Shown: positions 1 to 64,000 of the stretch, piece after piece | Layout: every line of letters starts with the position of its first letter | Position numbering within the stretch: position 1 is the first letter of the stretch | NCBI GenBank assembly: GCA_946407895.1 | Contig: CAMJQA010000003.1 | Location: 40,295 to 104,294 of the forward strand | DNA: 64,000 nt | Direction of reading: 5' to 3' | From: an uncultured Prevotellaceae bacterium | GTDB taxonomy: Bacteria; Bacteroidota; Bacteroidia; Bacteroidales; Bacteroidaceae | Notes under the pieces: model-generated | The model's input: only the letters and a program-made list of their open reading frames with translations | Told to the model about the DNA's origin: nothing | Database searches by the model: none | Program-made: the position numbers and the translations under genes

Positions 1-1
1 G

Positions 2-211
2 CTGAGCAGCGGCGGACGCCTGCAGCGGCTCGAGGTTACGGTTCCCGTAGGCAGCACCGCCACGGTCTTCCTCCCCGCAGACAGTAAGGCCGTCCGGGAG
101 AGCGGGAAGAAGCTCAAGGCAGGCAAGGGAATCATCAGGGTAACCGAAGCAGAGGACGGAAAGGTGAAGGCCGAGGTTGGCCAAGGTAAATACAGCTTCA
201 CGGTAGAATAA
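2..211 (+). CDS. C-terminal fragment of probable alpha-L-rhamnosidase (5' end outside window)
   Basis: Open frame from base 2 to TAA 209-211: LSSGGRLQRLEVTVPVGSTATVFLPADSKAVRESGK...GQGKYSFTVE; resembles the C-terminal beta-sandwich of bacterial alpha-L-rhamnosidases. Confidence 0.6.
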   Translation: MSSGGRLQRLEVTVPVGSTATVFLPADSKAVRESGKKLKAGKGIIRVTEAEDGKVKAEVGQGKYSFTVE

Positions 212-469
212 AGACCCTCCCCCCGCCCTCCCTTGTAGGGAGGGAGTATAATGCTTTGTAAGGCAGGACGGTAGCACGGCGCCAGCCATTCCCCGCCCCT
301 TTGAGGGGAGGGGCAGGGGTGGGGTAAACAGGCAGAAGAGAGGGTAAACAGGCAGCTATACAATAAAAATAATTTGAATGCCCCAATGCCTACCCCACCC
401 CTACCCCTCCCCTCAGAGGGGCGGGGAATGGCTGGCGCCTTGTTTACCCCTAGAGCCCAGCCAAAAGAA

Positions 470-519
470 GGAGGCGCCAGCCCATGGACGGAGGCGCCAG
501 CCCATGGACGGAGGCGCCA
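470..519. repeat. 20-bp direct repeat (ggaggcgccagcccatggac), 2.5 copies
   Basis: ggaggcgcca at 470, 490 and 510. Confidence 0.85.
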
Positions 520-525
520 TGAATA

Positions 526-555
526 GAAAAAGCGAGGCTGCGGCCTCGCTTTTTC
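526..555 (-). terminator. Rho-independent-type terminator
   Basis: GAAAAAGCGAGGC-TGCG-GCCTCGCTTTTTC perfect hairpin downstream of the minus-strand DUF6261 gene. Confidence 0.8.
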
Positions 556-682
556 GTTTCACTCCCCTCCTCTCGGGAGGGGCGGGGGGAGGGTCTTTCC
601 CCCCCCTCATTTCTATTCCACAACGACTGCCTTACAAAGCATTATACTCCCCTCCCTACAAGGGAGGGGCGGGGGGAGGGTC

Positions 683-1594
683 CTACTCCATGCCGTCGCC
701 GGCGTCGGGGTCGGGGTCGGAGCTGCCGCCGCCGGAACCCTCAGAATCGCCGGGGTTCTCCGGATTACTCGGAGTATTCTGATTATTCTGAGTATTCTGG
801 TTATTCTGATTATTCTGATTATTCTGGATGCCGCTGCTTGCGCCGCCCTTGCCCTGGGTGAAGACGTTCTTCAGGTAGTAGTCCTGGTCCTGGTTGATGC
901 GGGCGATGGCCTGGTCGTAGTGCGACGAGCCGTCGGCCCAGTCGGCGACGGCGAGGGCGTTGATGATGGTCACTACGAGGGCGTAGGCATCGTCGCTGGC
1001 GGCGCGGGCCTGGAGCATGGCCTGGGGGGTGACCTGGGACAGGTCGTTATTGCGCAGGTCGATAAGGTGCTTTATCTGCTGGTTCAGGCTGACGAGCTCG
1101 CCGACGGTGGCGGTCAGCCCGAGGGTCTCGATGCGGGCCGTCCAGGCCGGGGTCTGCAGCTCCTGCAAGAGTTGCGACATCTTGGTGGTCTCGTCGTCGT
1201 AGCGCTCGGAGATGTCCACCTTGTAGTGTGCGCAAAGGTCGATGAGCTGCCCTGCGGCCTGCTGCTGTTCGGCGGAGCCGATGCGGTGCAGGGCGTCGGC
1301 CATCGACTTCAGGCCGACGTACTTCGAGTCGCGCTCTTCGTCTAACGCTGCTATCTGCGGCGTCAGTTCGCTCTTTGAGATGATCAGGTAGCATTCGTCC
1401 TCGTGTGCCGCTGCGGCCTGGAACTGTGTTATGGCCTGACTGAGGAGCGCCGGGACGCTGGCGCCCAGCTGCTCGATGATTTCCGTCTGCAGGCGCCCGC
1501 CGACCTGCTTTATCCAGGAGAGGTGGCGTGTGTTGGACTGGCGCATCACTTCATACGCGAATGCATTGATTTGTTTGAATACGTTGATAGTCAT
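683..1594 (-). CDS. DUF6261 family protein with Asn/Gln- and Gly-rich tail ending DAGDGME
   Basis: 303-aa ORF; MTINVFKQINAFAYEVMRQSNTRHLSWIKQVGGRLQTEII...; tail NNQNNQ...GGGSSDPDPDAGDGME. Confidence 0.75.
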   Translation of the reverse strand: MTINVFKQINAFAYEVMRQSNTRHLSWIKQVGGRLQTEIIEQLGASVPALLSQAITQFQAAAAHEDECYLIISKSELTPQIAALDEERDSKYVGLKSMADALHRIGSAEQQQAAGQLIDLCAHYKVDISERYDDETTKMSQLLQELQTPAWTARIETLGLTATVGELVSLNQQIKHLIDLRNNDLSQVTPQAMLQARAASDDAYALVVTIINALAVADWADGSSHYDQAIARINQDQDYYLKNVFTQGKGGASSGIQNNQNNQNNQNTQNNQNTPSNPENPGDSEGSGGGSSDPDPDAGDGME

Positions 1595-1637
1595 AGTTTT
1601 CTGATTTATTTTAATTTTGAAACTCTCTGTCAGCTAT

Positions 1638-1888
1638 GTGGTCGCCACAAGGTCGTCCCGACGCCGTCTGCAGGGGTTTGTGGTCGCCACAAGGTCGCCC
1701 CGGCCTCGTCTGCAAGGGTTTGTGGTCGCCACAAGGTCGTCCCGGCGCCGTCTGCAGGGGTTTGTGGTCGCCACAAGGTCGCCCCGGCCTCGTCTGCAGG
1801 GGTTTGTGGTCGCCACAAGGTCGCCCGGCCTCGTCTGCAGGGGTTTGTGGTCGCCACAAGGTCTCCCCGACGCCGTCTGCAAGAGTTG
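1638..1888. repeat. Six-copy 42-bp tandem array
   Basis: gtggtcgccac starts at 1638, 1680, 1722, 1764, 1806, 1847 (one unit lost 1 bp); each unit contains the 15-nt palindrome TTGTGG-TCG-CCACAA. Confidence 0.95.
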
Positions 1889-2027
1889 GGCACCCCGCCG
1901 AGGCCCTTCGACCCTGTTCCCGGTTCTGTTTCGGTTAAACATATAGTGAATTGTTCTCGTTATTTTATGGTGTGACTTTCTTTTTCATTGTCTTAATTAT
2001 ATCAGGTTCCCGTCCGAACGCGAAGGT

Positions 2028-3641
2028 TTATGGCGTGACGGAGTATTCCTCCACATTCCAGAAGCTGGGGATGCCCTTATCGCCGTCTTCGTTGTCGTCT
2101 CTGGGCCATTTGGTTCCCGGGGCCGTGTAGAAAGTAGGCTTCTCTCTGGAAGTTGGATTGCCAGCGCCGTGCAGCATAGTGATATCGAAAATATCAATAT
2201 TCTCCGTGGCGAGGCAAATCACACTCTTCAGGCTGGTGCAGTTTGAGAACATGAAATCATAGCAAGACGGCATCAGGCTCGTGGCGGGCAGCAGGGGTCC
2301 TTGCTCAAGACTGCTGCAGCCACGGAACATATCCTTATAGCAATATTCCGTCAATTTGGTGGCAGGCAGGGCGGGCGCCACGGTCAGCTTCTCGCAGCCA
2401 GAGAACATGGAGAGATAGCAGTCGCTTCTCAGCGTCGTGGCGGGCAGCAGGAAGGGGCGCGCGGCATCGATATCGATATGCTCGTTGTCCTTGAACAAGT
2501 CTAGGAAAGTTTGATCTGCCGTCAGTTCCTTCAACACGGGGAATGACAAGGCGTCGATAAGGCTCATCACGTTGCCGTAGAGGTAGCAGTCGTCGGTGCA
2601 GGAGATGGTAGATTCGTAATACTTGGCGTTCGTGCCGCGGAAGCTCACCTTGTCGCCCGTGGCGGGGAGGGTGATTTCCGTCTCGCTGGTGTAAGCACTC
2701 CATGCGCCCCACGCGCCGGTTAGACAGGTGCGGTACTCAACGGGGCCGGTGACGTCGTCCGAGAGATTGAACGACACCACGGCGCCGGCCTTACTGGCCT
2801 CGAGCGTCAGGGGCATGGCGTGGTAGCCGGTGGCGGCGGGCGTGGTTACGCTGATGGGATAGATGTTGTTCGCGGCGAGCGCCTTGCCCGTGACGCTCTT
2901 CTCGTAGTATTGCTCGCCGTCGTAGGGCATCAGCTTGATGGTCTGATCCGTGCGGACGGGATAGAGGGCCACCCATATCTCGCTCGCCGAGGACGGGGTA
3001 ACGCTGTAGGTGTGGTCGCCGACCTCAATCAGGAGTTTCCGGAGCGAGGCGGTGATGTCGGCGGAACCGTCGCTGAAGGTGAACTTGGCCAGGGCGAGCT
3101 GGTTCTCTAGGTCCAGGGCGGGCAGGGCCGGCGAGCCGCCGCTGTAGTCGATGTAGCCCGTTGCCTCGGCGTAGTCGAACTTTTCGGCGAGCTTGGCAAG
3201 GGAGCCGTCCTGCTCGTTCTCGAGGATAGAGGCTCGGTCGTATTCACTCTTCAGGTTCGCAGGATAGACGTAGCGGACGGCGGTCTTGCCGTCGTTGGGG
3301 TTGGTGAGCGTCACGGTGAACGTGGCCGTCTTGCCTGCGTCGGTGATGTCGGCCGCCGTGAGCGGCTCGCTCGTGACCGTCTCGTAGCCCCACCATTTGT
3401 CATCCTTATAGAACAACACGGCGATCTGGTCGCCCACGGCGAAGGTCTTCACGCCCGCTTCGGTTAGCGCGCGGGTCTCGCCGCCGCCGTCGAAGGTCAG
3501 CGTGGTGGTCAGGGTGTAGGCAGTCGTGCTCTCGGGCTGCATGCCGCCGGGGACGGGTCCGTCGTCGCCCGAGCAGGCCGTCATGGCGGCGCCGGTCAGG
3601 GCCAGGGCAGCCATCGTCATCATATGTCTGAACTGTTTCAT
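2028..3641 (-). CDS. Fimbrillin-like lipoprotein with C-terminal BspA-type leucine-rich-repeat-like region
   Basis: Lipobox signal peptide MKQFRHMMTMAALALTGAAMTACS; fimbrillin-like N-terminus; C-terminal repeats CYLSMFSGCEKLTVAPALPATKLTEYCYKDMFRGCSSLEQGPLLPATSL. Confidence 0.75.
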   Translation of the reverse strand: MKQFRHMMTMAALALTGAAMTACSGDDGPVPGGMQPESTTAYTLTTTLTFDGGGETRALTEAGVKTFAVGDQIAVLFYKDDKWWGYETVTSEPLTAADITDAGKTATFTVTLTNPNDGKTAVRYVYPANLKSEYDRASILENEQDGSLAKLAEKFDYAEATGYIDYSGGSPALPALDLENQLALAKFTFSDGSADITASLRKLLIEVGDHTYSVTPSSASEIWVALYPVRTDQTIKLMPYDGEQYYEKSVTGKALAANNIYPISVTTPAATGYHAMPLTLEASKAGAVVSFNLSDDVTGPVEYRTCLTGAWGAWSAYTSETEITLPATGDKVSFRGTNAKYYESTISCTDDCYLYGNVMSLIDALSFPVLKELTADQTFLDLFKDNEHIDIDAARPFLLPATTLRSDCYLSMFSGCEKLTVAPALPATKLTEYCYKDMFRGCSSLEQGPLLPATSLMPSCYDFMFSNCTSLKSVICLATENIDIFDITMLHGAGNPTSREKPTFYTAPGTKWPRDDNEDGDKGIPSFWNVEEYSVTP

Positions 3642-3661
3642 AGCTTCATCGTGTTTAAGGG

Positions 3662-3808
3662 TTACCAATCCTGCGACGGATTCATGTTGTAGTTCTGCAC
3701 TCCGCCGCGGCCTCTCTGGCTCGCCTGCATCATCTGCGATGCCTGCTGCAGCTCCACGACCCTCGTGCGGGGCCGCTCGTAGGTTCTCAAGTTCTTCTTA
3801 TGCTTCAT
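3662..3808 (-). CDS. 48-aa small protein with YERPRTRVVELQ motif (not in ORF track)
   Basis: ATG...TAA frame read by eye: MKHKKNLRTYERPRTRVVELQQASQMMQASQRGRGGVQNYNMNPSQDW; directly upstream of the lipoprotein; paralogous to the ORF at 38046. Confidence 0.75.
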   Translation of the reverse strand: MKHKKNLRTYERPRTRVVELQQASQMMQASQRGRGGVQNYNMNPSQDW

Positions 3809-3948
3809 TTCGGTCAAGGATTAGATGTTTCTGCCTGCGAAGATACACATTATATTTATAATATGTAGCGATTTCCCGAAAAAAAACAGGGAAGGCAGTC
3901 AAAATCGTAGCAACGAGGCGATTCGGAACGGAAAATGAAGGCTAAGCC

Positions 3949-5985
3949 TCAACGCTCCGGGAAATCCACTAGGTATGTGCGGTTGTCGCGGTGCGTGTTG
4001 TAGGTGCTCCTGACGAGTCCGTTCACGACGAAGCCGAATCCCTTGCCAGGCTGGTTGGAGAGGCAGTTGTTGCAGATGTGGTGCAGGCGGATGCCCGGGT
4101 TTGCCGGGACCTCCACGCTGCTCTCGATGCGGATGTCGGTGAAGAGGACGTCGTAGATGCCGAAGGCGGTGGCGAAATGGTTCTGCACGTGGTCGGCCAC
4201 CTTGTAGGCGGCGTATCCGTCGCGTGTGCCGCCCTCGCTCATGTAGGCCGACTGGCGGGGGGCGTCGTAGGGCGTCTCGCACTGGAAGAAGTAGGTGCGC
4301 CCGTGCTCGCCGTTCCACAAAGTCTGGTACTGCTGGAAGTGCTCGTTGAAGAGGCCGTAGAGGGTGACGCGGTCGCCATTGACGACAAGGCCGTTGGGAG
4401 CGGTGTTGACATCCCACCCCACGCTGCCGCGCACGCCGTGGTCGGCCCGCCATATCCAGAAGTGGTCGCCGATGACATCTGAGCTGTTGATGACCACCGT
4501 CTCGTCCACATGGACGGGCGCAGGACGGAATCCGCCCACGCGAAAGAAGAGGTCGGCAAGGAGAGTGGGACTGGACGTTGAACCTTGAACCTTGAATTTT
4601 GAATTCTGAGTTCCCACTTGCAGCAGGGAGCGGGAGGAGTAGTGCGCGTCGAACATCAGCGAGGCAATGGTTACGCCGTCCACATCCCCGACCAGGATGG
4701 CGGTCTCGGGATTGTGCTCGCCGGGAATCAGGGTGGCCAGGCCCAAGCCGAGGAGGATTGTTCCGTCCCTGGTGATGCGGAGCGGCTCCTCGAGCGTGAA
4801 CATGCCGGGGGTGAAGAGCAGATGGCGGCCGCGCCTGAGCTGTCGGTTCAGCTCCCTGGCCGTCACGCCGGGCCTCGCCACGAAGAAGTCGCGCTCCACG
4901 TCGAACACCTCGCCCTCGCCCATCGACTCACGCGAATATGAAAGGCCCTTGCTGTCGCGCCGCAATGCGGGACGGAAAACCTTGTACCGGCCGTCGTCGC
5001 CGAGGAATAGGAATGGCTTCTCGCGTATGACAGGCGTGGTGGGGATGAACGTGACGTTGCCGCCCTCGGCCCAGTTGTCGCGGTAGGTGTCCATATCGAC
5101 CCCGGGTCCGAGCTCGACGCCCTGGAAGCAGTAGTTGTACTTGATCTCCCGGAACTCGCCGCGCCCCTTGTTCAGCACCGAGTTGCGGTAGTACCACTGC
5201 TGCTGGTGGTCGCTCCCGGCAGGTGCCACGAAGTAGCAGTCGGCAGCGAAACCGCCGCTCACCCATCCGTGGCCCCACTGGGTGCGCATCGTGCGCGTGC
5301 TGTAGATGCGGCGCAGGGGAGCCGCCTGCGAGACGGCCCACTTGAAGGTCTCCGGCTCGTCGTAGGTCTCGGGGCCGATGACCGACAGGTTCTCCGCTGC
5401 GCGCCAGAAGGTGCAGGTGCCATTGTCGTCGCGCAGGGGTGCGGGAGTGTGGATATTGCTGACCTGCACCTCGTAGGGCGTGCGTCCGAGGCCCGCTATC
5501 TGCATGTAGTAGGGCACCTTCAGGAGTCCGGCCTCGCGATAGTCGCCGGGCTGGAAGAGCACGGCATAGCGGTGGGGGCTGAACTGGTCGTGGAACATGC
5601 GCTCGTGGATGCCGTTCACCTCTGCCCCGACGGCCTTCATGTCGTCTGCAGGGCTGAAGACGAGTACGTCGGGACCGAACAGTTCCTCGTTCATGGAGGC
5701 GGAGAGCAGGACGCGCCCGCCGCTGTCCGTCACCTTATAATAATAGGCATAGGGGCTTCGCGCGGCCGTCTTGTCGGCAAAGGTACGACCGCTCATCTGC
5801 CCAATGGGACGGAACACACCGGTGCGTCCCTCGGCACGCAGGACGGTCAGGGGCGAGGATCCGCGGGAAGAGACACAGCTGTCGGGAAGGGTTATCACGG
5901 GCCGGCCGCCCCTGACACGCACAATCTGGGCTGCAGCGCTGACGCCAGCGCCGGCCAAAAGGAGGATAAACAGGATTTTCTTCAT
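3949..5985 (-). CDS. Secreted right-handed beta-helix (pectate lyase-like/GH55-like) protein
   Basis: 678-aa ORF with signal peptide; VFSPADDMKAVGAEVNGIHERMFHDQFSPHRYAVLFQPGDY and helix-like repeats. Confidence 0.6.
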   Translation of the reverse strand: MKKILFILLLAGAGVSAAAQIVRVRGGRPVITLPDSCVSSRGSSPLTVLRAEGRTGVFRPIGQMSGRTFADKTAARSPYAYYYKVTDSGGRVLLSASMNEELFGPDVLVFSPADDMKAVGAEVNGIHERMFHDQFSPHRYAVLFQPGDYREAGLLKVPYYMQIAGLGRTPYEVQVSNIHTPAPLRDDNGTCTFWRAAENLSVIGPETYDEPETFKWAVSQAAPLRRIYSTRTMRTQWGHGWVSGGFAADCYFVAPAGSDHQQQWYYRNSVLNKGRGEFREIKYNYCFQGVELGPGVDMDTYRDNWAEGGNVTFIPTTPVIREKPFLFLGDDGRYKVFRPALRRDSKGLSYSRESMGEGEVFDVERDFFVARPGVTARELNRQLRRGRHLLFTPGMFTLEEPLRITRDGTILLGLGLATLIPGEHNPETAILVGDVDGVTIASLMFDAHYSSRSLLQVGTQNSKFKVQGSTSSPTLLADLFFRVGGFRPAPVHVDETVVINSSDVIGDHFWIWRADHGVRGSVGWDVNTAPNGLVVNGDRVTLYGLFNEHFQQYQTLWNGEHGRTYFFQCETPYDAPRQSAYMSEGGTRDGYAAYKVADHVQNHFATAFGIYDVLFTDIRIESSVEVPANPGIRLHHICNNCLSNQPGKGFGFVVNGLVRSTYNTHRDNRTYLVDFPER
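4577..4614. repeat. 7-bp tandem repeat (ttgaacc/ttgaatt) inside a coding region
   Basis: ttgaacc ttgaacc ttgaatt ttgaatt ctgagtt; encodes QNSKFKVQG on the minus strand. Confidence 0.85.
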
Positions 5986-5987
5986 AA

Positions 5988-6033
5988 AAAACGCATACTT
6001 TCGGGATGATTACACCGCAAAAGTATGCGTTTT
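5988..6033 (-). promoter_or_regulatory. Promoter with -7 element inside a 14-bp inverted repeat
   Basis: AAAACGCATACTTT (5988-6001) and AAAGTATGCGTTTT (6020-6033); minus strand reads TACTTTTG as -7 element; other arm abuts the ATG of the 5985 gene. Confidence 0.6.
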
Positions 6034-6107
6034 CTTTAAATGGACAAGCAAAAAACGTCCAAAAAATCTCCAAAAAACGATAGAAATCATGCCGGGGTGC
6101 CGGAGGC

Positions 6108-7262
6108 CTAGGCCTTCTTGGGGCAACCCACGTTGTCCTTGAAGATGAAGTCCTCGCCGTGCTCGCCCTGGTCGACCAGCATCTCGTCCATGTATCCGTT
6201 CCACAGCGTGTTGCCGGAGATGACGCAGTGGGAGAGCTTGCGCACGATGAAGCCCACCTGCGGCGTGAAGCGGCCCTGCCCGCCGTCGTCCTGCCCGGCC
6301 AGGCACGCATTGCCCGTCATGGCTACGCCCTGGCACTCCTCGAGCCTGACCTGGCACGAGCGCTCGCCCTCGGACAGATAGCTACTGTCCTTACCACAGC
6401 GGCGGAAGACATTGCCGCTGACGGCGACGGCCTGCGCCCGGTGCGCGTAGAGCCCTGCCCCGTGATTACGGTCGAACGAATTGCCGGTGACGTTCCAGTC
6501 GTCGCCCCCGTGTATGTAGAGGCCGTATCCGCGGTTCCACTCCACGCGGTTGGCCGTAAACATGACGGTGGCGCCGCAGTCGTCGCACCCGAAGCCGTTG
6601 CCGCCGTTGGCGGAGAATTGGTTGTCGAGCACGAAGCCATCCCATCCGAGGAGCCGTATTCCGTCGCCATTATTGTACATAAACTGGCTGTGGCGGACGA
6701 TGAAGAGCCACACTCGCCTCAGGAAGACGCCGTGGCCCGAAAAGTTCATGACTTTCGTGTCGTCGATGACGAGCGTGTCCTCCTTCGGGCTCCATTTCTC
6801 CGGGTTGTTCAGGTAGATGCCGTGCTGGGGCTTTTTGGCGTCCCGCTGTCCGCAGACTACAATTCCGCGTATATGCGCGCCGTATGCGCCGGTGACGTCC
6901 AGCAGGCAGTCGGCATCGGCGCTGTCCAGCTTGAGCACCGCGCCGCGCTCCTCGCAATGGAATATCCACACGGGGTCGCCCAGTAGCGTGACGTAGGCGG
7001 GCACCTTCAGCTGGTGGCACATGTAAATCCCCGGGGGGAACCACACCGTGCCGTTCACGGCCCCGGCGGCGTCCAGCGCCCGCTGTATGGCGGCCGTGTC
7101 GCCCGACTGCCCGTCGCCCTTGGCACCATACTCCAGTACGTTGAACGTCTTCGCCGAGCGCTCGCCCCCAGCGGGAGCGAACGACTGCAGGGCTATGGCC
7201 GCTGCGCCCAGGCCGGCCATTCCGGTCAGGCTGCTGCGGCGTATGAAGTCTCGCCTTTCCAT
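6108..7262 (-). CDS. Secreted pectate lyase-like/right-handed beta-helix protein
   Basis: MERRDFIRRSSLTGMAGLGAAAIALQSFA signal; FNVLEYGAKGDGQSGDTAAIQRALDAAGAVNGTVWFPPGIY. Confidence 0.75.
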   Translation of the reverse strand: MERRDFIRRSSLTGMAGLGAAAIALQSFAPAGGERSAKTFNVLEYGAKGDGQSGDTAAIQRALDAAGAVNGTVWFPPGIYMCHQLKVPAYVTLLGDPVWIFHCEERGAVLKLDSADADCLLDVTGAYGAHIRGIVVCGQRDAKKPQHGIYLNNPEKWSPKEDTLVIDDTKVMNFSGHGVFLRRVWLFIVRHSQFMYNNGDGIRLLGWDGFVLDNQFSANGGNGFGCDDCGATVMFTANRVEWNRGYGLYIHGGDDWNVTGNSFDRNHGAGLYAHRAQAVAVSGNVFRRCGKDSSYLSEGERSCQVRLEECQGVAMTGNACLAGQDDGGQGRFTPQVGFIVRKLSHCVISGNTLWNGYMDEMLVDQGEHGEDFIFKDNVGCPKKA

Positions 7263-7267
7263 TCTTA

Positions 7268-8848
7268 TCAGTTCTTCCAGATTGTCATGCAATCCACATT
7301 GGGCGCCCACGCCGTCGGGTTGCTCAGTCGTATGCGGTTGTAGCCCTTGCGGAGGGTGGCCTTCACACTCACCGTCTTCCACGAGGAAATGTAGCTGCCC
7401 GTGTTTATGCCATTAATCTCCTGCGGCTCGCCGTCGTTCACCTGCACCGTCATGCCGCGGTCCTCGGCCGATGCGCAGCGGATGCCGATGGTGTACTCGC
7501 CGCCGGTGAGGCTATAGACGTCGCGCCACTCCAGGTAGTTCTCCGCGTCGTTGCCCAGGAAGCCGACGAAGACGCCCTGGTCGGCCCCCATGGCGTGCTG
7601 GTGGTTAGCCGTCTGCAGGTTCTTTATCTCCTGGTAGCTCTTCAGCCAAGCCTCCTCGGCCTGATAGGTCTGCCGCTCGCCCCGGACGCCGGTTGCGAAG
7701 AACGCGGCCGAGCCGTGTGCCGGCACCGTGACACGATAGGTGCCCACAGCAGCGGGCTCCACTACCCGGTGGCTGAAGCAGTCGTAGAACTTCACCTTTC
7801 CGGCGAAATCAAGCTTTGCCAGATCCAGGGCAACCGTCTGCTCCTCGTCGCTCAGATTCGTCACCACAACGGCGCGCTGGGGCCCGTGACGCTGCTTCAT
7901 GTCCTTGGCCACCACGTATACCTCGCCAAACCGCTGGACGACGGGCGCACCCAGGCCAAGCTTGTCCTGGTTCATCGCAAGGAGGTCGCGGTTCTTCAGA
8001 AGGTCGAGCGAGTACTGAGGAATCTTTGCCACGTCGCAACCAATGAGCATCGGCGCGCTCGTGATGCACCAATAGGCCATGTGAGTGTTCTCCTCGTCGT
8101 GACTGAGCGTGCGACCGATCTCCAGCATGTCGGGATCGTTGTAATGTCCGTCGCCCGTGAAGGCCTGGAGGTACAGATTCTCGCGGATGATGGCGCGCAG
8201 GGAGCCCCACGAGCAGTTAATGTCCCCCGTGGTGCGCCAAGAGTCGGCGATTTCGCTTATCCACGTCCCGGGATAAGCCCACCGGCACACGTTGAAGACC
8301 ACGCCCTTCTTGCCGCAGTTCTTTATGGCATTGGAGATCTTCGTGTACTGCTCGCGCTCGTCGAGCCCCATGTGGCCTCCGCCGCAGTAGTCAACCTTGA
8401 TGAAGTCAAAGTCCCAGTCGATGAAGTAAAGGTGGCAGTCCTCCTCTTCGTGGCCTGCAAATCCCACGCCGAGGCCCCAGGCGTGTCTGTTACCCGAGCC
8501 GCAGGTGTTGTCACCCGCATCGCTGTAGATTCCGGCCTTCAGCCCCTTGGCGTGGATGTAATCCACCAGGCTGCGCATGCCGTTGGGGAAGAGTTTCTGG
8601 TTCAGCCTCAGCTTGCCGTCGGCGCCGCGGCCGTCCCAGTAGCCGTCGTCGATGTTTATAAACTTGTAGCCGGCTGCGCTCAGGCCGGTGGAGACCATGG
8701 CATCGGCCTGGCTCTTGATGACCTCCTCGTTGATATTCAAGGCAAAAGTGTTCCACGAGCTCCAGCCCAGCGTGGGGGGATTGAATGCCCTGGTGGAAAT
8801 CGTGGCCGTCAGTGCGGCGGCCACGAGGATAATTGATTTCTGTCTCAT
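7268..8848 (-). CDS. Alpha-galactosidase, GH27, with C-terminal CBM-like domain
   Basis: LGWSSWNTF...INIDDGYW...GLKAGIYSDAG...DFIKVDYCGG GH27 motifs. Confidence 0.9.
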   Translation of the reverse strand: MRQKSIILVAAALTATISTRAFNPPTLGWSSWNTFALNINEEVIKSQADAMVSTGLSAAGYKFINIDDGYWDGRGADGKLRLNQKLFPNGMRSLVDYIHAKGLKAGIYSDAGDNTCGSGNRHAWGLGVGFAGHEEEDCHLYFIDWDFDFIKVDYCGGGHMGLDEREQYTKISNAIKNCGKKGVVFNVCRWAYPGTWISEIADSWRTTGDINCSWGSLRAIIRENLYLQAFTGDGHYNDPDMLEIGRTLSHDEENTHMAYWCITSAPMLIGCDVAKIPQYSLDLLKNRDLLAMNQDKLGLGAPVVQRFGEVYVVAKDMKQRHGPQRAVVVTNLSDEEQTVALDLAKLDFAGKVKFYDCFSHRVVEPAAVGTYRVTVPAHGSAAFFATGVRGERQTYQAEEAWLKSYQEIKNLQTANHQHAMGADQGVFVGFLGNDAENYLEWRDVYSLTGGEYTIGIRCASAEDRGMTVQVNDGEPQEINGINTGSYISSWKTVSVKATLRKGYNRIRLSNPTAWAPNVDCMTIWKN

Positions 8849-8868
8849 TATTCTGTGTATGGTAAAAT

Positions 8869-10038
8869 TTATTTCTCAACCCACTTCACCCACTTCAGTT
8901 CGCGGCTGTATCCGGCCTTCACCATCGTCTCGATGAACTGCAGGCCCCGCACGCCGTCGTCGATGCCGGGGAAATCCAGCTCCTCAGCCGTCGGCACCCG
9001 GCCCTCGGCCCGGGCGCGCACGGTGGCCACGAAGTTGCGGTAAATATTCGAGAACGCCTCGATGTAGCCCTCGGGATGGCCGCCGGGCGTGCGCGTATTC
9101 CATTTTGCCAGCGCGCTCATGTAGCCGTTGCCCGTGCGTATGATCTCGGCCGGGCGGTCGGCCCACCGTATGATGAGCGTGTTGGGCTCCATCTGATGCC
9201 ACTCGAAAGTGCCGCGCTCGCCCGATATGCGAATGGCCAGCCCGTTCTCCTCGCCCGCCGCCACCTGCGTGGCATGCAATACACCGTGCAATCCACCGTC
9301 GAAGTGCAGGAAGGCCACCGCGTCGTCGTCGATGGGGCGCCCCGGGGCGAACGTACTCAGTTCCGCATTCAGCTCGGTCACCCGCTGTCCGCTCACGTAC
9401 TCGGCCAGGTGCCACGCGTGCGTGCCGATGTCGCCGACGCATCCCCCCTTGCCCGAGAGGGCCGGATCGGTGCGCCACCCCGCATTATTGCCGCCCTCCA
9501 GCTCAATGCGCTGCGAGAGCCAGCCCTGAATGTACTCCACGTCCACCAGCCTGAGGCGGCCCAGCTGCCCCTCGGCAATGCGGGCCTTCATCTCCTTCAC
9601 GGCCGGATACCCCGTGTAGGTGTGAGTAAGCGCCAGCGTGCGCCCCGTTGCCTCCACTTTCTGGCGCAGGCGCAGCGCCTCGTCGAGCGAGAACGTCAGC
9701 GGTTTGTCCAACACCACGTCGAAGCCCTTGTCGAGGGCCAGCGCCGCCTGCTCGTAGTGCACCTTGTTCGGCGTCACGATGGCCACGAAGTCCATCCGCT
9801 CGCCTTCCGGCAGCGCCGCCTCGCGCTCCATCATCTCCCTGTAGTCGCGGTAAATCCGCCCGGCATCGAGGTGCCACTTGCGTCCTGCCTCCACCGACGT
9901 GTCATACTTGCGGCTAAAGCATCCGCACACCAGCTCGATGTCGTTCTCCATCAGCGCCGCGCGCAGATGGATTGGGCCTATCATGGCGTTGCCGCCTCCG
10001 CCCACCATTCCCATTCTAAGTCTTCGGTTATTCATCAT
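8869..10038 (-). CDS. Gfo/Idh/MocA family oxidoreductase
   Basis: RMGMVGGGGNAMIGPIHLRAA; DFVAIVTPNKVHYEQAALALDKGFDVVLDKPLTFSLDEA. Confidence 0.9.
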   Translation of the reverse strand: MMNNRRLRMGMVGGGGNAMIGPIHLRAALMENDIELVCGCFSRKYDTSVEAGRKWHLDAGRIYRDYREMMEREAALPEGERMDFVAIVTPNKVHYEQAALALDKGFDVVLDKPLTFSLDEALRLRQKVEATGRTLALTHTYTGYPAVKEMKARIAEGQLGRLRLVDVEYIQGWLSQRIELEGGNNAGWRTDPALSGKGGCVGDIGTHAWHLAEYVSGQRVTELNAELSTFAPGRPIDDDAVAFLHFDGGLHGVLHATQVAAGEENGLAIRISGERGTFEWHQMEPNTLIIRWADRPAEIIRTGNGYMSALAKWNTRTPGGHPEGYIEAFSNIYRNFVATVRARAEGRVPTAEELDFPGIDDGVRGLQFIETMVKAGYSRELKWVKWVEK

Positions 10039-10047
10039 TTCTCAGTG

Positions 10048-11043
10048 CTATGATTTAATTGCTGAATCAAATTTTATGTCGCTGGCCGGGAAGTCTATCT
10101 TCCTGACGAATTGGCATGCCTCGTGTGCGCCGAACTCGCGGTCCATGCCCGAGTCCTCCCATTCCACGGAGAGGGGTCCCTGGTAGTCGTAGGCGTTGAG
10201 CACGCGAATGATTTCCTCGAAATTCACGTCACCGTGGCCCAACGAACGGAAATTCCATCCGCGGCGCAAGTCCCCGAAGTCAATGTGCGAGCAAAGGATG
10301 CCGTTGCGCCCGTTCAGCGTTACGGCGCAGTCCTTCATGTGAACGTGATACACGCGGTCGATGAAATCCTCCAGAAAGACGTGGGGGGCGATGCCCTGCC
10401 ACTGCAAGTGGCTCGGGTCGAAGTTCAGCCCGAATTCTGGGCGGTCCTGCATCAGTTCCAGCAAGCGCTTCGTCGTCCAATAGTCGAACGCTATCTCGGC
10501 GGGGTGTACCTCCAGGCAATATTTAATCCCGTTCTCGCGGAAGACGTCGAGTATCGGCAGCCAGAGCTCGCGCACCTCCTGGAAGCCGCGCTCAATCATT
10601 TCCTCGCTCGTCTGGGGGAAGGAGTACATATACTTCCAGATAGTGGAACCCACGAAGCCCGTCACGCAGTAGGCGCCCAGCTTGCGGGCGGCGATGGCTG
10701 CGGCCTTCATCGTCTCCACGGCCCAGGCACGGATTTCGTCGGGGCGGTCCGCCAGCTCCGCCGGAGCGAAGTTATTCAGCCGCGGGTCAGCGTAGTCGCC
10801 CACGCACTGGCTGGGCACGTGCGCGCAAAGCGCTTTCACAACGAGCCCGTGTCGCCGAAAGATTTCCTTAATCTCTTCCACATAGCCGTCGTCCGCCGCA
10901 GCGCGCAGCGGATCAAGGTGGTTGCCCCATATGGCCAGTTCAATTCCGTCGTACCCCATCTGGGCGGCTTTGCCGCACAGCGTGTCTAAATCCATATCTG
11001 CCCACTGGCAGCTCATAAGAGTTACTAATCTCGCATTCCTCAT
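10048..11043 (-). CDS. Sugar phosphate isomerase/epimerase (AP-endonuclease-type TIM barrel)
   Basis: MGYDGIELAIWG...GLNFDPSHLQWQGIAPHVFLEDFIDRVYHVHMKD. Confidence 0.9.
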   Translation of the reverse strand: MRNARLVTLMSCQWADMDLDTLCGKAAQMGYDGIELAIWGNHLDPLRAAADDGYVEEIKEIFRRHGLVVKALCAHVPSQCVGDYADPRLNNFAPAELADRPDEIRAWAVETMKAAAIAARKLGAYCVTGFVGSTIWKYMYSFPQTSEEMIERGFQEVRELWLPILDVFRENGIKYCLEVHPAEIAFDYWTTKRLLELMQDRPEFGLNFDPSHLQWQGIAPHVFLEDFIDRVYHVHMKDCAVTLNGRNGILCSHIDFGDLRRGWNFRSLGHGDVNFEEIIRVLNAYDYQGPLSVEWEDSGMDREFGAHEACQFVRKIDFPASDIKFDSAIKS

Positions 11044-11079
11044 AGTGATAAATTATTTAGTGTTGTTATTATGACGGCA

Positions 11080-11087
11080 CAAAGATA
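11080..11087 (-). promoter_or_regulatory. -7 element (TATCTTTG) upstream of the 11043 gene
   Basis: caaagata on + strand, 37 bp upstream of the start codon. Confidence 0.5.
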
Positions 11088-11336
11088 CGCATTTTTTTTC
11101 ATTCCGCCTCAATTTCAACAGCTTTTTTACGCCGACGGGCAAAAATATCCGCTGCCCCCCATTTCCGCAAAGTCCCACCGTCCCGCCGCCAAGCCCTCCA
11201 CGCGCCGGAAAAACGTCAATTCCCCCACCGAAGATTTGCAGCATTTCCGTTGTTCATCAAATCCCCCGCCTATGATTTACCCTATTATCAATACTCTTCA
11301 AAGTCCCGCCGACTTTCCGGTCATGAATAAAAAAAG

Positions 11337-11376
11337 CGGAGTACACCGGGAACAGCGGTTCCCACGGTGTACTCCG
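11337..11376 (-). terminator. Terminator downstream of ilvC
   Basis: CGGAGTACACCG...CGGTGTACTCCG hairpin with inner GGAAC/GTTCC stem, flanked by an A-run on the + strand. Confidence 0.8.
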
Positions 11377-11410
11377 AATGCGTTCTGCCCGATGCCGGCG
11401 GGAGCGAGCA

Positions 11411-12454
11411 TCAGTTGTTTTCGGGACGCAGCTGGCGAACCACCTCGGCAGTGCGCCACATCTCGCTGTCGCGCAGGGCGGCCAGTTCCTTCTCCAGTCC
11501 AACGCGGTAATCAGGCTTCGAGTTGGCGTCAATACTAATCTGAGCCTCGTTGCCGCTCTTCACGCTCTGATAGAGCTCCTGCACCACGGGCTTGATGGCG
11601 TCGTGGAAGCGTGGATACCAGTCGAGGGCACCCCGCTGGGCCGTTGTGGAACAGTTGGCGTACATCCAGTCCATGCCCTTGGCGGCGAAGAGTGGCATAA
11701 GCGACTGCGTCAGTTCCTCCACCGTTTCGTTGAAAGCCTCGCTGGGCGTGTGTCCATTCTCGCGCAGCACCTCGTACTGAGCCAGCAGCAAGCCCTGGAT
11801 GGCACCCATAAGCGAACCGCGCTCGCCAGTGAGGTCACTCGTGGCCTCGCGCTGGAAGGTGGTCTCGAAAAGATAGCCGCTCCCAATGCCTATGCCCAGA
11901 GCCAAGGTACGCTCCAGTGCGCGGCCCGTGGCATCCTGATATACGGCGTACGAGCTGTTCAGGCCGCGGCCCTCAAGGAACATTGTGCGCAGGCTGGTGC
12001 CCGAACCCTTGGGTGCTACCATGATGACGTCGATGTCCTTCTGTGGCACGCAGCCCGTGCGGTCGTTCCATGTGATGGCGAAGCCGTGGCTGAAGTAGAG
12101 TGCCTTGCCGGGCGTCAGATACTGCTTCAGGGTGGGCCATACGCTCATGACGGCAGCGTCTGAAAGCAGGCACATCACGATGGTGCCCCGCTGTGCAGCC
12201 TCTTCGATGCTGAAGAGGGTCTGGCCTGGCACCCATCCGTCGGCAATGGCCTTCTCGAAGGTCTTGCCCTGGCGCTGGCCTACGATGACGTTGAAGCCGT
12301 TGTCCCTCAGGTTGCATGCCTGGCCGGGGCCCTGCACGCCGTAACCTATCACTGCAATCGTTTCGTCCTTCAGGATTTCACGTGCTTTCTCCAGAGGAAA
12401 CTCCTCGCGGGTCATCACTTCCTCGATGACTCCGCCAAAATTCATTTTTGCCAT
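11411..12454 (-). CDS. ilvC: Ketol-acid reductoisomerase
   Basis: AVIGYGVQGPGQACNLRDNGFNVIVGQRQG...VMVAPKGSGTSLR; adjacent to ilvNBD. Confidence 0.95.
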   Translation of the reverse strand: MAKMNFGGVIEEVMTREEFPLEKAREILKDETIAVIGYGVQGPGQACNLRDNGFNVIVGQRQGKTFEKAIADGWVPGQTLFSIEEAAQRGTIVMCLLSDAAVMSVWPTLKQYLTPGKALYFSHGFAITWNDRTGCVPQKDIDVIMVAPKGSGTSLRTMFLEGRGLNSSYAVYQDATGRALERTLALGIGIGSGYLFETTFQREATSDLTGERGSLMGAIQGLLLAQYEVLRENGHTPSEAFNETVEELTQSLMPLFAAKGMDWMYANCSTTAQRGALDWYPRFHDAIKPVVQELYQSVKSGNEAQISIDANSKPDYRVGLEKELAALRDSEMWRTAEVVRQLRPENN

Positions 12455-12525
12455 AATCGTTGATGTTAAATGTTATATATAAAACTTTTCATACTTTATT
12501 ATCTGCATCGATGCCTGCATACGCG

Positions 12526-13305
12526 TCAGATGAACGATATGCGGGCCCTGCACACGGTCTCGGCGCCGTTCTTGCGCACCTCTACGTCGGCCTCCCGAGG
12601 CCCGGTGTCCACCCGCCAGAAGTCAAGGCGGTCTCCGCCGTGCGCCTCGGCCACGTAAGCGATCTCCAGGCGGAGCACCTGACAGCCGAGATGCCACTCC
12701 AGGGGCCAGAGGTCGATGATGTGCTCAATGTACTTCACGCTGTTGATGTGTCCGTTGATGTCCACATCGCTGTAATACGTATCTATGGAGCGCACGAGCT
12801 CGGCGCCGTCGGGCATCTTCACGTGCCCGCCCTTCTCGATGGGGCATGGCTTGTCCTTCTCAATCCACTGGTTGATGGCGCCGTCCCCGATGCTGAAGAT
12901 GTCGGTGGGCTGGCGCGTCTGGGTGTCGATCATGGCCCAGATGCTGCGCCCGAAGCCGATGGTAACGCCGTCAGCCCCCACAATGTGGAAATTGCGGCTG
13001 GTGAAGTAGCGCATGGCCGACTCCACCCACGTCTCCACCGTGAAGCGTTCGTTCTGCCGGGGCATCGTTTTCATCTCGATGGCCAGGCGCGAGAGCACCC
13101 AGGCGCGGTTGATGGTCTGCAGGTAGCTCATGCCGAAGCCGCGGGCCGTGGAGTGGAAATCGGCGGCATTGAGCATGTGGTTGCCAAGGTGGCCCAGGAA
13201 GAGGCGCCCCACGCAGTCGCAGTGGAAGGGCTCGGCCAGGAATTCGTATCGTCCCACCTTGTCCGACGCCGGTGCATTCTTCATCTGCAAGATATCCTTC
13301 GTCAT
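12526..13305 (-). CDS. Acyl-ACP thioesterase-like protein
   Basis: YEFLAEPFHCDCVGRLFLGHLGNHMLNAADFHSTARGFG...SVKYIEHIIDLWPLEW; lies between ilvN and ilvC. Confidence 0.8.
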   Translation of the reverse strand: MTKDILQMKNAPASDKVGRYEFLAEPFHCDCVGRLFLGHLGNHMLNAADFHSTARGFGMSYLQTINRAWVLSRLAIEMKTMPRQNERFTVETWVESAMRYFTSRNFHIVGADGVTIGFGRSIWAMIDTQTRQPTDIFSIGDGAINQWIEKDKPCPIEKGGHVKMPDGAELVRSIDTYYSDVDINGHINSVKYIEHIIDLWPLEWHLGCQVLRLEIAYVAEAHGGDRLDFWRVDTGPREADVEVRKNGAETVCRARISFI

Positions 13306-13317
13306 GGTGCCGTCTGA

Positions 13318-13884
13318 TTATATTTCACCGCCGTTGCCGGACTGCTCCGTACTCTGCTCGCGCTGCTCCAGGAACTTGCTGACCTCCTCCTGCATGCCGC
13401 GGGTGACGGCAATGCGGCCCGAGCGGGTGTACTGAAGCACGCAGCCAAACTCGTCGAGGGCGCGGTAGAGTGAGATGATGTGGTCCGTGACGCCGTACTT
13501 CATGACGATGCTGTACGTGGGGTTCACCTCGATGATGCTGGCGTCGTGCCGGCGTATGGTGCGCGATATCTCGGGATTGTTCAGCACGTCTTGGGTGGAC
13601 AGCTTGTACAGGCCCGACTCGCGGATGAACAACTGGTCATCGGTGAAGTAGTTGGCCTTCACTACGTCTATCTTCTTCTCAATCTGCTTGGTTATCTTCA
13701 CGATCTGGTCCTCGTCGCTCCAGGCCGTGATGGTGTACTTGTGCACACCGGGTATGCTGGAGGCCGATACGTTGAGGCTTTCGATATTCACCTGCCGGCG
13801 GGTGAAGACGGCGGTAATCTGGTTCAGGATACCGGCTATGTTCTCGGAATAGACCAGCAGGGTGTATAGTTTCTTCTCTTCCAT
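13318..13884 (-). CDS. ilvN: Acetolactate synthase small subunit
   Basis: ACT domain: YTLLVYSENIAGILNQITAVFTRRQVNIESLNVSAS. Confidence 0.9.
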   Translation of the reverse strand: MEEKKLYTLLVYSENIAGILNQITAVFTRRQVNIESLNVSASSIPGVHKYTITAWSDEDQIVKITKQIEKKIDVVKANYFTDDQLFIRESGLYKLSTQDVLNNPEISRTIRRHDASIIEVNPTYSIVMKYGVTDHIISLYRALDEFGCVLQYTRSGRIAVTRGMQEEVSKFLEQREQSTEQSGNGGEI

Positions 13885-13905
13885 ATTCTAATCTGTGCTA
13901 TTACG

Positions 13906-15618
13906 TTACACTCCGGGTTCAAGCATCATGTCACTCACACTCATACCCGGCGGCGTCATGGGCATTACATCGTCGTCCTCCAATATGGCGCACTCCATGA
14001 TGTAGGGCCCCGGGGAGGAGAGCATCTTGCTGACGGCGTCGCGGAGGCAACGGCGCTCGGTAACGGCCTGGTAGGGGATGCCGTAGCCCTGGGCGATAAG
14101 CTCGTAGCAGGGGTTCATCATTCGGGTGAACGACTTGCGCCGCTGCCAGAACATGTCTTGCCACTGGCGCACGTTACCCAGGTAGTGATTGTTCAGGAGA
14201 ATCATCTTTACGGGTGCCTGCTGCTCCATGATGGTGCCCAGTTCTTCTATGCACATCTGGAATCCGCCGTCGCCCATGAAGCAACATACCGTGCGGTTGG
14301 GGGCGCCGAAGGTGGCGCCGATGGCTGCGGGCATACCGTAGCCCATGGTGCCCAGTCCGCCGCTGGTGCAGATGCTGCGCTGGTGGTGATACTTGAAGTA
14401 GCGGGTGGCGAAGAGCTGGTTCTGCCCCACGTCGGTGACCAGTATGGTATCGTCGGGGCTGAGTTCTGCCACGGCGTTGACCACCTCGCCCATCAGCAGC
14501 GGGCCATTGGCGGGGTGGATGGCAGGCTCAATTACCTTCTGTCGCTCGAGTTCGGCCAGGGGAAGGAATGACTGGCGCCACTCGCTGTGGTCACCCTTCT
14601 GGATGAGGGCGGTCAGTGCGGGCAGCGACTCCTTGCAGTCTGCCACTACGGCTACATCGGTCCTGACGTTCTTGTCTATCTCGCTGCGGTCGATATCCAG
14701 GTGTATCACCTTGGCCTGTCGCGCGTAGGTCTTGAGGTTGCCCGTCACGCGGTCGCTGAACCTCATGCCGATGGCAATGAGCACGTCGCACTCCTGCTCC
14801 TTCAGGTTGGGGGCGTAGTTACCGTGCATGCCCAGCATCCCCACGTTGAGTGGGTGGTTGGATGGTAGGGCCGAGAGGCCCAGCATAGTGCGCCCGGCAG
14901 GTATGTCGGCCTTTTCCAGGAAGTGGCGCAATTCCTCCTGTGCATTTCCCAGCTCCACGCCCTGCCCCACGAGTGCCAGGGGCTTGCGAGCCTGGTTGAT
15001 GAGGGTTGCGGCTCGGGCCACGGCGTCATGGTCGAGCTCAGGATAGGCCACGTAGGAGCGTACGAAGTCAACGTGGCGGGGCTTGAACACCACCATCTCG
15101 GTCTGGGCGTTCTTAGGGAAGTCGAGCACGACGGGCCCGGGTCGTCCACTGCGTGCGATGTAGAAGGCGCGACTCACGGCCCATGCGATGTCCTCGGCAT
15201 GGCGTATCTGGTAGCTCCACTTTGAGATGGGCTGTGCCACGCCAACGAGGTCAACCTCCTGGAAGGCGTCGGTGCCGAGGGCGCCGATGGGAACCTGGCC
15301 GGCGATGACGACGATGGGCGTGGAGTCGAGCATGGCGTCGGCCACGCCCGTCAGGGTATTGGTGGCACCGGGGCCGCTTGTCACCAGGGCCACGCCGACG
15401 CGGCCGGTTACGCGGGCATAGCCCTCGGCGGCGTGTGTGGCGCCCTGCTCGTGGCGCACGAGTATGTGGTCGAAGGCTTTTTGGGGTCCCCGGGTATAGT
15501 CGTAGAGGGCGTCATAGACGGGCATGATAGAGCCGCCGGGATAGCCGAAGATGGTCTCCACGCCCTCGTTTTGCAAGGCGCGCATCAGGGCCTCGCTGCC
15601 TGTTATCATATTACTCAT
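13906..15618 (-). CDS. ilvB: Acetolactate synthase large subunit
   Basis: GSEALMRALQNEGVETIFGYPGGSIMPVYDALYD...; start trimmed to MSNMITG. Confidence 0.95.
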   Translation of the reverse strand: MSNMITGSEALMRALQNEGVETIFGYPGGSIMPVYDALYDYTRGPQKAFDHILVRHEQGATHAAEGYARVTGRVGVALVTSGPGATNTLTGVADAMLDSTPIVVIAGQVPIGALGTDAFQEVDLVGVAQPISKWSYQIRHAEDIAWAVSRAFYIARSGRPGPVVLDFPKNAQTEMVVFKPRHVDFVRSYVAYPELDHDAVARAATLINQARKPLALVGQGVELGNAQEELRHFLEKADIPAGRTMLGLSALPSNHPLNVGMLGMHGNYAPNLKEQECDVLIAIGMRFSDRVTGNLKTYARQAKVIHLDIDRSEIDKNVRTDVAVVADCKESLPALTALIQKGDHSEWRQSFLPLAELERQKVIEPAIHPANGPLLMGEVVNAVAELSPDDTILVTDVGQNQLFATRYFKYHHQRSICTSGGLGTMGYGMPAAIGATFGAPNRTVCCFMGDGGFQMCIEELGTIMEQQAPVKMILLNNHYLGNVRQWQDMFWQRRKSFTRMMNPCYELIAQGYGIPYQAVTERRCLRDAVSKMLSSPGPYIMECAILEDDDVMPMTPPGMSVSDMMLEPGV

Positions 15619-15662
15619 TATAATATTATATATAGATGTGTGTGGGCCTTGGCTGCCAAGGC

Positions 15663-17465
15663 TCATTCGATTATCCTTACTCCGCCCTTGTCGGCGCTGG
15701 AGACGCTCTGTGCGTAGGCACGGAGGGCCTTGCTTACCTGCCGATGTCGTCGCAGGGGCTGCTGGGGCCGTGCGGCGAGTTCTTCGGGGGTGAGGCGGAC
15801 GTTGATGCTGCGGGCTGGAATGTCGATGTCGATGATGTCGCCGTCAACGATCTTGCCTATGTTGCCTCCGCTGGCTGCCTCGGGGCTTACGTGGCCGATG
15901 CTGAGGCCGCTAGTGCCGCCACTGAATCGTCCGTCGGTGACGAGTGCGCACTGTTTGCCCAGGTGCATGGACTTTATGTAGCTGGTGGGGTATAGCATTT
16001 CCTGCATGCCGGGGCCGCCTTTGGGCCCTTCGTGGGTGATGACGACGACGTCGCCTGCCTTCACCCGCCCGCCCAGGATGCCCTCGCAGGCGTCTTCCTG
16101 ACTGTCGAAGACCACGGCAGGGCCGCTGAAGCGCCAGATACTCTCGTCCACGCCGGCGGTCTTTACGACGCAGCCGTCCTGTGCTATGTTGCCGAAGAGG
16201 ACGGCCATGCCGCCGTCGCGGGTGTAGGCGTGCTCGATGTCGCGTATGCAGCCGTTTACGCGGTCAGTGTCGAGGGATGGGTAGTAGGTCTCCTGTTCGC
16301 CGAGCTGGTTGCAGAATCGCCCGGCGGGGGCGCTGCTGTAGATGCGCATGGCCTCGGGGTCGATGCGTGGCTTGAGTATGCTGTATCGTTCGATGTCCTG
16401 TGCCAGAGTCTGACCATTGACACGGCGCACGCTGGTGTCGATGAGTCCGCCCTTGGCCAGCTCGCCCAGGAGGTTGAGCATTCCCCCGGCGCGGCCGCAC
16501 TCCTGCACGCTGTACTTCTGGCTGTTGGGTGCCAGTTTGCAAAGGAATGGCGTTCGGCGCGAAAGGCGGTCGATGTCGGCCATGGTGAAGTCCACTTCGG
16601 CCTCCTGTGCTATGGCGAGGAGGTGTAGTACGGTGTTTGTGCTGGCTCCCATGGCTATGTCGAGTGTCATGGCGTTGAGGAAGGCCTGTCGGGTGGCTAT
16701 GTTACGGGGAAGCACGCTGTCGTCGCCCTGCTCGTAGTATGCTAGGGCGTTGTGCACAATCTGTCGGGCGGCCTGCTGCATGAGCCAGACGCGGTTCTGG
16801 TGGGTGGCCAGGATTGTGCCATTGCCGGGCAGGGAGAGTCCAATGGCTTCGGTGAGGTTGTTCATGGAGTTGGCGGTGAACATGCCGCTGCAGCAGCCGC
16901 ATCCGGGGCAGGCCCGGTTCTCCACCTCGGCGAGCTCCTGGTCGCTGACGGTGGGGTCGGCGCCCTTTATCATGGCGGCTATGAGGTCGAGGTTCTCACC
17001 CTTGTACTGCCCGGCCTCCATGGGCCCGCCGGAGACGAATACAGCGGGTATGTTGAGTCTCATGGCGGCCATGAGCATGCCGGGTGTTATTTTGTCGCAG
17101 TTGGAGATGCATATCATGGCATCGGCTTTGTGGGCATTCACCATGTACTCCACGGAGTCTGCTATGATGTCGCGGCTGGGTAGGCTGTAGAGCATGCCGT
17201 CGTGTCCCATAGCTATGCCGTCGTCGATGGCTATGGTGTTGAATTCGGCGGCGTAGCATCCCATACTCTCTATCTCGGCCTTGATGATCTGCCCGGCCTC
17301 GTGCAGGTGTGTGTGGCCGGGTACGAACTGGGTGAAGGAGTTGACGACAGCTATGATGGGCCGTCCAAACTGCTCGCGCTTCATGCCATTTGCCACCCAT
17401 AGGGCGCGTGCACCGGCCATGCGGCGGCCCTCGGTGCATACTGCACTCCTTAACTGATGTTTCAT
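15663..17465 (-). CDS. ilvD: Dihydroxy-acid dehydratase
   Basis: [29 protein letters not shown]...[31 protein letters not shown]. Confidence 0.95.
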
Positions 17466-17515
17466 CTTACGGTGTGATTTACTTTATACCTTATATTTTA
17501 TAACTTAACGGGCTG

Positions 17516-17523
17516 CAAAATTA
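17516..17523 (-). promoter_or_regulatory. -7 element (TAATTTTG) upstream of ilvD
   Basis: caaaatta on + strand about 50 bp upstream of the ilvD start. Confidence 0.5.
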
Positions 17524-17645
17524 CACAATTTATTCCTTTCGGGCAAGGATTACGGGATTTTTGTAAGGAATAAAGGGCGAAATGGCATAAATATGTTGCC
17601 GTGGGGGGGGGATGGCTGCGCCCGTGGGGGCATAGGTGACAGATG

Positions 17646-17676
17646 ATGAAAGCGGGGCTGGATGCTCCGCTTTCAT
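17646..17676 (-). terminator. Terminator hairpin downstream of orphaned gene end
   Basis: ATGAAAGCGG...CCGCTTTCAT, perfect 10-bp arms. Confidence 0.65.
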
Positions 17677-17710
17677 GGGGTGTGGGCTTCTTGCTTGAGG
17701 GCGGGGAGGG

Positions 17711-17785
17711 TTACTCCATGCCGTCGCCGGCATCGGGGGACGGGTCGGCTGACGCCGCTGCCAAGTCAGGCGGGCGCACGCCTCA
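17711..17785 (-). pseudogene. Orphan 3' end of a gene encoding ...ADPSPDAGDGME*
   Basis: In-frame GVRPPDLAAASADPSPDAGDGME followed by TAA and preceded by in-frame TGA (17783-17785); shares GCCGGCGACGGCATGGA with the ends of the 683 and 40540 genes. Confidence 0.65.
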
Positions 17786-17906
17786 CAGCACAGGCCAGCC
17801 GGCAAACAGACCGCAAAAACGCCGGAGATTTGCGGAATGAGCGCGCATCGCCGTGAAAAACCCGCTTTTTTTTTGAAAATAAGACGAATTTCGCTAAATT
17901 TGCGAC

Positions 17907-19031
17907 TTGAAACTCAAGAAAAAGTTGAAAACAACGATTATCCTCATGCTGGCCGGCCTGCTCAGCAGCGCCGGCTGTCTTGCGCAAGGCAGTGCCGACG
18001 CGCTGAGCGCGGCCTCGCCCGGCGCGCAGCAACAGAGAAGTGAAATTGTCCTCCGCCGGAAGAAGCCCGGCAAGCGCATCATGCAGGCCATGATGCAGTA
18101 CAGGCAGGCGGCGATTGACGGAAAAGTAAATCTGCACAGCGTAATGTTGCTGCAGCACGGCCGCGTGCTCTACGAGGAGTGGATGGGCGAAGGCGCCCCC
18201 GAGAAGCCGCATGTGTTGCACAGCGTCAGCAAGACGTTCACGTCCACGGCCGTGGGGCTGGCCGTCGGCGAGGGGCTGCTCAGCCTCGACGACCCCGTCA
18301 TCAAGTTTTTCCCCGACAAGCTGCCGCCCGAGCCGTCGGACCGCCTGCGCCGCATGACGGTGCGACACCTGCTCACCATGACGTGCGGCCACGGCAAGGA
18401 ACCGTCCGCCGCGACGCGGAATCTCGAGGGTGCCGACTGGGTACGGGGCTTCCTCGCCTGGCCCGTGGAATATGAGCCCGGCAGCCGCTTCTGCTACAAC
18501 AGCATGGGCACGTATATGCTCTCCGCCATCGTGCAGAAGGTGTCGGGGCAGAAAATCGTGGACTACCTGATGCCCCGCCTGTTCGGGCCCCTCGGCATCG
18601 CCCGGCCACGGTGGGAAGAGAGTCCGCAGGGCATCAACTGCGGCGGATGGGGACTCTATCTGCGCACGGAGGACCTGGCGAAGATGGGCCAGCTCTTGCT
18701 GCAGAAGGGGCGGTGGCAGGGCCGGCAGATTCTGCCACCGGGCTGGGTGGACGAGGCCAGCGCGCGCCAGGTGGCCTGCCAGCCAGCCGGAATGACACCG
18801 GAGCGCCTGGCCGACAGCGGGCTGAACGCCGGGAACAGCGACTGGGTGCAAGGCTACGGCTACCAGATGTGGCGCTGCCGCCATAATGCGTTCCGCGCCG
18901 ACGGCGCCTACGGGCAGTACATCATCGTCATGCCGCAGCAGGATGCCGTCGTAATCAACACGGCGCAGCAGGGCGACCTCCAGCAGGAGCTCAACCTAGT
19001 GTGGGATTATATCCTGCCAGCGTTGCAGTGA
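17907..19031 (+). CDS. Serine hydrolase, beta-lactamase/penicillin-binding-protein-like
   Basis: HVLHSVSKTFTSTAVGLAVGEGLLSLDDPVIKFFPD (SxxK), YNSMGTYML (YxN). Confidence 0.9.
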   Translation: MKLKKKLKTTIILMLAGLLSSAGCLAQGSADALSAASPGAQQQRSEIVLRRKKPGKRIMQAMMQYRQAAIDGKVNLHSVMLLQHGRVLYEEWMGEGAPEKPHVLHSVSKTFTSTAVGLAVGEGLLSLDDPVIKFFPDKLPPEPSDRLRRMTVRHLLTMTCGHGKEPSAATRNLEGADWVRGFLAWPVEYEPGSRFCYNSMGTYMLSAIVQKVSGQKIVDYLMPRLFGPLGIARPRWEESPQGINCGGWGLYLRTEDLAKMGQLLLQKGRWQGRQILPPGWVDEASARQVACQPAGMTPERLADSGLNAGNSDWVQGYGYQMWRCRHNAFRADGAYGQYIIVMPQQDAVVINTAQQGDLQQELNLVWDYILPALQ

Positions 19032-19097
19032 ACAGGGCGGCAACGCATCATCTGCTGACTGCAATGAAATAATAAGGTCGGTCAGCCATCAACACAA

Positions 19098-19152
19098 AGC
19101 GGCGCCCTTCCACCGCCTGCGATAATCGCTTGGAAGACGGAAGGGCGCCGCT
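19098..19152. terminator. Bidirectional terminator-like hairpin between convergent genes
   Basis: AGCGGCGCCCTTCC (19098-19111) / GGAAGGGCGCCGCT (19139-19152). Confidence 0.75.
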
Positions 19153-19275
19153 ATTATTATGCATTAAAAGTCGCTGGGATGGGGCGAATCAGCGTTCAGT
19201 TCGGTGCATCGTTTCCGGGGGGAAGGGGTTCAGCGTTCAGAACGTTGCATCATTTCCAGTCGAAATCATTTCAAA

Positions 19276-20379
19276 CTATCTGCGTACGAGTGTCGGCCGT
19301 CCGTTTTGGATATAAAGTCCCTGCGCGGGGCGCTCCGTCAGCAGGCGGCCGCAGAGGTCGTAGAGCGGGGCAGCAGGGGCGGGCGCCGGCTTGTCCCCCG
19401 CGGACGCGGCGCTAATCGACGTATCGCCTTCAGCGGGCAGACGGAAGCGCACCATGAGCGGAAAGTGGTCAGAGGGCGCAATGGGGCGACCGTAGTCCTC
19501 GGTGATGATCATCCGGCTCAGCGCCTTCATCCGCTTGAAGAAAACGTAGTCGAACTCCGAGCCGCGGCAGCCCGGGTCGGTAGCCGGCAGCCAGTTGGAC
19601 GCCGTGTGGGTGATGCTCCCCTTGGGCACGCACGACGTTTCGGTGCACAGCGCAGCGTCCACCAGGTAGTAGGCCATGCCAAGCCACGCCTGACGGTGGT
19701 CGGCGCGCCGCATATTGAAGTCGCCCACCACCACGATGGACTCGTCGCCGGCCAGCTCCGCCATCCTGCGCCCGATGAGGCGGCAGCTCTCGATGCCGGA
19801 CTGAGTGGCGCCGTAGTTGGTGTGGGCGACGGCGAAAAAGAAGGCGCCGCCCGATGCCTTGTCGCGCAGCTTCACCCAGGCCAGCGCCCGTGGCAGGTTT
19901 TCGTTCGTCCCCGTCGTCCAGCCGGGCCCCGGCGTGTCGGGGTGCTCGTTGAGGTAGAGCTTTCCCTTGTCGAGCAACTCGTAGCGGTCGCGCCGGTAGA
20001 AAATGACGTTGTGCTCATACTTCCGGCCCTCTCGCTCCACGGCCCAGTCGTCATACTCGGGCAGCATGTCGCGCAGGTCCTGCAGCTGCGACCGCCCCGT
20101 CTGCGGGTCGCTGTTGTTGCCAATCACCTCCTCCATGCCCACGACGTCGAAGGCGTAGTCGTGGACGATGCCACCCACAAACTCTCGGCGGTTGGCCCAC
20201 AGCTTGTCGCCGGCGTCACCATTGGCCGGATTGCAGTATCGTACGTTGAAAGTGGCCATCCGGTGCACGTCCGGCTCCTCCGCCGGGCGGCCGGCGGCCC
20301 TCGCCCCAGTCAGCGCAGCAGTGGCCGGCAGCAGCGCCGCCAGCCACAGAATCTGAAAACATCTCCTTGTCATAATCAT
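19276..20379 (-). CDS. Secreted endonuclease/exonuclease/phosphatase family protein with C-terminal sorting-like tail
   Basis: MATFNVRYCN...VVGMEEVIG...VVVGDFNM...SDHFPLMVRFRL; C-term LYDLCGRLLTERPAQGLYIQNGRPTLVRR. Confidence 0.8.
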   Translation of the reverse strand: MIMTRRCFQILWLAALLPATAALTGARAAGRPAEEPDVHRMATFNVRYCNPANGDAGDKLWANRREFVGGIVHDYAFDVVGMEEVIGNNSDPQTGRSQLQDLRDMLPEYDDWAVEREGRKYEHNVIFYRRDRYELLDKGKLYLNEHPDTPGPGWTTGTNENLPRALAWVKLRDKASGGAFFFAVAHTNYGATQSGIESCRLIGRRMAELAGDESIVVVGDFNMRRADHRQAWLGMAYYLVDAALCTETSCVPKGSITHTASNWLPATDPGCRGSEFDYVFFKRMKALSRMIITEDYGRPIAPSDHFPLMVRFRLPAEGDTSISAASAGDKPAPAPAAPLYDLCGRLLTERPAQGLYIQNGRPTLVRR

Positions 20380-20415
20380 ATAAAGCGTTAGTCGGCGAAT
20401 CATTGCCCGGCGGCG

Positions 20416-20589
20416 TCATGCCCGCGGTTTCCTGAGGCGGCCGCTCTTCCGCAGCGCCTCCGTCAGAATCCACTGTATCTGCCCGTTGGTGCTGCGAAAC
20501 TCGTCGGCGGCCCATGCCTCAATCGCCTGCATGACATCTCCGTCCATGCGCAGGATGAAACTTTTGGTTGTCGATTCCTTCCTCGCCAT
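20416..20589 (-). CDS. Arc-like ribbon-helix-helix protein
   Basis: MARKESTTKSFILRMDGDVMQAIEAWAADEFRSTNGQIQWILTEALRKSGR; ORF-track start is TTG, ATG at 20587-20589. Confidence 0.75.
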   Translation of the reverse strand: MARKESTTKSFILRMDGDVMQAIEAWAADEFRSTNGQIQWILTEALRKSGRLRKPRA

Positions 20590-20594
20590 CAGGT

Positions 20595-20732
20595 TCAACC
20601 GTCATATTCACGCATCAGCACCAGGCTGCTGCCCGTGCCCGCTACCACCTTCCAGCCTTCGTACCCCAGCTGATTCAGCTTCTTTTCGACGAAAAACAGG
20701 GGCGTGATCACTTTGTACTCGTATCGCTTCAT
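20595..20732 (-). CDS. 45-aa DUF4177-like small protein (not in ORF track)
   Basis: MKRYEYKVITPLFFVEKKLNQLGYEGWKVVAGTGSSLVLMREYDG read from the minus strand; stops just before the RHH gene. Confidence 0.7.
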   Translation of the reverse strand: MKRYEYKVITPLFFVEKKLNQLGYEGWKVVAGTGSSLVLMREYDG

Positions 20733-20736
20733 GGCA

Positions 20737-21690
20737 TCAATGATTTAAAGTTCCGGCGTTAACGACGGGCTGCGCCGAGTCGTCGCCGCAGAGTACGACG
20801 AGCAAATTGCTCACCATTGCGGCCTTCTTCTCGTCGTCGAGCTCAACGACATTCTCCTTCGACAGTTTGTCGAGCGCCATCTTCACCATGCTGACAGCAC
20901 CGTCAACAATCTTCTCGCGGGCCGTTATAATCGCCGCAGCCTGTTGCCTCCGCAGCATCACGGCGGCAATTTCGGGCGCATACGCTAAGTAGTTTATGCG
21001 GGCCTCCACCGCCTCCATGCCAGCCATGGCCAGCCGCTCGTTTAGTTTGTCTTTCAGCACTTGGTTGATCTCCTCGCTGCCGTCGCGCAACGTTACCTCG
21101 TGGTCGTCGTTCCCCTCGTTGTCATAGGCATAAAGCCCGGCGACTTCGCGAAGCGCGCTGTCGCTTTGCACCGCCACGAAGTTCTGAAACTTATTCATCC
21201 TCGCGGTGGCGGAATTTCCTACGTTCGCTTGGTTAGATACGTCGGTGTCGATGTCGAATATGGCTTTATAAGTGTCCTTCAGCCGCCATACGAGCACCAA
21301 CCCGATGAGAACGGGATTTCCCACCTTATCGTTAACCTTGATGGGCTCCGCGTTCAAGTTGCGCGCGCGGAGGCTCACGTTCTTCACGCTCATGAAGGGA
21401 TTCAGCCAGAAGAAGCCCGTTTTCCGGAACGTACCGACATAGCGCCCGAAAAAGGTCATAACTTTCGCCTCGTTCGGCTCCAGCATGGCAAATCCGCAAC
21501 TGCAGATGATGGCAGCGATGAAAAGCACGCCCGTTAGCACGAACCACAGGGCGCAGGGACGCCCCGCATCGGCATCCACGATACCTCTCACCAGGAAATA
21601 CAACGTTGCAACGTAAAGCAACACGTCGATGGCACACATCAGGAAGCCGTTCAGCGAGCCTCCATGAAATTCAAATTCTTTACTTTCCAT
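20737..21690 (-). CDS. SPFH/Band 7 domain membrane protein
   Basis: FAMLEPNEAKVMTFFGRYVGTFRKTGFFWLNPFMSVKNVSLRARNLN. Confidence 0.9.
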   Translation of the reverse strand: MESKEFEFHGGSLNGFLMCAIDVLLYVATLYFLVRGIVDADAGRPCALWFVLTGVLFIAAIICSCGFAMLEPNEAKVMTFFGRYVGTFRKTGFFWLNPFMSVKNVSLRARNLNAEPIKVNDKVGNPVLIGLVLVWRLKDTYKAIFDIDTDVSNQANVGNSATARMNKFQNFVAVQSDSALREVAGLYAYDNEGNDDHEVTLRDGSEEINQVLKDKLNERLAMAGMEAVEARINYLAYAPEIAAVMLRRQQAAAIITAREKIVDGAVSMVKMALDKLSKENVVELDDEKKAAMVSNLLVVLCGDDSAQPVVNAGTLNH

Positions 21691-21867
21691 ACTCTCGATT
21701 TTAAATATAATACAAATATTTTGATATCATTTTGCTATCACGGTGCAAAAATACAAAGATTTTTCCGTCCCGCGCAAGGAAACGGAAAAAAATTAAGGAA
21801 ATTTAACAGGAAACAAAGCGCGGCAAATCAGCTTCGCCAAACGCTGAATCGTTACAAAGCCGGCAAA

Positions 21868-22959
21868 TCAGCGCTTCACGAGCCCGATCTTCAGATTAAG
21901 TTTTAGGAAGTAAGCGCCGTTCTCCCGCTCCAGGTAGCCGTACTTGCTGTCGTCGGGCAGCGATTTCTCAAGCCTCGTATGGGTGAACAGGTAATTGCCA
22001 AACGTCTGCTCGTCGGCCCGCGTATAGAGCAACATCTTTCCGGCAGGATCCACCATCACGTAACCGCCGATGGCACCGTGGGAGCCGTCAAAAACCTTGG
22101 CCGGCCTCATGCCCCACGCAGCGGCAAGCAGCAACTGCCTGATCTTGTAGCGGTAAAGGCCATGCTTCCTGACGAGCTCGTCCTTCACCTTAAGCGGATT
22201 CCTTTCCTCCAGGACGCCGGCCAGCTCGTCGATGCGCGCCGTACCGTCAAGGTGCAACGACATCAGCATACTCGCAAGAATGCGCGGCAGGTTGGTATCC
22301 AGCACAAGCAGGTTGCTCTTGAAAATTTTATCGGCGACGTCGCTGTACTTCAGTATGCCGCCCAGGCTCTGTATGTAGAGAATGCGCCGCGCCACCTCGG
22401 CCACGTTATCGGGCTGCTCCGTCCAATTGATTTTATGCACGGCCGGACCGCTGAAGCGCACGCCCGTCTGCTCGAACTTCAGATTGGCCGTCCGCCCGCC
22501 GTCGAGCAGGGGCAGATAGCCGCACAGCCTACTCTGTATACGCAGCCCCACGAGCGGGGCATCAACGCTCCATAGCGCAATGTGCATGTCGGTGCGATCA
22601 TCCGTTTGCGCCTCCATATCATAAATCTGCAGGGCATCCAGGAAAGGCTCCAGGTCGCTCAGGTCGAGCCTCTCCTCCGAGAGCCGGTCCCTGTCGGTCA
22701 GCAAGCGACGAATCCACTCGGCAGCCACCTGGAAATCATCGCGCGGAAAGCGCGCATCTATCTCCGCGCCGACAATGTGAACCTCGCCCTCCTCAATCAC
22801 ATAGCGGCGCATTCCGTTATGCTCGCGGCGCACTATCATAGCCACCGGAGCCTGCCCCGCGGCCTCGCCCCCGGCGTCACCCGTCTCAATCGTTCCCTCA
22901 GCCAAAAGACTGAACAGTACATACAGTTCGTTTGCCTCGCGGCGTGTTGCTTCCAGCAT
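21868..22959 (-). CDS. HpaII-family restriction endonuclease-like protein, no adjacent methyltransferase
   Basis: ELYVLFSLLAEGTI...LSLSDLEPFLDAL-type region, HIALWSVDAPLVGLRIQSRLCGYLPLLDGGRTANLKFEQTGVRFSGPAVHKIN resembles HpaII-type enzymes; start trimmed to MLEATRREA. Confidence 0.55.
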   Translation of the reverse strand: MLEATRREANELYVLFSLLAEGTIETGDAGGEAAGQAPVAMIVRREHNGMRRYVIEEGEVHIVGAEIDARFPRDDFQVAAEWIRRLLTDRDRLSEERLDLSDLEPFLDALQIYDMEAQTDDRTDMHIALWSVDAPLVGLRIQSRLCGYLPLLDGGRTANLKFEQTGVRFSGPAVHKINWTEQPDNVAEVARRILYIQSLGGILKYSDVADKIFKSNLLVLDTNLPRILASMLMSLHLDGTARIDELAGVLEERNPLKVKDELVRKHGLYRYKIRQLLLAAAWGMRPAKVFDGSHGAIGGYVMVDPAGKMLLYTRADEQTFGNYLFTHTRLEKSLPDDSKYGYLERENGAYFLKLNLKIGLVKR

Positions 22960-23070
22960 AATTTCTATCGTTTTATTCACTTTCTGGTCACAAAAATACA
23001 AATAATTCGCCGAAATGTAGTACCTTTGCCCAGAAAATTCACAAAAAAACTATTTACCATTGTAATTATT

Positions 23071-23646
23071 ATGGCAAACGAGACAAGCAACAAGTACATT
23101 ACGGTCGCCTACAAGCTCTATGCTCCAATGGAGGGCAACGACCACGAGCTCATCGAGGAGGCAACGGCCGAGCACCCCTTCCAGTTCATCTCGGGCATGG
23201 GCCTGGCCCTCGACGCCTTCGAGCGCATCATCACCGCCACCGAGAAGGGCGGCACCTTCGACTTCACGCTGAGCATCGACGAGGCTTACGGACCATACGT
23301 GGAGGAAGGCGTGCAGAAGCTGCCGCGCAGCACCTTCGAGATTGACGGCAAGCTGAACAAGAAATACATCTACGAGGGAGCCGTCGTGCCCCTGATGAAC
23401 GCCGACGGCGAGCGCTTCAACGGCACCATCGCCGAGATTACCGAAAAGGAAATCACCGTTGACCTGAACCACCCTCTGGCCGGCAAGCCCCTGAACTTCG
23501 TGGGCACGGTGACGGAGAACCGCGAGGCCACCAACGAGGAGATTCAGGAGATGGTGAAGGCCATGAGCGGCGGATGTGGCGGTTGCGGCGGTTGCGGCGG
23601 CGACTGCGAGGGCGGCTGCTCGGGCTGCAACGGCTGCCAGGCCTGA
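23071..23646 (+). CDS. FKBP-type peptidyl-prolyl isomerase, SlyD-like, with Cys/Gly-rich tail
   Basis: SGMGLALDAFERIITATEKGGTFDFTLSIDEAYGPY...; tail GGCGGCGGCGGDCEGGCSGCNGCQA. Confidence 0.9.
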   Translation: MANETSNKYITVAYKLYAPMEGNDHELIEEATAEHPFQFISGMGLALDAFERIITATEKGGTFDFTLSIDEAYGPYVEEGVQKLPRSTFEIDGKLNKKYIYEGAVVPLMNADGERFNGTIAEITEKEITVDLNHPLAGKPLNFVGTVTENREATNEEIQEMVKAMSGGCGGCGGCGGDCEGGCSGCNGCQA

Positions 23647-23685
23647 TACTCCACTATTCCCGAACCCCTTTCCCTCAACCCACAC

Positions 23686-24759
23686 ATGAATACTTTCGGA
23701 CACATATTCCGCCTGACCACCTTCGGCGAGAGTCACGGCCCGGCCATAGGCGGCGTCATTGACGGCATGCCCGCCGGCATAGAGGTCGATACGGCCTTCA
23801 TACAGGCGCAGCTGGACCGCAGGCGCCCCGGGCAGAGCAAGCTGACTACCGCCCGCCAGGAGGCCGACCAAGTGGAACTGCTCAGCGGCGTATTCGAAGG
23901 CCTGACAACGGGCTGCCCCATCGGTTTCCTGGTACGCAACACGAACCAGCACAGCCACGACTATGAAGAGATGCGCAATCTGTTCCGTCCCAGCCACGCC
24001 GACTACACCTACACGCAGAAGTACGGCATCCGCGACCATCGCGGAGGCGGGCGAAGCTCGGCCCGCGAGACTATAAGCCGCGTAGTGGGCGGCGCCTTGG
24101 CCATGCTGGCCCTGCGGCAGAAGGGCATCACCATTCAGGCCTTCACACAGCAGGTGGGACACATCTCGCTGCCCGGCACCTACCAGGACTACGACCTGAG
24201 CCAGACGGAGCAGAACCCTGTGCGATGCCCCGATGCGGCTATTGCCGAACAGATGGCACAGCTCATCACCGAGGTGAAGGCTGAGGGCGACACGATAGGC
24301 GGCGTCATCGCCTGCGTCATAAAAGGCTGTCCCGCCGGGCTGGGCGAACCTGTGTTCGGCAAGCTGCACGCAGCCCTGGGCAGCGCCATGCTCAGCATCA
24401 ATGCCGTGAAGGGCTTCGAGTATGGCGCAGGCTTTGCCGGTGTTGTCCAACGCGGTTCGGAGCAGAACGACGTCTTCGTTCCCGACGGACGGGGAGGCAT
24501 CACCACGCGAACGAACCGCAGCGGAGGCATACAGGGCGGCATCAGCAACGGACAGGACATCTACTTCCGCGTAGCCTTCAAGCCCGTAGCCACCCTGCTC
24601 CGACCGCAGGAGACGGTGGACAAGGACGGGCAGAGGGCCACCCTGACGGCCCGCGGACGACACGACCCCTGCGTACTGCCCAGGGCCGTGCCCGTAGTAG
24701 AGGCTATGGCAGCTATGACCATCCTGGACTTCCTGCTACGCCAGGCCTGCAACCGATGA
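23686..24759 (+). CDS. aroC: Chorismate synthase
   Basis: [34 protein letters not shown]...[23 protein letters not shown]. Confidence 0.97.
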
Positions 24760-24772
24760 AAAACGCCACAGA

Positions 24773-25498
24773 ATGAACGACAGCATATTCCAGCGCGCCG
24801 AACTGCTGCTTGGGACGCAGATGATGGAGCGCATTGCCCGCCAGCGCGTCATCATCTTCGGCGTGGGCGGCGTAGGCTCCTGGTGCGCCGAGGGACTGGT
24901 GCGCTCGGGCATTAGGCAGCTCACCATCGTCGATAACGACTGCGTCTGCCTATCGAACGTAAACCGGCAGCTGATGGCTACGACCAAGACGGTGGGAAGG
25001 CCCAAGGTGGAGGCCCTGCGAGAGCATCTGCTGGAGATAAATCCCGAGGCGCAGATAACGCCCTTGCAGATGACTTACAGCGCCGACTCGGCGGCCGGGT
25101 TCCAGCTGGAGACCTACGACTACATCATCGATGCCATTGATTCGCTGGAGCACAAGTGCAACCTCATCCTGCACGCCACTTCGCTCGACGCCCGCTTCTT
25201 CTCGAGCATGGGCGCAGCGCTGAAGCTGAACCCCCTGTCGATACAGGTGGCCGAGTTCTGGAAGGTAAAGGGATGCCCGCTGGCCCGCGCCCTGCGCAAG
25301 CGCTTCAAGCGCATGCAGAAGTTTCCCCGGCGGAAGTTTCAATGCGTATTTAGTGAGGAACACCTGCAGAACCAGCAGCCCGACGAAGCCAACGGAACGG
25401 TTCTGCACGTTACGGGCACATTCGGCTTCGTCCTGTCGGGCCTTGTCATTCAGGATATTCTGCACAGAGCACAGCCTTCAGCGGCAGGTGGTCGCTGA
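24773..25498 (+). CDS. tcdA: tRNA threonylcarbamoyladenosine dehydratase (ThiF/E1-like)
   Basis: VIIFGVGGVGSWCAEGLVRSGIRQLTIVDNDCVCLSNVNRQLMATTKTVGRPKVE. Confidence 0.85.
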   Translation: MNDSIFQRAELLLGTQMMERIARQRVIIFGVGGVGSWCAEGLVRSGIRQLTIVDNDCVCLSNVNRQLMATTKTVGRPKVEALREHLLEINPEAQITPLQMTYSADSAAGFQLETYDYIIDAIDSLEHKCNLILHATSLDARFFSSMGAALKLNPLSIQVAEFWKVKGCPLARALRKRFKRMQKFPRRKFQCVFSEEHLQNQQPDEANGTVLHVTGTFGFVLSGLVIQDILHRAQPSAAGGR

Positions 25499-26495
25499 AG
25501 CCTCCGGCATAGGACGGACCCCGGAAGGTGCGCCACGGACGGCCCTGTTCGTCGAGCAGGAAGGAGTACTTCAGCGGTCTTGCCCTGCCATCCCTGACAT
25601 TCCTGAATAACGTATCGCTTACCAGGATATGATCCAGGTAGCCCCATTGACCCTGGAAGAAATAGGTGCCCTGCGCCTTCCGCAATTCGCGTTTCTGCTG
25701 GGGCATCAGGCTCCTGAGGGGCGGACAGAGCTGGCGGAACAGAGGGTCGCGCGGCTCGGAATTGAAATCACCCATTACCAGAACAGGCTTCCCGGCCAGC
25801 GAGTCAACCGTATGGCGTAACGTCTGTACGGCCAGTTTGCGATGCCGGCCGCTGCCCTTGTGATAACCGGCCCGGCTGGGCAGGTGAACCACCACAACAT
25901 GTAGCGTATCGCCCGCGGGGAGCCGTCCGCTGACACAGAGAATGTCGCGCGTAGGATGGAAGCCGTGCTGAACGGAGGGGAAGCGCACGGAATGAAAGCC
26001 GAGCAGGCGGAAGCGTTCGGGCTGATAGAGGAGGGCAACGTCCACTCCCCGCTCGTCGCCGCTCTCCGTCATCACATACTCGTAACCCGCCCGGCGCAGG
26101 GTGCTGCGGCGGGTCAGGTCGTGCAGAACCGTGTCGTTCTCCACCTCGCAAAGGCCGACGATGCTTGGCCACTGGCCCTCCTCCTCGGCCACCGCGGCCA
26201 GAGTGCGCGAGACGTCGTCCAGCTTGTGCCAGTAGCGACGGCGCGTCCAGAGGTGCGAGCCCTCGGGCAGGAAGTCGTAGTCGTTCTTCAGCGTATCGTG
26301 CCGGCAGTCGAAGAGGTTCTCCACGTTCCAGAAGAGCACGACGTCCTTCCTCCCTTCCCCCTCGTTGTTTCTCCCCGGCGAATCCGGCCAGAACGCCTCC
26401 CCGGCCACGCTCCCCTGCCCCACCAGCAGGCAGGCCGCCAGAGCCGGGAGCCATCGCCGGCAGGCCATGACGACTATGATCCACCTGCTGGTCAT
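25446..26495 (-). CDS. Endonuclease/exonuclease/phosphatase family protein
   Basis: VVLFWNVENLFDCRHD...IVGLCEVENDTVL...KPVLVMGDFNSEP...FSDHLPLKAVL; 3' end overlaps convergent tcdA. Confidence 0.85.
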   Translation of the reverse strand: MTSRWIIVVMACRRWLPALAACLLVGQGSVAGEAFWPDSPGRNNEGEGRKDVVLFWNVENLFDCRHDTLKNDYDFLPEGSHLWTRRRYWHKLDDVSRTLAAVAEEEGQWPSIVGLCEVENDTVLHDLTRRSTLRRAGYEYVMTESGDERGVDVALLYQPERFRLLGFHSVRFPSVQHGFHPTRDILCVSGRLPAGDTLHVVVVHLPSRAGYHKGSGRHRKLAVQTLRHTVDSLAGKPVLVMGDFNSEPRDPLFRQLCPPLRSLMPQQKRELRKAQGTYFFQGQWGYLDHILVSDTLFRNVRDGRARPLKYSFLLDEQGRPWRTFRGPSYAGGFSDHLPLKAVLCAEYPE

Positions 26496-27250
26496 CCCTC
26501 CACCCCCTCTCCGGCAACGCTTCTGAGCGAGAAGACGTCGGTATCGTAGCGTTTCAGTTCCCGCTCGCATTGCGTAGCTGTGCCGCGCAAGGCCTCATCC
26601 AGCAGGGCGTGGAAGCGCGGCCCGTGGTTCATCTCCACCAGGTGGGTCAGCTCGTGCTGCATCACATAGTCCTGCAGGTGGTGCGGCAAGAGCATCAGGT
26701 AGAGGCTCAGGTTGATGTTTCCCCGGCTGCTGCAGCTGCCCCAGCGCCCCTTCGTCTTGTGGATGCTGAGCGCCTTGTAGTCGAGTCCACGCGCCTGGGC
26801 CATAGCCCGCAGGCGGGGAGGGAACAATACGCGGGCGTGCTGGCGCAGGCTTTCCTCAATCATCCGCACCAGCCACTCCTGCACATACCCGGGCGAGAAG
26901 TCTTGCCCCGGCGGATAGTGGCAGACGAGCTGGCCGCGCCGCTGGCGCATCGTCAGGCGGCTGACGCGGCTCTCCTCCATACGGAACGTGAATGCCTCGG
27001 CCTCGATGCGGAAGCCTGGCTCTATCAGGCGGGTGGCGGTGCGCTCCTGGTCGCGGTTCAGCATACCGAGCAGGCGGGGGCGCAGTCCCTCTACGGCCTT
27101 CTGGGCATCGGAGCGGGAGAAGCGGGGCGGGCAGGAGCAGACGAGCTGCCCCTCCCGCACGCGGAAGGTGAATCGCGTGGCGCGTGCATTGGTCCGAAAG
27201 TGTATCGTACCCAGCTCGCGGTCTTGTATGATGAGTTCTGCCTGGGGCAT
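26492..27250 (-). CDS. YgjP-like/M48-type metallopeptidase (DUF45)
   Basis: KGRWGSCSSRGNINLSLYLMLLPHHLQDYVMQHELTHLVEMNHGPRF. Confidence 0.9.
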   Translation of the reverse strand: MPQAELIIQDRELGTIHFRTNARATRFTFRVREGQLVCSCPPRFSRSDAQKAVEGLRPRLLGMLNRDQERTATRLIEPGFRIEAEAFTFRMEESRVSRLTMRQRRGQLVCHYPPGQDFSPGYVQEWLVRMIEESLRQHARVLFPPRLRAMAQARGLDYKALSIHKTKGRWGSCSSRGNINLSLYLMLLPHHLQDYVMQHELTHLVEMNHGPRFHALLDEALRGTATQCERELKRYDTDVFSLRSVAGEGVEG

Positions 27251-27403
27251 AATGAGCCGTTTCTGCCTGCAAAAATACACATATTTTCCGAGACGGAGGG
27301 CCAAAGGCAAGGAAAAAAAACATAAACACCACCTTGATTATTATCGCCTACGGGCTGAAAAAGTTTCCGACCCCCTGGGAAAAATTTTTCCCGCCCGGGA
27401 TAT

Positions 27404-27476
27404 ATTTTCCGTTCAAAGACCTGAAACATACGTTCAAGGACCTGAAACATACGTTCAAAGACTTTGAACGGAAAAT
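27404..27476. repeat. 21-bp tandem repeat bracketed by a 15-bp inverted repeat
   Basis: gttcaaRgac at 27411, 27432, 27453; ATTTTCCGTTCAAAG (27404-27418) vs CTTTGAACGGAAAAT (27462-27476). Confidence 0.85.
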
Positions 27477-27590
27477 TCTACCGGGGATAGGGAAAATCTG
27501 GAGCCGGAGAAAGGCAAAATCTGATTGCCAGGCAAGGGAAACCTGATGCCGGAGGAAGGCTTTTACGCAAGGCGGGAGCAGAAAAAGAAA

Positions 27591-27620
27591 CTCCCGCAGC
27601 GCTTCGCAGCGTAGCGGGAG
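27591..27620 (-). terminator. Terminator-like hairpin
   Basis: CTCCCGC ... GCGGGAG downstream of the minus-strand 27671 gene. Confidence 0.65.
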
Positions 27621-27670
27621 GGCGGAATTCCAATTATGCTTAAAAACTTTTGTTTCCCACTCCGGAGCGC

Positions 27671-28600
27671 CTACTTCTTCTTGTCCAACACTTTGTGTCC
27701 CAGCTTGCTGGCGGCTTCCAGATAAATTATACCCGACATCTTCTCGCCCTTGTTTTTGTTCTGGTAGTTCTTTATGGTAGCGTCGATGTCTTCCAGAATG
27801 GCATGCAGTACTATGGGATCCTCCGTATCGGATTCCAGGGTTTCCTGCCACTTCTCGAGGAAGAGGATGGCATAGGAGGGGTTGGGCTTGTCGATGCCTA
27901 TTTGGTGCAGCATCGTCACCAACGTGCTGGGGCGTGACGGCGCAGTGGTCTTCTCAGTCTTCGTAGCCTTCGTAGCCTTCGTGACCTTCGTGTCTATCGA
28001 GGAAAAAGCCTTCGAAATAGCTTTGCCTGCTTCCGATTCATCCACAAACTCTACCTCGTCGTTAGGGCCTTCCACCACGATGATGCTGCCTATGTAGGCG
28101 TACTTCTCGTCCCCACTCAGCTCCCAGTATTTCAGGCCCAGGAATTCGTCCTTCCCAATCTTCCTGCCCACCGACTTGGAACTGGACGAAAGGATTGTGG
28201 GGCCTTCCTTCCACCCAGGGCCATAATATATCGGCGTGGCCGCTGTTGCAAGCTTGAAAAGGCGCAACTTGCTCAGGCTTAGGTCCTCACTCCTTTGTGA
28301 ATCACTTTTGGCAGATGTCGAAACCGTAACCGTCTGCCCGAGAACTTTTTCCCCGAAATCCTCTACCAACCGGTCCAGGAGCGGTTTTTGCTTCCGGGTA
28401 AGCAGGAAGGAGTAGATATGGAGCGTCCAATATTTTTTTTCTTGTTGGGTTTGGCAGGAAAAGTAACGATCCCTTGGCTGAACGGCGATTTCCTTGTTCG
28501 TACGGAAAGCGTCAATAGCCTTTCTCAAATCATTCTGTGCTGCCACGCCTGCGGCAAAGGTGCACAGCATTGCCATTGCGATAAAAAATTTTCTTGCCAT
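27671..28600 (-). CDS. Secreted protein of unknown function
   Basis: Signal peptide MARKFFIAMAMLCTFAAGVAAQ; lies after the sigma/anti-sigma pair. Confidence 0.6.
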   Translation of the reverse strand: MARKFFIAMAMLCTFAAGVAAQNDLRKAIDAFRTNKEIAVQPRDRYFSCQTQQEKKYWTLHIYSFLLTRKQKPLLDRLVEDFGEKVLGQTVTVSTSAKSDSQRSEDLSLSKLRLFKLATAATPIYYGPGWKEGPTILSSSSKSVGRKIGKDEFLGLKYWELSGDEKYAYIGSIIVVEGPNDEVEFVDESEAGKAISKAFSSIDTKVTKATKATKTEKTTAPSRPSTLVTMLHQIGIDKPNPSYAILFLEKWQETLESDTEDPIVLHAILEDIDATIKNYQNKNKGEKMSGIIYLEAASKLGHKVLDKKK

Positions 28601-28624
28601 ATCTCTGTGTTTTTTTTGTTTAAC

Positions 28625-29029
28625 TTAATCAATTGCTGTATAAATTCTGGCTTCGGCTTCTGACTGGGCCTCCATGACGCTTTGCATCACATGCTCGTGC
28701 TCCAGCCGGACGCGCTCCATCAGTATTTGCTCGTTCAGCAAGGCTTGCTGTTCTGCCTGCCTGTAGAACTGCTCCATCCGCTGCCGTTCCGGCGAGATGT
28801 GGGCTGTGGGGTGAGCCTCTCCCCAGCCCACTATCCATATAGTTCCTATGAACAGCGAGGCGGCTATGCCTCCAACCGTGGCCCATCGGACAATCGACGT
28901 CCGCCTCCTGCGGCTGTCCATCCGGGCCTTCACCCGCCGGGCGAAGTCCTGGGGAAGGTCAGGCGACTGCTCGTTGCGCCTAAGTATGGCCTGGCGCAGG
29001 GTCTGTTCGAATGCTTCTTCCTTCTTCAT
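28625..29029 (-). CDS. Small single-pass membrane protein, probable anti-sigma factor partner
   Basis: TM segment VRWATVGGIAASLFIGTIWIVG; overlaps the sigma factor gene end by 4 bp. Confidence 0.55.
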   Translation of the reverse strand: MKKEEAFEQTLRQAILRRNEQSPDLPQDFARRVKARMDSRRRRTSIVRWATVGGIAASLFIGTIWIVGWGEAHPTAHISPERQRMEQFYRQAEQQALLNEQILMERVRLEHEHVMQSVMEAQSEAEARIYTAID

Positions 29030-29559
29030 TTTCTTTCCTCCTTAATCAAATTATAGAGTTTCTTCCTGATGCGCTTCAGCCGGTTAGCCAGCGCCAGGGG
29101 GTTAGAGTCCATGATGTAGGCAATATCCTTCAGGGGCAGCTCATCGTAGTAGTAGAGCTGTATGAGCGAGCGCTCCAGCGGGCGGAGCCGTTCCAGGGCC
29201 CTGTCCAGCTGCTCCAGTTCAACCCGCTCGGGTTCCGCCTCGTCCGCCTTGTGCAGGAAGGCGTCGTCGTCGAGCGATACCGTAGGCAGACGCTTGCGCT
29301 TGAGGTGGTTGACGGCTGTATTCCAGGCGATGCGCCGCAACCAGGTGGAGAACGAGGCCTGCCCAGGGTCGTAGGAGCCGATGTGGCCGAAAGCCTTTAC
29401 GAAGGTGTCCTGCGCCAGTTCCTCGGCATCAAGCTCATTGCCGACGGTTTGGAGGAGGAAGCGCAACACTTCCTGGGCATATCGGCCGAGGAAGTAGTCG
29501 TAAGCCTTCTCCTTGCCGTGCCTGACGGCTTGCAACATCTCATTCTCCAGGTCGGTCAT
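29026..29559 (-). CDS. ECF-type RNA polymerase sigma factor
   Basis: AEELAQDTFVKAFGHIGSYDPGQASFSTWLRRIAWNTAVNHLKRKR...LPLKDIAYIMDSNPLALANRLKRIRKKL. Confidence 0.9.
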   Translation of the reverse strand: MTDLENEMLQAVRHGKEKAYDYFLGRYAQEVLRFLLQTVGNELDAEELAQDTFVKAFGHIGSYDPGQASFSTWLRRIAWNTAVNHLKRKRLPTVSLDDDAFLHKADEAEPERVELEQLDRALERLRPLERSLIQLYYYDELPLKDIAYIMDSNPLALANRLKRIRKKLYNLIKEERK

Positions 29560-29744
29560 ATTTGCTCTTGCGGGCTCCTTTTTTATCTTTTCCTATTCAA
29601 ATATACAACTCTTTCGGGAAATTATATCGCTCCGGGGCAACTTTTTTTCGTTGCCGGCCCCTATTTCATTTATTTATTCGTACCTCGGAGAGCACCGCTC
29701 GAAGGCTGTTTCGCTCGGATAAGCAAAAATAAAACTGCTTTTAT

Positions 29745-29775
29745 TTTGTTTATCCCTCGCTTAATCGTACCTTTG
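29745..29775 (+). promoter_or_regulatory. Upstream copy of the lysS promoter
   Basis: TTTG-N19-TACCTTTG. Confidence 0.75.
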
Positions 29776-29831
29776 AGACTGTCGCTCGAAGGTACTTTCG
29801 CTCGGATAAGCAAAAATAAAATTGCTTTTAT

Positions 29832-29862
29832 TTTGTTTATCCCTCGCTTAATCGTACCTTTG
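29832..29862 (+). promoter_or_regulatory. Proximal lysS promoter
   Basis: TTTG-N19-TACCTTTG, 28 bp before the ATG. Confidence 0.85.
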
Positions 29863-29890
29863 CGGCCGATTTATACATTATATATATAAT

Positions 29891-31687
29891 ATGGCAAACA
29901 GCAATCTGAATATTCTGGAGCTGAGCGAACAGGAAATAGTTCGCCGCAACAACCTGCAGCAGCTGCGCGAGCTGGGCATCAACCCCTACCCTGCTGCCGA
30001 ATACCCCACCGACGCATTCTCGACCGAGATAAGGGACAGTTTCGTGGACCTGCCCACTATGAAGAACGAGCAGGGCGAGGAAGTACCCACCCCCGCCACG
30101 CCGGAGAACAGCCGCATGGTATGCATAGCCGGCCGCATCATGAGCAAGCGCATCATGGGCAAGGCATCGTTTGCAGAACTGCTTGACTCGCGCGGCCGCA
30201 TTCAGGTGTACCTGACGCGCGACGACCTCTCCACGGGCGAGGACACCACCCTGTACAATGTGGTATGGAAGAAGCTGCTCGACCTGGGCGACTTCATCGG
30301 CGTGAAGGGCTTCGTGTTCCGCACGCAGACGGGCGAGATCAGCGTCCACGCCCTGGAGCTGACGGTGCTCTCGAAGAGCCTGCGCCCCCTGCCCGTGGTG
30401 AAGACGGATGCCGACGGCAAAGTGTATGATGCCTTTGACGACCCCGAGCTGCGCTACCGCCAGCGGTACGTTGACCTCATCGTGAATGCTGGCGTGAAGG
30501 AGACTTTCCTGAAGCGCGCCACCATCATACGCACCATGCGCCGCATTCTGGACGAGGCCGGATATACCGAGGTGGACACGCCCATCCTGCAGAACATAGC
30601 AGGCGGTGCCAGCGCGCGCCCATTCATTACACACTTCAACGCCCTGAACCAGGACATGTATATGCGCATAGCCACGGAGCTCTACCTGAAGCGCCTCATC
30701 GTGGGCGGCTTCGAGGGCGTATATGAGATGGGCAAGAACTTCCGCAACGAGGGCATGGACAAGACGCACAACCCCGAGTTCACCTGCATGGAGCTGTACG
30801 TTAGCTATAAAGACCTGCTGTGGGGAATGACGTTCACGGAGAAGATGCTGGAGCAAATATGCACCGCCGTGAACGGCAAGCCCGAGGTGGAGATAGACGG
30901 ACAGACGATATCCTTCCGCGCCCCCTTCCGTCGGCTGCCAATACTGGATGCCATCAGGGAGAAGACGGGCTTCGACTGCACGGGCCGGAGCGAGGAGGAG
31001 ATACGCGCCTTCTGCCGCGAGAAGGGCATGGAGGTGGACGAGACGATGGGCAAGGGCAAGCTCATAGACGAGCTCTTCGGCGAGTTCTGCGAGGGCAGTT
31101 TCATACAGCCCACCTTCATCACCGACTATCCCGTGGAGATGTCGCCCCTGACGAAGATGCACCGCTCGAAGCCCGGCCTGACCGAGCGCTTCGAGCTGAT
31201 GGTGAACGGCAAGGAGCTGGCCAACGCCTACTCGGAGCTGAACGACCCCATCGACCAGGAGGAACGCTTCAAGGAGCAGATGCGGCTGGCGCAGAAGGGC
31301 GACGACGAGGCCATGATCATCGACCACGACTTCCTGCGCGCCCTGCAGTACGGCATGCCGCCCACCTTCGGCATAGGCATAGGCATAGACCGCCTGGTGA
31401 TGCTGCTGACGGGCAAGTTCGCCATCGGCGAGGTCATGCTCTTCCCGCAGATGAAGCCCGAGGTGAAGGCGCCGCGCGACAAGGACGAGGCCTTCCAGGC
31501 CCTGGGCATAGCCGAGGACTTCATACCCATACTGCGCAAGGCCGGCTACAACCTGGTGAGCACCCTGCAGGGCGTGGCACCCGCCAAGCTGCAGCAGCAA
31601 ATCATTGAGATTGTGAAGAAATACAAGCTGGACATCGAGAAGCCCAGCCAGGAGACAATAGCCGAATGGGTGAAGCAGAAGGCATAG
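29891..31687 (+). CDS. lysS: Lysine--tRNA ligase (class II)
   Basis: RQRYVDLIVNAGVKETFLKRATIIRTMRRILDEAGYTEVDTPILQNIAGGASARPFITHFNALNQDMYMRIATELYLKRL. Confidence 0.97.
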   Translation: MANSNLNILELSEQEIVRRNNLQQLRELGINPYPAAEYPTDAFSTEIRDSFVDLPTMKNEQGEEVPTPATPENSRMVCIAGRIMSKRIMGKASFAELLDSRGRIQVYLTRDDLSTGEDTTLYNVVWKKLLDLGDFIGVKGFVFRTQTGEISVHALELTVLSKSLRPLPVVKTDADGKVYDAFDDPELRYRQRYVDLIVNAGVKETFLKRATIIRTMRRILDEAGYTEVDTPILQNIAGGASARPFITHFNALNQDMYMRIATELYLKRLIVGGFEGVYEMGKNFRNEGMDKTHNPEFTCMELYVSYKDLLWGMTFTEKMLEQICTAVNGKPEVEIDGQTISFRAPFRRLPILDAIREKTGFDCTGRSEEEIRAFCREKGMEVDETMGKGKLIDELFGEFCEGSFIQPTFITDYPVEMSPLTKMHRSKPGLTERFELMVNGKELANAYSELNDPIDQEERFKEQMRLAQKGDDEAMIIDHDFLRALQYGMPPTFGIGIGIDRLVMLLTGKFAIGEVMLFPQMKPEVKAPRDKDEAFQALGIAEDFIPILRKAGYNLVSTLQGVAPAKLQQQIIEIVKKYKLDIEKPSQETIAEWVKQKA

Positions 31688-32670
31688 GACGCATAGCCAT
31701 ACTGGGCGGAGGCAGCTGGGCCACGGCTATTGCCAAGATGGTGCTGGAGCATACCCAGGAGATATGGTGGTACCTGAGGCGCGAAGACCGCATCGAGGAC
31801 TTCCGCCGCCTGGGGCATAACCCTGCCTACCTGACCAGCGTGCACTTCGACGTCGGCCGCATCCACTTCTGCAGCGACATAAACGAGGCGGTGGAGGCCT
31901 GTCAGACGCTCATCTTCGTCACGCCCTCGCCCTACCTGAAGGGGCACCTCAGGAAGCTGAAGGTGCGCCTGCGCGACAAGTTCCTGCTTACCGCCATCAA
32001 GGGCATTGTGCCCGACGAGAACATGATATGCAGCGAATACTTCCACCAGTTCTACAACGTGCCCGAGGAGAACCTGGCCGTGCTGGGCGGGCCCAGCCAT
32101 GCCGAGGAGGTGGCCCTGGGCCGGCTGACGTACCTGACCGTGGGCTGCGTGGAGGAGGAGAAGGCCGCCGGCCTGGCCCGCTTCTTTGCCAGCGACTACG
32201 TGAAGACGAAGACGAGCCGCGACGTGATAGGCATCGAGTACGCCAGCGTGCTGAAGAACGTGTATGCCATAGCCGCCGGCATCTGCCACGGGCTGAAGTA
32301 CGGCGACAACTTCCAGGCCGTGCTCATCAGCAACGCCATTCAGGAGATGGACCGCTTCCTGAGGACCGTACACCCCCTGGAGCGCAGCATCATCGACTCG
32401 GTATATACCGGCGACCTGCTGGTGACGGGCTACTCCAACTTCAGCCGCAACCGCGTGTTCGGCACGATGATAGGCAACGGCTATAGCGTGAAGAGCGCCC
32501 AGCTGGAGATGGAGATGATTGCCGAGGGATACTTCGGCACCAAGTGCATGAAGGACATCAACAAGCACCTGCACGTGAACATGCCCATCCTGGACGCCGT
32601 CTATAACATCCTGTACGAGCGCATCTCGCCCACCATAGAGATCAAGCTGCTGAGCGAGGCCTTCAGGTAA
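31666..32670 (+). CDS. gpsA: NAD(P)H-dependent glycerol-3-phosphate dehydrogenase
   Basis: IAILGGGSWATAIAKMVLEH...AVLGGPSHAEEVALGR. Confidence 0.93.
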   Translation: MGEAEGIGRIAILGGGSWATAIAKMVLEHTQEIWWYLRREDRIEDFRRLGHNPAYLTSVHFDVGRIHFCSDINEAVEACQTLIFVTPSPYLKGHLRKLKVRLRDKFLLTAIKGIVPDENMICSEYFHQFYNVPEENLAVLGGPSHAEEVALGRLTYLTVGCVEEEKAAGLARFFASDYVKTKTSRDVIGIEYASVLKNVYAIAAGICHGLKYGDNFQAVLISNAIQEMDRFLRTVHPLERSIIDSVYTGDLLVTGYSNFSRNRVFGTMIGNGYSVKSAQLEMEMIAEGYFGTKCMKDINKHLHVNMPILDAVYNILYERISPTIEIKLLSEAFR

Positions 32671-32745
32671 CCGGGGCGAGAAGGAGGGGCGAACCCACAG
32701 AGAAAGAACAGATAAACCGAATAATCAGAATAACAGACAGAAACA

Positions 32746-34077
32746 ATGATCAAGTTAGACATCACCAAGGCGCTCGTAAGCGCCGCTGAGATTGAAGCCG
32801 TGAAGGGCCAGGTTATTGCCGCCCAGACGGCACTGGAGGAGGGCAACTGCCCGGGTAATGATTTCCTTGGCTGGCTGCACCTGCCCACCGGAATTACCGC
32901 TGAGTTCATGACCAAGCTGCAGGAGTGCACGCAGACGCTGCGCGAGAACTGCGACACGGTGGTCGTGGCCGGAATCGGAGGCTCCTACCTGGGCGCCCGA
33001 GCCATCATCGAGGCCCTGGGCAACAGCTTCCAGTGGCTCACCAACAAGGGCGAGAACCCCAACATACTCTTTGCCGGCAACAACATCGGCGAGGACTACC
33101 TGTACGAGCTCACCGAGTACCTGCGCGACAGGCGCTTCGGCGTCATCAACATCTCGAAGAGCGGCACCACCACGGAGACGGCCCTGGCCTTCCGCCTGCT
33201 GAAGAAGCAGTGCGAGCAGCAGCGCGGCAAGGAGATGGCCCGCCGCGTAATCGTTGCCATCACCGACGCCAGGAAAGGCGCCGCCCGCACCTGCGCCGAC
33301 AAGGAGGGCTACACCAGCTTCGTCATCCCCGACAACGTGGGCGGACGCTTCAGCGTGCTCACCCCCGTGGGCCTGCTGCCCATCGCCGTGGCCGGCTTCG
33401 ACATAGCCAAGCTCGTGCAGGGCGCAGCCGACATGGAGCAGGCCGTGGCCGAGGGCGTACCCTTCGAGGAGAACCCCTGCCTCAAGTACGCAGCCGTGCG
33501 CAACATACTCTACCGGCAGGGCAAGAAGATTGAGATACTCGTGAACTTCCAGCCCAAGCTGCACTACATGAACGAGTGGTGGAAGCAGCTCTACGGCGAG
33601 AGCGAAGGCAAGGACGGCAAGGGCATCTTCCCCGCAGCCGTGGACTTCTCCACCGACCTGCACTCCATGGGACAGTGGATTCAGGAGGGCGAGCGCACCA
33701 TCTTCGAGACCGTGGTCAGCATAGAGGAGCCCGAGCACAAGCTGCTCTTCCCCAGCGACGAGGAGAACCTGGACGGCCTGAACTTCCTGGCCGGCAAGCG
33801 CGTCGACGAGGTGAACAAGATGGCCGAGCTGGGCACACAGCTGGCACACGTGGACGGCGGCGTGCCCAACATGCGCATCGTCGTGCCGCGACTGAACGAG
33901 TACTACATCGGCCAGCTCATCTACTTCTTCGAGAAGGCATGCGGCATCAGCGGCCTCACGCTCGGCGTGAACCCCTTCAACCAGCCCGGCGTGGAGGCAT
34001 ACAAGAAGAACATGTTCGCCCTGCTGGGCAAGCCAGGCTACGAGAAGGAGACCGAAGAGATAAAGAAGAGGCTCTGA
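32746..34077 (+). CDS. pgi: Glucose-6-phosphate isomerase
   Basis: [20 protein letters not shown]...[19 protein letters not shown]. Confidence 0.97.
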
Positions 34078-34139
34078 CCCGACCGCAGGCCCGCGGCCCA
34101 CACAGACCCGACCGGCCAGACCGGACGAACCTGAAAAAA

Positions 34140-34375
34140 GGCGACCGGTCAGACCGGACGAGCCCGGAAAGCGTTGCGGGACACTTCCGGTCAGACCGGA
34201 CGACCCCGGAAAGCGTTGCGGAGCACTTCCGGTCAGACCGGACGACCCCAGAAAGCGTTGCGGAGCACTTCCGGTCAGACCGGATGAGCCCGGAAAGCGT
34301 TGCGGAGCATTTCCGGTCAGACCCGACGAGCCCGGAAAGCGTTGCGGAGCACTTCCGGTCAGACCCGACGGGTTC
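34140..34375. repeat. 42-bp tandem array, about 5.5 copies
   Basis: gcgttgcgg at 34171, 34213, 34255, 34297, 34339; units contain the 15-nt palindrome TCCGGTC-A-GACCGGA, degraded in the last copies. Confidence 0.95.
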
Positions 34376-34430
34376 GCGACAGACCCGGCCGGTCAGGCCC
34401 CATACACCAACAACCCCAACATGAGACCCA

Positions 34431-35162
34431 TTGAATAAGACCACAAACAGCCCCGCCGCCCCGCGCCCGGCAGCCATCGGGCCAGCTACGAGACCCCGCG
34501 CCGCCCTGTTCGACATGGACGGCGTGCTCTTCGACAGCATGCCCAACCACGCCTACTCGTGGAGCCACGCCATGACCCAGTTCGGGCTGCAGATGACGGC
34601 CCGCGAGGCCTACATGAACGAGGGCCGCACGGGCAGCGGCACCATCAACATACTGGCCCGCCGATGCTGGGGGCGCGATGCCACCGAGGAGGAGATACAG
34701 CGCATCTACCAGGCCAAGAGCCAGCTCTTCAACGCCCTGCCCCAGGCCAAGCCCATGCCCGGCGCACTGCAGGCCCTCACGGCCGCCCGCGAGAGGGGGC
34801 TCACCATCGTGCTCGTCACAGGCAGCGCACAGGCCTCGCTGCTCGAGCGGCTCGAAGCCCACTTCCCCGGCTTCTTCAGCCCCGAACGGATGGTAACCGG
34901 CTTCGACGTGAAGCACGGCAAGCCCCACCCCGAGCCCTACCTGATGGGGCTCGCCAGGGCAGGCATAACCGCCCGCGAGGCCGTGGTGGTGGAGAATGCC
35001 CCCCTGGGCGTAGAGGCCGGCCACGCCGCTGGCATCTTCACCCTGGCAGCCAACACCGGCCCCCTGCCCGACCAGGTGCTCAGCCAGGCAGGCGCCGACC
35101 TGGTGCTGCCCCACATGCAGGCCGTGGCCGAATGGTTCATGGCCCTGCCCCCGGCCCAATGA
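34431..35162 (+). CDS. HAD-family hydrolase (beta-phosphoglucomutase-like)
   Basis: RAALFDMDGVLFDSMPNHAYSW...VLVTGSAQASLLERLE...KPHPEPYLMGLARAGI; start codon would be TTG. Confidence 0.85.
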   Translation: MNKTTNSPAAPRPAAIGPATRPRAALFDMDGVLFDSMPNHAYSWSHAMTQFGLQMTAREAYMNEGRTGSGTINILARRCWGRDATEEEIQRIYQAKSQLFNALPQAKPMPGALQALTAARERGLTIVLVTGSAQASLLERLEAHFPGFFSPERMVTGFDVKHGKPHPEPYLMGLARAGITAREAVVVENAPLGVEAGHAAGIFTLAANTGPLPDQVLSQAGADLVLPHMQAVAEWFMALPPAQ

Positions 35163-35191
35163 CTCAAGCAAGAACCTACAAACGAAGCGAC

Positions 35192-35707
35192 ATGAAGAAA
35201 CTGCTCATCACCATCCTTTGCGCAGGAACGCTCACCGCCTGCATCAACGACGACAAAGACGAGCCCCGGGAACAAGACGTCATAAGCGTAGGGCAGAAGC
35301 TACCCCAGTTCAGCGTCACCACCAGCGACGGCACCCAGGTCAGCACCCAGACGCTGCTCGGCCGCCGGTCGGTAGTCGTCTTCTTCAGCACCACCTGCCC
35401 CGACTGCCAGCGCGAGCTGCCCCGCATCGACTCGCTCTACCGCGCCCGCCAGAACGACGCCCTCTTCAGCCTCGTCTGCATAGCGCGCGACCAGCAGCAG
35501 CAGCCCATACAGGCCTTCTGGGAGGCAAAAGGCCTCATCATGCCGTATTCACCACAGACGGGCCGCAAGGTTTACGAACTGTTTGCCCGCTCCGTCATCC
35601 CGCGCATCTACATGGCCTCCACCGACGGCGTGGTGCGCTATATGCACGACGACCAGGACATGCCCACCTTTCAGCAGCTGAACGACGAGCTCGAAAGCAT
35701 AGACTAA
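35192..35707 (+). CDS. TlpA-like thioredoxin-fold lipoprotein
   Basis: MKKLLITILCAGTLTACI lipobox; VVVFFSTTCPDCQRELPRIDSLY. Confidence 0.85.
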   Translation: MKKLLITILCAGTLTACINDDKDEPREQDVISVGQKLPQFSVTTSDGTQVSTQTLLGRRSVVVFFSTTCPDCQRELPRIDSLYRARQNDALFSLVCIARDQQQQPIQAFWEAKGLIMPYSPQTGRKVYELFARSVIPRIYMASTDGVVRYMHDDQDMPTFQQLNDELESID

Positions 35708-35804
35708 AGCCATCGGAAAGGCCCGGGGGCGTTCCCGAAGACATCGCATTGGCCCTCCGCCCCGCAGGCAAATCCTCCAGGCAAAACAGATTAGAACGCA
35801 AAAA

Positions 35805-35828
35805 GGGGGGCTGACCATTCAGCCCCCC
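35805..35828. terminator. Terminator between convergent genes
   Basis: GGGGGGCTGA-CCAT-TCAGCCCCCC perfect hairpin. Confidence 0.8.
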
Positions 35829-35877
35829 AAATATTTCTGTAGCAAAATTTCCGGATGAATAGGACCTGTGGCCGTCA

Positions 35878-35950
35878 GTCCTTCAGGCCCTCAAGGTTCC
35901 GTTTGGCCTGGAGCTATCTGTCCTTCAAGCCCTCAAGGTTCCGTTTGGCC
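35878..35950 (-). repeat. 42-bp tandem duplication of a gene 3' end
   Basis: ccctcaaggttccgtttggcctg at 35888 and 35930; the outer copy still reads QAKRNLEGLKD*. Confidence 0.9.
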
Positions 35951-37542
35951 TGCTGATTTCCCTCGGCAGCAGCACGGCGGAAATACGCAAGGGCCTGCTC
36001 CTTCTGCCCGGCCTTGTAGAGCGCCACGCCCAGGGCATTCCAGGCACGCGAATCGCCCTTCACCGTCTCCAGGATGGGAAGAGCCTCCTGGAACTTATTC
36101 TCCTTCATCAGGGCCGTGGCACGGTTGATAGCCTTAGCTGCAGCGTCAGGAACATAGTCGAAATAGATGCGCAGATAGCCCGAGTTACGCTGGTCGGCCA
36201 GGATATTCTGGCGCAGGAAGTTCCAGGTGCGTCCGCCATGCAGCTGGCGTATAAGCTGTTCGCGGCGGTTCAGGTTACTCTCCGTATCAATTATCCTCAG
36301 AATCTCGGCAAGCTCCTCCTCGCTCACCCCGGCCAGCACCTCGGGCGTCAGCGCAGCATTCGTAGCCGCTGCGGGCATGCCGGGCAGCACTTCAACCTTC
36401 TGCCCCGCCTTCATCAGGCTGATGTCCTTGATCTGGTCGCGGAACTCCGACCATGCCTCGCAGCCGTTGGCCACTTCATACAAGCTGTCGGGCGTGGGCA
36501 CGTGCTCCTGAATGTATGACTTCAGCGCCAGGCCGCGCTCTTCGCCCAGCTTGCAGTTATTGTCGACAGAGCCTTCGATGGAGGCCAGGCCTATAATCTG
36601 AATCTTCTTCACCGTCGAAATCGTATCGGCCAGCACCTGGCGCGTAATATCCACAATCCTGTCGAGCACGCCCTCGTTGTCGCGGAATGCGGGCTGCAGC
36701 TCGCCCTGGTTAACCGGGAAGAACACATACAGGGCATTGCTCTCCTTACGAAGGATTCGCGTATCGTCATAGGGCTCATACTTGCTGATATGGCTCAGGA
36801 TGGGATTGTTCTTCTGCAACTCGCCGGCACGCCCCGTATTATCCTCGACAAATGCGAAGGTCGGTTCATAGGCCGGGGCAGGCGCGGGCTCGGGCTGAGC
36901 GGGAGGCAGGACGACGGGCTCCTCCTCGTCGCAGGCATGGGCGCGCTCCTTATTGAAGTGCTTGCCTGGCAATACCCATGCCAGGCTAACGGCAGCCTTG
37001 GGCAGGACGAACCATTTGTGACCCGGACCGATCAGGCCGCCGCAATGCTCGCAGTTATACTTGTCGTACCAGGCGTAGCAGAGGTCGGCACCAATCTCAA
37101 ACTCTATGTTCCAGTGCTTATTCTTCCCGATGGGAATGGCATAACCATAGCTGACGCCGGCCCCCACGAAATCGCCCTGGTAGCGGTAGTCGTCCGTGCC
37201 ATAGATCGGCAGGTCGAGGCGCGAAGCGTTAAAATGCGAGTAAACCGCATTGGCACTGAGGAAATGGTGGCTGTATGCCTCGCAGAACCAGTAGCGAGCC
37301 TCGGGCATAACCAGGAGATGGCGCCAGCGACGCGTGGAATTGGTTCCCGTCTCGAACGGGCTGAAGCCCACATTGAGCGCTCCCGTCCACTTCTGCGCGA
37401 AGCGTGCCTCCACACCGAGATTCGGCGTGAGCGCGGCATCATAGAGCAGATTGTTCTTCAACGACCACTGTGCCCGGCCTGCAAAGGGCCACGACAGCAA
37501 TATTATAACAAAAAGAAAAGCTTTCCTTAACATTTGTTCCAA
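35914..37542 (-). CDS. DUF3575-OmpA-like-TPR outer membrane protein
   Basis: WSLKNNLLYDAALTPNLGVEARFAQKWTGALNVGFSPF...; OmpA-like VKKIQIIGLASIEGSVDNNCKLGEERGLALKSYI; C-term TPR AWNALGVALYKAGQKEQALAYFRRAAAEG. Confidence 0.75.
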   Translation of the reverse strand: MEQMLRKAFLFVIILLSWPFAGRAQWSLKNNLLYDAALTPNLGVEARFAQKWTGALNVGFSPFETGTNSTRRWRHLLVMPEARYWFCEAYSHHFLSANAVYSHFNASRLDLPIYGTDDYRYQGDFVGAGVSYGYAIPIGKNKHWNIEFEIGADLCYAWYDKYNCEHCGGLIGPGHKWFVLPKAAVSLAWVLPGKHFNKERAHACDEEEPVVLPPAQPEPAPAPAYEPTFAFVEDNTGRAGELQKNNPILSHISKYEPYDDTRILRKESNALYVFFPVNQGELQPAFRDNEGVLDRIVDITRQVLADTISTVKKIQIIGLASIEGSVDNNCKLGEERGLALKSYIQEHVPTPDSLYEVANGCEAWSEFRDQIKDISLMKAGQKVEVLPGMPAAATNAALTPEVLAGVSEEELAEILRIIDTESNLNRREQLIRQLHGGRTWNFLRQNILADQRNSGYLRIYFDYVPDAAAKAINRATALMKENKFQEALPILETVKGDSRAWNALGVALYKAGQKEQALAYFRRAAAEGNQQAKRNLEGLKDR

Positions 37543-37849
37543 ACTTTAAAGCGATGCAAAGTTATGACTTTTCGGGATAACTTGAAAACAATACGCCCCT
37601 TAAAACTATTAAAATGTGACATTTTAACAATTATTATGGACAATATGGGCTTAATAGCGGAGAATTTTGAAACTTTTTGCGGAAAAGCACGCAGCGATTC
37701 AAAATAATTTCTTATCTTTGTGAGCGAAATCAGAAAAAACATGCACGTCATCCGCCACATACATACAGCAGCCAGTCGCGTCCGGATTCTCCCGGACGGC
37801 GGGCTGAAGCATGCCGCTGCTGCTTCTGCTGCGGACGAGCTACTAAAAT

Positions 37850-37859
37850 CCCCCCCCCC
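37850..37859. repeat. C10 homopolymer tract upstream of cassette B
   Basis: tactaaaatCCCCCCCCCCgcatttt. Confidence 0.9.
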
Positions 37860-38045
37860 GCATTTTACTTATTTAATACAGAGGACGGCCGCTGCGGCCA
37901 CTACGCTGTGCGATTCATTCAGTCCCTCCCCCTGCCTGCCCTACGCGGACGGCAGGAGGAGCTGTGCGCGTATATATATATATAATAATGTATAGGAACA
38001 CGTATAATCAACCTTATAAGTTTAATCATCTAAATCTTATTAGTT

Positions 38046-38201
38046 ATGGAGAAAAAAAGCAAGAAGTTGAGTGTTAAACAGCAGTATGAGGCTCCGCTGA
38101 CGAGAGTCGTCAGACTGCAGAGCGAGAGAATGCTGGCACAGAGCGGCGGTTTGGGCCAGCCGAGTCCGTATCCCACGCAGCCCGACCCGCTCGGATTCTA
38201 A
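38046..38201 (+). CDS. 51-aa small protein with YEAPLTRVVRLQ motif (not in ORF track)
   Basis: MEKKSKKLSVKQQYEAPLTRVVRLQSERMLAQSGGLGQPSPYPTQPDPLGF, ATG 38046 to TAA 38199-38201. Confidence 0.8.
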   Translation: MEKKSKKLSVKQQYEAPLTRVVRLQSERMLAQSGGLGQPSPYPTQPDPLGF

Positions 38202-38246
38202 GTAACCGCAGTGTATAACCCATTAACAAAAGAAAGGAGAAAGACA

Positions 38247-39713
38247 ATGAAGACAACACGTATTCTCAGTCTGGCTGCGCTGGCCCTCATGATGGCCGCA
38301 TGCAGCAACGATAACGAGCTGGTTCCCCAGCAGCCCGAAAAGTCAGAGGGCATACCCTTCACCGCCACCATCAGCGGCGAGAGCATCACACGCGCACTGA
38401 ACGAAGTCAGCGGATCGCTGCAAGGCACATGGGAGGTAGGCGAAAAGGTAGCACTTTGCTATACGGTCGGCTCAGATAAATACTGTGATAAAGCCGAGGT
38501 GAAGAGCGTAGACGGCTCGGGCACAGCTACCATCGACGCCACACTTGAGAAGACCCCCTCCGACGGCGACCCCGTGACCATCATCTATCCCTACACCGCT
38601 GCTGTCAAAGAAACAGCCGACGTGAAAAACTTCGGGAATGAAAATCAGGACGGCACACTGGCCTACATCAGCACGAACTGCGATGTGCGCAAGGGCACGG
38701 GCACTTTCAGCGTTTCCGGCGGCAAGGCTACGCTGAAGAGCGACGTCACGCTCGAGAACCAGTTCTGCATCTTCAAGATGACACTGAAGGACATCGACGG
38801 CACGAACGACCTGTCGGTCAATATCTTTGAGGTTTACGACGAGGAGAACAATCGAATTGGCTTAGTTTTCAATTCTTCAACATACAGCACATGCTATATC
38901 GCCCTGCCGACCACCAGCAGCACGCTGAAGTTCAGGGCAATTAATCAAACTACCGATAAGCAATGGTGCAACAAGAAGTCGGGGCTGACACTCGGCAAGA
39001 ATTACTACCAATCAACCTTGAAGCTGGCCGCCGTCGGCGACGTCATCCTCACGGACGGCAGTTTTGCCAAGGCTGGCACGTCGGGTGCAGCAGCCATGAT
39101 ATTCTTCATAGAGCCTGGCTTTAAGGCCATGTCCATTCCTAATGCCGATACGAGCGGTAACTGGTTTGGTTTGGCCATCGCACTGGAGGATGTGACCGGC
39201 GGTCCATACATGTGGAGTAATGTAAATGAGACAGTCAGCGGCGTGTCAACCTCAACCGTTATTGGTGAACAATTTGGATTTATGACAGGCATCGCAAACA
39301 CGGCTGCCCTCTTAGATCCCATGATTGATCCTTCTACTGACCACGCCGCCGCCAAGGCTGTTGAAGGCTACAGCGTCTATGGCTTCAACCCGACTACCTG
39401 CGGGTTCAGCAATTGGTTCCTGCCCAGCACAATGCAGTTAGTATATTGTATCACTGTATCATCTTCAACGAAAATGCCTGATACCTGGAACACGTATCCT
39501 ACAGGAGGCGGAGCCGACGTCACGGAATTGAACGCTATGCTGAATGCAGCTGGCGGCGCAAAGGCTGAATTTGAAGCAGTAGACTACTGGACGAGCTGCC
39601 AATACGATGAGGATGAAGCCGTGTCCGTGGCCTTCAGCCCCTCGGAAGGTGCTATGGTCAGCCATACGCTGAAGGCGGGTACCGCCAACGTCCGTCCGTT
39701 CATCGCATTCTGA
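38247..39713 (+). CDS. Fimbrillin-like lipoprotein with C-terminal DUF1566/Lcl-like domain
   Basis: MKTTRILSLAALALMMAACSN lipobox; C-term NWFLPSTMQLVYC...YWTSCQYDEDEAVSVAFSPSEGAMVSHTLKAGTANVRPFIAF. Confidence 0.75.
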   Translation: MKTTRILSLAALALMMAACSNDNELVPQQPEKSEGIPFTATISGESITRALNEVSGSLQGTWEVGEKVALCYTVGSDKYCDKAEVKSVDGSGTATIDATLEKTPSDGDPVTIIYPYTAAVKETADVKNFGNENQDGTLAYISTNCDVRKGTGTFSVSGGKATLKSDVTLENQFCIFKMTLKDIDGTNDLSVNIFEVYDEENNRIGLVFNSSTYSTCYIALPTTSSTLKFRAINQTTDKQWCNKKSGLTLGKNYYQSTLKLAAVGDVILTDGSFAKAGTSGAAAMIFFIEPGFKAMSIPNADTSGNWFGLAIALEDVTGGPYMWSNVNETVSGVSTSTVIGEQFGFMTGIANTAALLDPMIDPSTDHAAAKAVEGYSVYGFNPTTCGFSNWFLPSTMQLVYCITVSSSTKMPDTWNTYPTGGGADVTELNAMLNAAGGAKAEFEAVDYWTSCQYDEDEAVSVAFSPSEGAMVSHTLKAGTANVRPFIAF

Positions 39714-39726
39714 TAAGCTCAGCCAT

Positions 39727-39775
39727 CGGGGACTCTCGGCGTCTGGAAACAGGGCGCCGGAGTTCCCGTTTTTTT
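39727..39775 (+). terminator. Terminator after cassette B lipoprotein
   Basis: CGGGGACTCTCGGCG...CGCCGGAGTTCCCG followed by TTTTTTT. Confidence 0.8.
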
Positions 39776-39801
39776 GACCCGAAATGAACGTGGAAAAAGA
39801 A

Positions 39802-40021
39802 GTTGCGCCTCAGTTTCAGAAAAGTTGCGCCTCAGTTTCAGAAAAGTTGCGCGTCAGTTGCAAGAAAGTTGCGCCTCAGTTTCAGAAAAGTTGCGCCTCA
39901 GTTGAGTAAAAGTTGCGCCTCAGTTGAGTAAAAGTTGCGCGTCAGTTGCAAGAAAGTTGCGCGTCAGTTGAGCAAAAGTTGCGCGTCAACCGATTAAAAG
40001 TTGCGCGTGAGTTAAAAATAA
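39802..40021. repeat. 22-bp tandem array, 10 copies
   Basis: gttgcgc at 39802, 39824, 39846, 39868, 39890, 39912, 39934, 39956, 39978, 40000: exact 22-bp period. Confidence 0.97.
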
Positions 40022-40039
40022 CACAAAAAACATTATTTT

Positions 40040-40540
40040 ATGAGTACATTAAAATTGAAAGCGTCGAGGGTGAGCAATGTGAATCCTGTGACGAAACAGA
40101 AAGGACTGACCGTCCGAGTATTAACTAACGGAACTGCCGATTTTGACAGCATCGTGACATCGGCCGGCAAGAACACCACCATGCACAGGGCGGAGCTCCG
40201 CATGGCCTTCGAACTCTGCCTCGACTCGGTGGCCGATGCACTGAAGGAGGGCATGATTGTCGACCTTGGCCCCATCGGCAAGATCTATCCGAGCTGCACT
40301 TCGAAGTGGTACGAAAAGGCCGAGGACATGAAGCTCAGCGACGTCCATCCCGGGCTTTACTTCCGTGCAGGGGAAGAGGTGGAGAGTGCCATCAGAGCCG
40401 CCAAGATTGTCTGGGCAAAGCCCGGCGACGGCGAGGAGGAGGAAGAAGAAGGCGGTACCACCACCGAGCCGGGTACTACGGACAATCCGACTAATCCGGG
40501 CGGCGGCAGCAACGACGATGCCGGCGACGGCATGGAATAA
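40040..40540 (+). CDS. HU family DNA-binding protein (HU-HIG type) with acidic/Gly-rich tail ending DAGDGME
   Basis: KASRVSNVNPVTKQKGLTVRVLTNGTADFDSIVTSAGKNTTMHRAELRMAFELCLDSVADALKEGMIVDLGPIGKIYPS; tail NPGGGSNDDAGDGME. Confidence 0.8.
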   Translation: MSTLKLKASRVSNVNPVTKQKGLTVRVLTNGTADFDSIVTSAGKNTTMHRAELRMAFELCLDSVADALKEGMIVDLGPIGKIYPSCTSKWYEKAEDMKLSDVHPGLYFRAGEEVESAIRAAKIVWAKPGDGEEEEEEGGTTTEPGTTDNPTNPGGGSNDDAGDGME

Positions 40541-40575
40541 GAACCCAGGTGGGAGCGGGCCAGTGGGAGCCCGGC

Positions 40576-41124
40576 TCAGATGGCGGCCGTGTCGCCAGTC
40601 TCCTCCACATCCATTACATCATCGGCCTCGATGCTAAAGCTGGCATCCGGGCCGATGGTCAGTATAAAGGGGGCCGACATGTCGCTCTCGGGATAGCTGA
40701 TGCAAAGCCCGAACTGGAGGCGCCCCTCGGCGGCGCTGATGAAGCGGAAGCCGTCGATGATGCCGTTGCGCTGGAAGTCGCGTGCGAGATAGGGACGCAG
40801 GTCGGCCTTCACAAAGCGGCGCTCGAAGAAGGTGGCATTGTCGCGCTCAATGGTCAGCTGGTAGAAGTTGTCGAGGTACGTGTCGCCCATCTCGTCCTTC
40901 ACCTTCGGCAGCGACTCGTCGGGCTCGCGATGGATAGTATATACGTATCGGTGGCTGCCCATGCGAACCGTATCGGAGTAGTTATAGTCGGGCATACGAT
41001 GTTCCTGGGGCACGTAATGCTCCTGTGACTCAACAATGATATTCGACTTCTTGTCGGAATGACAGGCCGACAGAAGAAAGCAGGCGGCGCAGCCCGCCAA
41101 TAGTAGCCATGAATGGTATCTCAT
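40576..41124 (-). CDS. DUF4738-like lipoprotein
   Basis: MRYHSWLLLAGCAACFLLSACHSDKK lipobox; YNYSDTVRMGSHRYVYTIHREPDESLPKVKDEMGDTYLDNFYQLTIERD. Confidence 0.65.
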   Translation of the reverse strand: MRYHSWLLLAGCAACFLLSACHSDKKSNIIVESQEHYVPQEHRMPDYNYSDTVRMGSHRYVYTIHREPDESLPKVKDEMGDTYLDNFYQLTIERDNATFFERRFVKADLRPYLARDFQRNGIIDGFRFISAAEGRLQFGLCISYPESDMSAPFILTIGPDASFSIEADDVMDVEETGDTAAI

Positions 41125-41271
41125 CTGGAAATAATTTTCTGCAAAGATACAATATTTTCGGCAAACGGGGGAATCTTGGCGCAATTCTTTCGCCATTAAG
41201 CCAAAAAAAAGCAATTTCGGCTGCGATTGCAGCCGTTCGCCGCCGCATTAGCAAAATAAAGGGCGTTTTTC

Positions 41272-41302
41272 TTTGCTTATCGGCCGTATAATCGTACCTT
41301 TG
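41272..41302 (+). promoter_or_regulatory. Promoter of DUF4230 pair
   Basis: TTTG-N19-TACCTTTG, 17 bp before ATG 41320. Confidence 0.85.
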
Positions 41303-41319
41303 CACAAAAATAAGCTTCG

Positions 41320-42072
41320 ATGAAACGCATTATATACCTCCTGATTATACTCGCCGCGCTAATAGGGATAGGCTATGCCTGCCGAGGCCGAATCAAGGGA
41401 ATGGCCGGCGGAGAAGCCGTAAACCTGGCGGCCGATGCGGGCCAGGAAGCAATGCCGGCGCAGAAGAGGCCGGAGGGCGACGACCAGGCCGAGGCCAGGC
41501 TGCTGATAAGCCGCATCAGCCAGCAAAGCAGGCTCTACACCGCCGAATACCGGGTACACAAGATAGTAACGCACGAAGACCTGCTCAAGCTGAAGGGGCA
41601 GATATTCGGCATCGACTTCGAGCACCGTTTCAACATAGGCGACCGCCGCATAGCCATACCGATAGAGGTCACGCTCAAGGCCTACGTGGACTTCTCCACA
41701 TTCACGGCCCGGAACGTGGAGCGGCGGGGCAGCTTCATACACATCATCCTGCCCGACCCGAGGATCGTACTCACCTCGTCGAAGGTGGACCACCAGGGCA
41801 TCAAGCAGTTCACCAGCCTGTGGCGCTCGGCATACACCGACGAGGAGATGACCGAGTTCACCCGCCAGGGCGTAGAGAGCGTGCTGGCCGAAGTGCCCAA
41901 CATGAGGCTGCTGCATACGGCCCGCGACTGCGCTGCCCAAACGCTCATCCCCCTGCTCAGCAGCCTGGGGTACCAGGAGGACCACATCATCATCACCTTC
42001 AGGGACGGCGTCGAGACAGAGCGCATAGAGGGACTGGAAAACATAAAACAGATGAATCATGAAGTACATTAA
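41320..42072 (+). CDS. DUF4230 domain protein
   Basis: LYTAEYRVHKIVTHED...RRIAIPIEVTLKAYVDFSTFTARNVERRGSFIHIILPDPRIVLTSSKVDH. Confidence 0.8.
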   Translation: MKRIIYLLIILAALIGIGYACRGRIKGMAGGEAVNLAADAGQEAMPAQKRPEGDDQAEARLLISRISQQSRLYTAEYRVHKIVTHEDLLKLKGQIFGIDFEHRFNIGDRRIAIPIEVTLKAYVDFSTFTARNVERRGSFIHIILPDPRIVLTSSKVDHQGIKQFTSLWRSAYTDEEMTEFTRQGVESVLAEVPNMRLLHTARDCAAQTLIPLLSSLGYQEDHIIITFRDGVETERIEGLENIKQMNHEVH

Positions 42073-42664
42073 GGGAATATTCTGGCTCATGGCCATAGCG
42101 TGCGTCATCTATGCAGGCTACACGCTCCACAGCTGCCGGCAGAGGCTGGCAAACAACCCTATGGGCTTAGAGCTGGGCTTCCAGAAGGAGATTAACCAGA
42201 CGCCCGTAGTGCTGCAGAGCATCGAGCGGATAGGGCAATGGGAATTCCTGAGCATCGACGATGAAGTCATGGTGGACACGACCGAGAGCCACCTGCTGTC
42301 GCCCGACGACCACTTGGTACGCATCTACCACGGCACGCTGCGCCTGGGCATAGACTTCAGCCTGTGCGACAGGGGCTGGGCCACTGCAAGCGGCGACACG
42401 GTCTCCCTCAGGCTGCCCCCCATCCAGCTGCTCGACCGGAACTTCATCGACGAGGCACGCACCCGCAGCTTCTACGAGTACGGGACGTGGAACGTACAGG
42501 CAAAAGAGGATATGTACAATCGGGCCCGCACCAGGATGATACAACGGGCCATGACGCCACAGAACATAAAACAAGCGGAAGACAATGCCCGCCATCAGGT
42601 AGAGGCACTCTTCCGCTCGTTAGGATATCGCGTAGTCAGGATTACAGTCGGACGTTCTTCTTAG
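42059..42664 (+). CDS. DUF4230 domain protein, second paralog
   Basis: Overlaps upstream DUF4230 gene; LRLGIDFSLCDRGWATASGDTVSLRLPPIQLLDRNFIDEARTRSFYEYGTW. Confidence 0.75.
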   Translation: MKYIKGIFWLMAIACVIYAGYTLHSCRQRLANNPMGLELGFQKEINQTPVVLQSIERIGQWEFLSIDDEVMVDTTESHLLSPDDHLVRIYHGTLRLGIDFSLCDRGWATASGDTVSLRLPPIQLLDRNFIDEARTRSFYEYGTWNVQAKEDMYNRARTRMIQRAMTPQNIKQAEDNARHQVEALFRSLGYRVVRITVGRSS

Positions 42665-44123
42665 CCCCCTTCGACTCATTTTGCAGGCGGTCCAGGGCAG
42701 TCACTACGTAGGTATATGAGTTGCAGCCGCCCTCGTACTGCAGCGGCAGCATATTCTCACTGGTGATGGCCAGGATATGCGTAGGGTCGTCCAGGTTTAT
42801 GCGTTCGCCCCGCATGAAACGGTAAACCACATAGCGCGTGGCCACATCCATCTCGGTCTTGGCCTTCGGGGCCGTCCAACACAGCACGGGGCCGTCCTCG
42901 GTCCAGATAACCGAAGTCTTGCGAGGCTTGCCAGGCGCCTTATAATCGATCCAGGGCATGATGGGCTGCAGGGCAGGAGTGCTATGGAACTGCTGGCGCA
43001 GCACGGTGCCGTAGTTGCCAGGATTCTCCACCACCGCACCGGCATACCACTGGCAACTGCCAAAGATGCCGGGCAGGGAACGCTGCAACTGATACTTATG
43101 ATACATCTGGTGAATCTGCGGGTTCATCGGGTCGGCATACTTAACCGTACGGTTCACGTCCTGCCCCACAAAGATAGGACGGTCGCCTGCATTTGCGCTC
43201 CACCACCGGATGAGCGCTTCGTAGTCGGCAGCCTTGTTGCCGATTTCCCAGTAAAGCTGAGGAATGTTGTAATCCACCCATCCCTGGCGAACCCACTCGA
43301 GCACATCGGCATACAGGTCATCATAATTCTGCAAGCCATTAGTGGCGCTGCCCGAGGGATCGCTCGACTGATTGCGATAGATACCAAAGGGGCTCACACC
43401 GAACTTCAGCCAAGGCTTCACCTGCCGCAGGCTCTCATGCATCTGCTGTATGAATTGGTTTACGTTCTGACGGCGCCAGTCGGCACGGTTCATTCCCTGC
43501 CCGTACTGGTAGTAGCTGGCATCGTCGGGAATGGAAATACCGGCCACGGGATAGGGATAGAAATAATCGTCAATATGAATGCCATCGACATCATAACGGC
43601 GGGCTATGTCACAGGCTACCTGGCAGATCCAGACCCTGTTCTCGGGACGCCCCGGATCGAAGAGCAGCAAGCCATCATAGTCCAAGAAGAGCGACGGGTT
43701 GCGCAGATAGGGATGATTCGTAGCCAGGGCCGTGGTTCCCTTCGTCTTGGCACGATAGGGATTGATCCAGGCATGCAGCTCCATGCCGCGGGCATGGCAC
43801 TGTTCAATCATCCACTGCAATGGGTCCCAATAGGGATTGGGGGGCAGGCCCTGCTGCCCGGTCAGATATCGGCTCCACGGCTCCAGCTGGCTGGCATAGA
43901 GGGCATCGCCCTCGGCCCTGACCTGAAAGAAGATGGCATTGATGCCGTCTTTCTGCAACTCGTCCAACTGATATGTCAGAGTCTGTTGCATACGGTCTCG
44001 GCCAATACCCTGGAACTGACCGTTTATACACTGAATCCAAGCCCCGCGGAACTCCCTCTTGGGGTTCTGAGCCGCAACTGCCACCGACATGAAGAGTAGC
44101 AGAAAAAGTATCTTATTCCTCAT
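42642..44123 (-). CDS. Glycosyl hydrolase-like 10 (DUF187) family secreted protein
   Basis: FRGAWIQCINGQFQGIGRDRMQQTLTYQLDELQKDGINAIFFQVRAEGDALYAS...ARRYDVDGIHIDDYFYPYP. Confidence 0.88.
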   Translation of the reverse strand: MRNKILFLLLFMSVAVAAQNPKREFRGAWIQCINGQFQGIGRDRMQQTLTYQLDELQKDGINAIFFQVRAEGDALYASQLEPWSRYLTGQQGLPPNPYWDPLQWMIEQCHARGMELHAWINPYRAKTKGTTALATNHPYLRNPSLFLDYDGLLLFDPGRPENRVWICQVACDIARRYDVDGIHIDDYFYPYPVAGISIPDDASYYQYGQGMNRADWRRQNVNQFIQQMHESLRQVKPWLKFGVSPFGIYRNQSSDPSGSATNGLQNYDDLYADVLEWVRQGWVDYNIPQLYWEIGNKAADYEALIRWWSANAGDRPIFVGQDVNRTVKYADPMNPQIHQMYHKYQLQRSLPGIFGSCQWYAGAVVENPGNYGTVLRQQFHSTPALQPIMPWIDYKAPGKPRKTSVIWTEDGPVLCWTAPKAKTEMDVATRYVVYRFMRGERINLDDPTHILAITSENMLPLQYEGGCNSYTYVVTALDRLQNESKGAKKNVRL

Positions 44124-44236
44124 AATTAAACGTATTTGCCTGCAAAAATAGTGACTTTTCCTCTGGTTACAAAACTTTTTTGCGTAAACTTTTATTAAAA
44201 AGTGCTCCAGAGCCATTGAGAGTGCCAACATTTTTG

Positions 44237-44244
44237 TAATTTTG
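44237..44244 (+). promoter_or_regulatory. -7 element (TAATTTTG) 8 bp before the ansA ATG
   Basis: gTAATTTTGcagccaaATG. Confidence 0.6.
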
Positions 44245-44251
44245 CAGCCAA

Positions 44252-45304
44252 ATGGAGAAAAAGGAAGAAAACAAACGGCCACAAGTGCTGCTCATTTACA
44301 CGGGAGGCACCATAGGCATGATACGCAACCCGGAGACGGGGGCCCTGGAGAATTTCGACTTCGACCACCTGCTGGACGAGGTGCCTGAACTGCGCCGTTT
44401 CGACTATGACATCAGCACCTACACATTCCAGCCGCCCATCGACTCCTCCGACATGGGCCTCGAGCACTGGGCACGCCTCGTCGGCATCATCGAGAGGAAC
44501 TATGCACTCTTCGACGGTTTTGTCATCCTGCATGGCACAGACACGATGGCCTACACAGCCTCAGCCCTGAGCTTTATGCTGGAGAACTTGGGGAAACCCG
44601 TCATCCTGACCGGCAGCCAGTTGCCCATCGGCATGCTGCGCACCGACGGCAAGGAAAACCTCATCTCGGCCATCGAAATCGCCGCGGCCAAACGCCAGGA
44701 CGGAGAGCCTATGGTGCCCGAGGTATGCATCTATTTCAAGGAGAAACTCATGCGCGGTAACCGCACCACGAAAATCAACAGCGAACAGTTTAATGCCTTC
44801 CGTTCGTTCAACTATCCAGAACTTGCCACAGCAGGCATCCATATACGCTACAACACCCAGGCCATCCGGCGGCCCGACCCCACCCGTCCCTTCAAGGCTC
44901 ACTATCTGGTGGATCCCAATGTAGTCGTACTCACTCTCTTCCCCGGCATACAACAGAGCCTTGTACATGCTGTGCTCAACATTCCAAGCCTTAAGGCCGT
45001 GGTGCTGCGCACCTTCGGCGCCGGCAATGCCCCGCAACTGAAATGGTTGAAAGAGGAGCTAAAGGCAGCCTCCGAGAGCGGCATCCTGGTGGTTAATATC
45101 ACCCAGTGCCAGTCGGGCAGCGTTCACATGGGACTCTACGAGACCAGCCTGCCCCTGCTGGATGCCGGAGTGGTGAGCGGATATGACAGCACGCCCGAAT
45201 GCGCCATTGCCAAGCTGATGTTCCTGCTGGGTCACAAACTGCCCCTGGCCAGATTGCGCGAGATGATGAACAGCAGCCTGGCCGGAGAGATTACAAAAGA
45301 ATAA
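44252..45304 (+). CDS. ansA: Type I L-asparaginase
   Basis: VLLIYTGGTIGMIRNPETGALENF...FVILHGTDTMAYTASALSFMLENLGKPVILTGSQLPIG. Confidence 0.93.
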   Translation: MEKKEENKRPQVLLIYTGGTIGMIRNPETGALENFDFDHLLDEVPELRRFDYDISTYTFQPPIDSSDMGLEHWARLVGIIERNYALFDGFVILHGTDTMAYTASALSFMLENLGKPVILTGSQLPIGMLRTDGKENLISAIEIAAAKRQDGEPMVPEVCIYFKEKLMRGNRTTKINSEQFNAFRSFNYPELATAGIHIRYNTQAIRRPDPTRPFKAHYLVDPNVVVLTLFPGIQQSLVHAVLNIPSLKAVVLRTFGAGNAPQLKWLKEELKAASESGILVVNITQCQSGSVHMGLYETSLPLLDAGVVSGYDSTPECAIAKLMFLLGHKLPLARLREMMNSSLAGEITKE

Positions 45305-45310
45305 GTGAAG

Positions 45311-48229
45311 ATGAAGAAAAGCACAAACATAGAGAATACCTACGAGAGCGAGAACATCACGGCGAAGGGGGTCAGGGTGAATAACCTGAAGAACATCTCG
45401 CTGGAGATTCCGCGCAACAAGCTCATTGTCGTTACGGGTGTCAGTGGCAGTGGCAAGAGCAGCCTGGCCTTCGACACACTATACGCCGAGGGGCAGCGAC
45501 GCTACGTAGAGAGCCTCAGCTCATACGCACGCCAGTTCCTGGGCCGCATGAACAAGCCGGAATGCGACTACATCAAAGGCATCCCGCCAGCCATTGCCAT
45601 CGAGCAGAAAGTAACGAGCCGCAACCCACGCAGCACCGTGGGCACCAGCACCGAGATATACGAATACCTGCGCCTGCTTTTTGCCCGAGTGGGCCACACG
45701 TTCTCGCCCATTAGCGGGAATGAGGTGAAACGCCATACCACAGAGGACGTGGTGAACTGCATGGCCTCACACCCCGAAGGCGAGCGCTTCCTCGTGCTCA
45801 GCCCCATACACCTGCCTGAGGGGCGCACCCTGGAACAACAACTCGACATGTACCTGAAGAGCGGATTCAGCCGCATAGCCATTGCATCGCCAGGAAAAGA
45901 GCCTGTTCCCGAGGTCGTGAGGATTGAGGACTATCTGGAAGAGCAGAAGCAAAAGGTGGCAACAGGAACTTTTTTCCTGCTCATAGACCGCCTCGCCGTA
46001 TCGAGCGCCAAGGACGCTATTGCCCGCTTGGTGGATTCAGCAGAGACCGCCTTCTACGAGGGCCAGGGCGAATGCGTGCTGCTGTATGTACCATCGGGCG
46101 AGCGACATGTCTTCAGCACGCGTTTTGAAGCCGACGGTATGACCTTCGAGGAGCCGTCTGATAATCTCTTCGCCTTCAACTCCCCCGTTGGAGCCTGCCC
46201 CGAGTGCGAGGGTTTCGGACGCATAATCGGCATAGACGAACACCTGGTGATTCCAAACAGTGCGCTCAGTGTTTACGACGGAGCCGTTGTCTGCTGGCGT
46301 GGCGAAAAGATGAGCGAGTGGAAAAACTGGTTCATACGCTTCAACTCGGAGCGCGGATTCCCCATCTTCAAGCCCTACTTCGAACTGTCGCAGGAGGAGA
46401 AAGACTGGCTCTGGCACGGCACATTCCCGACCAAGCTGCCAGCCTCAAAAAAGAAGCTGACACCGGAGGAGAAGGAATGGGGCCTCATCTGCATAGACGC
46501 CTTCTTCGACTACCTGCGCGAAGGGCAGTACAAGATACAGAACCGCGTCATGCTGGCACGCTACAGGGGCAAGACTGTCTGCCCGAAATGCCACGGCACC
46601 CGACTGCGGCCCGAAGCCAACTACGTCAAGGTGGCGGGCTACACCATAAGCGAACTGGTGCAGAAACCTATCAGCGAACTGGCCAGGATATTCGGTTCGA
46701 AAGGGAAAAAGGGCATAGAGAGCAGCCTGAATGAACATGAACAGCAGATAGCTGGCCGCATACTGACCGAGATACGCAACCGCATGCAGTTCCTCATGGA
46801 CGTCGGGCTGGGCTACCTTACCCTAAACCGCCTGAGCAACAGCCTCTCCGGTGGCGAGAGCCAGCGCATCAACCTTGCCACAAGCCTGGGCAGCAGCCTG
46901 GTAGGCAGCCTCTACATCCTGGACGAACCGAGCATCGGCCTGCACAGCCGCGACACGGCACGCCTCATCAAGGTCCTTCAGCAGTTGCGCGACCTGGGCA
47001 ACACCGTGATCGTCGTGGAGCACGACGAGGAAATCATGCGCGCTGCAGACTGGATTATCGACATCGGGCCCGACGCCGGACGCCTGGGCGGAGAAATTGT
47101 CTATCAGGGCAAACCCGACCTGAAAAAGCGTAAGAAGGAGAGGGAGAAGGGGGTACAGACGTCCCACACCCTGGCCTTCCTGCTTGGCGAGGACACCATC
47201 CCCCTGCCTGCCACCCGCAGGCCCTGGAACAACTACATCGAGGTAAAGGGTGCCCGAGCAAATAACCTGAAGGGCATAGACGTGCGCTTCCCCCTGAACG
47301 TAATGACCTGTGTCACCGGTGTGAGCGGCAGCGGCAAGAGCAGCCTGGTGCGCGACATACTATACAACGCCATGAAGCGTGAACTTGACGAGATTGCCGA
47401 ACGCCCCGGAGAGTTCCTGCGTCTGGAGGGCGACACAAAGATGGTCAAGGCTATTGAATTCGTTGACCAGAACCCAATAGGCAAGAGCACACGCTCGAAC
47501 CCCGTCACCTACGTGAAGGCATGGGACGAGATACGCAAGCTCTTTGCCCTGCAGCCCCTGTCGAAGCAGATGGGCTACACAGCCGGGTTCTTCAGTTTCA
47601 ACACCGAGGGCGGACGCTGTGAGGAATGCAAGGGCGAGGGCACGGTGACCGTGGAGATGCAGTTCATGGCCGACCTCGTACTCGAGTGCGAGAGCTGCCA
47701 CGGACAGCGCTTCAAGAAAGACATCCTGGATGTGCGGTACGAGGGCATGAATGTCTTCGAGGTCCTCAACATGACAGTCAACCAGGCCGTTGAGTTCTTC
47801 AGCCAGCACAAGCAGAAGCGCATCACCGACCTGCTACGCCCCCTGCAGGATGTAGGGCTGGGGTACATCAAGCTGGGCCAGAGCAGCAGCACCCTCTCCG
47901 GTGGCGAGAACCAGCGCGTTAAGCTGGCCTACTACCTGGGCATGGAGAAGCATCAGCCCACCGTCTTCATCTTCGACGAACCCACTACGGGCCTCCACTT
48001 CCACGACATAAAGAAGTTGCTTGACAGCTTCAACGCTCTCATCTCGCGCGGACATACCATTCTCATCATCGAGCACAATCTGGACGTCATCAAGTGTGCC
48101 GACTACGTCATCGACCTAGGTCCGGAAGGTGGCGATGAGGGTGGCCGGCTCGTGGTCTGCGGCACGCCCGAGGAGGTGGCCCGTTGCCCCGAGAGCTACA
48201 CAGGCCGCTATCTGCAGCAGAAACTCTAA
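45311..48229 (+). CDS. uvrA: Excinuclease ABC subunit A
   Basis: NNLKNISLEIPRNKLIVVTGVSGSGKSSLAFDTLYAEGQRRYVESLSSYARQFLG...; start trimmed to ATG 45311. Confidence 0.98.
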   Translation: MKKSTNIENTYESENITAKGVRVNNLKNISLEIPRNKLIVVTGVSGSGKSSLAFDTLYAEGQRRYVESLSSYARQFLGRMNKPECDYIKGIPPAIAIEQKVTSRNPRSTVGTSTEIYEYLRLLFARVGHTFSPISGNEVKRHTTEDVVNCMASHPEGERFLVLSPIHLPEGRTLEQQLDMYLKSGFSRIAIASPGKEPVPEVVRIEDYLEEQKQKVATGTFFLLIDRLAVSSAKDAIARLVDSAETAFYEGQGECVLLYVPSGERHVFSTRFEADGMTFEEPSDNLFAFNSPVGACPECEGFGRIIGIDEHLVIPNSALSVYDGAVVCWRGEKMSEWKNWFIRFNSERGFPIFKPYFELSQEEKDWLWHGTFPTKLPASKKKLTPEEKEWGLICIDAFFDYLREGQYKIQNRVMLARYRGKTVCPKCHGTRLRPEANYVKVAGYTISELVQKPISELARIFGSKGKKGIESSLNEHEQQIAGRILTEIRNRMQFLMDVGLGYLTLNRLSNSLSGGESQRINLATSLGSSLVGSLYILDEPSIGLHSRDTARLIKVLQQLRDLGNTVIVVEHDEEIMRAADWIIDIGPDAGRLGGEIVYQGKPDLKKRKKEREKGVQTSHTLAFLLGEDTIPLPATRRPWNNYIEVKGARANNLKGIDVRFPLNVMTCVTGVSGSGKSSLVRDILYNAMKRELDEIAERPGEFLRLEGDTKMVKAIEFVDQNPIGKSTRSNPVTYVKAWDEIRKLFALQPLSKQMGYTAGFFSFNTEGGRCEECKGEGTVTVEMQFMADLVLECESCHGQRFKKDILDVRYEGMNVFEVLNMTVNQAVEFFSQHKQKRITDLLRPLQDVGLGYIKLGQSSSTLSGGENQRVKLAYYLGMEKHQPTVFIFDEPTTGLHFHDIKKLLDSFNALISRGHTILIIEHNLDVIKCADYVIDLGPEGGDEGGRLVVCGTPEEVARCPESYTGRYLQQKL

Positions 48230-48321
48230 GAGAACATACTAATGAGCGAAGCGCGACTTTTGAACAGGAGCCGGGCGAAGCTCAACATCTGAATATTTGA
48301 ACTCTATTATAATAAGGTAAG

Positions 48322-49815
48322 ATGATTTCGTTTATTCTAAGTCTCGTAGCCCTCGTCGTGGGCTACATGGTTTACAGCCGGGTGGCCGAACGCGTATTCG
48401 GGCCCGACGACCGGGTGACACCGGCCATCTCACATGCCGACGGCATCGACTACATCGTACTGCCAGGCTGGCGTATCTTCATGATCCAGTTCCTCAACAT
48501 CGCCGGCACGGGCCCCATCTTCGGCGCCATCATGGGCATGTGGTTCGGTCCCGCAGCCTACGTATGGATAGTCCTGGGCTGCATCTTCGGCGGTGCCGTA
48601 CACGACTACATGAGCGGCATGCTCTCCCTGCGCCACGGCGGTGAGGGGCTGCCCGAGCTGACCGGGCGCTACCTGGGTGGCAGTGCCCGCAACGCGCTGG
48701 TTGTCTTCACAATGATGATGATGATGCTCGTGGGTGCCTTCTTCGTTTACTGCCCGGCCATCATTCTGTCCGGCATCTGGGGGTCAAAGATGATGTGGGT
48801 CTATATCATCTTCCTCTACTATGTAGCCACCACGATGATGCCCATCGACAAGGTCATCGGACGCATCTATCCCCTCTTCGCCCTGTCCATGCTGTTCATG
48901 GTTGTGGCATTGGGCGTGGTGCTGTGCCTGAAGCACCCCGTCCTGCCCGAGGTGTGGGACGGTTTGGGCAACTGGGGCCAGGCACGTCTGGGGCTCCGCC
49001 AGCCGCTCTTCCCCGCCCTGTTCGTCACCATTGCCTGCGGAGCCGTCTCGGGTTTCCACGCCACCCAGTCGCCCATGATGGCCCGCTGCATGAAGTCTGA
49101 GCACCAGGGGCGCCCCATCTTCTACGGTGCCATGATAACCGAGGGCATCGTAGCCCTGGTATGGGCTACCATCAGCAGCTACTTCTTCTTCCAGGAAGGG
49201 TGGCGCCAGGTATGTCCGCCCGATGTCATAGCACGCTTCGAGGGGCAGGATGCCCTCTCCCTCATCCAGTTCTTCGATGCACCCACCGTGGTCAACATCG
49301 TCTGTGCCAGCTGGCTGGGCACGTTTGGCAGCATACTGGCCCTGCTGGGCATCGTGGCCGCTCCCATCACCACGGGCGGTTCCTCGTTCCGCGCCGCCAG
49401 GCTCATCCTCTCCGAAGCCTTCCACCTAAAGCAGACCAGCATACGCAGCCGCTTGCTCCTCTCCCTGCCCGTCTTTGCCGTAGGCATAGCCCTGCTGGCC
49501 TGGCAGATAGGCAATCCCTCGGGCTTCGGCACTGTTTGGCAATACGTGGCCTGGGGCACGCAGGTAATGGCAGCCATCACCCTGTGGATGTGTACCTCCT
49601 ACCTCGCCCGCGAGCGTAAGTTCTACTGGATGACGCTCCTGCCGGCCATATTCATGACGATGGTCGTAACAGACTTCTTCTTCGTCTCGCCCACCATCCT
49701 GGGGCTCGACTACAGTCTCTCGCTCTGCATCTCAGCACTCATCACCCTGCTTGCCATCGCCCGCTTCATCATGTGGAAAAGGAAGTTACCAATGGAGTCC
49801 GATCATCGGAATTGA
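48322..49815 (+). CDS. cstA: Carbon starvation CstA family protein, copy 1
   Basis: GWRIFMIQFLNIAGTGPIFGAIMGMWFGPAAYVWIVLGCIFGGAVHDYMSGMLSLRHGGEGLPEL. Confidence 0.93.
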   Translation: MISFILSLVALVVGYMVYSRVAERVFGPDDRVTPAISHADGIDYIVLPGWRIFMIQFLNIAGTGPIFGAIMGMWFGPAAYVWIVLGCIFGGAVHDYMSGMLSLRHGGEGLPELTGRYLGGSARNALVVFTMMMMMLVGAFFVYCPAIILSGIWGSKMMWVYIIFLYYVATTMMPIDKVIGRIYPLFALSMLFMVVALGVVLCLKHPVLPEVWDGLGNWGQARLGLRQPLFPALFVTIACGAVSGFHATQSPMMARCMKSEHQGRPIFYGAMITEGIVALVWATISSYFFFQEGWRQVCPPDVIARFEGQDALSLIQFFDAPTVVNIVCASWLGTFGSILALLGIVAAPITTGGSSFRAARLILSEAFHLKQTSIRSRLLLSLPVFAVGIALLAWQIGNPSGFGTVWQYVAWGTQVMAAITLWMCTSYLARERKFYWMTLLPAIFMTMVVTDFFFVSPTILGLDYSLSLCISALITLLAIARFIMWKRKLPMESDHRN

Positions 49816-49816
49816 C

Positions 49817-50254
49817 ATGAAAAGTATCCAGTTGATAAAGGGCGAGTTCGGACAGCCCCTTGATTTATTTTTGGCCCCCGCCATCAAGGCCGGATTTCCT
49901 TCGCCAGCCGAGGACTACCTGCGTGACAGCCTGGATTTCAATCGCGACCTCATAGCACATCCCGAAGCCACTTTCTACGGCAGGGTGGATGGCGACAGCA
50001 TGAAGGACGCTGGCATCAACGACGGAGACATTGCCGTCATAGACCGTAGTGTGGAGCCACAGAATGGCGATGTAATCGTAGGCTATATCAATAGCGAGTT
50101 CACCATAAAGTACCTCGACCTGACCCACAAGGAAGAAGGCTACATCGAGCTACGCCCGGCCAACAAGGACTATCAGCCCATTCGTATTGACGAGAGCGAC
50201 AGCTTTGAGGTCTGGGGCGTGGTGATATGGACGATTAAAAGCTGGAAGCGTTAA
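49817..50254 (+). CDS. umuD: UmuD-like S24 peptidase
   Basis: FPSPAEDYLRDSLDFNRDLIAHPEATFYGRVDGDSMKDAGINDGDIAVIDRSVEPQNGDVIVG; followed by umuC. Confidence 0.92.
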   Translation: MKSIQLIKGEFGQPLDLFLAPAIKAGFPSPAEDYLRDSLDFNRDLIAHPEATFYGRVDGDSMKDAGINDGDIAVIDRSVEPQNGDVIVGYINSEFTIKYLDLTHKEEGYIELRPANKDYQPIRIDESDSFEVWGVVIWTIKSWKR

Positions 50255-50260
50255 CACCAC

Positions 50261-51556
50261 ATGTACGGCATTGTTGACTGCGATAACTGCTACGTCTCGT
50301 GCGAGAGAGTCTTCCGCCCCGACCTGAATGGCCAGCCCGTTGTTGTACTGAGCAACAACGACGGTTGCGTAGTGGCCCGCAGCAACGAGGCAAAGAGGAT
50401 GGGCATCAAGGCCGGCATGCCATTTTTTCAGCTCCAGCAACTATACCCCAACCAGAAGATAGCCGTATTCTCCAGCAACTATGAACTGTATGGCGAGCTC
50501 ACGGGGCGCGTGGTAGAGATTATCCGCCAGGAGGCTCCGTCCTACTTCCGCTACAGCATCGATGAGTGCTTCGTCTATTGGCAGGGCTTCGAGGGCACCG
50601 ACCTGAAGCAGTGGGGCGAAGACCTCTACAAGCGCATCAGGCGCAGCGTGGGAATGCCCGTGAGCATAGGCATAGCCCCTACGAAGACCCTGGCTAAGAT
50701 GGCCTCACACTTCGCCAAGAAATACCCGGGCTATAGACATTGCTGCCTCATTGACAGCGACGAGAAGCGCAGGAAGGCCCTGAAGCTCTACCCCGTCAAA
50801 GACGTCTGGGGCATAGGCAGGCGATATGCAGCCAGGCTCGACGCCCTGGGCGTTAAGACCGCCTACGACTTTGCCCGCCATCACGGCGACTGGGTGCAGG
50901 CAACCTTCAAGAACATAGTCATCTACCGCATCTGGCAGGAACTCAATGGCATAGACGCAATGCCCAATGAGGAGATGGCCAAGAAGAAAAGCATATGCAC
51001 CAGCAGGAGCTTCGACGGCATGGTCAGCGACCTGGGCACCCTCCGCACTCATGTCTCCAACTACGCAGCCCGGTGTGCCGAGAAACTGCGTGCACAGGGT
51101 ACGGCGGCCAGTATAGTCAGCGTATTCCTCAACACCAATGCCTTCCGCGAGGACCTGCCCCAGTACTGGAACTTCTGCGAGAAACGGCTCACCGTTCCAA
51201 CCAACAGCAGCATAGAAATCGTGAAGGCTGCCGCAGAAGCCTTGAAGCAGATATACAAACCGGGCTATCAGTACAAGAAAGCCGGCGTCATCCTCATGAG
51301 CATAGGCCCCAACTCGCCCATGCAGCTGGATCTCTTCGACTATAATGCAGAACAATTCCAGAAGATGAAACGCCTTGATGCCGTCATCGACCGCATCAAC
51401 AAGGTCAATGGCAGCGAGACAATCGTACTGGGCAGCCAGCAATATACGCAGAAGGGCGGCAAGGGCAAGGCCGATGTCTTTGCCAACGCCATCAGGCATG
51501 ACTTCAGGAGCAAGAATCCCACCACACGATGGAGCGATATCATCAGGCTGAAGTAA
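50261..51556 (+). CDS. umuC: DNA polymerase V catalytic subunit (Y-family)
   Basis: MYGIVDCDNCYVSCERVFRPDLNGQPVVVLSNNDGCVVARSNEAKRMGIKAGMPFFQ. Confidence 0.95.
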   Translation: MYGIVDCDNCYVSCERVFRPDLNGQPVVVLSNNDGCVVARSNEAKRMGIKAGMPFFQLQQLYPNQKIAVFSSNYELYGELTGRVVEIIRQEAPSYFRYSIDECFVYWQGFEGTDLKQWGEDLYKRIRRSVGMPVSIGIAPTKTLAKMASHFAKKYPGYRHCCLIDSDEKRRKALKLYPVKDVWGIGRRYAARLDALGVKTAYDFARHHGDWVQATFKNIVIYRIWQELNGIDAMPNEEMAKKKSICTSRSFDGMVSDLGTLRTHVSNYAARCAEKLRAQGTAASIVSVFLNTNAFREDLPQYWNFCEKRLTVPTNSSIEIVKAAAEALKQIYKPGYQYKKAGVILMSIGPNSPMQLDLFDYNAEQFQKMKRLDAVIDRINKVNGSETIVLGSQQYTQKGGKGKADVFANAIRHDFRSKNPTTRWSDIIRLK

Positions 51557-51731
51557 GACACACAATCTTTCTCACAACAATTATATCCCTCTGAGAAGAA
51601 TTACCTCAGGCATGTCCGCACCTCGGTTATTTTCCCCCCATGATGTAACATCCCTCTACTCCTCCAAATTCCAAAAGACGCGAATTATAGGTTCTGACTG
51701 ATTACGGCGGCTAAGTCTGGATTATCTCGCC

Positions 51732-51767
51732 ATAACCCAGCCTTATTGCGCAATAAGGGCAGGTTAT
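51732..51767. repeat. 36-bp near-perfect palindrome
   Basis: ATAACC-CAG-CCTTATTGC|GCAATAAGG-GCA-GGTTAT; 18-bp core perfect. Confidence 0.85.
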
Positions 51768-52068
51768 CGGCCGCGGGGGGGCGAAGGGGAACCTCTTCCA
51801 CCCTTTTGTCTTCATCTCCCGCTCTTTTTCTCTCTCCCCCCTTTTTTCCGTGTTGCAAAATTGCATTTGCATTTACTTTTGTGGATGCAGAGAAAGACAT
51901 ATCGTGGACAACTGAATATTCTTCCGTTGGCATCGGATTTTATTTTCATCGGCAATGCTTTTCGGCAGGGGTTCAAAAGGGGGCGCCCACAAAGAAAGGA
52001 AGTGAAATGCGCCGCCCGAGACTTGAGCGGAGCATCCCACTTCCGATTTGCCTAAGTGGGGGCACGGC

Positions 52069-52563
52069 TTAGAAGTAGAAGCCGAAGCCGACCTTCAGGC
52101 CTACCTTGCTGCCGTTGTCGAAATCGTTAAGGCAGAGATGGCAGTAGATGGCGGGCTCGATGGTGACATGCTGGTTCAGGAAGAAGCAGTAGCCCACCTC
52201 GGGCACGATGCTAAGCCAGTTCTCCTTGCCTCCGGCTTTAAAGTGCTGATAGAGCAGACCGCCGTCAAGATAGATGCCGCTGTTCTCGAAATAATAGCGG
52301 ACATTAGCGCCCAGGTCGAACACATGCGATGAGATTCCGCCCACATAGTCGTAACCCAGCTTGCCGCCCACCATCCAGTCCTGCTGGAAGAAGTAGCCGC
52401 CCTGGCCCTGCAGGCCGAAATGGAACTCGCTACCCTTCATGTAACTCATGTCCAGGCCAGTCAGCGACATGTTTCCATACGTCTTACCAGCCTCGAACTG
52501 TGCACTGGCACTCAAAGATACAAGGCCCAGCACAAGGGCCATTACAAATTTTCTCATACTCAA
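52069..52563 (-). CDS. Small outer-membrane beta-barrel protein
   Basis: Signal peptide MSMRKFVMALVLGLVSLSASAQ; alternating strands, C-terminal VGLKVGFGFYF. Confidence 0.8.
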   Translation of the reverse strand: MSMRKFVMALVLGLVSLSASAQFEAGKTYGNMSLTGLDMSYMKGSEFHFGLQGQGGYFFQQDWMVGGKLGYDYVGGISSHVFDLGANVRYYFENSGIYLDGGLLYQHFKAGGKENWLSIVPEVGYCFFLNQHVTIEPAIYCHLCLNDFDNGSKVGLKVGFGFYF

Positions 52564-53970
52564 TTATTTTTTATTATTAGTTTTGAAATTCATTATCCAC
52601 ATAAAGAAGGCAATGCCCGCTATGGCCGTCAGCGTAATGCCCGCAATGAGGCTGGGCAGCCAGGGCAGGCGGAAACCCTCGGGAGCCGTCAGGATATAGG
52701 TGGAGCACACAACCGTCATGAACAGCGAGGGCAAAAGGCCCATCCAGTAAAGCTTATGGCGGCGCACCATCCAAATGGTCACGGCCCACAAGGTGGCGCA
52801 AGCCAGTGTCTGGTTGGTCCATGCAAAATAGCGCCACAGCACATTGAAGTCGATGAAGCGCAGCCCTATGGCAATAAGGAACATAGGTATGGCAATGAGG
52901 AAACGCTTGCCGAATGGCTTCTGGCTGATGTGGAGCATGTCGGCAATGATGAGCCGGGCAGAGCGGAAGGCCGTGTCGCCAGAGGTGATGGGAGCGGCCA
53001 CCACGCCCAGCACGGCTAGCACGGCGCCCACGCGGCCAAACCACGTATTGCATACCATGTGAACGACTACGGCCGGAGTGCCAAGCTCGGCCAGATGCTC
53101 GTATGAACCGGCAAACTTGATGGCCGCAGCAGCCCAGATGAGGGCCACGATGCCCTCGGTGATCATGGCGCCATAGAAGACGAAGCGGCCGTCGCGCTCG
53201 GTCTGCAGGCAGCGCGACATGATGGGGCTCTGCGTGCCATGGAAACCGCTGACGGCTCCGCAGGCAATGGTAATGCAAAGCATGGGAAAGACAGGAAGCC
53301 CCTTGGGATGGAAACTGCGGAGCCCGTCAGAAAGCTCGGGTACAGGGCCGTCGAGCGTGAATATGCCATAGCAGGCCAGGACGGCCATGAGCAACAGAGA
53401 CAGGCCAAAGACGGGATAGAGCCGGCCTATGAGGGTAGAGATGGGGAGCATAGTGGCCAGCAGGTAATAGACCAGGATGATGAAGAACCAGATGAGGGGC
53501 GCAATGCCGGTCATCTCGGCCAGGAGGTCGGCAGGCGTAACCACGAAGACCGTGCCCACCAGCACCAGCAGGACCATTGAGAGCAGGCGCATCAGGTAGC
53601 GCACGCCCGTGCCAAGCTCGTCGCCCAGTACCTCGGGCAGGGAAAGTCCGTCCTTGCGCAGGCTTATCATACCCGACATATAGTCATGGAAGGCTCCGAT
53701 GAAGATGCAACCCAGCACAATCCACAGGTAGGCCGACGGACCGAACTGTATACCCATGATGGCTCCGAAGATGGGGCCCGTGCCTGCAATATTCAGGAAT
53801 TGAATAAGGAAAACGCGCCAACGCGACATTGGGGTGTAGTCAACACCATCCGTCTTGGTATAGGCTGGCGTCTTGCGCTCGGGCTCTATGCCGAAAACAC
53901 GCTCCACCAGCGCTCCGTAGAAGACGTAACCCAGTACCAAACAGGCCAGAGACAGACAAAATGTGTACAT
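52564..53970 (-). CDS. Carbon starvation CstA family protein, copy 2
   Basis: WRVFLIQFLNIAGTGPIFGAIMGIQFGPSAYLWIVLGCIFIGAFHDYMSGMISLRKDGLSLPEVLG. Confidence 0.93.
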   Translation of the reverse strand: MYTFCLSLACLVLGYVFYGALVERVFGIEPERKTPAYTKTDGVDYTPMSRWRVFLIQFLNIAGTGPIFGAIMGIQFGPSAYLWIVLGCIFIGAFHDYMSGMISLRKDGLSLPEVLGDELGTGVRYLMRLLSMVLLVLVGTVFVVTPADLLAEMTGIAPLIWFFIILVYYLLATMLPISTLIGRLYPVFGLSLLLMAVLACYGIFTLDGPVPELSDGLRSFHPKGLPVFPMLCITIACGAVSGFHGTQSPIMSRCLQTERDGRFVFYGAMITEGIVALIWAAAAIKFAGSYEHLAELGTPAVVVHMVCNTWFGRVGAVLAVLGVVAAPITSGDTAFRSARLIIADMLHISQKPFGKRFLIAIPMFLIAIGLRFIDFNVLWRYFAWTNQTLACATLWAVTIWMVRRHKLYWMGLLPSLFMTVVCSTYILTAPEGFRLPWLPSLIAGITLTAIAGIAFFMWIMNFKTNNKK

Positions 53971-54042
53971 AATAACAAAACAATTTTACTTTTCTGAATG
54001 CAAAGTTACGCAAAAATGGAGAAAAAAGCATATCTTTGTGCC

Positions 54043-55518
54043 ATGAATTGCAGAAAAAACCTCATATTTTTATTCTTTTTGGCCGTTTCTACGGTCAGCG
54101 GACAAGAATTATACATTCCAGCAGAGCCCGCACCTAAGCGGGAAGTAAGAGCCGTATGGCTAACCACCCTGAACGGACTGGACTGGCCCAAGGCCAAGGC
54201 TACCAACGAGGCCGGAAGAACAGAGCAGAAAAGGGAACTGTGCCAGATACTGGACCAGCTGCAACGATGCGGCATCAACACGGTACTGCTGCAGACACGC
54301 ATCCGCGGCGCCGTCATCTACCCCAGCCAAATTGAGCCCTGGGACGTAGCCCTGACGGGCATTTACGACAAAGACCCGGGCTATGACCCACTGCAGTTTG
54401 CCATTGAGGAGACACACCGCCGAGGCATGGAACTGCACGCCTGGGTGGTTACCATACCCAGCTTCAAAATAGCCGTATCCAAGAAGATAGGCAAAAAGAG
54501 CCTGCTGAGCAAGCACCCCAACATGCTGCGCAAGCACCAGGACACCTATTACCTTGACCCCGGGCTGCCCGAGACGGCCGACTACCTGAGCCGCATTTGC
54601 CAGGAGATAGTGAAACACTATGATGTGGACGGTCTGCACTTCGACTACATCCGCTACCCCGAAGGCGCAACAGCTTTCCCCGACGGCACCACGTTCAGGA
54701 AATATGGCGGCAAGATGAAGAAGGACGACTGGCGGCGGGAGAACATCACACGCATCGTAAAAAAGATACACACAGATGTAAAGGCCCTGAAGCCCTGGAT
54801 ACGCCTGAGCTGCTCGCCTGTGGGCAAGTACCGCGACGTTACACGCTACTCAGCACGCGGCTGGGCGGCCTACACCACCGTACACCAGGATGCACAGGGA
54901 TGGCTTAGAGACGGCATTATGGACATGCTTTGCCCCATGATGTACTTTGAGGGCGACCACTTCTACCCCTTTGCAGCCGACTGGCAGGAGCAGTCCTACG
55001 GACGCACCATTGCACCGGGACTGGGCATCTACTTCCTGCATCCCAAAGAGAGAGACTGGGAATGGGGCATTGTGCAGCGCGAGCTATGCTACCTGCGCCA
55101 GCAAGGCCTGCAGGGGCAGGCCTACTTCCGCAGCAAGTTCCTGACCGACAACACGAAGGGCATCTACGACTACCTGCACCAGGTATTCTACCCCCACCCC
55201 GCCCTTTTGCCGGCCATGACCTGGCAGAGCCAGAAACGGCCCGATGCACCGCAAATAACCGAGCAGAAACGGGTGGACGGCACCAACGAGCACCTGGCAT
55301 GGAAGGCCGTGGAGGCCGACGGCCAGCCATGCCGCTATGCCATATATGCCAGCCGCAAAATGCCTGTGGACACGGAATGCCCTGAGAACCTGGTAACCGT
55401 AACCTGGCAGCCGGAATATACCTACAGCCTGCTCTCCTCAACCCTCTACGGCCTGCACCTGGCCGTTACCGCCATTGACCGCTACTGGAACGAGAGCGAA
55501 GCCACGGCTGTGCCTTAG
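54043..55518 (+). CDS. Glycosyl hydrolase-like 10 (DUF187) family secreted protein
   Basis: KREVRAVWLTTLNGLDWPKAKATNEAGRTEQKRELCQILDQLQRCGINTVLLQTRIRGAVIYPS; start trimmed to MNCRKNL. Confidence 0.9.
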   Translation: MNCRKNLIFLFFLAVSTVSGQELYIPAEPAPKREVRAVWLTTLNGLDWPKAKATNEAGRTEQKRELCQILDQLQRCGINTVLLQTRIRGAVIYPSQIEPWDVALTGIYDKDPGYDPLQFAIEETHRRGMELHAWVVTIPSFKIAVSKKIGKKSLLSKHPNMLRKHQDTYYLDPGLPETADYLSRICQEIVKHYDVDGLHFDYIRYPEGATAFPDGTTFRKYGGKMKKDDWRRENITRIVKKIHTDVKALKPWIRLSCSPVGKYRDVTRYSARGWAAYTTVHQDAQGWLRDGIMDMLCPMMYFEGDHFYPFAADWQEQSYGRTIAPGLGIYFLHPKERDWEWGIVQRELCYLRQQGLQGQAYFRSKFLTDNTKGIYDYLHQVFYPHPALLPAMTWQSQKRPDAPQITEQKRVDGTNEHLAWKAVEADGQPCRYAIYASRKMPVDTECPENLVTVTWQPEYTYSLLSSTLYGLHLAVTAIDRYWNESEATAVP

Positions 55519-55548
55519 ATCAAGAACAATTAAAACCTTTTTCCTCGT

Positions 55549-56511
55549 ATGACAAACAGAAGAGATTTCATCCGCAGAATGGCAGGAGTGGGCGCACTCA
55601 TTGCCACGGCCGACCTGCCAGCATTGGCAGAAGACAATCCCGCAGTATTCCCCAGCCGAGGGCAGTATGAACGCATGTCATTAAGCTATGCCACCGTAGA
55701 GATAGGGCTGGGTGAACCGTTCTCCGTACTGCACCTCTCCGACTCGCACCTCACTGCCGCCTACGACAACGAGGGCGAAAAGAAGATGAAACTGCGGGAA
55801 ACACGTACCACCACATTCGGCGGACGCCAGGAAGAAGCCCTGCGCGATGCACTGGCCTGGGCCAAGCAGCACGTGGACTACGTTGTTCACACAGGTGACC
55901 TCATAGACTGGCAGAGCCAGGCCAACTTCGACCTGGTGAAGAAGTACTTCGGGCGCGAAGTCATAGGCTCGGTAGGCAACCACGAGTTTACGCCAGACAT
56001 GTGGCTGAGCGAGCCAAAAGAGGAACACACCGAGGCATTCAAGGACCTGACGCGCAAGAAACTACAGGCAGTGTACCCCTTCGACATCACCTTGCAGTCG
56101 CAAGTGGTACACGGAGTGAACTTCATCACACTGGACGACGTATATGGATACGTCACCGAGGAACAGGTAAAGCGCTTCAGCCTTGAGGTGGAGAAGAAGC
56201 TGCCCATCGTGCTGTGCATGCACGTGCCGTTCTACACCGACAACATCTGGCGGGCTTCAATGCGGTTCTGGCGCGACAAGGGGCCCTTGAAGAGCGGAGC
56301 ACTGCCCAAGATAGACGGAGCATACAAACTGCAAAGGGAAGAACCCGTAACGAGCAACTTCATCAAGTACCTGAGGCATGAACCCCTGCTGCGCTGCATA
56401 CTGGCCGGGCACGAGCACATCACAGTTGAAGACCAGTTCTCGCCCACCTGCCGCGAATACGTGGTAGCAGGCGGCTTCCTCTTCCATGGCCAGGAGGTAC
56501 TGTTCATCTGA
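55549..56511 (+). CDS. Tat-like-signal metallophosphoesterase
   Basis: MTNRRDFIRRMAGVGAL; FSVLHLSDSHL...VDYVVHTGDLIDW...SVGNHEFTP...LAGHEHI. Confidence 0.88.
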   Translation: MTNRRDFIRRMAGVGALIATADLPALAEDNPAVFPSRGQYERMSLSYATVEIGLGEPFSVLHLSDSHLTAAYDNEGEKKMKLRETRTTTFGGRQEEALRDALAWAKQHVDYVVHTGDLIDWQSQANFDLVKKYFGREVIGSVGNHEFTPDMWLSEPKEEHTEAFKDLTRKKLQAVYPFDITLQSQVVHGVNFITLDDVYGYVTEEQVKRFSLEVEKKLPIVLCMHVPFYTDNIWRASMRFWRDKGPLKSGALPKIDGAYKLQREEPVTSNFIKYLRHEPLLRCILAGHEHITVEDQFSPTCREYVVAGGFLFHGQEVLFI

Positions 56512-56668
56512 AGAACAGCCAGCATCATATTCAGCCCCCGGCAAGATAGAGATTTATACCTGCATTCAGTATGAATTTCTCACTTTCAAGGAAAGAAATA
56601 CATATAAATTCTTTTCTTTCAGGCTATTTTTTCGTAATTTTGCAACCAAAATTTGTATGGAAGTGAGA

Positions 56669-57418
56669 ATGAAAAGATATATTCTGTGCCTGGCTGCATT
56701 TACGTTGAGCCTCTACATACAGGCATTTACCGTTGTTATTGATGCCGGACATGGAGGCAAGGATGCCGGCGCAGTGGGACGTACGGCCAAGGAGAAAGAC
56801 ATCAATTTGGCCGTTGCGCTGGAACTGGGGAAACTCATTGGGAAGAACCATCCCGAGGTAAAGGTCATCTACACCCGGAAAACAGATGTCTTCGTAGAGC
56901 TCAACGAGCGGGCTAACATTGCCAACAAGGCCAAGGCCGACCTCTTCATCAGCGTTCATACCAACAGCACTGCCGCAAAAGTGGGGCCACAGGGCACGGA
57001 GACCTACACCCTGGGTATGCACCGCGCAGCAGACAACCTGGCCGTAGCCAAGAGGGAAAACAGCGTAATCACACTGGAGAGCAACTATGAGGAACGCTAT
57101 GAAGGCTTCGACCCTTCGAGCAGCGAAAGCTACATCATATTTGAACTCATGCAAGACAAGTATATGGAACAAAGCGTGGAACTGGCACGCAACATCCAAC
57201 AGGAATTCAAGCAGACAGGCAAACGTAAAGACAAAGGCGTGCACCAGGCCGGATTCCTCGTACTAAGGGCTACAAGCATGCCCAGCGTACTCGTTGAGCT
57301 GGGCTATGTCAACAACCCCACCGAAGAGCAGTTCCTCAAATCACAGGCTGGCCGCCAGTCGCTGGCACGCTGCATTTATAACGGATTTGCAAAGTACAAA
57401 AAAAGCATACAGAAATGA
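56669..57418 (+). CDS. N-acetylmuramoyl-L-alanine amidase
   Basis: FTVVIDAGHGGKDAGAVGRTAKEKDINLAVALELGKLI...ADLFISVHTNS. Confidence 0.93.
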   Translation: MKRYILCLAAFTLSLYIQAFTVVIDAGHGGKDAGAVGRTAKEKDINLAVALELGKLIGKNHPEVKVIYTRKTDVFVELNERANIANKAKADLFISVHTNSTAAKVGPQGTETYTLGMHRAADNLAVAKRENSVITLESNYEERYEGFDPSSSESYIIFELMQDKYMEQSVELARNIQQEFKQTGKRKDKGVHQAGFLVLRATSMPSVLVELGYVNNPTEEQFLKSQAGRQSLARCIYNGFAKYKKSIQK

Positions 57419-58302
57419 AAATTAGCAAAGAAGCAAAAATTGGACTTACCGGAGTGGTCGCCCTGGTTATTCTGTTTCTGGGCATTAACTTCCTAAAGGG
57501 CGCAAGCCTCTTCAGTTCACGGGACATCTACTACATATCCTTTAGCAACGCCAAGGGATTAAGCAAGAGCAGCAAGGTATATGCCGACGGATATGACGTA
57601 GGCATCGTTAGCGCCCTGCACTACAACTTTGACAAGCCCGGACAAGTGCTGGTGGAAATCAGCGTGGACCGCGGACTGCGCATTCCCAAGGGGAGCAGTG
57701 CCGAACTGGACGAGGGGATGCTGGGCGGCTGTACGCTGAATATGCTGCTGACAACAAACCTTACAGAGGCTTATCATCCAGGCGATACCATAAAAGGCTC
57801 TGATGCTGGAGGACTGATGTCAAAGGCCGCTGACATGATGCCGCAGATTGAAAAGGTCATTGCCCGGGTGGATACGTTGCTAATGGCCCTGAATACCCTG
57901 GCAGCCGACTCCAGCCTGCCAGCCATCATCCAGAATGCAGAGCATCTGACAGCCAGCCTGAACCAAAGCGCAAACGACCTGAACCGCCTGCTCAAGAAGG
58001 ACATTCCGCACCTAACCAGCACATTTGATCAGGCGGGGCAGCATGTAACGCAGTTGACAGACCACCTCAACCAGCTGGATCTGCAAGCCACACTGGATAA
58101 TGTGAACACAACAATAATCTCTGTTCACCAAATGATAACACAGATGCAAAGCCCAGATGGAAGCCTGGGCCTGCTGATGCGCGACCCGCAGCTCTACAAC
58201 AACCTGAACCATACCGTCCAGAGTGCCGACAGTCTGGTCACCGACCTCAAGAAACACCCCAAACGATACGTTCATTTCTCCATCTTCGGGAAAAAGAAAT
58301 AA
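57415..58302 (+). CDS. MCE/MlaD family lipid transport protein
   Basis: MKISKEAKIGLTGVVALVILFLGINFLKGASLFSS...YVSFSNAKGLSKSSKVYADGYDVGIV-type MCE domain; ATGA overlap with amidase. Confidence 0.9.
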   Translation: MKISKEAKIGLTGVVALVILFLGINFLKGASLFSSRDIYYISFSNAKGLSKSSKVYADGYDVGIVSALHYNFDKPGQVLVEISVDRGLRIPKGSSAELDEGMLGGCTLNMLLTTNLTEAYHPGDTIKGSDAGGLMSKAADMMPQIEKVIARVDTLLMALNTLAADSSLPAIIQNAEHLTASLNQSANDLNRLLKKDIPHLTSTFDQAGQHVTQLTDHLNQLDLQATLDNVNTTIISVHQMITQMQSPDGSLGLLMRDPQLYNNLNHTVQSADSLVTDLKKHPKRYVHFSIFGKKK

Positions 58303-58580
58303 AATACTCTATTTAAATTTAATCCGAATAGCCTAAGGGTGATTTTAGAATAGCTCTAACAACCCCGAAAGAACGTTATTTGCAAGGGTTTTTGAGGGGT
58401 TGGAGCACAAATTAAAGAAGAGTCTGAGCTAAAATACAATCGTCTGTATTTCAAATACTTGAAAATTTGCAAATAGCATTCACGAGATAAAAAAAACGTT
58501 TCCTCGTCTATGCCTTGTAAAACAGATGATTAGCAAACAGACCGGACTATTTTTTGCAAAAGAGAGGTAACAAAGAAAAT

Positions 58581-58611
58581 TTTGCCGTTTCATAAAAACT
58601 GCATACCTTTG
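58581..58611 (+). promoter_or_regulatory. Putative dnaA promoter
   Basis: TTTG-N19-TACCTTTG. Confidence 0.8.
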
Positions 58612-58630
58612 CACTGTCAAAAACGGCAAA

Positions 58631-58690
58631 GAAGACGTTTTTCTAATGAAAGCGGATGCAACGAAGACGCTTTTCTAATGAAAACGGATA
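58631..58690. repeat. 32-bp direct repeat in dnaA leader
   Basis: gaagacgYttttctaatgaaaRcggat at 58631 and 58663. Confidence 0.9.
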
Positions 58691-58730
58691 TTTAAGTGAT
58701 AATTAATATAAAATAGGTAAACAACAGCAG

Positions 58731-60137
58731 ATGGCCGAATCACCACAGATATTGTGGCAACGCTGCATGGAGATATTCCGAAGCAACGTGAACGAACAGC
58801 AGTTCCAGACATGGTTCATGCCGATGAAGTTCAAGTCCTTCAGCGCCCAGAAGATGGAACTGACGGTTTTCATACCGTCTCAGTTCTTCTTCGAGTACCT
58901 GGAGGCACACTTCCGTCGTCTGCTGCATCTGACCCTGCGCCGAGTCTTCGGAGCCCAAGTCACCTTGAAGTACAAGGTTGAAGTGGCCAGCAATGAAACC
59001 GTAACGGTTGAGAGCGACAACGTGATCGAGAGGGAAGCACCCCAGCAGGCCACCGGCGTCAACAAGTCGCCGACGATGCTGCAGGCGGTAGGGCATGCCC
59101 AGGACCTTGACTCGCAGCTCAACTCGAAGCAGAACTTCGACAACTTCATTGAGGGCATCAGCAACAAGCTGCCTCGCAGCGTTGGGATGTCCATTGCCGA
59201 GAATCCAAGCCAGCAGGCCTTCAACCCCCTGTTTATTTACGGGCCGAGCGGTGTGGGCAAGACCCACCTGGTAAATGCCATCGGTACAAGGCTGAAAGAA
59301 CTGCACCCTGAGAAAAGGGTGCTCTACCTGAGCGCGAATCTCTTCCAGATTCAATACACGGACTCCATCCGCCACAACACGTTCAACGACTTCATGCGTT
59401 TCTACCAGAGCATCGACGTACTCATCATGGACGACATTCAGGAGATGATAGGCGTGGCCAAGACGCAGTACGCCTTCTTCCACATCTTCAATCACCTGAG
59501 GCAGAACGGACGCTACATCATACTGACCAGCGACCGTCCGCCAACGGCAATGCAGGGCATGGAAGACCGCCTCATCACGCGCTTCAAGTGCGGACTGATG
59601 GCCGAGCTGGAACGCCCCGAGGAACAGCTGCGACGCGATATCCTGAAGAGCAAGATCAAGCACGACGGACTACGCATTCCGCAGGACGTCATCAACTACA
59701 TCTCTGAGAACGTTTCAGACAGCGTGCGCGAACTGGAAGGCGTGGTACACAGCCTGATGGCCTACTCCGTCGTTTACAACCGCGAGGTTGACCTGGACTT
59801 TGCCATGCGGGTAATGAAGCGCAGCATGCGCACCGAGCAGAAGCCCGTAACGATGGACGCCATCATAGAGAGCACCTGCGAACATTATAATATAAAGCAG
59901 GAAGAGATATACGGGAAGAGCAGGAAGGCAAACATCGTGCTGGTGCGCCAGCTGAGCATGTACCTGGCACAGCAGCACACGAAGCTGACCATTAGCAAGA
60001 TTGGCACCCTGGTAGGAGGGCGGAACCACGCCACCGTCATTCACAGCGTGAAGACGATTGAGGACAGGATGAAGGTTGACAAGGAATTCCGGAAGACAGT
60101 AGCCGAGCTGGAAAACAAACTAAAGGATAGACTATGA
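58731..60137 (+). CDS. dnaA: Chromosomal replication initiator protein DnaA
   Basis: NPLFIYGPSGVGKTHLVNAIGTRLKELHPEKRVLYLSANLF...GGRNHATVIHSVKTIEDRM. Confidence 0.98.
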   Translation: MAESPQILWQRCMEIFRSNVNEQQFQTWFMPMKFKSFSAQKMELTVFIPSQFFFEYLEAHFRRLLHLTLRRVFGAQVTLKYKVEVASNETVTVESDNVIEREAPQQATGVNKSPTMLQAVGHAQDLDSQLNSKQNFDNFIEGISNKLPRSVGMSIAENPSQQAFNPLFIYGPSGVGKTHLVNAIGTRLKELHPEKRVLYLSANLFQIQYTDSIRHNTFNDFMRFYQSIDVLIMDDIQEMIGVAKTQYAFFHIFNHLRQNGRYIILTSDRPPTAMQGMEDRLITRFKCGLMAELERPEEQLRRDILKSKIKHDGLRIPQDVINYISENVSDSVRELEGVVHSLMAYSVVYNREVDLDFAMRVMKRSMRTEQKPVTMDAIIESTCEHYNIKQEEIYGKSRKANIVLVRQLSMYLAQQHTKLTISKIGTLVGGRNHATVIHSVKTIEDRMKVDKEFRKTVAELENKLKDRL

Positions 60138-61369
60138 ACATCAAGAACCGCAGAACGATTCGCCAATATACTCAGCAGCCCATTACAGATGAGCTGCTGA
60201 ATCGGTTATTGGACGACGCAGCCAGAACGCAGACAATGGGCAACCTGCAACTGTACAGCGTAGTGGTAACCCGCGACCCGGAGATGAAGGAACGACTGGC
60301 TCCCGCACACTTCGGGCAGCCGATGGTGACGTCGGCTCCTGTGGTCCTGACGATTTGCGCCGATTTCCGGCGAACCACGGACTGGTGCCTCATGCGCGAG
60401 GCCAGCCCCGGCTATGACAACATGCTGAGCTTCATGAATGCCGCCACCGATGCGCTGCTCTACACCCAGACGTTCTGCAACCTGGCCGAGGAGGCCGGGC
60501 TGGGCGTGTGCTACCTGGGCACCACCATATACATGCCTCAGGAAATCATCGACATACTCCAGCTGCCTCAGCTGGTAGTCCCCGTTGCTACGCTCACCGT
60601 AGGCTGGCCGGCCGAGGAACCGCCGCTGACGGACCGCCTGCCCCTGGAGGCCTTCGTGCACCAGGAGGTTTACCAGCCGTATGACGAGGAGCGCATCGAC
60701 GCCCTGTACGCCGACAAGGAGCAGAGGCCCGAGAACCTGAAGTTCCTGGAGATAAACGAGAAGAAGACGCTGGCGCAGATATTCACCGACATACGCTACA
60801 CGCGCAAGGACAACGAGGCCATGTCGCAGGGACTGCTGAACGTGCTTTGCCAGCAAGGCTTCCTGAAGACGTCGGACCTCACCTACCCCATCATGCCCAT
60901 GATAGAGACCAGGCCCGAGGTGCTGGAGTGCGACGTGGTGCGCTTCCAGAACAACAAGGAGAAGTGGGTGGCCTTCGTGGGGCTGATGGACAACCAGCCG
61001 TACGAGATATTCACCGGGCTGATGGACGACGAAGAAGGGATTGCGCTGCCGAAGAGCGTGACGCGCGGGCGCATCATCAAGCACGTTGAGAGGGACGGAC
61101 AGAAACGATACGACTTCCAGTTCGAGAACAAGCGCGGATACAAGACCACCGTAGAGGGACTGAGCGAGAAGTTCAATCCCGAATACTGGAACTATGCCAA
61201 GCTCATCAGCGGCGTGCTGCGCTACCGTATGCCGCTGGACCACGTCATCCGCCTGGTCGGTTCGCTGCAGCTCGACAGCGACAGCATCAACTCCTGGAAG
61301 AGCGGTGTGGCACGCGCCCTGAAGAAATACCTGCCCGGCTCCACCACCGAGGACGAGAAATTCGAATAG
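60134..61369 (+). CDS. Nitroreductase domain fused to a class II RNR C-terminal-like region
   Basis: N-term RRTIRQYTQQPITDELLNRLLDDAARTQTMGNLQLYSVVV...; C-term RPEVLECDVVRFQNNKEKWVAFVGLMDNQPYEIFTGLMDDEEGIALPKSV...SDSINSWKSGVARALKKYLPG. Confidence 0.8.
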   Translation: MNIKNRRTIRQYTQQPITDELLNRLLDDAARTQTMGNLQLYSVVVTRDPEMKERLAPAHFGQPMVTSAPVVLTICADFRRTTDWCLMREASPGYDNMLSFMNAATDALLYTQTFCNLAEEAGLGVCYLGTTIYMPQEIIDILQLPQLVVPVATLTVGWPAEEPPLTDRLPLEAFVHQEVYQPYDEERIDALYADKEQRPENLKFLEINEKKTLAQIFTDIRYTRKDNEAMSQGLLNVLCQQGFLKTSDLTYPIMPMIETRPEVLECDVVRFQNNKEKWVAFVGLMDNQPYEIFTGLMDDEEGIALPKSVTRGRIIKHVERDGQKRYDFQFENKRGYKTTVEGLSEKFNPEYWNYAKLISGVLRYRMPLDHVIRLVGSLQLDSDSINSWKSGVARALKKYLPGSTTEDEKFE

Positions 61370-61373
61370 CCAC

Positions 61374-61739
61374 ATGAGCGACGTCAGCCTCTGCATAAAC
61401 CGCCTGAAGCTGTATGCCTACCACGGCGTACTGCCGCAGGAACAGAAGGTAGGAGCCAACTTCTACCTGACGATAAATGCGCGCGTGGCGGCCGACCGCG
61501 CGGCGCTGGAGGAGGACGACCTGGCGGGAACGGTGAACTATGCGGAGGTCATCAGGGCCGCTACCGAGGAGATGCAGACGGCCAGCCGGCTGCTGGAGCA
61601 CGTGGCGCACCGCATTGCCCGCCGGCTGCTGGACGACTTCGGGCGCATAAGGGAAGTCAGCGTGACGCTGGAGAAGGAGAACCCGCCCCTGCGGGCCCAG
61701 ACCGAGCACGTCAGCGTAGGGCTTACCCTGGCAAGATGA
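61374..61739 (+). CDS. folB: Dihydroneopterin aldolase
   Basis: LCINRLKLYAYHGVLPQEQKVGANFYLTINARVAADRAALEEDDLAGTVNYAEV. Confidence 0.93.
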   Translation: MSDVSLCINRLKLYAYHGVLPQEQKVGANFYLTINARVAADRAALEEDDLAGTVNYAEVIRAATEEMQTASRLLEHVAHRIARRLLDDFGRIREVSVTLEKENPPLRAQTEHVSVGLTLAR

Positions 61740-61835
61740 AACCTACTCTGCAAGATGAAGCCTACTGCCAGATGAAGCCTACTCTGCAAGATGAAGCCTA
61801 CTGCAAGATGAAGCCTGCCCCGGCCGGATGAAGCC
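61733..61835. repeat. Short ~18-bp tandem repeats at the folB 3' end
   Basis: (a)agatgaaRcctactctgc-type units, five to six copies, the first inside the last folB codons. Confidence 0.85.
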
Positions 61836-61896
61836 CAGGCCAGGCGAACCGATAATTAAAGACAAACATTCATAAACTAATAACAAGATTGGAACC

Positions 61897-63591
61897 ATGA
61901 AGCATCTGTTTTCTGCACTTGCCCTGATGGCAACGACGCTGTGCCTGCATGCGCAGCGCGTAGAGAAAGAATTGGCCGACCCGGCGCCCGCAGCGGCCGA
62001 GGCCTGGCAGAACGTTAAGGACATTACCCTGGCCTGGGGAAGCACCGACGAGCGCTATTCGCGCAGCGAGGTACCCGCCCTGCAGAAGGCCCCCAAGCGG
62101 CTCAGCCTGCACGGCTGGAAGGGTGAGCGGCTGAGCGCGCAGGCCGTGCTGACCGCTCCCACGGAGATAGGGAACGTCAGCCTGAGCGTAAGCGACCTGG
62201 TGAGCGGGCGGAAGCGCATTGCCGCCAGCAACGTGCTGCGCTACTTCGTATGCTACACCATGAGCGACAAGGACTCGGGCCGCAAGGACTCCCTGCTGGT
62301 GGCCGACCGCCTGTCGCCCGTAGCCGGCATGGCCGTGGCGGCGAAGAGCGTGAGGCCCATCTGGCTGGACATACGCATTCCGCAGGATGCCGAGGCCGGA
62401 ACCTACACGGCCACGCTGACCGCCCAGTGCGACGGGCGAGAGCTCAGGGTGCCCTTCTCCGTGGAGGTGGCGAACCGCACGCTGCCCGCCCCGAAGGACT
62501 GGAAGTTCCACCTCGACCTGTGGCAGAACCCCTACGCCGTGGCGCGGTACTACGGCGTGCCGCTGTGGAGCAAGCAGCACTTCGACCTGATGCGACCCGT
62601 CATGAAGCACTATGCCGACGCCGGAGGAAAGGTCATCACGTGCTCCATCATACAGCGCCCCTGGAACGGACAGACCGAGGACCCCTTCGAGAGCATGATT
62701 GCGAAGATGAAGACCATCGACGGACAGTGGCGCTATGACTACACGGTGTTCGACCGGTGGGTGCAGTTCATGATGGACTGCGGCGTGACGAAGCAGATCG
62801 ACTGCTACACGCTGGTGCCCTGGCACTACCGCTTCGACTACTTCGACATGGCCTCCAACAGCGTGCGATACGTGGACTGCAAGCCCGGCGAGAAGGAGTA
62901 CGAGGACTTCATACTGCCCTTCCTGCGCGACTTTGCCGCCCACCTGAAGCAGCGGGGATGGTTCAGCCGCACGTGCATTGCCATGGACGAGCGGCCGATG
63001 GACCAGATGCAGGCCACATACAATATCGTTAAGCGGGCCGACCCCGACTACCGCATAGAGGGAGCCTTCAACTACTTCCCCGAGTTCACGGCCAACGTAC
63101 ACGACGTAAGCGTAGCCTACCAGTACGACCTCATCGACGAGAAGACGCTCAGCGAGCGCCGACGGAAGAACGACCCCATAACATTCTACACCTGCTGCGG
63201 CCCGGCATGGCCCAACACGTTCACCTTCTCGCCCCCAGCCGAGTCGGCCTACATGGGATGGCACGCCGCCGCTGCCGGATACGACGGATACCTGCGCTGG
63301 GCCTTCAACAGCTGGGTGAAGGCACCCTGCCAGGACTCGCGCTTCCGCACGTGGCCCTCGGGCGACTGCTTCTTCGTCTATCCCGGCGAGAGCAGCATCC
63401 GCATGGAGCGGCTGGTGCAGGGCATACAGGACTACGAGAAGATTCAGCTGCTCATGGGCGAGCTGACGGGACGCAAGCTGGACCTGCTCAGGCAGACCGT
63501 GGAGAAGTTCCGCTCCAACAAGTATGAGCCCAAGGACGATGCCGCACAGATGATACGCCAGGCCGAGGCCGTGCTACGGCAGCTGGAATAG
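61897..63591 (+). CDS. DUF4091/GH123-like secreted glycoside hydrolase
   Basis: Signal peptide; IRIPQDAEAGTYTATLT...FHLDLWQNPYAVARYYGVPLWSKQHFDLMRPVMKHYADAGGKVITCSII...CIAMDERPMDQM. Confidence 0.85.
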   Translation: MKHLFSALALMATTLCLHAQRVEKELADPAPAAAEAWQNVKDITLAWGSTDERYSRSEVPALQKAPKRLSLHGWKGERLSAQAVLTAPTEIGNVSLSVSDLVSGRKRIAASNVLRYFVCYTMSDKDSGRKDSLLVADRLSPVAGMAVAAKSVRPIWLDIRIPQDAEAGTYTATLTAQCDGRELRVPFSVEVANRTLPAPKDWKFHLDLWQNPYAVARYYGVPLWSKQHFDLMRPVMKHYADAGGKVITCSIIQRPWNGQTEDPFESMIAKMKTIDGQWRYDYTVFDRWVQFMMDCGVTKQIDCYTLVPWHYRFDYFDMASNSVRYVDCKPGEKEYEDFILPFLRDFAAHLKQRGWFSRTCIAMDERPMDQMQATYNIVKRADPDYRIEGAFNYFPEFTANVHDVSVAYQYDLIDEKTLSERRRKNDPITFYTCCGPAWPNTFTFSPPAESAYMGWHAAAAGYDGYLRWAFNSWVKAPCQDSRFRTWPSGDCFFVYPGESSIRMERLVQGIQDYEKIQLLMGELTGRKLDLLRQTVEKFRSNKYEPKDDAAQMIRQAEAVLRQLE

Positions 63592-63618
63592 GCTGACGGT
63601 TATAGCAGACGCGTCGAA

Positions 63619-63646
63619 GGCGGAGTGCACCCCGGTGCACTCCGCC
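63619..63646 (+). terminator. Terminator after GH123-like gene
   Basis: GGCGGAGTGCACC-CC-GGTGCACTCCGCC then TTTG. Confidence 0.8.
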
Positions 63647-63667
63647 TTTGTCGTAGGATAGTCCCTG

Positions 63668-64000
63668 CACGCTGCAGGAGCTTTCCCGAAGGCTTCGGAT
63701 GGGCCAAGCACGCTGCAGGAGCTTTCCCGAACGCTTCGGATTGGCCTTGCACGCTGCAGGAGCATTTCCGAAGGCTTCGGATGGGCCTTGCACGCTGCAG
63801 GAGCATTTCCGAAGGCTTCGGATTGGCCTTGCACGCTGCAGGAGCTTCCCGAACGCTTCAGAATGGCCCTGCGCTCTGCAGGAGCATTTCCGAAGGCTTC
63901 GGATTGGCCTTGCACGCTGCAGGGGCATTCCGAAGGCTTCGGATTGGCCTTGCACGCTGCAGGAGCATTTCCGAAGGCTTCGGATTGGCCTTGCACGCTG
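63668..64000. repeat. 41-bp tandem array, at least 8 full copies, running off the window
   Basis: cacgctgcagg-type starts at 63668, 63709, 63750, 63791, 63832, 63872, 63913, 63953, 63994; units contain the 15-nt palindrome TCCGAAG-G-CTTCGGA. Confidence 0.95.

Follow-up and report, generated by a model that had tools for sequence, protein, structure and literature searches.

Tandem DNA arrays private to DUF6261 and HU-HIG genes in Bacteroidales

Introduction

Two loci within 64,000 nucleotides of contig C3 (the whole stretch analysed, hereafter the window; the draft genome comprises 121 contigs and 3.57 Mb) present the same order of parts. A short peptide ORF is followed by a fimbrillin-like lipoprotein gene, a tandem array and a gene whose product ends in DAGDGME. 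The initial annotation took this order to be one modular four-part system. Do the four parts belong together, and if not, which of them form the recurrent unit and what might that unit do? Each of the four parts claimed for either copy was recovered where the annotation had placed it.

Copy A
3662-3808, minus strand: 48-aa peptide ORF of the YxxPxxxVVxLQ family, with YERPRTRVVELQ (ORF list)
2028-3641, minus strand: fimbrillin-like lipoprotein, lipobox TACS (ORF list, profile search)
1637-1881, minus strand: tandem array, 42-bp unit, 5.9 copies, 91% matches (TRF)
683-1594, minus strand: DUF6261 gene, 303 aa, ending DPDPDAGDGME (Pfam PF19775, E=1e-29)
about 526-555, minus strand: intrinsic terminator-like GC hairpin followed by T's (sequence)

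Copy B
38046-38201, plus strand: 51-aa peptide ORF with YEAPLTRVVRLQ (ORF list)
38247-39713, plus strand: fimbrillin-like lipoprotein (ORF list, profile search)
39793-40013, plus strand: tandem array, 22-bp unit, 9.7 copies (TRF)
40040-40540, plus strand: HU-HIG gene, 166 aa, ending NDDAGDGME (Pfam PF18291, E=2e-12)

The last protein of copy A is DUF6261 by profile (103.9 bits against a Pfam gathering score of 27). That of copy B is HU-HIG (47.6 bits against 26.2), a family to which Pfam assigns an HU-type DNA-binding domain. The label fimbrillin-like fits the lipoproteins in part: both match the N-terminal portion of the Mfa1 fimbrillin model (NF038041), but weakly, at 21.1 and 18.9 bits against a curated cut-off of 130. 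The copy A lipoprotein carries BspA/PARCEL-type repeats at its C-terminus. The PADLOC models of anti-phage defence gave no match at E 0.1.

The four-part order

The four-part order is real and exceeds chance, but it is neither obligate nor the basic unit. It occurs at three loci of this genome, namely copy A, copy B and contig C17 (L104). A search with the peptide motif returned 12 matches in the genome and none for the control; two matches on C9 and one on C47 were discarded as antisense to long ORFs, and nine are plausible peptide ORFs. For five of the nine, a DUF6261 or HU-HIG gene stands no more than about 3.5 kb away, compared with an expectation of about 0.5, which bears out the prediction that the parts co-occur beyond chance. 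Genome-wide, the peptide ORFs adjoin fimbrillin-like or BspA-like surface genes, and the arrangement around them varies. On C45 (L109) peptide and lipoprotein are faced by the HU-HIG gene, whose array is on the far side, on C112 (L107) the peptide precedes an array with no lipoprotein between them, and on C8 and C110 it follows secreted BspA-like genes without a partner gene. The majority of the DUF6261 and HU-HIG genes in this genome have no adjacent peptide.

Exchange of array and gene at fixed sites

A close relative, G427 (estimated contamination 5%), has the same flanks as the genome studied here at three sites and a different array and gene between them. It yields six DUF6261 matches, none of them more than about 53% identical to those of the present genome. 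Two of the sites lie in the window.

596-1965, minus strand: exchanged copy A block, array and DUF6261 gene (blastn breakpoints, alignments)
37955-40499, plus strand: replaced copy B block; G427 locus L287 holds a 41-bp array and a DUF6261 pseudogene (blastn)

At the copy A site, window positions 5877-1965 (3.9 kb) align at 94% with G427 locus L286. The aligned flank comprises the upstream gene, the peptide and the lipoprotein; homology ends before the array and returns at position 596, in the terminator region. The interior of L286 holds another array and another DUF6261 gene. Misassembly is an unlikely cause of this exchange, because the two arrays differ in sequence, neither locus is split across contigs and the far-side homology is in order. 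At the copy B site, where the G427 flanks align at 81-83%, the peptide, lipoprotein, 22-bp array and HU-HIG gene are all replaced, yet HU-HIG can be aligned with DUF6261 over the final 40 bp of the coding tail. The third site is on C112 here and on C16 in G427. Both genomes have the peptide there, with a conserved leader (about 75 bp) that extends to the array; array and gene differ past the leader, and 63 bp of linker DNA matches at 95%.

Since the copy A site keeps its peptide and lipoprotein and swaps its array and gene, the array and gene constitute a unit. The peptide and lipoprotein are another, and the array-gene unit is far more widespread. The peptide-lipoprotein pair is a frequent neighbour of the array-gene pair. 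Comparison with G427 gave an omega of 0.64 for the copy A peptide, which has an intact orthologue there, 1.32 for the lipoprotein and 0.07 for the gene upstream. Together with the counts of neighbours, these values indicate that the array-gene cassettes lie preferentially, not obligately, beside fast-evolving surface genes.

The same observations could be taken to mean that the four parts make up a single co-regulated surface-variation system, in which the array gene possibly regulates the diversifying lipoprotein. The excess of peptide ORFs near DUF6261 and HU-HIG genes, and the rapid evolution of the copy A lipoprotein beside a conserved gene, agree with that explanation. It is nevertheless very unlikely, given that peptide and lipoprotein are missing around most of these genes, that the copy A neighbours stayed in place while array and gene were replaced, and that the pair on C45 faces its HU-HIG gene.

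Association of arrays with DUF6261 and HU-HIG genes

The genome contains eight DUF6261 matches and about 20 matches to the HU family. An array of 41-43 bp period stands upstream of all eight DUF6261 genes; the weakest cases are on C59, with 2.1 copies, and on C37, where the array lies 396 bp from the gene. Arrays of 21-23 bp accompany 10 of 19 HU-HIG genes. The association extends to named Bacteroidales, from which 60 DUF6261 loci were fetched by protein similarity. An array with a fundamental period of 41-42 bp was found no more than 500 bp upstream in 41 of the 56 scorable loci, whereas the 106 upstream regions that belong to other genes of the DUF6261 loci yielded no such array (Fisher p=4e-26). 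A second set of DUF6261 loci, overlapping the first in part, had arrays in 20-21 of 29. Across the genus, HU-HIG genes had arrays in 20 of 42 cases, compared with 1 of 24 controls. By TRF, which degenerate arrays escape, no array is seen at about one in four DUF6261 genes and one in two HU-HIG genes.

The arrays are private to their genes. Eight of nine DUF6261 paralogs in genome G400, and seven of nine in G197, have an array of their own, with a different unit each time. The distribution is patchy (45 of 392 Bacteroidales genomes), and the bearers of DUF6261 or HU-HIG arrays include gut and sediment Bacteroidales; most of the genomes compared are draft metagenome assemblies. Nothing on arrays beside DUF6261 or HU-HIG genes was found in the open-licence literature, where DUF6261 figures in one paper on another subject and HU-HIG likewise in one paper.

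Helical period, dyads and co-divergence

The array period of ~21 bp corresponds to two helical turns. Of the 35 tandem-repeat periods in a 400-kb sample of G197, drawn at regular intervals, 31 differed from a multiple of 20.9 by no more than 2.2 bp. Many units also contain inverted repeats. Arms of at least 6 were present in 26 of 41 units, compared with 7.5% of shuffles, and arms of at least 5 in 9 of 22 of the 22-bp units, compared with 8% of shuffles. Every unit of the copy A array contains the dyad TTGTGG-cga-CCACAA; the copy B unit has no clear dyad.

Arrays diverge along with the proteins encoded beside them. All possible pairs were compared in a set of 70 gene-array loci. Where the proteins are at least 70% identical, 22 of 24 pairs surpassed the 99% null for unit similarity; 16 of 44 did so at 50-70% identity, and about 1-3% under 40%, which is near the 1% null. 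Some orthologues keep half of the unit while the palindromic half changes in sequence yet remains palindromic (L096 and L176). Plain linkage of array and gene could account for part of the co-divergence.

It may be asked whether the arrays are read as RNA, as a transcribed 5' leader whose hairpins set translation or stability, with the gene-less copies acting as RNA elements of other genes. The Bacteroidales -7 promoter motif TAnnTTTG is enriched upstream of arrays (15 against 2.4 expected), mostly at 60-110 bp, and the arrays may therefore be transcribed, so that a role in RNA is possible. Several arrays also stop 27-45 bp short of the start codon, leaving little promoter space after them. 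On the other side, a test of the dyads for RNA hairpins by G-U excess was negative: G-U and A-C mismatches number 22 and 16, with no excess, and compensatory changes are almost absent. Gene-less arrays occur in both orientations relative to flanking genes, and in 15 of 42 cases the genes on either side of an array are convergent. A transcribed leader is thus a distinctly unlikely explanation.

Orphan arrays and remnants

Arrays of similar period without a partner gene are also present in the window.

34145-34370: orphan 42-bp array, 5.4 copies, between glucose-6-phosphate isomerase-like and HAD-like genes (TRF)
63666-64000: orphan 41-bp array reaching the contig end (TRF)

The first is related to an array at C17:6390-6630 (78%) and the second to an array at the start of C56 (96%). 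The copy A unit itself recurs as an orphan at the end of C17 (94%) and the start of C33 (98%). Arrays often lie at contig ends, so orphans there may have neighbours beyond the contig; several Bacteroidales minisatellites are so placed and appear to break assemblies. Units are likewise shared between orphan and gene-linked arrays in G197 (L096 matches L369, and L098 matches L374).

The 400-kb sample of G197 contains 18 arrays of the 42-bp class, or 45 per Mb. In G307, which belongs to the same family but lacks DUF6261, 400 kb yielded none. G400, with fewer DUF6261 copies, has mostly gene-linked arrays and few others. The contrast between G400 and G197 indicates that array density differs among gene-bearing genomes. 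Apparent gene remnants are present as well: array and tail at C43 and C25, array, N-terminal piece and tail at C100, and an HU start with tail at C15; those at C43 and C100 are internally deleted.

Passive minisatellites, whose multiples of ~21 bp would result from a bias of replication or repair and which would serve at most as slippage switches, could differ in copy number between loci and could exist without genes, and both are seen. Such an origin is hardly credible in view of the strong tie between array position and one gene family and of the empty sample from G307, and neutral repeats are not expected to show dyads or co-divergence.

A selfish cassette of the REP/RAYT type deserves more weight. 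It is conceivable that the array is propagated by the protein or by a trans-acting partner, and that array and gene travel between sites as a mobile element. The dispersed copies of one unit, the deleted remnants at C43 and C100, the block exchange at three sites and the patchy distribution are all in keeping with such an element. Against it, Pfam detects neither a transposase nor an integrase domain in the DUF6261 and HU-HIG proteins, exchange recurs at the same sites instead of reaching new ones, and no relative was found among viral contigs with two peptide patterns. The aligned junctions of copies A and B show neither terminal inverted repeats nor target duplications, and no cassette-free empty site was found. 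A selfish cassette is therefore considered unlikely.

Proposed role of the array-gene unit

The favoured reading, with a probability of roughly 0.55, is that DUF6261 and HU-HIG are DNA-binding proteins that would use their own arrays as nucleation sites and for autoregulation, and would act in trans on arrays dispersed elsewhere. The unit would consist of a tandem DNA array followed by the gene of a small nucleoprotein, either the all-helical DUF6261 or HU-HIG with its HU fold. The product of the gene would most likely recognize the inverted repeats in the adjoining array. With a period of about two turns (21-23 bp) for HU-HIG or four (41-43 bp) for DUF6261, many copies would lie on one face of the helix, giving a filament or a bridged complex. 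This complex may autoregulate the adjacent gene, and gene-less copies of the array may allow action in trans on chromosome structure or expression. Because paralogs have diverged along with their arrays, each presumably works with its own sites. Array and gene change together, as one block, at fixed chromosomal sites.

The structure of DUF6261 places a constraint on this reading. The family is modelled with confidence as all-helical (mean pLDDT 94 for L194), and AlphaFold predicts for the protein in the window a helical domain at residues 1-253, followed by a disordered linker and the GDGME tail. The helical domain is acidic (mean pI 5.5), which counts against simple coating of DNA. Searches by sequence and by fold gave no significant match for DUF6261 among PDB or viral structures. 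Kinship with Avd-like four-helix proteins was considered; the matches are weak and partial (probability 0.63) and are not relied on. A phage origin is unsupported, as two peptide patterns found no relative in viral contigs.

A wider proposition is more tentative and falls a little short of even odds. Private-array nucleoproteins may be an order-wide class in Bacteroidales, in which two unrelated families have converged, share one genome-specific tag and serve as interchangeable cassettes at fixed sites. Its hallmarks would be an array before each gene with a period of about 21 bp or a multiple of it, dyads that differ from paralog to paralog, and cognate arrays scattered elsewhere in the genome; every strain would have its own combination of array-protein pairs.

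Comparison with known systems

RAYT (TnpA-REP) proteins are related to IS200/IS605 transposases, and their genes are flanked by two inverted REPs (PMC2817692). As in REP/RAYT, a gene is tied to its own palindromic repeats, cognate copies are dispersed in intergenic DNA, protein and repeat co-diverge rapidly, and copy number tracks the presence of the gene (PMC2817692); cognate repeats dispersed in the genome were found here too. Unlike RAYTs, the present proteins are all-helical or HU-like, a search for domains found no nuclease in them, and Pfam matches above cut-off are DUF6261 or HU-type domains only, with no Y1/HuH tyrosine transposase among them. The array is also a single direct tandem 5' of the gene, helically phased, and does not flank the gene on both sides.

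In geometry there is a likeness to sopC (parS-F) of the F plasmid, which consists of twelve 43-bp tandem repeats with ten 16-bp inverted repeats and is bound by SopB, a DNA-binding protein dedicated to it (PMC6238139). The direct repeats of 41-43 bp with dyads described here have nearly the same layout. They differ from sopC/SopB in that each genome has many paralogous pairs and in that DUF6261 and HU-HIG are not ParB by profile. No ParA, ParM or TubZ was recognized beside the chromosomal arrays when the gene sequences of the loci examined were inspected.

BrickBuilt elements of Porphyromonas gingivalis are MITE minisatellites. Their intergenic 23-nt tandem repeats belong to a single family and are enclosed by a leader and a tail segment, both conserved and with terminal inverted repeats; the gene of a PF00216 DNA-binding protein adjoins BrickBuilt_14 (PMC4596501). 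Like the present arrays, they are intergenic tandem repeats of Bacteroidales, with a unit of 23 nt. The arrays described here differ in having a unit private to each gene, and ends of the BrickBuilt type were not seen. The copy B protein belongs to HU-HIG (PF18291) by profile, but the Pfam description is silent on upstream arrays and on a genome-specific tail.

The features tested fit no known kind of system, and the evidence points to a class, without prior description, of proteins that read their own repeats. The adjacent repeat array provides a testable target for DUF6261, and for HU-HIG one beyond its DNA-binding fold. Bacteroidales minisatellites that are otherwise unexplained are now linked to specific proteins. 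If binding were confirmed, a large set of protein-array pairs would be available within one bacterial order, and the natural swaps, which separate site, array, protein body and tail, would be of use in chromosome biology and as a toolkit.

A genome-specific C-terminal tail

Finally, the tail common to copies A and B does not serve as a mark of the four-part cassette, as had been proposed. A search of the genome for GDGME directly before a stop gave 24 matches, and the reversed control pattern gave none. Seven of the matches are in DUF6261 genes, 11 in HU-HIG genes, one in a third family and five in apparent gene remnants. The third family is represented by a 409-aa protein with no Pfam match, whose gene has its own 22-bp array. 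G427 has no GDGME end and instead has 14 tails of the form D[N/D]GME, mostly DDPDNGME. In each of the two genomes the tail is therefore uniform across unrelated families. A second pattern, limited to tails of the D[N/D/G]GME type, found none in five further members of the genus.

Linker and tail are acidic and probably serve as a docking point for a common partner. The concerted change of the tail across unrelated families in two close relatives predicts such a partner; either a common partner or gene conversion could be the cause of the change. The tail has exceptions in this genome, since one protein on C4 ends in DDGME and the DUF6261 protein on C112 ends in NEME. It also occurs in the window without a gene body.

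17711-17728, minus strand: tail remnant PDAGDGME-stop (L126; tail pattern search)

A third family of tailed proteins and a conserved leader

Besides DUF6261 and HU-HIG, a third family of proteins, 409-421 aa long, carries a genome-specific C-terminal tail of the kind found in those two, and its genes have a 22-bp array upstream. A Pfam search with this family was without match. Its members are:

L167:3405-4634, contig C29 of G000 (the genome containing the window)
L294, contig C4 of G000
L305, in G427 (the genome of a close relative)

A non-coding leader of ~75 bp directly 5' of the array is near-identical in two species (L107:4449-4530 versus L285:4020-4104), despite differences between these loci in the adjoining peptide and in the array and gene that follow. 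In Porphyromonas gingivalis, the 23-nt repeat element BrickBuilt_14 adjoins a gene for a PF00216 DNA-binding protein (PMC4596501); this pair may be a relative of the pairs of HU-HIG gene and 22-bp array.

Divergence of the copy A lipoprotein

Compared with its counterpart in G427 (L286:2237-3850), the fimbrillin-like lipoprotein of copy A (window 2028-3641) has an overall dN/dS of 1.32, rising to ~2 in two C-terminal parts; the adjoining gene has a dN/dS of 0.07. For a surface protein, this pattern shows signs of diversifying or relaxed selection.

Window 2028-2560, minus strand: BspA/PARCEL-type 26-aa repeats, C-terminal part of the lipoprotein (weak TIGR02167 match)

Other dispersed repeats

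A dispersed tandem repeat with an 84-87-bp unit contains TTATTCGTACCTTTGA, which by sequence resembles the Bacteroidales promoter -7 region. It is present at several loci:

Window 29696-29862
L112:7125-7282
L166:5485-5768

A GC-rich repeat, CCCTCCCTTGTAGGGAGGG, occurs at window 378-650 and 3' of many tailed genes, in G427 as well; it has the look of a dispersed palindromic repeat in its own right.
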